DNA of 27,491 bases, from positions 1 through 27,491 of the forward strand of contig DDRH01000046.1 in NCBI GenBank assembly GCA_002343075.1, given 5' to 3'. The notes below the pieces were generated by a model. The model was given only the letters and a program-made list of their open reading frames with translations, searched no databases and was not told where the DNA came from. Positions 1-27,491 of the stretch are shown piece by piece. Source of the stretch: Phycisphaerales bacterium UBA2421 (GTDB taxonomy: Bacteria > Planctomycetota > Phycisphaerae > Tepidisphaerales > Tepidisphaeraceae). Within the stretch, counting starts at the first letter, position 1. Each line of letters begins with the position of its first letter. A program made the translations under genes and the position numbers.

Positions 1-107
1 AAGATGCGGTGCGCCGCGGTACAACATTTCCACCCACCGAAGAGACAGACCGCTGCAACAGTGAGAAGCGTCGCCCGTGAGATTACGTTTCGAATGGTCT
101 GAGTCAT
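1..107 (-). CDS. N-terminal fragment of a divergent hypothetical gene with a hydrophobic leader
   Basis: An open frame starts at ATG (107..105) and stays open to the left edge, giving 35 visible codons. The first residues are polar and basic (MTQTIRNVISR) and are followed by a hydrophobic run (ATLLTVAAVCLFGGW) like a signal peptide or membrane anchor. Two adjacent cysteines follow, but there is no clean lipobox. The gene is divergent from the secretin operon at 299, and the roughly 190 bp between them would hold both promoters. Only a weak purine stretch precedes the ATG. No family can be named from so short a piece; a spurious ORF remains possible. Confidence 0.4.
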   Translation of the reverse strand, partial: MTQTIRNVISRATLLTVAAVCLFGGWKCCTAAHRI

Positions 108-286
108 GCCCGATCTCACTGGAAAACACTACCTGCCGCCTCATTGTAACACGCAATCACTCCACTCTGTCACAGACGACGATTTATTGGCGCGGACGGT
201 GTCCGGTGTGATAGATTCTCGTCCATTGGCTTACAGCCGGTGCGGTCGACATCAACTATTGATTGACATCAGGACTTTTCAGAATC

Positions 287-291
287 GGGGA
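287..291 (+). promoter_or_regulatory. Shine-Dalgarno GGGGA setting the secretin start
   Basis: GGGGA lies 7 nt before GTG 299. The upstream in-frame TTG at 263 has no purine-rich sequence in front of it. This, together with the hydrophobic leader that begins at GTG 299, favours 299 as the start. Confidence 0.45.
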
Positions 292-298
292 CTGCCGC

Positions 299-1549
299 GT
301 GCGATTCAGTATCATCGTCGCCGGGATAACTGCGATGCTGGGGTTCGGCTGTAAATCGAGCGAGTCTTTCACAAGCTTGCCCGCGCAGCCGTCAGGCTTC
401 TTCGCCACGCCGCGCGATGGAAGCGTCACCGATCTGGCCGCACGTACGCCAACAAGCCGGCCCGTCGAACCCCCTCGCGAGCCGAGGCTGATCGAGCAGA
501 GCGACCGCTCCACCTTGATTTATCCCTGCCGAAACGCGCGAAGCGAGGTGCTCGCGAGCGCTATCGACGGGCTTGTCAGCCCGGAAGGATCAATCGAGGC
601 ATCGAGCGTCCTGAACTCGCTGGTTGTGTACGATCGCGCCGAAAACGTGCAGACCATGCTCACCGTCTTAAAGGAGTTGGATCGACCGACGAACCAACTT
701 CTGGTCGAAGCCCGCGTGCTCGAAGTTACGCTGGATCAGGATCTGGAAAGTGAAATCCGGCACTTCCTCAGCGTTGCTGGCGACGACTCTGTCGTCCAGA
801 CGATTGACACCAAGTTTGACACGCCCGGCTCGGCTCCACTTCTAGGGCAGGGTCTTAACCTCGCGCTGCGGACAATTGGCGCAGATGACGTCAAGCTTGA
901 TAACTTTGTCCGAGTCTTGCTCACGCGAGGAAAGGCCAAGATCCTTTCTTCACCCAACTTGATTGTCTCGCCAGGAACAGAGGCGAGCATCATCACCGGT
1001 CAGGAAGTGCCGATCCAATCAGTGACAACGGTGGGATCAAGTCAGAGCACAACAACGCAGTTCAAACGCGTCGGCATCAAGCTCAGGGTCAACCTCCTTC
1101 AGCTTGCCGGGGACACAGCGCGCCTGGAGTTGAACCCCGAAGTATCAACCGTTATCCGGTTCATCACCACCGGGCAGGTCGAGGGGCAGGAGATTCAGAA
1201 CCCGATCGTGGCCATTCGCAACATCACCAGCACCTTGTCCTTGCGAGACGGCGAGATTCTAACCGTCGGCGGGCTGCTCAGCACCGAGGATCGGCTCAAT
1301 ACCCGAGGCATTCCCGGCTTGCAGGATGTACCCGGAATCGGCCTGGCGTTTCAAAGCCGGCGGGAACAGCAGGTGCGGACGCAGGTGATCTTCTTCTTGC
1401 GTGTACACATCATCCCCGCAGGGGAGCCTAATCAGATTCGCGTGCTCCAGCCCGATGCGGGGTTTGAAGCGATCGACAAAATGATGGCAACCACCCTGCC
1501 TTCTACGACACAAAAATCGAGCGATACGCAAGATCGGAGCGCGCCATGA
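299..1549 (+). CDS. Secretin-domain outer-membrane protein of a MacAB-type export operon
   Basis: About 416 aa from GTG 299 (an in-frame TTG at 263 would add 12 aa). The N-terminus is a signal sequence ending near Cys18 (LGFGC), perhaps a degenerate lipobox. Residues ~65-140 form one short N-domain-like module ending in LDRPTNQLLVEARVLEVTL, the usual entry to a secretin domain. The C-terminal ~250 residues carry secretin (PF00263) hallmarks: KILSSPNLIVSPGTEASI, then VPIQSVTTV, then LRDGEILTVGGLL, and finally GIPGLQDVPGIGLAF. Secretins form multimeric gated channels in the outer membrane. The usual series of N0-N3 domains is shortened to about one, so the periplasmic reach is small. The stop overlaps the ATG of the adaptor gene (ATGA), which shows translational coupling. 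No type II or type IV secretion ATPase or pilin gene is nearby; the partners here are MacAB-like. Secretin fold is confident, role in export is inferred. Confidence 0.85.
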   Translation: MRFSIIVAGITAMLGFGCKSSESFTSLPAQPSGFFATPRDGSVTDLAARTPTSRPVEPPREPRLIEQSDRSTLIYPCRNARSEVLASAIDGLVSPEGSIEASSVLNSLVVYDRAENVQTMLTVLKELDRPTNQLLVEARVLEVTLDQDLESEIRHFLSVAGDDSVVQTIDTKFDTPGSAPLLGQGLNLALRTIGADDVKLDNFVRVLLTRGKAKILSSPNLIVSPGTEASIITGQEVPIQSVTTVGSSQSTTTQFKRVGIKLRVNLLQLAGDTARLELNPEVSTVIRFITTGQVEGQEIQNPIVAIRNITSTLSLRDGEILTVGGLLSTEDRLNTRGIPGLQDVPGIGLAFQSRREQQVRTQVIFFLRVHIIPAGEPNQIRVLQPDAGFEAIDKMMATTLPSTTQKSSDTQDRSAP

Positions 1550-3102
1550 ACGCGCTTCGACCCAAAACCGGCTGGCTGTGGCTCATCCTGGGCGTGGTCA
1601 TCGTCACGGCGGTCGCCGGAATCAGCCCCCGCGCCCGCGGACTGTTCTTCGGCAGTGAAGGCGCGGCTGTAAACTCGGAGAGCACCCGGTCAAAGGTCGA
1701 AACCGCGATTGCAACACGCCAAACCCTCAAAGTCGTGTTCGTGGAGTTGGGCAGGCTGCGCGCGATCAAAAGCGAGTTGATCTTTCCCATGATCAGCGGA
1801 CGACAACTCAAGATTACCTGGCTCGTGCCGGAAGGTAGCACCGTCACGAAAGGTGATCGGTTGGTCAGCTTTGAGAGCAAGGAGTTTGAAGAGCAGCTTC
1901 TGACCATGAACGGCGAACTGGAGGCGGCGCGCAATGAGTTGATCGTCGCAGAGGCTGCGGTTGATATTGCGTTGTCTACGGGTAAGAGTGCCGTCGCCAC
2001 CGCCAAGACAAAGCTCAAGCAGGCCGAGGTCGAGTGGAAAACCTACCGCGACCTCGAAGGCCCGAAACGTATCGGCGAACTTGATAAATCGATCAATGAA
2101 AGCCGTACACGATTGCTGGAAGCTGCCAAGGGCCTGGAAGACGCCCGCAGGGCGATGGACGACCAGCTTTTCATTGAAGACGAGCAGAGAAAGGTCCTGG
2201 AAGGCCGCCTCGGCGACGCCCGCGATTCATCCGACACGGCCAAGCGCATTCTCGACAACTTTCTGCTGCAGAAGAAGATCTTCCGACAATATGAATATCC
2301 GCAGCAATTCGACGCAAAGCGCGAAGCCTTCATCAATGCCGAGTTGGATGTAAAGAAAGCCGAAACCACCGCTGCGCGCGAGAACACGCAGAAAGAGGCG
2401 GAACTGGCCAAAGTGAGGGAAAAAATCTCCCGATTAGACCGCAACATTGCGACGACCAAAGACAACATCTCGAAATGCACAATTCTCGCGCCGTGCGATG
2501 GGCTGATTGTCTACGGCGACCCAAACTCCAACATCTATTACGGCGAACGCCTGGCCGTCGGCGCAAGCTGGTATGGTGGAAATGCCATGATGAACATCCC
2601 CGATTTGAGCGCCTTTGAAGTCGACCTCGGAATTCCGGAGGAGTACCGCGGTCGGGTGCAGGAAGCGGCACCGGTCAACATCAGCCTCGATGCGGTTCCC
2701 GACCTGACTATTGCCGGCAAGCTCAAGTCGATTGCCCGCGTGACGCAAACGGACAATTACTACGACGACGGCTCCAGTGGACGCAAATTCAAATCGGTCG
2801 TGTCACTCGATTCGACTGACACCCGCCTCATCAGCGGCATGTCGGCGCGCGTGGAGATCATTGCCGATGCGGTGGAGAATGCACTGTGCATCCCGGTCGA
2901 CGGCGTTTTCAACGTCGGCGGCAGCCCCTCGGTGTTTGTGAAAGAAAGTGGACGGCTCACCCCCCGGCGGGTCAAGCCCGGGAAACGCAACGACAGTTTC
3001 GTTCAGATCGTCGAAGGATTGACCGACGGCGAGGCGATTTCCCTCATCGCCCCACCCGATTTCCAGAACAACGCCACAACACAACCGGCACAAAAGCTGT
3101 GA
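1546..3102 (+). CDS. HlyD/MacA-family periplasmic adaptor with long coiled coil
   Basis: 518 aa. There is one N-terminal membrane anchor (TGWLWLILGVVIVTAVAGIS). A half lipoyl-like segment follows (LKITWLVPEGSTVTKGDRLVSFESKEF), then about 200 residues rich in Glu, Lys, Arg and Ala with heptad character (residues ~115-310), which is the alpha-helical hairpin of membrane-fusion proteins. The second lipoyl half is CTILAPCDGLIVYG, and beta-barrel and membrane-proximal domains end in GLTDGEAISLIAP. Adaptors of this family couple an inner-membrane ABC transporter to an outer-membrane channel. The coiled coil is longer than in typical MacA (about 370 aa overall), which may compensate for the short periplasmic part of the upstream secretin. 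It overlaps the secretin stop at its start and the ATPase start (GTGA) at its end, so the genes are co-translated. Confidence 0.88.
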   Translation: MNALRPKTGWLWLILGVVIVTAVAGISPRARGLFFGSEGAAVNSESTRSKVETAIATRQTLKVVFVELGRLRAIKSELIFPMISGRQLKITWLVPEGSTVTKGDRLVSFESKEFEEQLLTMNGELEAARNELIVAEAAVDIALSTGKSAVATAKTKLKQAEVEWKTYRDLEGPKRIGELDKSINESRTRLLEAAKGLEDARRAMDDQLFIEDEQRKVLEGRLGDARDSSDTAKRILDNFLLQKKIFRQYEYPQQFDAKREAFINAELDVKKAETTAARENTQKEAELAKVREKISRLDRNIATTKDNISKCTILAPCDGLIVYGDPNSNIYYGERLAVGASWYGGNAMMNIPDLSAFEVDLGIPEEYRGRVQEAAPVNISLDAVPDLTIAGKLKSIARVTQTDNYYDDGSSGRKFKSVVSLDSTDTRLISGMSARVEIIADAVENALCIPVDGVFNVGGSPSVFVKESGRLTPRRVKPGKRNDSFVQIVEGLTDGEAISLIAPPDFQNNATTQPAQKL

Positions 3103-3776
3103 ATCATCCCGCCGTCATTTCGTTGCAGAATGTCCACAAGTTCTATCGATCGGGAGAGCGCCGGCTGCATGTGCTGCGCGGAATCTCGATGGAGGTGCGC
3201 ACGGGGGAATACGTCGCCATCATGGGACCCAGTGGCAGCGGCAAGAGCACCATGCTGAACCTGCTCGGTCTGCTGGATGTGGCCGACGCCGGAACATATA
3301 TCCTTGCCGGCGAAGATGTCTCCCGCATGCCCGAGCATCTGCTTTCGCGGCTACGTAACAGGCAGATTGGCTTCGTCTTTCAGTCGTTTAATCTGTTTCA
3401 GCAACTCACGGTGCAGCAGAACATTGAAGTACCCATGAGTTACGGCGGTGTCCCCATTCTCGAACGCCGTCGCCGCGCGCGAATGCTAGCGGAGCGAGTT
3501 GGGCTTTCCGAGCGGCTGCATCATCGTCCCATGCAGTTGTCCGGCGGTGAAATGCAGCGGGTCGCCATCGCCCGGGCCATGGCCAACCAACCCTCACTCA
3601 TCCTCGCCGACGAACCCACTGGCAACCTCGACGAGGCGACCGGAGAAGAAGTGCTTCGCCTCTTCGAAGAGCTTGTTTCACAGGGCACGAGCATCATCCT
3701 TGTTACCCACAATCCATCGTACCGCGCACGCGTGCAGAAGGTCCTGCAGATGAAAGGTGGTGAACTGTTCGCTTAG
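3099..3776 (+). CDS. MacB/LolD-type ABC transporter ATP-binding protein
   Basis: 225 aa from GTG 3099, whose last two bases overlap the adaptor TGA. An upstream reading in the same frame is only the shadow of the adaptor gene. All nucleotide-binding motifs are present: Walker A GPSGSGKST, Q-loop FVFQSFNLF, signature LSGGEMQRVAIARA, Walker B LILADEPTGNLD, and switch His in VTHN. The family drives MacB/LolCDE-type mechanotransmission ABC systems, in which ATP hydrolysis on the cytoplasmic side moves the periplasmic domains of the FtsX-like permease. E. coli MacB has ATPase and permease fused; here they are separate genes 12 nt apart. Confidence 0.92.
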   Translation: MNHPAVISLQNVHKFYRSGERRLHVLRGISMEVRTGEYVAIMGPSGSGKSTMLNLLGLLDVADAGTYILAGEDVSRMPEHLLSRLRNRQIGFVFQSFNLFQQLTVQQNIEVPMSYGGVPILERRRRARMLAERVGLSERLHHRPMQLSGGEMQRVAIARAMANQPSLILADEPTGNLDEATGEEVLRLFEELVSQGTSIILVTHNPSYRARVQKVLQMKGGELFA

Positions 3777-3788
3777 CAACCGAGTATC

Positions 3789-5066
3789 ATGGATCTATTC
3801 GAAACAATTCGCACGGCACTGCTCGACCTTGCCACCCGCAAGTTTCGATCCGCCCTGGCCACACTTGGCATCATGTTTGCTGTGGCTTCGGTGCTGGCCA
3901 TGATTTCGATAAGCGACGGTGCCCGACGGGAGACATTGAACCGCATCGCACTTCTAGGGGTGGACAACGTTATCATACGAACCGTCAAGCCGCCCAAGCC
4001 GGAAGTCGCCCCTACCGACTCCGCTCAACAGCAGCAGAGGTATATTAGTGAGTATGGACTGAAACGCCGCGACCTCGATCACGTCCGACACACCTTTGCG
4101 CTCGTGCGGCACTCGGTAGGAGTTAAAAACACCCGGCAGACCGTCCACACCAAGACCATCAATCGCAAACTCGACCTGCCCGTCCTCGCGACCGAGCCCA
4201 GGTACATGGAAATCACTCGATCGCGGCTGCTGGCGGGCCGGTTCCTGCATGAGACCGACTTGGAGCAAAAACTCAACATTTGCGTCATCGGTTCCCGAGC
4301 GGCGGCGAAGGTGTTTGCGTGGATCGAGCCAATCGGACAGTCGCTCCGCATCGGTAACGACTGGTATACGGTGGTCGGCGTGCTGGACAACGATTCCGCC
4401 GCTCGCGACGCCGGCGGGGATGACATTGCAAACGCCATTTTCATTCCTATCACAACCGCGGGCATGCGTTACGGCGACGTGAGCATGCAACGCAATGAAG
4501 GTACGCGTGAGATTAACAAGATCGAGTTGGATGCGATCTACATCCAGTTGGAAGAGCAGGCGGCGGTCGAGCCGACCGCGGCGCGGTTGGGGCATTATCT
4601 ATCTTCGAACAGGGAACGACAGGACTATGAGTTGGTCGTCCCGCTGGAGTTGATGAAGCAATCGGCTGCGACGCAGCGCATCTTTACCATCGTCATGGCT
4701 TCGATCGCTGGAATCTCGTTACTGATCGGCGGTATCGGCATCATGAACATCATGCTTGCCAACGTTTCCGAGCGACGCAAGGAAATCGGCACCCGCAGGG
4801 CGCTTGGCGCCCGTCGGCTCGACATCGTGAGGCAGTTTTTGGTCGAATCGGCGACTCTCACCACGCTCGGCGGGCTGGTGGGGCTGGCCCTCGGCTATGG
4901 CTTATCGCAACTGGTCGCCGGATACGCCGGCTGGCCGACTTATGTTGCCCCGATTACGGTTTTCTTAAGCTTGAGTGTGTCAATCATTAGTGGGCTGGCG
5001 TTTGGCCTGTGGCCGGCATGGGTCGCGGCCAACACAAACCCAATTGAAGCGCTTCGGTCCGACTAG
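3789..5066 (+). CDS. MacB-type FtsX-domain ABC transporter permease
   Basis: 425 aa. The topology is that of MacB: TM1 after a short cytoplasmic segment (FRSALATLGIMFAVASVLAM), a large periplasmic MacB_PCD domain (residues ~45-295), then three C-terminal TM helices with the FtsX signature NVSERRKEIGTRRALGA and the terminal ANTNPIEALRSD. It lies 12 nt downstream of the ATPase and completes the four-gene export operon. The substrate cannot be read from the sequence; known family members export peptides, lipopeptides, siderophores or lipoproteins. The gene ends exactly where the convergent SGNH hydrolase gene ends, with no room for a dedicated terminator. Confidence 0.9.
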   Translation: MDLFETIRTALLDLATRKFRSALATLGIMFAVASVLAMISISDGARRETLNRIALLGVDNVIIRTVKPPKPEVAPTDSAQQQQRYISEYGLKRRDLDHVRHTFALVRHSVGVKNTRQTVHTKTINRKLDLPVLATEPRYMEITRSRLLAGRFLHETDLEQKLNICVIGSRAAAKVFAWIEPIGQSLRIGNDWYTVVGVLDNDSAARDAGGDDIANAIFIPITTAGMRYGDVSMQRNEGTREINKIELDAIYIQLEEQAAVEPTAARLGHYLSSNRERQDYELVVPLELMKQSAATQRIFTIVMASIAGISLLIGGIGIMNIMLANVSERRKEIGTRRALGARRLDIVRQFLVESATLTTLGGLVGLALGYGLSQLVAGYAGWPTYVAPITVFLSLSVSIISGLAFGLWPAWVAANTNPIEALRSD

Positions 5067-5738
5067 CTAACGAGCCATCACTTCATCGATCGCGCGGGCC
5101 CAAAGTGCATACTGCGCCGCGGAAGGATGCAGGCCATCTTCGGCTACGAGCGCCGGCTGGGTCGCCGCGCGACGCGATATCGCAGTCAGGTCCACGAAGG
5201 TCACAAGCCGGGTAACCGCCGTGCTTCGGCAGACTTCATTGAAGGCATCGATCTGCTGCGCGATGATCTCACGATCCCGGCCTTCGGCAAACGGCATAAC
5301 GCCCCAATCGGGGATCGACACGACGATGACCCTTCCGGAATCGCCCCCGGCCAGAGCGACGGCGCGTTCGAGCACACTCGCGAACGCAGCTCGAAACGCC
5401 TCGGCCGTGCCCCCCCGGTACTGATCGTTCACGCCGATCAGCAGCGTCACATAGTCAAACGGCCCGGCAGGTTTTTGTGCGTCAATCGCCGCATGCAATT
5501 CCCCGGTTGTCCAGCCCGTGCGGGCGATGATCGCCACGTCGCCGATCATGACACCCCGCTCCCGAAGCCGCCGGCTGAGTTGCACGGGCCATCGATGCTC
5601 TGCTTCCACCGATTCGCCGATGGTGTATGAATCGCCCAGCGCCAGCATTCGCAGCGTGCCATCTGAAAATGTCATCGGATTTCGCTCGCAGGAAAGTGAT
5701 GCCGCACAACACAGAACTAGCGCCAGCACGCATCTCAC
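5067..5738 (-). CDS. SGNH/GDSL-family hydrolase, probable lipoprotein
   Basis: 223 aa. The N-terminus (MRCVLALVLCCAASLSC) is a signal peptide with a lipobox-like end at Cys17, so the enzyme is probably exported and possibly lipid-anchored. All SGNH blocks are visible: block I LALGDSYT with nucleophile Ser37, block II Gly in ARTGWTTGE, block III GVND with Asn104, block V DGLHPS with Asp201 and His204. Family members are esterases, lipases or carbohydrate acetyl-esterases; the substrate cannot be told. The ATG overlaps the stop of the upstream globin gene (ATGA), so it is translated as the last gene of the epimerase-globin-hydrolase unit. Confidence 0.87.
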   Translation of the reverse strand: MRCVLALVLCCAASLSCERNPMTFSDGTLRMLALGDSYTIGESVEAEHRWPVQLSRRLRERGVMIGDVAIIARTGWTTGELHAAIDAQKPAGPFDYVTLLIGVNDQYRGGTAEAFRAAFASVLERAVALAGGDSGRVIVVSIPDWGVMPFAEGRDREIIAQQIDAFNEVCRSTAVTRLVTFVDLTAISRRAATQPALVAEDGLHPSAAQYALWARAIDEVMAR

Positions 5739-6127
5739 TGGGTTCCATCCGCTCGGTTAATGAGAAAATTCGCACTTTCGCTGAAGTATCGCCGCAGCAA
5801 CTGCGCGGGCTCTGGCGGAAACGCAGCATCAGTGAGCGCCTCCTGCATCACCTGCACCCACCGATCAGCGGCGGCGCGGTCGATTGCAAAAGCGGCGTGG
5901 CGCATGCGGAGACGCGGATGCCCGCGCGCCTGCACATAGCTGTCCGGCCCGCCGAAGCGATAGGTAAGAAAACTGCAGAGCCGCTGCTCTGCGCCGGTCA
6001 GGTCGTGTTTCGGGTAAATCGCACTCAGGAGAGGATCGCTCGCGACCCGCCGAAAAAATGCCGCCGTCAGAGTTGCGAAGCCGGCTTCGCCAATCGCCAG
6101 ATAAACATCCTGCTCGCTCAGGGGCAT
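5735..6127 (-). CDS. Group II (HbO-type) truncated hemoglobin
   Basis: 130 aa from ATG 6127; an in-frame GTG at 6154 would add nine residues not expected in the family. It follows mycobacterial HbO closely: DLTGAEQRL, then GGPDSYVQARGHPRLRMRH containing the proximal HisF8, then WVQVM with TrpG8. TyrCD1 is retained (AIYP). The residue aligned with distal TyrB10 is Phe (AFFRRV where HbO has RFYAQV), which should change ligand stabilisation. Group II globins bind O2 and NO and are linked to detoxification or redox chemistry. The gene sits 39 nt after the epimerase and overlaps the hydrolase start. Confidence 0.88.
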   Translation of the reverse strand: MPLSEQDVYLAIGEAGFATLTAAFFRRVASDPLLSAIYPKHDLTGAEQRLCSFLTYRFGGPDSYVQARGHPRLRMRHAAFAIDRAAADRWVQVMQEALTDAAFPPEPAQLLRRYFSESANFLINRADGTQ

Positions 6128-6166
6128 ACCGCTTTGACGATACAGCCACCGCACCGGGCGATCAAT

Positions 6167-7108
6167 TCACCCGGATGGTCTGGTTTTTGCTGTCTGGGTG
6201 TACCACTCGATTGTGTGCCGTAGTCCGACATCCAGGGGCGTGACGGGGGCGTCTCCCAGCAACCGATGCCGTGAGGCGGTGTCGGCGGCGAACTCCTGTT
6301 CGTCGGCGCGGTCGGCCAATTCGCCAAAAATCGGCTTGACGCGCGAGTTCATCATCTCCCCAAGCCGCCGGGCTACCGCGCGGACGGGCGTAAGCACGCC
6401 CGTTCCGATATCGATCGTCTTTCCCGCCAGCCCCGGCACCGCGGCGGCGAGGGCGAGGTCTCTTGCTACGTCGTCAACATACACCCAATCGACCGCGCGC
6501 CGCCCCGATGTCAGCCGTGGCGACTCGTGGCGCAGCAGGGACGTTGTGACATACGGAATCAGCTTGCGCAGATCGCGCTGGCCGGGGCCATAAACCATGA
6601 AAATCCTGGCCAGCACAACGGGAACGCTAAATGTCTGATGAAACATCAATCCGTACGCCGCCGCCGCATGCTTGCTGGCCGAATAGGGCGACGACGGAAC
6701 CACGCGACCGCCGGAAGCCGCCTGCGGGTCTTCCTGCGACCCGGCAAGGACAATCCGCTCACATTGATGCTTCGCTGCAGCCTCGAGTAGCCACACGGTC
6801 GATGCCAGGTTGGCGAGAAACGTTGGCGCAACCTGTTCTATCGACCGCGCCGCCGATGTCGCGCCGGCGAGATGGAAGATCACGTCAAAGCGATTTCGCT
6901 CAAAGACAGCTCTCACTTCCGCGGGTTGAGCCAGATCGAGTGAGATTGTCTCATCGACACAATCGAGCTGCGCTTCCGATCGAGTGGTGCCCAAGACCCG
7001 CACGCCATTTTCTCGCAATAACCCGCACAGCCGAGCGCCAATAAACCCACCCGCACCGGTGACCAGCGCGGTCTTTCCACGGAGAGGCTTGAGGCTGTCC
7101 AACTGCAT
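6167..7108 (-). CDS. NAD(P)-dependent epimerase/dehydratase (extended SDR)
   Basis: 313 aa, the normal length for the family. The Rossmann motif TGAGGFIG lies at residues ~17-24, the mid-fold motif is FHLAGATS, the catalytic YxxxK is in PYSASKHAA, and ARIFMVYGPGQRD and DWVYVDDVARDLALA are typical of nucleotide-sugar epimerases/dehydratases. It would act in the cytoplasm on an NDP-sugar. A GT9 glycosyltransferase is encoded about 1 kb away, compatible with surface-glycan synthesis, but the two are not co-transcribed. It is the first gene of the minus-strand unit with the globin and the SGNH hydrolase. Confidence 0.88.
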   Translation of the reverse strand: MQLDSLKPLRGKTALVTGAGGFIGARLCGLLRENGVRVLGTTRSEAQLDCVDETISLDLAQPAEVRAVFERNRFDVIFHLAGATSAARSIEQVAPTFLANLASTVWLLEAAAKHQCERIVLAGSQEDPQAASGGRVVPSSPYSASKHAAAAYGLMFHQTFSVPVVLARIFMVYGPGQRDLRKLIPYVTTSLLRHESPRLTSGRRAVDWVYVDDVARDLALAAAVPGLAGKTIDIGTGVLTPVRAVARRLGEMMNSRVKPIFGELADRADEQEFAADTASRHRLLGDAPVTPLDVGLRHTIEWYTQTAKTRPSG

Positions 7109-7281
7109 TCAAGAAACCTAATCCGGATTCGTCGGCTTGCAATACGGGAAAGGCGCAATTTCCGCCGCCCGAACGCCTCAGCCAGCCAGAAGTGAGTCAC
7201 GCCGCGCGACTTATGCCGCTTATTCCGAACCTTTCGCAACCCACCCCGTCAACGCGCGATTATGATTGCCCGGCTCGTCAT

Positions 7282-7286
7282 GGAGG
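7282..7286 (+). promoter_or_regulatory. Shine-Dalgarno GGAGG deciding the start at 7293
   Basis: A perfect GGAGG ends 6 nt before ATG 7293. The longer reading from TTG 7266 has no such site and would place the ribosome-binding site inside the gene. Confidence 0.6.
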
Positions 7287-7292
7287 ATAGTG

Positions 7293-8198
7293 ATGTCGGT
7301 CGTATCGCCGGATGCGTGGTTGGATCGAGTCGAGGTGCGCTGTGCCACCTGCGGGTATAGCTTGCGCGGCATATCGCAGGATGGGGCCTGCCCCGAATGC
7401 GGGCGGCCTGTGTCGCAGTCGGTTGAGCCTGAAGTGATTGTCTACCCGCCGGCCCAAGTGCGGTGGTCGCGCATGGTCGTGCTAGGCGTCTGCATCTGGC
7501 TGTTCGCGACATTTGAGTCAATTGGCACGGTGTTGATCATGCGTTTCAGCGACGACTACGGCGGGACGATCGCCAAGCTGAATTATGTCGGGCCGAAGGT
7601 GTGGACCGTTTCGCTCATCCAGCGGTCGGTCGGCTATCAGCCGGGCAGTTGGGGCGTTAACGGCGTAACGCGGGGATTGCTCATCGCTGTTGCAATTCTG
7701 CTTATTACAACTCCAAAGGTAGAGCGAGGCTGGCAGGAGCCGCTACGGAGTATTCGGTACTGGGCGCGATGGGCACCGGTCATTCTCTTTGGGGGGTTTC
7801 TTGGATTATCGCTCGGAAGTGAAGGCGTCGGGTACAACGATCCGCAGGTGCGCAAGTTTGTTATGACTGCAATCGCGGGGGTCGAACTGCCTGCGACGCT
7901 GCTGCTCTACCTGCACCTTCGCAACCTGGCAAAATCACTCTGTCTTGCTGGTGCGGCATCCACATTTTTTTGGACAGGGTTGATCGCGGCGTTGTTAATG
8001 GTGGGCGCGGTCACACTTCTCACGGTCGGTTCGACGCTCGCCGACGACCGAAACGCGTTGCCGCTGCAGGCGGCGGTCAGTTTGTACATGGCCGCGTCGG
8101 TCGCGTCGGCGGCGGCGGCGCTGGGGGCGGTCATTCGTCTGACGATGGAGCTTCTACCGATCGCGCTCCAGCCGAGGCGCGGGCGAGCAACTCACTAA
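7293..8198 (+). CDS. Membrane protein with N-terminal CxxC...CxxC zinc ribbon
   Basis: 301 aa. Residues 17-36 form a four-cysteine knuckle (CATCGYSLRG, then CPECGRP; Cys17, 20, 33, 36). After a short linker come about six hydrophobic segments, including VVLGVCIWLFATFESIGTVL, LLIAVAILLITT, WAPVILFGGFLGLSLG and TFFWTGLIAALLMVGAVTLL, so the ribbon lies at the end of a polytopic inner-membrane protein. From general knowledge, this CGYxLRG...CPECG ribbon fused to membrane helices is frequent in planctomycete genomes; its function is unknown. The last 68 bp overlap the 3' end of the convergent glycosyltransferase gene. Confidence 0.72.
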   Translation: MSVVSPDAWLDRVEVRCATCGYSLRGISQDGACPECGRPVSQSVEPEVIVYPPAQVRWSRMVVLGVCIWLFATFESIGTVLIMRFSDDYGGTIAKLNYVGPKVWTVSLIQRSVGYQPGSWGVNGVTRGLLIAVAILLITTPKVERGWQEPLRSIRYWARWAPVILFGGFLGLSLGSEGVGYNDPQVRKFVMTAIAGVELPATLLLYLHLRNLAKSLCLAGAASTFFWTGLIAALLMVGAVTLLTVGSTLADDRNALPLQAAVSLYMAASVASAAAALGAVIRLTMELLPIALQPRRGRATH

Positions 8199-9102
8199 CC
8201 TCCGCAAGCACGCGCGGCGTACCGAGTTCAGCGAGCGACGGTGTGGTAACAACCGAAACCGCCGGACCTGTAGGCGACCATTGTTCTGCGTTGCTGGCCG
8301 GGCCGAAGATCGCCACCGTCGGCACTCCTAGCGCCGCCGAGACATGAGCCGGGCCGGAGTCGTTACAAACAACGGCGGCGGCATTTCCGAGGAGCCTGCC
8401 AAGGTCAACCAAAGTCGCAGGTTGCACCACCGTTCCAACGCTCGCAAACTCTTCCCATACTGCCTTGCCCCATTTCTCACGCTCGACTTCACCCAGTATG
8501 TAACGAACCGAGTGCCCTGATTGCACGAGTGCAGTTCCAAGCTCAACAAATCGTTCACGTGGCCAGTTTTTGCGCTCTGCTCCGCTGCCGGGATGCAGCA
8601 ACACGCCATCGCGCAGCACCGATCGCGAGCCATAGCCCCTCCGGAATAGCGCACTGACCATCTGCCCCACCGCCGCCGCGACGGCAGGCTGAACTGCTTT
8701 GATTTGCTCGACCATGTATCGCGCGACATGCCCCGCGAAAGCATCCGGACATTTTGTTGTCAGGTGAATCAGTCGAGCCTCTGGCGCGATCGCTCTGACA
8801 GCAGCCGACCATTGATCATCGTCATGCGTTCCAAAGCTGAAGATCATCGCCGCGCCCGCGACGAGCTTCCTCACATTCTCCGGCGCGCCATCGGCACCTT
8901 GCCACAGCGAGGCAAATCCACTCTCAATATCGATAGACTCAACTCCCAGAACATGTTCAGCCAGCTTCCCTTTTTGCCCAGCGGTCACATAAATCACCCT
9001 GTTTTGCGGCATGACTCGGCAGCACGCCATGGCCAGGGGCCAACTGACGACAAAGTCGCCCATTGCCCCGCTGTGAAAGATGAGCACATTTCGCTTTGTC
9101 AT
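8131..9102 (-). CDS. Glycosyltransferase family 9 (heptosyltransferase-like)
   Basis: 323 aa. The N-terminal half begins VLIFHSGAMGDFVVSWPLA, the typical GT9 first strand and loop. The C-terminal half has LLHPGSGAERKNWPRERF and the nucleotide-sugar binding CNDSGPAHVSAALGVPTVAIFGP. Members such as WaaC and WaaF add heptose to lipopolysaccharide core using ADP-heptose; the acceptor here is unknown. The gene is single, divergent from recG, and its 3' end overlaps the zinc-ribbon gene by 68 bp. Confidence 0.87.
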   Translation of the reverse strand: MTKRNVLIFHSGAMGDFVVSWPLAMACCRVMPQNRVIYVTAGQKGKLAEHVLGVESIDIESGFASLWQGADGAPENVRKLVAGAAMIFSFGTHDDDQWSAAVRAIAPEARLIHLTTKCPDAFAGHVARYMVEQIKAVQPAVAAAVGQMVSALFRRGYGSRSVLRDGVLLHPGSGAERKNWPRERFVELGTALVQSGHSVRYILGEVEREKWGKAVWEEFASVGTVVQPATLVDLGRLLGNAAAVVCNDSGPAHVSAALGVPTVAIFGPASNAEQWSPTGPAVSVVTTPSLAELGTPRVLAEVSELLARASAGARSVEAPSSDE

Positions 9103-9192
9103 CGCTCGTTGGCGATTGTGTGGGTTGATTTGAGCTTTGCAAATCCACCGGGGGTTCGTCGCCGGGGGTTGATCTCGTTATCATCGCTACAA

Positions 9193-11277
9193 ATGCCCGC
9201 AGCCGCTGCAATCACCCTTGATTCACCGACAGAGACGCTAGCTCCGATGACGGCCCGCCGGGTAAAACTGCTGCGCCAACTTGACATTCTCACGCTCGGC
9301 GACTTGATAGAGCATTTTCCGCACCGATACCAATACGAAGCCGCGGAAGGGTTAATCTCCGATCTTGTTGAAGGGCAGATACACACCGTCCGCGGGGAGG
9401 TTGTCGCATGCGATTACATTGCCGGCCGGGGTAAGCCCCGTTTTGAAGCGACCCTTCAGGATGAAAGCCGCGAGAAACTTGCCGTGGTCTGGTTCAATGG
9501 GCACTACTTCAGGCGGACCATTCACCCCGGTATTCAGATCCGCGTACAGGGCACCGTACGCATTTTTCGCAACATCCCGCAAATGGCCAACCCAAAGATG
9601 CAGCGGGTGGACTCGGACGACCCGCCGATCGTCGAATCGCGTATTCGCCCGATCTATCCCGCGTCCGCCGATCTCAAGAGCGATGAGATCGAGCGAATCA
9701 TCGGCGAACATCTCCCCAGCGCGCTGCCCCTGATCGAAGATTTTTTGGACGAAGATCGAAAGGCGCGACACCAGCTCATCTCGCGCGCCGAAGCATTTCA
9801 GCTTATCCATCAGCCGCAGACGTTGCGCGACGGTCCCCGCGCCCGCCGGCGCCTGATTTATGACGAGTTGCTGTTGATGCAACTCGGGCTGGGCATCAGC
9901 AAGTCGTTACGTGACGGCCGAGTGACCGCGCCGCAGCTAAAGGTGGATAGGATGCTCGACGAGCGCATCCGCCGCCGATTCCCATTTGCATTGACGGCTG
10001 CACAGACGCGGGCAATTCACCAGATTCTGCGAGACTTGCAATCGGGCGCACCGATGAACAGGCTGCTGCAGGGTGATGTGGGCAGCGGCAAGACGAGTGT
10101 GGCGGTTTATGCCATGCTCGTCGCCGTGGCGAATAAGATGCAGGCGGCAATTCTTGCCCCAACCGAGGTGCTCGCCGAACAACACTACCTCACGCTCTGC
10201 AACCTCATGAAGGGCAGCAGCGTCAACGTCGGCCTGTTCACACAACGCACGAAGCGGCTGGCCAAGGGGGAACTCAACCGCGCCCTCTCCAATGGCGACT
10301 TTCACCTCGCCGTCGGCACGCAGGCACTTCTGCAGCAGGATATTGAGTTTGCCAATCTCGGGCTGGTCGTGGTTGATGAGCAACATAAGCTCGGTGTCAA
10401 GCAGCGGGCCAAACTGAAAACCAAGGGATACTCGCCTCATTACCTTGTCATGACAGCCACGCCCATTCCGCGCACGCTCGCTCTATCATACTTCGCCGAC
10501 TTTGATTTAAGCGTCATTGATGAATTGCCCCCCGGTCGCACGCCAATCCGCACCAGTCTCTTTCGCAGCGATCAGTCTACGCCCGCCTGGGATTTTGTAC
10601 GGAAGCAGATCGAGGCGGGTCGTCAAGCGTATGTCGTGCTCCCGCAGATTGAGGAATCGCCGACGGAAGACATCAAATCAGTAAAGGCCGAGTACGATCG
10701 ACTTCGAAAGGGGCCGCTCGAAGGACTCACGCTGGCCATGTTGCACGGCGAACTATCGACCGAAGAGAAGCAGGCTGTGATGCAGGAGTTTCGGTCGGGC
10801 ACAACGCAAGTCCTTGTTGCCACCACGGTTATCGAAGTTGGTGTCGACGTCGTTAATGCAACCGTGATGGTAATTGAGTCGGCGGAGCGGTTTGGGTTGG
10901 CGCAGTTGCATCAGCTTCGGGGTCGTGTCGGTAGAGGCGAACACGAGAGCTTCTGCATTCTCATCAGCGACACCCAAACCGATGCCGCGGTCGAGCGGTT
11001 GCAGGCGATGTGCCGCACCAACGACGGATTTGAGATTGCCGAGATTGATCTCCAGCAGCGCGGCCCGGGCGAGTTTTTCGGCACGCGCCAATCGGGGTTG
11101 CCCGAGATGAAACTGGCCGACATCACACGCGAAATCGAGCTTCTGCAGATTTGTCGGGAAGACGCCAAAGAAATTCTCACCGCCGACCCGCGCCTCGCCG
11201 CCAGTTCGCGACGGACACTTCGAAATGCCCTGGTCAAACAGTTCGGCGACACAATTCAGCTCGCTGCAATTGGCTGA
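9193..11277 (+). CDS. recG: ATP-dependent DNA helicase RecG
   Basis: 694 aa from ATG 9193, nearly the length of E. coli RecG (693). Upstream codons in the same frame are antisense to the glycosyltransferase and are not part of the gene. The N-terminal wedge/OB region (residues ~1-260) is followed by two helicase lobes: Walker A LLQGDVGSGKTS (near 10066), APTEVLAEQHY, Walker B DEQHKLGVKQR, TATPIPRTLALS, then VATTVIEVGVDVVNA and QLHQLRGRVGRGE. RecG reverses stalled forks and remodels D-loops and R-loops. The stop lies 22 bp inside the 3' end of the convergent Amt-like gene. Confidence 0.95.
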   Translation: MPAAAAITLDSPTETLAPMTARRVKLLRQLDILTLGDLIEHFPHRYQYEAAEGLISDLVEGQIHTVRGEVVACDYIAGRGKPRFEATLQDESREKLAVVWFNGHYFRRTIHPGIQIRVQGTVRIFRNIPQMANPKMQRVDSDDPPIVESRIRPIYPASADLKSDEIERIIGEHLPSALPLIEDFLDEDRKARHQLISRAEAFQLIHQPQTLRDGPRARRRLIYDELLLMQLGLGISKSLRDGRVTAPQLKVDRMLDERIRRRFPFALTAAQTRAIHQILRDLQSGAPMNRLLQGDVGSGKTSVAVYAMLVAVANKMQAAILAPTEVLAEQHYLTLCNLMKGSSVNVGLFTQRTKRLAKGELNRALSNGDFHLAVGTQALLQQDIEFANLGLVVVDEQHKLGVKQRAKLKTKGYSPHYLVMTATPIPRTLALSYFADFDLSVIDELPPGRTPIRTSLFRSDQSTPAWDFVRKQIEAGRQAYVVLPQIEESPTEDIKSVKAEYDRLRKGPLEGLTLAMLHGELSTEEKQAVMQEFRSGTTQVLVATTVIEVGVDVVNATVMVIESAERFGLAQLHQLRGRVGRGEHESFCILISDTQTDAAVERLQAMCRTNDGFEIAEIDLQQRGPGEFFGTRQSGLPEMKLADITREIELLQICREDAKEILTADPRLAASSRRTLRNALVKQFGDTIQLAAIG

Positions 11278-12344
11278 TCGCGCGGCCGCCATGCACTGAG
11301 TCGAACAAGCGTGGAAAAAAGAATCGCCGCACAAATCCCCATGCCGCTGCAGATTGCGAAGCCGGATAGCTGCACCAGGAGTTGCACCAGCATGGAGTCA
11401 GGATCGCGCCCGTAAGGCACCGCGAGCAGGGTGGCGATCAGCCCGCCGAGCCAGACGGTGACGGAAAAATCGCCGGCAGGCCCGCGGGCGAGGATTTGTC
11501 GTGCCGACACAATCAACGGCGAGCCGATTACACCGACGATGAGCCCCACCGCCACCGCCGAGCCGACCGGCACGCGCCCGGCGACCGCCGAAGTGCATGC
11601 TGCGGCTAGGCTTATCGCCCCCAGCACGCCCAGCGGCCCGAACTCGCGCCGCAAAACCTTCGCCAGCACCATCGCCACCACCGCTGCGACCGTCATCGCG
11701 CGCAAACCGTTGAGCATGCCCGAAATGGGAGTAGCCGGCGACTGCATGACGCCCGCAGTCGCCAGAAGTGCACACCACCCGACCACGAGCAGCATTCCCG
11801 CAACGCCCGTCGCCGCTGGCGTCGCACGGATGAACTCACTGGTTTGACCCTCGCGCCACCGGTCAGCACAGAGCCGCATCGCGGTGGTCGTCAATGCCCC
11901 ACCCAGCGAAAGCAAAACCGTCGCGCCGCCGATATCAATCAATCCCGCGCGGCGGAGCGGGCCGAACCAGATGAGTTTCGCCGCGACTGGAAACAACAGC
12001 CCGGCCACCAGTGCCGATATCATCACGATCGCGACGACCGAGGCTGCGCGCAGCGACGTTCCGATGATGCCCGCCAGCAGCATCGCCAGCATCGCATGGT
12101 GAAACGATGCTCCATCAAGATTCTGAAACCAGAGTCGCGATGAATCGAGTGAAAACAGCGGCTCTGCATCCCCTTGCAGCACAGCCGCACCGATCAGCCC
12201 AAAGGTCAGGCCCGCCGAGCCAAATGCCGCACCGAGCCGCCTCCAGACGGCGGCACCCGGCTCGAATGCGCCCGCTACAAGCGCCAAGGCAATGGGAAGC
12301 AGCAGAATCATCGCACTGCCGAGTGTAAACGGGTTGAGTTCCAT
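11256..12344 (-). CDS. Degenerate Amt/Rh-like membrane protein without pore histidines
   Basis: 362 aa with about ten hydrophobic segments. The pattern follows ammonium transporters. The segment RRAGLIDIGGATVLLSLGG aligns with the Amt motif around DFAGGTVVHISAG, ISGMLNGLRAMTVAA with LNGxLAGLVA, and GDFSVTVWLGGLIATLLA with DVFAVHGVGGxxGTLL. At both places where Amt has its twin pore histidines, this protein has hydrophobic residues (Leu; Val or Trp). It is also shorter than Amt (usually 400 aa or more) and appears to lack the first N-terminal helix. Transport of ammonium by the known mechanism is therefore doubtful. The Amt relationship is from motif alignment by eye; it could be another polytopic family. 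Confidence 0.55.
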   Translation of the reverse strand: MELNPFTLGSAMILLLPIALALVAGAFEPGAAVWRRLGAAFGSAGLTFGLIGAAVLQGDAEPLFSLDSSRLWFQNLDGASFHHAMLAMLLAGIIGTSLRAASVVAIVMISALVAGLLFPVAAKLIWFGPLRRAGLIDIGGATVLLSLGGALTTTAMRLCADRWREGQTSEFIRATPAATGVAGMLLVVGWCALLATAGVMQSPATPISGMLNGLRAMTVAAVVAMVLAKVLRREFGPLGVLGAISLAAACTSAVAGRVPVGSAVAVGLIVGVIGSPLIVSARQILARGPAGDFSVTVWLGGLIATLLAVPYGRDPDSMLVQLLVQLSGFAICSGMGICAAILFSTLVRLSAWRPRDQPIAAS

Positions 12345-12461
12345 GCCGGGCGATGGGTTTTATCGCATTGCTCTTCAGGTCTCAATCGCGCGCTCACGGC
12401 GCGCGGTGCCCGCGTGCAATACCTCCGCCGGTTTCCCGCGACGGCATGGGGGCTTTCGTCA

Positions 12462-12489
12462 GAATCATGCTATTCTCACAGCATGATTC
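12462..12489. promoter_or_regulatory. Perfect 10-bp inverted repeat over the DUF3891 start codon
   Basis: GAATCATGCT (12462-12471) and AGCATGATTC (12480-12489) are exact reverse complements separated by 8 nt. The right arm contains the ATG at 12483. As DNA it could be an operator; as RNA the hairpin would sequester the start codon. The spacer contains part of a TATTCT sequence resembling a -10 box, so transcription might start nearby. Confidence 0.5.
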
Positions 12490-13334
12490 GCCGGCAGGTC
12501 GATCACGAGTGGTGGCTCTTCGCGCAGCACGATCACGCGGCGCTCGCGGGTGATTTTGCCGCGCAACTCGGCGGGCAGGTGCGACCGCTCGAACGCGAAG
12601 TCCTTGCCGCAACCCGCAACCACGACGTAGGCTGGATCGAGCCCGATGCCGCCACCAGCATCAACTCACAAGGCCAACCGGTTGACGTCTTTGAAACGCC
12701 CATTGAATCCGCTCTGACCACCTGGCGGCAATCGAGCCTCCTCGGCCATCAGGCGCTTGGCGATTACGGCGGGTTGCTGGTGAGCTGCCATTCGCTCGCT
12801 CTCTCGGCACATGCCGCCAAGGGTGCGTTTGCGAGTAAGCCCGGCCGGGCTGCCGACTTGCCGCTGCACTTCAGGGTCAACAAGTTCCAGCACGCCGAGA
12901 TAGAGCTGCAGGAACAGATCCGCCGGCGACTCGGAATGCGACTCGACGCGCCCCTCACCTGCGGCCTGGCGCTGGAATCCATCGAACCGCGCGAGCAGCA
13001 GTTGGTTTACGACTACCGCTGGCTGGCGGGCATGGATCAGCTTTCGCTCGATGTGCTTTGCAGCAGCGTGGTGTTTCCGGTGCTGGCGCAGGTTACTACC
13101 GCCCCGGGGCTTTCGCCGCAGCAATATCATGTGACACGGCTCGACCTTCACCGTGCCTGTGTGCGCCCGTGGCCGTTCGTGGGCGAGGCGGTGACCGCGC
13201 GCATTCCCTTCCGAAGGCTCCCCGCAACGCCGTTTCAATCCGACGAAGCCCTGCGCGGCGCGCTGCGCAACGCAGCGGTCGAACAGCTTGCCGTCGAGCT
13301 GATTCCCACCAGCCCGCTCGCCGCATCGGCATAA
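12483..13334 (+). CDS. DUF3891 family protein
   Basis: 283 aa from ATG 12483. It has the N-terminus typical of DUF3891 (HEWWLFAQHDHAALAGDFA) and further motifs NHDVGWIEPD, VSCHSLALSAHAA and YDYRWLAGMDQLSLDVLC. Repeated His/Asp residues (QHDH, NHD, CHS, DLH) suggest a metal-binding alpha-helical fold like HD-type hydrolases, but this is inference; the family is uncharacterised. The upstream reading in the same frame is antisense to the Amt-like gene and is not coding. The start codon sits in an inverted repeat (12462-12489). Confidence 0.8.
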   Translation: MIRRQVDHEWWLFAQHDHAALAGDFAAQLGGQVRPLEREVLAATRNHDVGWIEPDAATSINSQGQPVDVFETPIESALTTWRQSSLLGHQALGDYGGLLVSCHSLALSAHAAKGAFASKPGRAADLPLHFRVNKFQHAEIELQEQIRRRLGMRLDAPLTCGLALESIEPREQQLVYDYRWLAGMDQLSLDVLCSSVVFPVLAQVTTAPGLSPQQYHVTRLDLHRACVRPWPFVGEAVTARIPFRRLPATPFQSDEALRGALRNAAVEQLAVELIPTSPLAASA

Positions 13335-13392
13335 CACTGCTTCCATATTGCATAAGAGTTGTGTAAGACTTGGATAGTCACGGAGGTTTTAC

Positions 13393-15042
13393 TTGTCCAA
13401 ATCGGTCCCGCCGCCCGAACCGCTCGACTATGCCCCCGCCGCCCGACCGGCCCTCAATCCGTGGCTGTTCGTGCCTGTACTCTACTTCATGCAGTTTCTG
13501 CCCAACGGTCTGGTCACATCGTTGTTTGCCGCGGTATACAAGAGTTTGGGCGTCGAAAACCTGAAGATCGCGATGTGGACCGGGCTGGCATCGCTGCCGT
13601 GGACTTTCAAGATGTTCTGGGGGCCGCTGGTTGATCTCAATTCCACCAAGCGCCGCTGGACGTGCGCGATGCAGGCCGCGATCACCGTCGTTCTGCTGCT
13701 CACCGCCGGTGCGATAGCGACGCCGCAGTTCTTCGTCCTGACTGTCATCGCGATGTTTCTCATGGCCACCCTCTCGGCCACGCACGACATCGCTTGCGAC
13801 GGGCTTTACCTCATGTCGCTCGACAAACAGCGGCAGGCGGCATTCAGCGGCGTGATGGGGGCTGCATCGCGATTGGGCCGGCTGTTTGTTGATTCGATTC
13901 TGGTTGTCTTCGCGGGCTACCTGATTAACCGGGGCTTGGAGGCGCAATCGGCGTGGATGATCGCGCTGGGCATCGCCGCAGGGATGTATGCTGCAGGCGC
14001 GGTTTGGAACTTCTTTGTCCTTCCCCGCCCCGCCGCCGACAAGCCCGCCGCCGACATTCCCACCGAAGAGCGGCTGCGCAACATCTGGCGCACGCTCGCC
14101 ATCATCGCCGCCGGTGTGACGCTCTATTTCCTGATCTCCGCAACGATCGAGTTCATCGGATACGGCGTCTTTCGCTCCCTCCACGGCAACACCTTTGATG
14201 CCGCCATGGCGATGACAGACCCTGAATTGCGAAAGGCGGCGCTCACTGCGCTACCCAAGCCGCGCGTGCCCGCCAACTGGCACATGACCGCCGACGCGCT
14301 GCGCACGCAGGCCACCATCCTCATCGCGGGTCTCGGCCTGTTGCCGGTCTGTGCGCTGATCATTCGCAAGCTGGTTCGTAACACGACGATGGGCGATGCG
14401 TTTGTGAGCTATGCCCGCCAGCCCGGTTTTGCCGCGATTTTGTCATTCATCATGTTCTACCGGTTTGGCGAGGCGATGATCTTCGCCATGACCTCGCTAT
14501 TCGTCCTCGATGCGCGCGATGCCGGCGGGATGGGGATGACGCTCGGCCAGCTCGGCATGGTCAAGGGCCTCGGCCAGCCCATCGGCCTCATGCTCGGCGG
14601 GCTGCTCGGCGGATGGTGGATCTCCAGGGTCGGCCTCCGAAAGGCATTCTGGCTGCTGATGATCTGCCTGCACACGCCCAACCTGCTCTATGTCTGGACG
14701 GCCTACACGCTTCCCCATCCAAACTGGCTTTACCCGGTCGTGTTCATTGACGCGTTCGGCTACGGCGTCGGGTTTGCCGGTTATTTTGTCTTCCTCATGC
14801 AGGTGGCCCAGCGCGGACGATTCGTCACAAGCCACTACGCCATCGGCACGGGACTGGGCGCGCTGTTCATCACCTTCGCAACCATCGCCGCGGGCATTGT
14901 ACAATCCGTGTTTGGCTATACCGGTGTGTTCATCGGTGCGTGCATCATGACCATCCCCGGAACGCTGGTGCTGCTGTTCATCCCGCTCGACGAAGAGCAG
15001 TCCCGGGCGCTGGCCGGGCAAGCCAGGAAGGAACACGGATGA
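13393..15042 (+). CDS. MFS transporter, AmpG/PAT-like
   Basis: 549 aa from TTG 13393, supported by GGAGG at 13382-13386 (6 nt spacing). The first helix region (LYFMQFLPNGLVTSLFAAVY, then GLASLPWTFKMFWGPLVD and STKRRW) is characteristic of the AmpG/PAT branch of the major facilitator superfamily, which carries muropeptides in Proteobacteria. About 12 TM helices are present, with a long central loop (~residues 215-320) containing an extra periplasmic or cytoplasmic insertion (AMTDPELRKAALTALPKP). The substrate is unknown. The stop overlaps the ATG of the moaB-like gene. Confidence 0.83.
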   Translation: MSKSVPPPEPLDYAPAARPALNPWLFVPVLYFMQFLPNGLVTSLFAAVYKSLGVENLKIAMWTGLASLPWTFKMFWGPLVDLNSTKRRWTCAMQAAITVVLLLTAGAIATPQFFVLTVIAMFLMATLSATHDIACDGLYLMSLDKQRQAAFSGVMGAASRLGRLFVDSILVVFAGYLINRGLEAQSAWMIALGIAAGMYAAGAVWNFFVLPRPAADKPAADIPTEERLRNIWRTLAIIAAGVTLYFLISATIEFIGYGVFRSLHGNTFDAAMAMTDPELRKAALTALPKPRVPANWHMTADALRTQATILIAGLGLLPVCALIIRKLVRNTTMGDAFVSYARQPGFAAILSFIMFYRFGEAMIFAMTSLFVLDARDAGGMGMTLGQLGMVKGLGQPIGLMLGGLLGGWWISRVGLRKAFWLLMICLHTPNLLYVWTAYTLPHPNWLYPVVFIDAFGYGVGFAGYFVFLMQVAQRGRFVTSHYAIGTGLGALFITFATIAAGIVQSVFGYTGVFIGACIMTIPGTLVLLFIPLDEEQSRALAGQARKEHG

Positions 15043-15548
15043 GCGCCGAACAACACCGCGCCTGCGGAAAGGCCATCGTGGCCCGCTGCGCCGTCGTCAC
15101 ACTCAGCGATACGCGCGACGAGTCAACCGATCGATCCGGCGCCGCCGTCAAAGCGGGGTTAGCCGCTGCCGGGCACGCCGTGGCGCATTACCAGATCATC
15201 AAGGATGAGCCTTCCGACCTGCGCGCCGTTCTCACCCAACTGCTCGCCCGCGATGACATTGATGCCGTCATTACCAACGGCGGCACGGGCATCGCGGCGC
15301 GCGACCAGACCATCCCCGTTGTTGAGTCAATCATCTCGCTCCCCCTGCCCGGCTTTGGCGAGTTGTTTCGCATGCTCAGCTACGAACAAGTCGGTGCCGC
15401 CGCCATGCTCAGTCGCGCCGTCGGCGGCGCGGTGAACAGCAAACTGCTGTTTGCCCTGCCCGGCAGCACCAAGGCGGTCGAACTTGCGATGCAAAAACTG
15501 ATCGGCCCCGAACTCGGCCACCTGATTAACCACCTTCGCAAGGCGTAA
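15039..15548 (+). CDS. moaB: Molybdenum cofactor biosynthesis protein MoaB/MogA family
   Basis: 169 aa from ATG 15039, overlapping the carrier stop. The molybdopterin-binding fold is clear: VVTLSDTRDESTDRSG near the start, DAVITNGGTGIAARDQT as the MPT-binding loop, GFGELFRMLSYEQVGAAAMLSRA, and LFALPGSTKAVELAM. The family adenylates molybdopterin (MogA) or is its MoaB paralogue. No other Moco genes are in the window. Coupling to an MFS gene may be only positional. tRNA-Glu follows 67 nt downstream. Confidence 0.9.
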   Translation: MSAEQHRACGKAIVARCAVVTLSDTRDESTDRSGAAVKAGLAAAGHAVAHYQIIKDEPSDLRAVLTQLLARDDIDAVITNGGTGIAARDQTIPVVESIISLPLPGFGELFRMLSYEQVGAAAMLSRAVGGAVNSKLLFALPGSTKAVELAMQKLIGPELGHLINHLRKA

Positions 15549-15570
15549 CGAAAACCCCACACGCGCCAAC

Positions 15571-15598
15571 TTGACGCCCGCCATCCATGCAATAAACT
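15571..15598 (+). promoter_or_regulatory. Probable sigma70-type promoter of tRNA-Glu
   Basis: TTGACG (15571-15576) and TAAACT (15593-15598) are separated by 16 bp. A start about 7 nt downstream would leave a leader of roughly 10 nt before the tRNA at 15616. The -35 matches consensus at five of six bases, the -10 at four of six. Confidence 0.45.
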
Positions 15599-15615
15599 TC
15601 ACGCTGGTCCTACAC

Positions 15616-15688
15616 GCCCCCATCGTCTAGTGGCCCAGGACATCTGGTTCTCAGCCAGAGAACAGGGGTTCGACTCCCCTTGGGGGTA
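15616..15688 (+). tRNA. tRNA-Glu (CTC)
   Basis: The cloverleaf can be drawn by eye. The acceptor is GCCCCCA with TGGGGGT (first pair G-T wobble) and discriminator A. The D arm contains the typical CGTCTAGTGGCCCAGGAC of glutamate tRNAs. The anticodon arm is TCTGG-TTCTCAG-CCAGA with anticodon CTC, and the T arm is GGGG-TTCGACT-CCCC. No CCA is encoded. Its 3' side marks the left edge of the repeat and cassette-like region. Confidence 0.95.
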
Positions 15689-15811
15689 CTCCGCGGCCCG
15701 CGAGAAACCCGGCCGCAATCGCCCCAAACGCCCCCGGCCGCAGCCCATGCCCCTGCGTGAGCAAGTTATTCCCTGGCTGCACCCGCCCCTCCCTTCCGCA
15801 GCCGCCTGAAT

Positions 15812-16001
15812 GACATCAACCAGCGCCCGAAATACGTCTTTCAGCGCCTAAAATACGTCTTTCAGCGCCTGAAATACGTCTTTCAGCGCCTGAAATACGT
15901 CCCGCAGCGACTAAAATACGTCTTTCAGCGGCTAAAATACGTCCCTCAGCCGCTGAAATACGTCCCGCAGCGGCTAAGGGACGTCTTTCTGTGGATGAAT
16001 T
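15812..16001. repeat. Tandem array of a 21-bp palindromic repeat, about 8-9 units
   Basis: Units begin with ACGT at 15834, 15855, 15876, 15897, 15918, 15939, 15960 and 15981, exactly 21 bp apart; a degenerate unit precedes them. The core of units 2 and 3 is TTTCAGCGCCTGAAA, a 6-bp inverted repeat around CGC. Unit 7 with the next ACGT forms ACGTCCC...GGGACGT. No unique spacers occur, so it is not a CRISPR. Because the period is a multiple of three, two plus frames stay open through most of it, but neither has an ATG or GTG start before the array. Confidence 0.85.
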
Positions 16002-16319
16002 CCGCCCGCTTTCTCGTGTAATCCGCCCGCAGAACGCTGATTCACGGGTTTTATGGGCGCGTCCCGATAACTGCGCCCAAGCCCAGCAGCGGACAAACGC
16101 GCCCGCCCCCGCCGGGCGAAGCCAACGAGCGACCCGGCCGCGCCAGATATCGCCCCCGCCCAGCCACGCCAGTCCAGATAACAGCCCGCCCCAACGCGCG
16201 TGCGACTACGCCAGCGGTTGACAGGCCAAGACTCTAGCGTCACGCTACCTACGGCGGTCGCGTCACGTTAATCGACGCGGGCGGTCGGGGGCATCGGTAT
16301 TTAGTTTGCGGGAGGACTC
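16002..16319. other. Gene-free stretch between repeat array and first cassette-like gene
   Basis: No convincing gene is seen. It contains a small palindrome TAGCGTCACGCTA and two copies of GCGTCACG, the second followed by GTTAATC (16267-16273). That last sequence might be the left boundary of the first cassette, but the paired arms expected of an attC site are not convincing upstream of it. GGGAGG at 16310-16315 is the ribosome-binding site of the next gene. Confidence 0.4.
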
Positions 16320-16796
16320 GTGAAGGGACAGCTGTCGGGAATGCGAGGCGTCTATCTCACCGCGGCGGAGTTGTCGCGGCTTGGCTTCATCGCCTCTCCA
16401 ACATCCCGCAGCGCGCTGGCAGCGGATATCCTCGTCACCGATCAGGCATGCCAGAGAGCACTCTCGGTCCAAGTGAAAACCAACTCGACCGCCGCGACCT
16501 TTTGGTTGGTCGGGAGGCACACGCCCGTTTCGGACACTCACGTTTACGTTTTGGTGAACCTTCAGTCCAAGGACGGCCCGGCGCCCGAGTATTTCGTCGT
16601 GCCGAGCAGCGTGGTGAAAGAGCGAACCGTCTACAGCAAGCACCCGAAGTCGGAGTTCTGGTCGGTTTACCGCAAGGACATTCTCGACTTCCGAGACAAG
16701 TGGGATGTGTTTGGCGATCCGCGAGCCGAACTTCAAGTCGAGGAAAAGAGCGTGTCGGATGAAGTCAGAACATCCGGCGATGCGGCCGCAGGCTAA
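16320..16796 (+). CDS. Small PD-(D/E)XK-like hypothetical protein (cassette-type gene)
   Basis: 158 aa from GTG 16320, with GGGAGG ending 4 nt before it. The layout is that of small restriction-endonuclease-fold proteins: helix GVYLTAAELSRLGF, then ADILVTD (candidate catalytic Asp), about ten residues later SVQVKTNS (the QxK half of the motif), then strands VYVLVNLQ and EYFVVPSSVV. Such proteins resemble Holliday-junction-resolvase-like or DUF4365-like nucleases; activity is unproven. The stop TAA lies within GGCTAAC, the first element of an attC-like site (16791-16890). Confidence 0.6.
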   Translation: MKGQLSGMRGVYLTAAELSRLGFIASPTSRSALAADILVTDQACQRALSVQVKTNSTAATFWLVGRHTPVSDTHVYVLVNLQSKDGPAPEYFVVPSSVVKERTVYSKHPKSEFWSVYRKDILDFRDKWDVFGDPRAELQVEEKSVSDEVRTSGDAAAG

Positions 16797-16890
16797 CCAA
16801 ACGAGGCAATGGACCGGCCCCGCGTTGAGCGTTGCGGTAGTGTGAAGCCGGGTAGTGCGGCGCCGGCCGTTGAACGTTGATCCGTTATCC
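16791..16890 (+). other. attC-like recombination site A (integron cassette type)
   Basis: The 5' element is GGCTAAC (16791-16797), containing the upstream gene's stop codon, and the 3' element is GTTATCC (16884-16890); they have RYYYAAC and GTT polarity. Inner arms CAATGGACCGGC (16807-16818) and GCCGGCCGTTG (16862-16872) pair with one T-G wobble and a single bulged A at 16813. In known attC sites an extrahelical base in the L'' arm orients recombination. Eleven bases lie between inner arm and GTT, the same as in site B. The first 26 bases match site B at 20 positions without gaps. Confidence 0.62.
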
Positions 16891-17520
16891 TGCCAAGTGA
16901 ACGCGAACATGGTGATCCTCAAGACCATCACTGCCGCCTCCGTTGCCAGCTTCAAGGCTGTGCGGTTGAGCGCGTTGAAGGACACCCCTTCGGCGTTCGG
17001 CTCCACCTTCGCAAAGGAGTCGCGATTGTCCGACGCGGATTGGCAGCGGCGTGTAGCGCAGTGGAACGGCGATCGATCGATCGGTCTGCTGGCCTGGGAC
17101 GGAGATCGCCCCTGCGGAATCGCCGCGGGCTTCCTGGATGAGGGGCAAACGACCAAGGCGCATCTGGTGTCGATGTGGGTCGCACCGTCGGATCGCGGGC
17201 GCGGCCTGGGCCGATTGCTTGTCGAAGGCATTATCGATTGGGCGTGCAACCGTCGCGCCGAGACGTTGTGCCTGATGGTTACGTCGAACAACGACGTTGC
17301 GACGCGCTTCTACGAGCGGTTAGGCTTCAGGAAGACTGGCCGGACAGAACCGTACCCGAATGATCCCACACTGGCGGAGTTCGAGATGGCCCGGGCCATC
17401 GGACAGACTGCCGACCCGACGGCGGGATAACCCGCCGATGCAGTGGACCGTGCCGGCGGGTGAGCTGCTTGTGGTTCAAGAGCCGGCACGGTGCCGGCCC
17501 GGCCGGTGATGGGCATTACG
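16885..17520 (+). mobile_element. Candidate integron gene cassette carrying the GNAT gene
   Basis: Bounded by the cleavage points predicted between G and TT in site A (after 16884) and site B (after 17520). In a true cassette the first bases must pair with the R'' element near its own stop codon. Here GTTATCC (16884-16890) is the exact reverse complement of GGATAAC (17425-17431). The cassette holds one promoterless-looking ORF in the usual orientation. No integrase gene is present in the window. Confidence 0.55.
16909..17430 (+). CDS. GNAT-family N-acetyltransferase (cassette gene)
   Basis: 173 aa from ATG 16909, 18 nt after site A. The GNAT acetyl-CoA motif A is clear (HLVSMWVAPSDRGRGLGRLL, with the RGRGLG pyrophosphate loop), followed by motif B region NDVATRFYERLGFRKTG. 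The N-terminal part (VASFKAVRLSALKDTPSAFG) is common in stand-alone acetyltransferases often annotated as acting on small amines or antibiotics. The substrate cannot be inferred. GNAT genes are among the most frequent cargo of integron cassettes. The stop TAA is inside GGATAAC, the start of site B. Confidence 0.86.
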   Translation: MVILKTITAASVASFKAVRLSALKDTPSAFGSTFAKESRLSDADWQRRVAQWNGDRSIGLLAWDGDRPCGIAAGFLDEGQTTKAHLVSMWVAPSDRGRGLGRLLVEGIIDWACNRRAETLCLMVTSNNDVATRFYERLGFRKTGRTEPYPNDPTLAEFEMARAIGQTADPTAG

Positions 17521-17526
17521 TTTCCG
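17425..17526 (+). other. attC-like recombination site B
   Basis: The 5' element is GGATAAC (17425-17431), overlapping the GNAT stop; the 3' boundary is GTTTCCG (17520-17526). Inner arms CAGTGGACCG (17441-17450) and CGGCCGGTG (17500-17508) pair with a bulged A at 17447, the same position as in site A, and again 11 nt separate the arm from GTT. The variable centre holds strong inverted repeats: CCGTGCCGGC (17448-17457) with GCCGGCACGG (17482-17491), and GCCGGCAC-G-GTGCCGGC (17482-17498). Confidence 0.58.
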
Positions 17527-17561
17527 ATCAGTTTCAACATACTCACACGAGGAGCAACCCC

Positions 17562-18029
17562 ATGGCCAATTCTATCCGCACCTGTCTTTGGTTTCGCGAC
17601 GGGCGGGGGCGTGAAGCGGCTGAGTTTTACTGTGCCTTGATTCCAGGAAGCCGGGTTGAGAAGTCATTTCACGGCGACGCGGGGCATGGCGCGTTCTCGG
17701 TCATCGATTTCTCGCTCGGCGGGGTGCCCTACCAGATTCTCGACGCCGGGCCGACATTCACCATGACCGAAGCGGTGTCGATTTCAGTAGCGACCGACGA
17801 CCAGGCCGAGGCCGATCGCCTCAATGCCGCCCTGACCGCCGACGGAGGTACGCAGAGCCACTGTGGGTGGCTGAAAGACCGCTACGGTGTGTCGTGGCAG
17901 ATTTTTCCGAAACGGCTGACGGAGTTGACGATGAGCGCCGACAGGGAAGTGGCTGCCAGGGCGATGGCGGCGATGATGAAGCAAATGAGAATCGACATTG
18001 CCGCGATCGAAGCCGCGGTTGGCGGTTGA
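17562..18029 (+). CDS. PhnB-like VOC superfamily protein
   Basis: 155 aa from ATG 17562, with GAGGAG at 17549-17554. It belongs to the PhnB / 3-demethylubiquinone-9 3-methyltransferase-like (PF06983) group: TCLWFRDGRGREAAEFY, FSVIDFSLGGVPYQILDAGP, then WLKDRYGVSWQIFPKRL. The C-terminal tail (AARAMAAMMKQMRIDIAAIE) is the usual helix of the family. The VOC fold supports metal-dependent enzymes or binding proteins, including resistance proteins; the function here is unknown. It follows site B in the same orientation and is another common cassette cargo, but no attC-like site is recognisable after its stop. Confidence 0.85.
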   Translation: MANSIRTCLWFRDGRGREAAEFYCALIPGSRVEKSFHGDAGHGAFSVIDFSLGGVPYQILDAGPTFTMTEAVSISVATDDQAEADRLNAALTADGGTQSHCGWLKDRYGVSWQIFPKRLTELTMSADREVAARAMAAMMKQMRIDIAAIEAAVGG

Positions 18030-18228
18030 ATTTGCAGAGGGACGCCGCAAATCAAAGCCGGCGGCGAAGGCGCGTTCGAGGGGAGACCATTGAGTCGAAT
18101 CCACATGGAACGTGAACAAGTCTGGGCGGTTGCGCGTTTGTTTGACGGGTTGCCGCGCGGTTCCGCGTTGAGACCCCCCGACCGCGGCGGATAGATCTGT
18201 GCGCGGTGTTTTGTTTCAAACGTGAGAA
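18030..18228. other. Intergenic region between PhnB-like gene and lepA
   Basis: About 200 bp between convergent genes with no ORF that I can support. A short inverted pair ATTTGC...GCAAAT lies just after the PhnB-like stop. A stretch GCAGAGGGACG resembles the inner arm of the attC-like sites, but the flanking elements are missing, so it is at most a decayed site. Confidence 0.3.
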
Positions 18229-20031
18229 CTACTCCCCGCTTTCAAGAATCGCCATGAACGCTTCCTGCGGGATATCGACGCTGCCGACGCGCTTCATGCG
18301 CTTTTTGCCCTCTTTCTGCTTTTCGAGGAGCTTGCGCTTGCGCGTCACGTCGCCGCCGTAGCATTTTGCGGTGACGTTCTTGCCGACGCTCTTGATGGTT
18401 TCCCGGGCGATGATCTTCCCGCCGATGGCGGCTTGCAGGGGAATCTCAAACAGGTGGCGGTCGATTTCTTCCTTCAGCCGCACAAGCAGTTTCCGCGCGC
18501 GCGCCTCGGCGGTGCTGCGATGAACGATGACGCTCAGCGCATCAACCCGGTCGCCATTCACCAGGATATCGACCTTCACCAGTTCGCCGTGACGAAAACC
18601 GATGAAATCGAAATCCATCGTGCCATAGCCCTTGGTGGCGCTCTTCAGGCGATCGTAAAAGTCGTAGATGACTTCGGCGAGCGGCATTTCGTAGGTGAGC
18701 ATGACGCGCGTCGAGCCGATGTATTCAGTCTTCTGATACACCCCCCGGCGGTCTTCGCAGAGCTTCATCATGTTGCCCACCGTGTCGCCGGGCAGGATGA
18801 GGTTCATCTTGATGAACGGCTCGCGAATCTCTTCGACGTTGGTGGGGTTGGGCAACTGGCTTGGCGAGTCAATTCGCAGCACCTTGCCGTCAGTCTGCTT
18901 GATTTCATAAGTCACCGTCGGTGCGGTCTGGATCATGTCGATGTTAAACTCGCGTTCCAGCCGCTCCTGGATAATCTCCATGTGAAGTAAACCGAGGAAC
19001 CCGCAGCGGAAGCCGAATCCGAGCGCGTCATTGCTCTCTGGTTCAAAGCTGAAGCTGCTGTCGTTGAGGCTGAGCCGGTCCATCGCATCGCGCAGCTCGT
19101 CATATTGCGTCTTGCCGCTGGGGTAGAAATCGCAGTAGACCATCTGCTGGCTGGGCTTATATCCGGGCAGGGCCTCGGCGGCTTTGTTGTCGTCATCGGT
19201 CACGGTGTCGCCGATCCGGACGTCGTGCAGGTCTTTAATCGCAGCGACGATGTAACCGACCTCGCCGGTGCCGATGCGCTGTACCTGCGTCGGCCGGGGT
19301 GTGAGCTTGCCGAGATCGGTCACCTGGTACTGTTTATCCGTGCCCATGAAGCGGATCTTCTGCCCCTTGCGAATCTCGCCATCCATCACACGCACATAGG
19401 TAATCACGCCGCGGTAATCGTCGTAGATGCTATCGAAAATCAGGGCGCGCGTCGGTGCTTCTGGGTTGCCACGGGGCGCGGGAAGCTGGTCGCAGAGCTT
19501 GGCGATGAGTTCATCGATCCCTTTTCCCGTCTTTGCCGACACCTCAATCGCATCTTCCGCGGCGAATCCCAGCACCTGCTCGATTTCCTCGGCCACCACG
19601 ATCGGCTGGGCGGAAGGAAGATCGATCTTGTTAATGACCGGAATAATCTCCAGCCCCACCTCGATCGCGGCGTAGGCGTTGGCGACCGTCTGCGCCTGCA
19701 CGCCCTGGGTCGCATCCACCACCAGAATCGCCCCTTCGCACGCCTGCAGCGCTTTCTGCACTTCGTAATGAAAATCGACATGGCCGGGCGTGTCGATGAA
19801 ATTCAGCATGAACTTCTCGATCCGCCCGTCGGGCATCTTGTGATCGTGAAACACGGTGACGGCGCTGGCCTTGATCGTAATGCCGCGCTCGCGCTCGAGG
19901 TCCATGTCGTCAAGCATCTGGCTCTGAAACTCGCGCTCGGTGATTGCACCGGCGCGCATCAGCAGGCGGTCGGAGAGGGTGCTCTTGCCGTGGTCAATAT
20001 GGGCGATGATCGAGAAGTTGCGAATCTGCAT
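18229..20031 (-). CDS. lepA: Elongation factor 4 (LepA)
   Basis: 600 aa, the normal length. It starts [18 protein letters not shown], with the P-loop immediately at the N-terminus as in LepA. Switch [10 protein letters not shown] and G4 NKIDLPSA follow, then [22 protein letters not shown] (domain III), and the LepA-specific C-terminal domain near [19 protein letters not shown]. LepA is a ribosomal GTPase that acts on stalled or assembling ribosomes. The gene stands alone on the minus strand, convergent with the cassette region. Confidence 0.97.
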
Positions 20032-20172
20032 GGGTTTACGAGTGAATTCCGTTTATCGAGTCAGGCATTTTAGCAGGAAACCGGCGCGGCGTATATGCGC
20101 GCATTCGTGTCACGGGTTTCTAACACGATTTCTCAAATTGAAGAATGGATTGGAAACCCATGCTACCGTGTT

Positions 20173-21468
20173 TCATCGCATAATCGTCGCCGACCGGTCT
20201 GGACCGACGCTCACGATCTTGATCGGCGCGCCCACAAGGGTTTCCAACCGTTTGACGTACTGCTGCGCTTCGCGCGGAAGTTCTTCAAACCGGCGGCAGG
20301 TGGTGATGTTGCCGCGCCAGCCGGGCAGCGTCTCGTAGATCGGCTGGGCATCCTCCAGCACATCCATATCCGCCCGGAACAGGTCGACGCGCTGGCCGTT
20401 GACGCGATAGCCGGTGCAGATTTGCAGATGATCCAGCCCGCTGAGCACATCGAGCAGCGTGATTGCGATCGCGGTAATGCCCTGCAGCGCGACGGAATAC
20501 TTGACGGCAACAGCATCAAACCACCCACACCGACGGGGACGGCGGGTGGTGGTGCCATACTCGTTTCCGCGCTCGCGGATGTAGTTGCCCGTGTCGTTGT
20601 CCTGCTCGGTGGGAAACGGCCCCCCGCCCACGCGCGTGCTGTATGCTTTCATGATGCCGATATAGTTTCGCACGATCGCCGGAGGCACCCCGCAACCGCT
20701 GAAGATGCCCAGCGCGCTGCAACTGCTGCTGGTGACATACGGATAAGTCCCGTGATCGACGTCGAGAAGCGCCGCGTGGGCACCCTCGAAGAGAATCCTC
20801 TTTCGTTCGCGCGCCGCGTCGATGAGAATCTGGCCAACATCGTCCACAAACGGCGCGATGCGCCGGCCATAGTCCCGATACAACCCGTAGGTGGCCTTCC
20901 AGTCGATCGGCGGGGAGTCATACATCGCCGCAAGCTGCTTGTTGCGATCAACGACGATGCGCTCGACGCGGCTTTTGAGCTTGTCTTCGTGCAGCAGATC
21001 GGCCACGCGAATCGCTGTCGTCCGCTGCATCTTGTCGGCGTAGGTCGGACCGATGCCCCGTTTGGTGGTGCCAATACCGCCGGCACCAGCCTTGTTTTCA
21101 CGGGCGGCGTCTTCCTGCATGTGGTGCGGCATAACCAGATGAGCCTTGTAGCTCACCTTTAAGTTGGCCGGGCTGATCGGCACACCGAGCTTCAGGAACT
21201 CGTCAATCTCGTGAAAAAGCACGGCCGGATCGAGAACTACGCCGTTTCCGATGCAATTGACAACATTTGGACGAAAAATGCCGACGGGAAGCAGGTGCGT
21301 GGCATACTTCACACCATTAATGCGCACCGAGTGCCCGGCGTTGGCCCCGCCGCAATACCGGGCGACGACTTCTGCGTTTTCCGCGAGATAATCGACGATC
21401 TTGCCCTTGCCTTCGTCCCCCCACTGCAACCCGACAACGGCGGCATTTCCTTCGAGTAAGTAGTTCAC
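20173..21468 (-). CDS. purA: Adenylosuccinate synthetase
   Basis: 431 aa from GTG 21468 (E. coli PurA has 432). GTP plus IMP plus aspartate gives adenylosuccinate in AMP synthesis. Motifs: VVGLQWGDEGKGK (GTP loop), CGGANAGHS, TKRGIGPTYADKM, FEGAHAALLDVDHGTYPYV, STRVGGGPFPTE and TTTRRPRRCGWFD. A GTG at 21477 is also in frame, but GAAGG (21481..21477) lies 8 nt before 21468 and overlaps 21477, so the shorter start is preferred. Monocistronic, about 140 bp upstream of the lepA start, same strand. Confidence 0.96.
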   Translation of the reverse strand: MNYLLEGNAAVVGLQWGDEGKGKIVDYLAENAEVVARYCGGANAGHSVRINGVKYATHLLPVGIFRPNVVNCIGNGVVLDPAVLFHEIDEFLKLGVPISPANLKVSYKAHLVMPHHMQEDAARENKAGAGGIGTTKRGIGPTYADKMQRTTAIRVADLLHEDKLKSRVERIVVDRNKQLAAMYDSPPIDWKATYGLYRDYGRRIAPFVDDVGQILIDAARERKRILFEGAHAALLDVDHGTYPYVTSSSCSALGIFSGCGVPPAIVRNYIGIMKAYSTRVGGGPFPTEQDNDTGNYIRERGNEYGTTTRRPRRCGWFDAVAVKYSVALQGITAIAITLLDVLSGLDHLQICTGYRVNGQRVDLFRADMDVLEDAQPIYETLPGWRGNITTCRRFEELPREAQQYVKRLETLVGAPIKIVSVGPDRSATIMR

Positions 21469-21476
21469 AGCGGGCA

Positions 21477-21481
21477 CCTTC
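21477..21481 (-). promoter_or_regulatory. Shine-Dalgarno GAAGG choosing the purA start
   Basis: GAAGG on the minus strand lies 8 nt before GTG 21468 and overlaps the alternative GTG at 21477, ruling the latter out as an SD-led start. Confidence 0.45.
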
Positions 21482-21658
21482 GGTTAGTTCGGTTGCGGCG
21501 GCGTTCACGGGCACGGAAACCGGCGTTGCAAGTACAATTCCTGCCGCGGAATGTAGATGCGTTGCGTCGGCAGTCAAGCAAATGGGCGGGGTTGACCGAT
21601 AAAAGCTGGGTCATAGCTCAAAAACAGCAACCGTTCCCGAGCGGCGGAGCAATCTATC

Positions 21659-21973
21659 GTGCGACGAGACGCCATTCTCAATCTCCCTCTCACAACCGTC
21701 ATCCGTGCCGAGATAGCACTGCCGATGCAACTGCTCGGTGTTTACACCATTAGCCAGTTTCTAACGACTTGGCGCGATCCTGCGGGGCAGGATGAACTCA
21801 CGGCATTCTTTGATTCACCCCAACAGGCCCGCCACGCAGTGGCGGTGTGTGCCAACTGGCTGGGGGGACGGTTTGCGCCAGTGATGCAGGCCGGATTTGC
21901 CTCCCAGCCGTGGTGGCGAATGGATGAGGCTGCCCAGAACAACGCCCGCCAACCTACCTCCATCGCCGCATGA
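21659..21973 (+). CDS. Small hypothetical protein
   Basis: 104 aa from GTG 21659, with GGAG about 10 nt upstream. The composition is protein-like: a hydrophobic/aromatic first half (VIRAEIALPMQLLGVYTISQFL), then LTAFFDSPQQARHAVAVCANWLGGRF and a Trp pair. No known family is recognised. A competing 91-aa frame on the opposite strand (22017..21742) is rich in Ala, Arg, Trp and His and looks like antisense noise. It lies alone between divergent purA and the 3' end of the HIT gene; it may be a local small protein or non-coding. Confidence 0.42.
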   Translation: MRRDAILNLPLTTVIRAEIALPMQLLGVYTISQFLTTWRDPAGQDELTAFFDSPQQARHAVAVCANWLGGRFAPVMQAGFASQPWWRMDEAAQNNARQPTSIAA

Positions 21974-22013
21974 AAAAGAGCGATGCCATGCGCGAGACTG
22001 CAACGGCGGTGTT

Positions 22014-22466
22014 TCAACGCCCCAGCAGGCGATCTATCTCCCGCCGCAGTGCCGTTCTCATGTCGTTCATCTCCTCAACACCCGGTTTGTAACTCGGGTC
22101 ATCCTTGGCGGTGGCGTATCGTTCCCACACCGGCGATAACCGATCCGGCTCATCCAGCCTCCGTGGGAAAAAGTGCCAGTGCATGTGGGGAACAAGGTTG
22201 CCCAGCATCTCATAATTGAGCTTCGCCGGCCTAAACACATTGCACACCGCTTCAGCAACGGTCGCCATCTCCTGCAGAAACTTAGATCGAGTAGCCGTCT
22301 CAAGGTGATGAAGCTCCGGCTTGCAGTGCTTGCTGATGAAAAGCGTATAGCCGCGCCAACACTGAAAATCGCCAAGTACGACGTAGCCCGTTTCCAGTTC
22401 CGTTACAAAGTACGGATTCGTGCCCGCTTGTATGTCGGCGATGCGCTGGCAGAGGAAACAAGTCAT
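22014..22466 (-). CDS. HIT-family nucleotide-binding protein
   Basis: 150 aa from ATG 22466; the in-frame GTG at 22475 would begin inside a hairpin. It starts with CFLC, a zinc-binding-like pair frequent in bacterial HIT proteins, then TELETGYVVLGDFQCWRGYTL, and has the histidine triad HMHWHFFPR at residues ~98-106. HIT proteins hydrolyse or transfer nucleotides such as dinucleoside polyphosphates or AMP adducts. It lies 68 nt downstream of serS on the same strand. The longer C-terminal tail after the triad (about 45 aa) is unassigned. Confidence 0.85.
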   Translation of the reverse strand: MTCFLCQRIADIQAGTNPYFVTELETGYVVLGDFQCWRGYTLFISKHCKPELHHLETATRSKFLQEMATVAEAVCNVFRPAKLNYEMLGNLVPHMHWHFFPRRLDEPDRLSPVWERYATAKDDPSYKPGVEEMNDMRTALRREIDRLLGR

Positions 22467-22473
22467 AGGTAGC

Positions 22474-22490
22474 ACGGGTTTTCAACCCGT
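22474..22490 (-). repeat. 7-bp hairpin between serS and the HIT gene
   Basis: ACGGGTT-TTC-AACCCGT is a perfect inverted repeat with a 3-nt loop, ending 7 nt before the HIT start. It lacks a following T-run, so it is not a classical terminator. It may be an extragenic palindrome or a 5'UTR structure controlling the downstream gene. Confidence 0.45.
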
Positions 22491-22534
22491 CTCGTCGCTT
22501 TCCTGAAAAAGAGGGCATAAAATCTGATGATAAG

Positions 22535-23848
22535 TCAAATCAGCTCTTTCTCGCCCATATACCCCCGCAGAACCGCGGGCACGGTCACATTGCCGTCGGC
22601 GGTTTGGCAATTCTCCAGAATTGCAATCAAAATCCGCGGGCACGCAATGGCTGTGTTGTTGAGTGTATAGCAGAACGTCGGCTGTTTCTCGCCGGCCTTG
22701 CGATATCGCAGGTTGAGCCGCCGGGCCTGAAAATCCCGCAGCGCGCTGCCGCTATGCGTTTCACCATAGGCACCCTTGCCTTCATTGCGGCTGGGCATCC
22801 ATGTTTCAATGTCGTACATGCGCCACTTGCCCTGGCCCATGTCTCCCGTGCAGTTTTGCACGACGCGGTATGGCAGGCCCAGTTGCTGCAGGATGTGCTC
22901 GCTGTTGGCCATGATCTCTTCATGAAGGGCGATGTGTTCGGCGTCGTCGGCCTTGTGAACGATAACCTGCTCGACTTTATCAAACTGGTGCACCCGGTAC
23001 AGTCCGGCGGTGTCCTTCCCGGCGGCGCCTGCCTCGCGGCGGAAGCAGGTGCTCAGCGCCGCCATGCGCCTGGGCAACGCCGACTCATCCAGAATCTCAC
23101 CCTGATAAAAACTGGCCAGCGGCACTTCGCTCGTGCCGACCAGCACCGTGTTGTCCTGCGTCACATAAGCCTGATCGCGACCGGCGGGGAAATAGCCCGT
23201 GCCGATCATGCATTGCTCTGTCACCACGACGGGCACCACAAAAGGCTCATACCCCCGCTGGGCAAGCGTATCCTGCGCAAACCGCAGCACCGCCGTATAC
23301 AGCAGCGCGCCATCGCCGCGCACCACATAGCTGCGCGAACCGGCGAGCTTCACCCCGCGATCAAAATCGAGGATGTTCTTCTTTACGCCAAGCTCAATAT
23401 GCGACAGCCGTTCGGCCCCCAACGGCGCCGGCGTGATCGCACCATTGTCCCACGTCCGCACCACCTTGTTTTCCGAGTCGTCTTTGCCCACGGGCCAGCT
23501 TGCGTCGGGAATGGCCGGCAATTGAAGCATCAACTCGTTGGACTGCGCCTCGGCCGCGGTCTGCGCTGCGACCATCGCTTCATATTTGCTCTTTAACTGA
23601 GCCGCCTGCCTGAGCAGGCCTTCCAGCTCCTCGCTGGTTCCGCCCTTCAGTTGCCCCTTGAGCTTGCCAACCTGCGCCCCAATCTTGCCCTGCTCGGCCC
23701 GCACGGCATCGGCATCCGTTTGCGCCCTGCGGCGGCTCTCATCCGAAGCAAGCCACGCATCAACCAGTTCCGGGCTACCCACGCGCTTGATCCGCGTGGC
23801 TTGTTTAATGGCATCGGGATTATCACGAATCAGCTTCGGGTCGAGCAT
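22535..23848 (-). CDS. serS: Seryl-tRNA synthetase
   Basis: 437 aa from ATG 23848 (MLDPKLIRDNPDAIK, the usual SerS N-terminus); the longer frame upstream is not family-like. The N-terminal coiled-coil tRNA arm spans residues ~30-110. The class II core has GTSEVPLASFY, motif 2 in CFRREAGAAGKDTAGLYRVHQFDKVEQ, and motif 3 in the region ATACPRILIAILENCQ-like with conserved Arg, ending in VPAVLRGYMG. It charges tRNA-Ser with serine. Motif 3 reads NNTAIACPR rather than the common NGxxxAxGR, a variant that keeps the Arg. It may be co-transcribed with the HIT gene. Confidence 0.96.
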   Translation of the reverse strand: MLDPKLIRDNPDAIKQATRIKRVGSPELVDAWLASDESRRRAQTDADAVRAEQGKIGAQVGKLKGQLKGGTSEELEGLLRQAAQLKSKYEAMVAAQTAAEAQSNELMLQLPAIPDASWPVGKDDSENKVVRTWDNGAITPAPLGAERLSHIELGVKKNILDFDRGVKLAGSRSYVVRGDGALLYTAVLRFAQDTLAQRGYEPFVVPVVVTEQCMIGTGYFPAGRDQAYVTQDNTVLVGTSEVPLASFYQGEILDESALPRRMAALSTCFRREAGAAGKDTAGLYRVHQFDKVEQVIVHKADDAEHIALHEEIMANSEHILQQLGLPYRVVQNCTGDMGQGKWRMYDIETWMPSRNEGKGAYGETHSGSALRDFQARRLNLRYRKAGEKQPTFCYTLNNTAIACPRILIAILENCQTADGNVTVPAVLRGYMGEKELI

Positions 23849-24026
23849 GGGCAGTATTCTTCCTTCTTTTCCAGACGGCTGTTTTACTCGATCCGCAGCA
23901 ATCGACCAACGCCCCACCGCGAGATGGTCGGCTGGCACTCCAGCGGAGCATCTGAGCTACCCACAATATTTTGCCGGAACCAACGCTGTGCAACGACGGA
24001 TACAGATGATATCCGGCGACAGAAGA

Positions 24027-24060
24027 ACCCGCCGCCTCCACTTTCGCAAAGACGGCGGGT
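24027..24060 (-). terminator. Probable intrinsic terminator after the tail-anchored protein gene
   Basis: ACCCGCCG (24027-24034) and CGGCGGGT (24053-24060) pair perfectly, 8 GC-rich bp. On the minus strand the stem is followed by TTCTTCT, a broken T-tract. It lies 36 nt after the stop of the gene ending at 24096 and before the serS start, where a terminator is expected. Confidence 0.5.
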
Positions 24061-24095
24061 GAACGGCTGCCATCGTTTAACGCTGTTCCGTCCGT

Positions 24096-24686
24096 TCAAC
24101 GCAAGCCGACGGCGACCCAGACCGAGATGGCCAGCAGCAACCCCAACCCCGCGCCGGTTATGGTGCGCGCGATCGCATCGCGCGATTCTTCCGCCGAAGC
24201 GAGACTGAACGCGCCTGCGGGCGCGATGTCCTCCGACATCGCAGCCGCGCGGTCGCGGACATAGTTGCGAGCCCACTGGGCCTTGGCCTCTGCCGCCGCT
24301 TGTTGGCGTTTCAGGCGGTCGGCTTCGATCCGCGCGATCGCTGCCAGCATCTCGGCGGCAATCACCGGGTCGCTCGGCGGACGCAGGTGTTGAAACGGAT
24401 GACCGTAGCGATCGATCAGCAACCGCGCCTGCTCGATTTCAGCAATTGTGGCCGGCCGCCGAGGGGTAGTGGGGTTGGGCGCGGCAGGCGTCCGCGGGCT
24501 GACCGGCCGCGACAGAACCGACGCCACCGGTGACGGCGAAGCCGGTGGGTCGACGATGACCCACTCCGTCGCAAACGGCGGGTTCATCGGCGGGCAGCCC
24601 TCTTCGGGCGTGGGCCACGGGCCTTGGTTGGTATACTCGCCGCTATTGTTCGCCGCGGCGGAGGACGAGTGATTCGAGTTTGACAC
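24096..24686 (-). CDS. Proline-rich, tail-anchored hypothetical membrane protein
   Basis: 196 aa from GTG 24686, set by GGAG at 24696..24693 (6 nt spacing); a start at 24803 would add 39 basic residues without an SD. The first ~90 residues are low-complexity, Ser, Asn and Pro-rich (PPASPSP, TPAAPNPTTPRRP), probably disordered. A helical, charged middle follows (IAEMLAAIARIEADRLKRQQAAAEAKAQ is the central part by position), and one TM helix ends the protein (GLGLLLAISVWVAVGL). No family is recognised. It lies 135 nt downstream of the LRR-Roc-COR gene on the same strand, so the two may be linked functionally. Confidence 0.62.
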   Translation of the reverse strand: MSNSNHSSSAAANNSGEYTNQGPWPTPEEGCPPMNPPFATEWVIVDPPASPSPVASVLSRPVSPRTPAAPNPTTPRRPATIAEIEQARLLIDRYGHPFQHLRPPSDPVIAAEMLAAIARIEADRLKRQQAAAEAKAQWARNYVRDRAAAMSEDIAPAGAFSLASAEESRDAIARTITGAGLGLLLAISVWVAVGLR

Positions 24687-24740
24687 GGTTGACTCCGTTT
24701 CAAACCCGGCGTTTGTTAGTGGGTGCCGGCCTGCCCGCCG

Positions 24741-24758
24741 GGACGATCGCGTCCCGAC
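24741..24758. promoter_or_regulatory. 7-bp inverted repeat in the Roco/tail-anchored intergenic region
   Basis: CGGGACG-ATCG-CGTCCCG is a perfect palindromic hairpin between the Roco stop and the next gene's GTG. No T-run follows on the minus strand. It could be an operator of the downstream gene or an RNA stem limiting read-through. Confidence 0.35.
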
Positions 24759-24821
24759 GTAGGCATGCGTTTTGTTCGACAAATGGCGGTTCTTCAGTGA
24801 CAAACGTCGACAAGACGATTG

Positions 24822-27491
24822 TCAAGTATTGTCGCGCTGATCATGCTCTCTCAGCATTGCGCTGACAAGAGTTGAGAGTTCGGCCGCCTCAAGCTGCGTC
24901 CGTTGTTCGCGGGGGGTGTCCGGGAACAACTCGAACCACTTGTCGATGATCCAGGCTCGGTCTGAAAGATGTGACTTCCAATCTTGCGGCACGTCCGAAG
25001 GCATCTCTGGAGTCATGTTGGCTAGAGACGCCTCAAGCTGTTCTATTTCCTGGTCGCTCGTTGAAGGGGATATAGTCCGCCGACCCCGCTTTTGATACAG
25101 TTGCTCGTGGAGTTCCATCGCTTTGGCAAGGCGTGCGTTGTAGTGTGGATTTAGTTTGCGCCTCAGCGTTGGATTGAGGAGTTTCGATATCTGTGACTGA
25201 TCCGGCAGCCCGATTGCGTCCGCGAGCGCTTTGCGGTTGCCGAACCACTTTCTCTTGCCGAGCAAGAGCGCCATTGCACATCGTTCCACCGTCGTGAACG
25301 AAATCGAAGTAGTGCCGTCTGCGCGGTCTCCCACCGCTGGCCTCTGTGTTGGTGTAACCGATTCCTCCTCAAACCTCCCCACCTTCCCCGTAACCCTCAT
25401 CATTTCCAGCCCGATCTGCGCTACGAAATCGTCCTGTTGCTTCGCCGTCCCGCCGATGACGCGGGCATGAACCTGCGCTTCGTTCAGGTCGACTGTCAGC
25501 AGTGCCTCCACCCCTTCAGCTACGCCGCAGCGGACGACGATCCGGTCGCGCCGTATGGTCTGCGACAATGCCGCCCCATCGGAGACGTACATCTTTCCCG
25601 TCAGTGTCGCGTAAGCGTGTCCGATGAACTGCGGCAAATGTGAATCCAGCAGCATGTCGAGCTGCAAAAACCACTTTCGCGCGGCGTTGAATTTACGCTC
25701 CTGATTCTCCTTGATCTCGTGATCGTCTTCATCCGCGACGTCCAATGGCTTGAGCCGATCCACGATCAGATACTTCTCCTTGTTCGCGTGCGCATACGGG
25801 AAGACCAGCCTTTGCCACTTCAATAGCTCAAGCACCTGTTCCGCCCACGTCTCGTTATCGCTCAGTTGCTTCGTGAGTTCCTCGATCAGCACGTCTCGGG
25901 TCGCCACGCCCATCTTCTGGTCAAAATGCCCCGTGCGGATCAGGTGGTACGTCGGTGCCTTGAGCCACTCCACACCGAACACCAGGCCCCGCAGCTGTCG
26001 CAGGTTGGCGGGGTCATCGGTCGGGGGCTTCAGGCGGGCGCCGATCTCCGCGCCACTGGATCGTGCTTCTTCGTCCTTCCGGTCGCTCGCGTCCAGTTCC
26101 GGGCAGATCGCCAGACCGATGTTACGCAGCAGACCAATGCCTACGTCACTCGTCTTGTCGATCGGGTCCTGCGTGCGATCAAAAAACGCCTCGCGTACCG
26201 CCTGCATCGTCATCGGCCCGGCGTCCAGCAAAGACTTCTTCGGTTTGCTCTCCTCATCCAGCGAATCGAAATCTGCGATGGCGGCTTTGAATCCCGGGGC
26301 ATAGCCGCTGTCCAGTTCCGCGTGCTGCATCTTCACCATGTCGCGAATTGCATCCCGTACGGCTTCCAGGCGTTCGTCGTACTTCAGGTCGCCCGCCGTC
26401 TTCCCTTCGTCGGGGTCCCAGTATCGGTCGACCACGATCGCTTGAAGGGGTCTGTGTTTCTGCTTGATCGACTCCGCCACCCCTTCTTTGCTTGCGAAGT
26501 CTGCATGCACCTCTTTGTCACACCACGACAACAGCACCGTCGTCGGGGGGATCACCGCGCGGGGCTTCTGGTCTTGTTCAGTTTCGTGGAAGACGCCGTA
26601 CGCCCGCACGACCCTCATCCAGTAGTCGAGCAGGCTCTGGCCGCGCGATTCGGACGCGTTGCACACCGCGAGATAACAGTTCCGCTTGTCGCTGAGGAAC
26701 GTCGAATGCGCACCATGTAAATCGGGGTCGCCTCCCAGATCGTGCACCCGGACGAAGATCGTCCGATTCTTCGGTCCGACGCCTTCCATCCGCAAAATGC
26801 CACTCTCCCACGCCTGCGTCTTGGGCGGCTTCCTGAAAGGCGGCTTGAAGATCAGCCTGCGGAACAGGTGCGACTTGCCGATCTCCTTTCGGCCGAGCAC
26901 GGTCGCGCGAATCCAGTCGACCGTCTCGCTGGTGACGACGGTCGTTTTCGCTCCGGTTCGCTTGTCCACCACGGTCTCGGGCATCAGCCTGCGCAGCTCC
27001 GCCAGCAGCTTCACCGGGTCTCTCTCCGACAGCACCTCCGGAGGCACGCGGATCGGCTCCCCGCCGGGCACCGCAAAAGCCAGCGGATTCCCGCTGACCT
27101 GAATCTCCTCCAGCTTCCCGCCGGGGCGGAGCCTTTCGATCAGGTCGACGATCACCTGCGCGTCGCGGATGGAGTTGCGGCCGATGTTGAGCGTGTGGAG
27201 GCCGGTCAGGCCGGGGCAACCCTCCAGCGCCCCGGCGATCGCCTTGGCCCCTTCCTCGCCGATGGAGTTGTTCCAGATGTCGAGCGTGTGGAGGCCCGTC
27301 AGGCCGGGGCAACCCTCCAGCGCCCCGGCGATCGCCTTCGCCCCTTCGTCGCCGATGGAGTTGTTGGCGATGTCGAGCGTGTGGAGGCCGGTCAGGCCGG
27401 GGCAACCCTCCAGCGCCCCGGCGATCGCCTTCGCCCCTTCCTCGCCGATGGAGTTGTAGCCGATGTCGAGCGTGTGGAGGCCGGTCAGGCC
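24822..27491 (-). CDS. LRR-Roc-COR (Roco family) protein, 5' end outside the window
   Basis: 889 residues are visible; the frame is open to the right edge, so an internal GTG at 27155 is not the true start. Order: at least 3.5 leucine-rich repeats of 31 aa, a short linker, then a Ras-of-complex GTPase domain with P-loop GRKEIGKS (26894..26871) and switch II HDLGGD. The COR domain follows, with LLRNIGLAICPE, WLKAPTYHLIRTGHF, RLVFPYAHANKEKYLIV and LDSHLPQFIGHAY. A C-terminal extension of about 190 residues comes last. The G4 position reads LLSWCDKE instead of NKxD. The extension contains KALADAIGLPDQSQISKLL, which has helix-turn-helix character. Bacterial Roco proteins are dimeric GTPases whose LRRs sense unknown ligands; prokaryotic roles are mostly unknown. 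Confidence 0.85.
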   Translation of the reverse strand, partial: GLTGLHTLDIGYNSIGEEGAKAIAGALEGCPGLTGLHTLDIANNSIGDEGAKAIAGALEGCPGLTGLHTLDIWNNSIGEEGAKAIAGALEGCPGLTGLHTLNIGRNSIRDAQVIVDLIERLRPGGKLEEIQVSGNPLAFAVPGGEPIRVPPEVLSERDPVKLLAELRRLMPETVVDKRTGAKTTVVTSETVDWIRATVLGRKEIGKSHLFRRLIFKPPFRKPPKTQAWESGILRMEGVGPKNRTIFVRVHDLGGDPDLHGAHSTFLSDKRNCYLAVCNASESRGQSLLDYWMRVVRAYGVFHETEQDQKPRAVIPPTTVLLSWCDKEVHADFASKEGVAESIKQKHRPLQAIVVDRYWDPDEGKTAGDLKYDERLEAVRDAIRDMVKMQHAELDSGYAPGFKAAIADFDSLDEESKPKKSLLDAGPMTMQAVREAFFDRTQDPIDKTSDVGIGLLRNIGLAICPELDASDRKDEEARSSGAEIGARLKPPTDDPANLRQLRGLVFGVEWLKAPTYHLIRTGHFDQKMGVATRDVLIEELTKQLSDNETWAEQVLELLKWQRLVFPYAHANKEKYLIVDRLKPLDVADEDDHEIKENQERKFNAARKWFLQLDMLLDSHLPQFIGHAYATLTGKMYVSDGAALSQTIRRDRIVVRCGVAEGVEALLTVDLNEAQVHARVIGGTAKQQDDFVAQIGLEMMRVTGKVGRFEEESVTPTQRPAVGDRADGTTSISFTTVERCAMALLLGKRKWFGNRKALADAIGLPDQSQISKLLNPTLRRKLNPHYNARLAKAMELHEQLYQKRGRRTISPSTSDQEIEQLEASLANMTPEMPSDVPQDWKSHLSDRAWIIDKWFELFPDTPREQRTQLEAAELSTLVSAMLREHDQRDNT
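27171..27491 (-). repeat. Tandem 93-bp LRR-coding repeats
   Basis: Units 27171-27263, 27264-27356, 27357-27449 and a partial unit from 27450 share period 93 bp (31 codons). By eye neighbouring units differ at about five bases. The protein unit is LTGLHTLDIxxNSIG followed by xEGAKAIAGALEGCPG. The two xx codons before the conserved Asn (GY, AN, WN, GR) carry most of the differences; several others are synonymous. Confidence 0.9.

Follow-up and report, generated by a model that had tools for sequence, protein, structure and literature searches.

The window analysed here is the entire contig C67 (27,491 bases) of a host genome assembled in 67 contigs (4.47 Mb, 91% complete). Between a tRNA-Glu gene and lepA lie three plus-strand genes, ORF1, a GNAT acetyltransferase gene and a VOC/PhnB-like gene, and with them two attC sites, A and B (Table 1). 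An earlier note on this DNA had proposed GNAT and PhnB/VOC-type cargo, and the Pfam matches bear out both. The same note had called ORF1 small nuclease-like, a label that we found unsupported, as neither Pfam nor NCBIfam gave a match. Tandem units of 21 bases, about eight or more (e.g. CGCCTGAAATACGTCTTTCAG), occupy window positions 15782-16012 between the tRNA gene and the cluster. At the contig end, an ORF (27169-27459) encodes near-identical peptide units in series, which suggests a tandem repeat in the DNA there.

Table 1. Features of the window (positions on contig C67; a slash marks a recombination junction)
Feature	Positions	Strand	Remarks
tRNA-Glu	15616-15689		left of the cassette cluster
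Predicted attI-like left end	16281-16304	+	junction 16304/16305, TATTTAG/TTTGCGG; weak
Cassette 1	16305-16884	+	left boundary predicted; right boundary at the G/TT of site A
ORF1	16320-16796	+	158 aa; GTG start; no known family
attC site A	16791-16890	+	R1 69.0 bits, E 3.8e-18; nhmmer 52.8 bits; extrahelical A at 16813
Cassette 2	16885-17520	+	636 bases; G/TT at both ends; own R'/R'' complementarity 7/7
GNAT acetyltransferase gene	16909-17430	+	173 aa; PF00583, E 7.5e-17
attC site B	17425-17525	+	R1 63.8 bits, E 1.4e-16; nhmmer 63.5 bits; extrahelical A at 17447
VOC/PhnB-like gene	17562-18029	+	PF06983, E 7.5e-31; candidate cluster member, 3' of the last attC
lepA	18229-20031	-	right of the cassette cluster

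Our covariance model, R1, was built from eight intI-adjacent attC of three other genera (genomes G012, G019 and G020), contains no host-genome sequence and is separate from the model of IntegronFinder. The intI-adjacent attC-like sites and arrays had first been picked by a simple scanner, on contig C3 of the host genome and in G019, G012 and G020. In the R1 alignment both sides had changed in 9 of 23 pairs, and 93.5% of cells were paired as against 20.8-43.8% in slid versions. The earlier note had named a covariance-model search as a check, and R1 matches both sites (Table 1); beyond them, under default filters and up to E 10, the window holds a single further match (16.7 bits), which is the palindromic echo of site A. 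A sequence-only nhmmer profile of 34 other sites, 13 from the host genome and 21 from relatives, recovers A and B alone from the window, with the next match at E 1.

The coordinates first proposed for the two sites hold, as do their 20/26 match across the first 26 bases, the bulged A at an equal position in both (R1 model position 23) and the spacing of 11 bases from L' to GTT. RYYYAAC-like 5' elements containing a TAA stop had also been claimed. The stops do lie within the R'' boxes, at the ends of ORF1 (16796, site A) and of the GNAT gene (17430, site B), but the boxes themselves, GGCTAAC in A and GGATAAC in B, depart from a strict RYYYAAC. Complementary inner arms are present in both sites, though only in part in B, whose inner stem contains mismatched pairs; the R' of B is also shorter by one base (GTT-TCC). 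Relative to shuffles, the folding energy of site A is ordinary (z -0.40 and -0.26), and that of site B offers moderate support (z -2.41 and -2.13). Both sites possess R''/R' boxes with G/TT, L''/L' arms and an extrahelical base, and through R1 both show homology to intI-adjacent attC. A and B are genuine attC and, with 534 bases between them and no neighbouring integrase, form a CALIN. The window contig does not constitute a complete integron: it is without intI, as the earlier note had observed, the genome's intI being on contig C3.

When a cassette circle is inserted, the R' at the cassette's 5' end derives from that cassette's own attC. The GNAT cassette pairs its own GGATAAC exactly with GTTATCC, scoring 7 as opposed to 4 for the adjacent R', and this exact complementarity is the signature of a captured circle. 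With G/TT junctions in addition to the matching own R'/R'', the GNAT unit is a gene cassette, and in the window it alone has both ends demonstrated. Across 30 consecutive cassettes, namely those with an AAC-ending R'' plus a readable R', the R'' fitted the own R' exactly in 17, the window's GNAT cassette among them (mean 6.27 of 7), and the adjacent R' in five (mean 5.47 of 7). The own-R' sum was reached by none of 20,000 permutations, the adjacent-R' sum by 1.8%. Matches to the GNAT protein are patchy, occurring in 10 of 61 genomes (E<=1e-10, host genome counted), and a homologue in G002, 37% identical, is likewise flanked by two attC of the same type.

ORF1 has 1348 relatives at E<=0.001 among 1431 candidate proteins, and in the 120 listed the legible names all read 'hypothetical protein'; many of these come from contigs of about 1 kb. 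A comparison with solved structures yielded nothing convincing (best E 0.14), and among the 61 genomes ORF1 matches are patchy, with three genomes at E<=0.001, host genome included. The ORF1 cassette lacks the own-R'/R'' agreement seen for GNAT: at the predicted left end, R' matches the R'' of site A in 5 of 7 positions by an eye count, and the exact GTTAGCC, the own R' for GGCTAAC, is absent within 1500 bases upstream of ORF1. The predicted junction at 16304, 16 bases before the GTG of ORF1, ranked sixth of the 776 GTT in the window by a profile of cluster left ends, or heads, made without the host genome (see below), and first of the 19 plus-strand GTT of 15291-16691. Because an nhmmer head search gave no match there at E<=1, we term this head predicted. 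An alternative left boundary for ORF1, at 16267, was dropped at profile rank 627/776. A decayed third attC behind the VOC gene, seen by eye at about 18029-18110, was likewise discarded, as R1 with filters off gave no plus-strand match there and nhmmer no match.

ORF1, GNAT, VOC and MoaB were absent 3' of lepA in 18 same-family relatives (tblastn E<=1e-6), these being 18 of the 23 other genomes with a lepA match, each read over 2-12 kb. R1 found no attC downstream of lepA in these relatives except for one match at E 0.42. Constant joint conservation of the three genes, with unvarying boundaries, was the pattern that the earlier note had named as speaking against its proposal, and these relatives do not show it. 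A comparison of empty sites at lepA was dropped, the 18 relatives having no alignable synteny.

The sole TIGR02249 match above cut-off in the host genome is a full-length intI at C3:982-1953 (352.6 bits; cut-off 265). R1 gave 18 attC matches on ten contigs of this genome (E<=1), two of them adjoining the C3 intI. As confirmation the earlier note had asked for hits at both sites and for an intI or more attC nearby; the genome has the intI, on a different contig, and 16 attC matches in addition to A and B. Five attC places are contig-internal (C47, C52, C62 twice and C67), and the clusters on C42 and C57 have their own head 78 bases inside the contig end. Near contig ends lie the attC of C3, C15 and C46; on C15 and C46 an exact own R' stands 18-19 bases from the edge, so a head is unreadable there. 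Both C42 and C57 break off 78 bases to the left of the junction at the head, and the first 24 bases of C48 belong to this sequence too; the assembly seems to have been interrupted by the head repeat. On C3 itself (locus L017, 665-844, minus strand), a very small cassette, some 180 bases long, separates attI from the first cassette with a gene. It is apparently an attC alone, with exact agreement between its own R' and R''.

IntI binds attC as a folded bottom strand, which it joins either to attI or to a second attC. Since the recombination parts lie on different contigs in the host genome, we infer that the enzyme would work in trans: excision may proceed by attC x attC recombination on the folded bottom strand, and capture by attI x attC recombination, in each case with IntI supplied from elsewhere. 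Our reading of the locus, to which we give a probability of roughly 0.8, is a CALIN whose two attC bound the GNAT cassette and on which the intI of another contig would likely act in trans.

We surveyed 61 genomes, the host and 60 others, of which 26 belong to the same family and 35 lie outside it. An intI (TIGR02249) above cut-off occurred in four of the 61. R1 at E<=0.001 had matches in 12 genomes, all within the same-family 26; under stricter filters, the 35 genomes outside the family gave none at this threshold. The genome G012, assembled as one contig of 7.19 Mb, carries 20 attC (E<=0.01) at 12 places, counted by grouping sites within 4 kb, and one of these places adjoins intI. G007, G010 and G021, each at least 91% complete, have 25, 18 and 38 attC and no match to the host IntI at E<=1e-15, and clusters therefore appear to outlive the integrase. 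Eight attC-bearing genomes are without an above-cut-off intI, and three of these have some match (fragments in G025 and G002; 33% in G014).

To describe how such clusters begin, we collected 70 of them, each without intact intI on the stretch read, from the best 150 of 192 attC matches; weaker attC may precede some of the 'first' sites. Among the sources G012 alone is complete and, as most clusters come from fragmented genomes, 'remote' here means that no intact intI was seen on the stretch read. Host contigs C15, C46 and C61 fall outside these sources. An AAC-ending R'' is present in 58 of the 70 remote clusters and missing in 12. An exact own R' was found 100-1500 bases upstream in 35 of the 58, against a mean of 11.3 and a maximum of 21 with permuted R'' (1000 runs). 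It was missing in the other 23, and the left end is unlocated in 35 of the 70 overall. One own-R' match lying 33 bases upstream, at L118, which had been counted in an earlier tally of 12/18, is held spurious; the minimum distance was later set at 100 bases.

The heads were scored with a profile of 24 bases and fixed width that excluded the R' box and was trained on other genomes only (leave-one-genome-out). A fixed width was adopted because a mixed left-only nhmmer profile proved too weak: without R', the mixed-head profile was not significant, and two controls equalled its third-best match. Across all 35 junctions, L117, L283, L029, L259, L233 and L271 included, 24 located left ends outranked every other GTT of their locus, where 0.44 were expected and 40 null runs gave a mean of 0.45 and a maximum of 2. 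The other 11 ranked lower, five of them at 22nd or worse. The same profile placed intI-adjacent sites high (1/212, 1/161, 2/515, 8/539 and 28/552, the last and lowest being the host genome's own), from which it follows that the heads resemble attI. The minimum core of attI2 quoted in an excerpt of PMC12901181, AATAAAATGTTRRRY, is built like such heads as GAATAAGATG/TTATGC. Some left junctions (L117, L283 and L029) come after a weak or decayed attC, and in several last sites the R' box retains TTAT past the G.

Heads are also copied within genomes. A head sequence of about 80 bases occurs at four places in the host genome, the query and three copies at 90-94%, and two head copies there share about 570 bases at 76%. 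Such within-genome copies extend into the flank by about 78-126 bases or more and are non-independent. A junction-adjacent stretch in G012 is common to five places, query included, all at most 1.9 kb from an attC. One head copy in this genome (L114, G012:C1:163097-163527), with no attC detected downstream nearby, is possibly an empty docking site. We discarded 650 bases common to the upstream regions of two G012 clusters, as they proved largely a mosaic of chromosome-wide short repeats in a check that scored 40 of 169 first-look candidates; this genome holds many further short dispersed repeats.

Upstream of the clusters, IntI fragments (E<=0.05) were detected at six loci, equal to 7 of the 70 stretches since one fragment is common to two clusters; at two of these loci the match is weak (E 6.6e-5 and 0.002). 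The other 63 upstream stretches are without a fragment. At three loci the fragment starts 132-136 bases from the junction; in four intact platforms the IntI model starts 138, 141, 169 and 178 bases from it. One of the three loci, L235, runs off its contig, and its gene may be whole.

The usual picture of an integron is a single platform carrying a single array. The CALINs of this lineage look like integrons without intI but with attI kept, the window itself being one ordinary-looking member among them, and a single enzyme likely serves, or served, docking points around the chromosome. We tentatively suggest, as a possibility still open to considerable doubt, that the integron of this Phycisphaerae family is distributed, with one IntI and, across the chromosome, orphan attI that each hold a small set of cassettes, persisting and multiplying after intI loss. 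In the most economical history, the clusters would have arisen as copies of an integron platform in which intI was lost and attI and cassettes were kept; the head of the window's own cluster would be that at 16304.

The cluster could instead be a fragment of a single large chromosomal integron, rearranged away from intI and without an attI of its own. We regard this as rather unlikely, even though the host genome has only one above-cut-off intI, the attC of C3, C15 and C46 sit by contig ends, possible breakpoints of an array, and weak or decayed attC precede the junctions L117, L283 and L029. The five contig-internal places and the two with their own head in the host genome, together with the 12 places in the complete relative G012, argue for a dispersed arrangement, and many clusters start at an attI-like sequence that pieces from mid-array would lack.

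Insertion of single cassette circles by IntI at secondary chromosomal sites (attG or attI-like) would draw on an IntI that the host genome does possess and would fit the single cassettes that exist with exact own-R' left junctions. An excerpt of PMC12444791 cites attG insertion, and one of PMC10127599 deals with reactions at secondary sites. Even so, heads are alike across genera, over tens of bases that sites hit at random would not have in common; within genomes they are copied together with their flanks; and the TTAT retained beyond the G of R' in several last sites points the same way. We therefore consider this explanation improbable, and random attG insertion as a general explanation is set back by the shared heads. 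That A and B are ordinary stem-loops, such as terminators or REP-like repeats, is hardly credible. The ordinary folding energy of site A and the abundance of other short dispersed repeats in G012 would suit it, but covariation, the exact box layout and the confinement of matches to one family among 61 genomes all oppose it, as does the place of site A at the join of two genes, with the circle signature.

Loot et al. (2024) reportedly observed cassettes inserted at attG. Such insertions resemble our clusters in that cassettes lie outside the integron, with IntI, as would be likely here too, acting in trans; the left ends here share extended attI-like sequence. CALINs as treated in the available parts of PMC9024848 and PMC12444791 likewise have at least two attC and no neighbouring intI; many clusters here differ in keeping an attI-like head, and the host genome has a full intI elsewhere. 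In Xanthomonas, CALINs also occupy chromosomal loci apart from the intI locus, at seven loci among well-sampled species according to the same part of PMC12444791, whereas here a single chromosome has 12 places and the heads resemble attI. Planctomycetes-type attC have a taxon-specific covariance model (Ghaly et al. 2021, PMC8352920, in excerpt) and are alike within the taxon, as ours are alike within one Phycisphaerae family. The excerpt of PMC12901181 describes truncated attI within unusual cassettes of mobile integrons, which resemble the present case in that pieces of attI lie off their usual intI-adjacent place. There, attI replaces attC 3' of a gene in an intI-bearing array, whereas here it heads integrase-less clusters.

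Since degradation of integrons into CALINs (PMC9024848), off-locus CALINs (PMC12444791), the common occurrence of intI pseudogenes together with duplication inside genomes (PMC2426708) and attI-like secondary sites, said to be frequent across genomes (PMC10127599), are all in print, as far as the excerpts of these papers go, the decay part of our proposal is to be expected. Among the matches listed in our literature search, mainly non-subscription and partly in excerpt, there was no description of attI-headed dispersed CALINs, and the same search found no paper on Phycisphaerae with attC. What this search did not turn up is so many places on a single chromosome and the attI-like heads that they share. 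A lineage in which one chromosome bears about a dozen small clusters, many with attI-like heads and most lacking intI, would mean that docking sites need not stay tied to the gene for the integrase; it would account for the origin of many CALINs and would bring captured genes into many chromosomal contexts.

Attachment sites of the Phycisphaerae type also turned up under another name. Four of them lie on a 6.6 kb contig (L143, CADDYU010000222.1) assigned to 'Methylococcaceae bacterium isolate 8', along with an IntI 68% identical to that of the host genome; this is probably a misbinned contig, or else a case of transfer.
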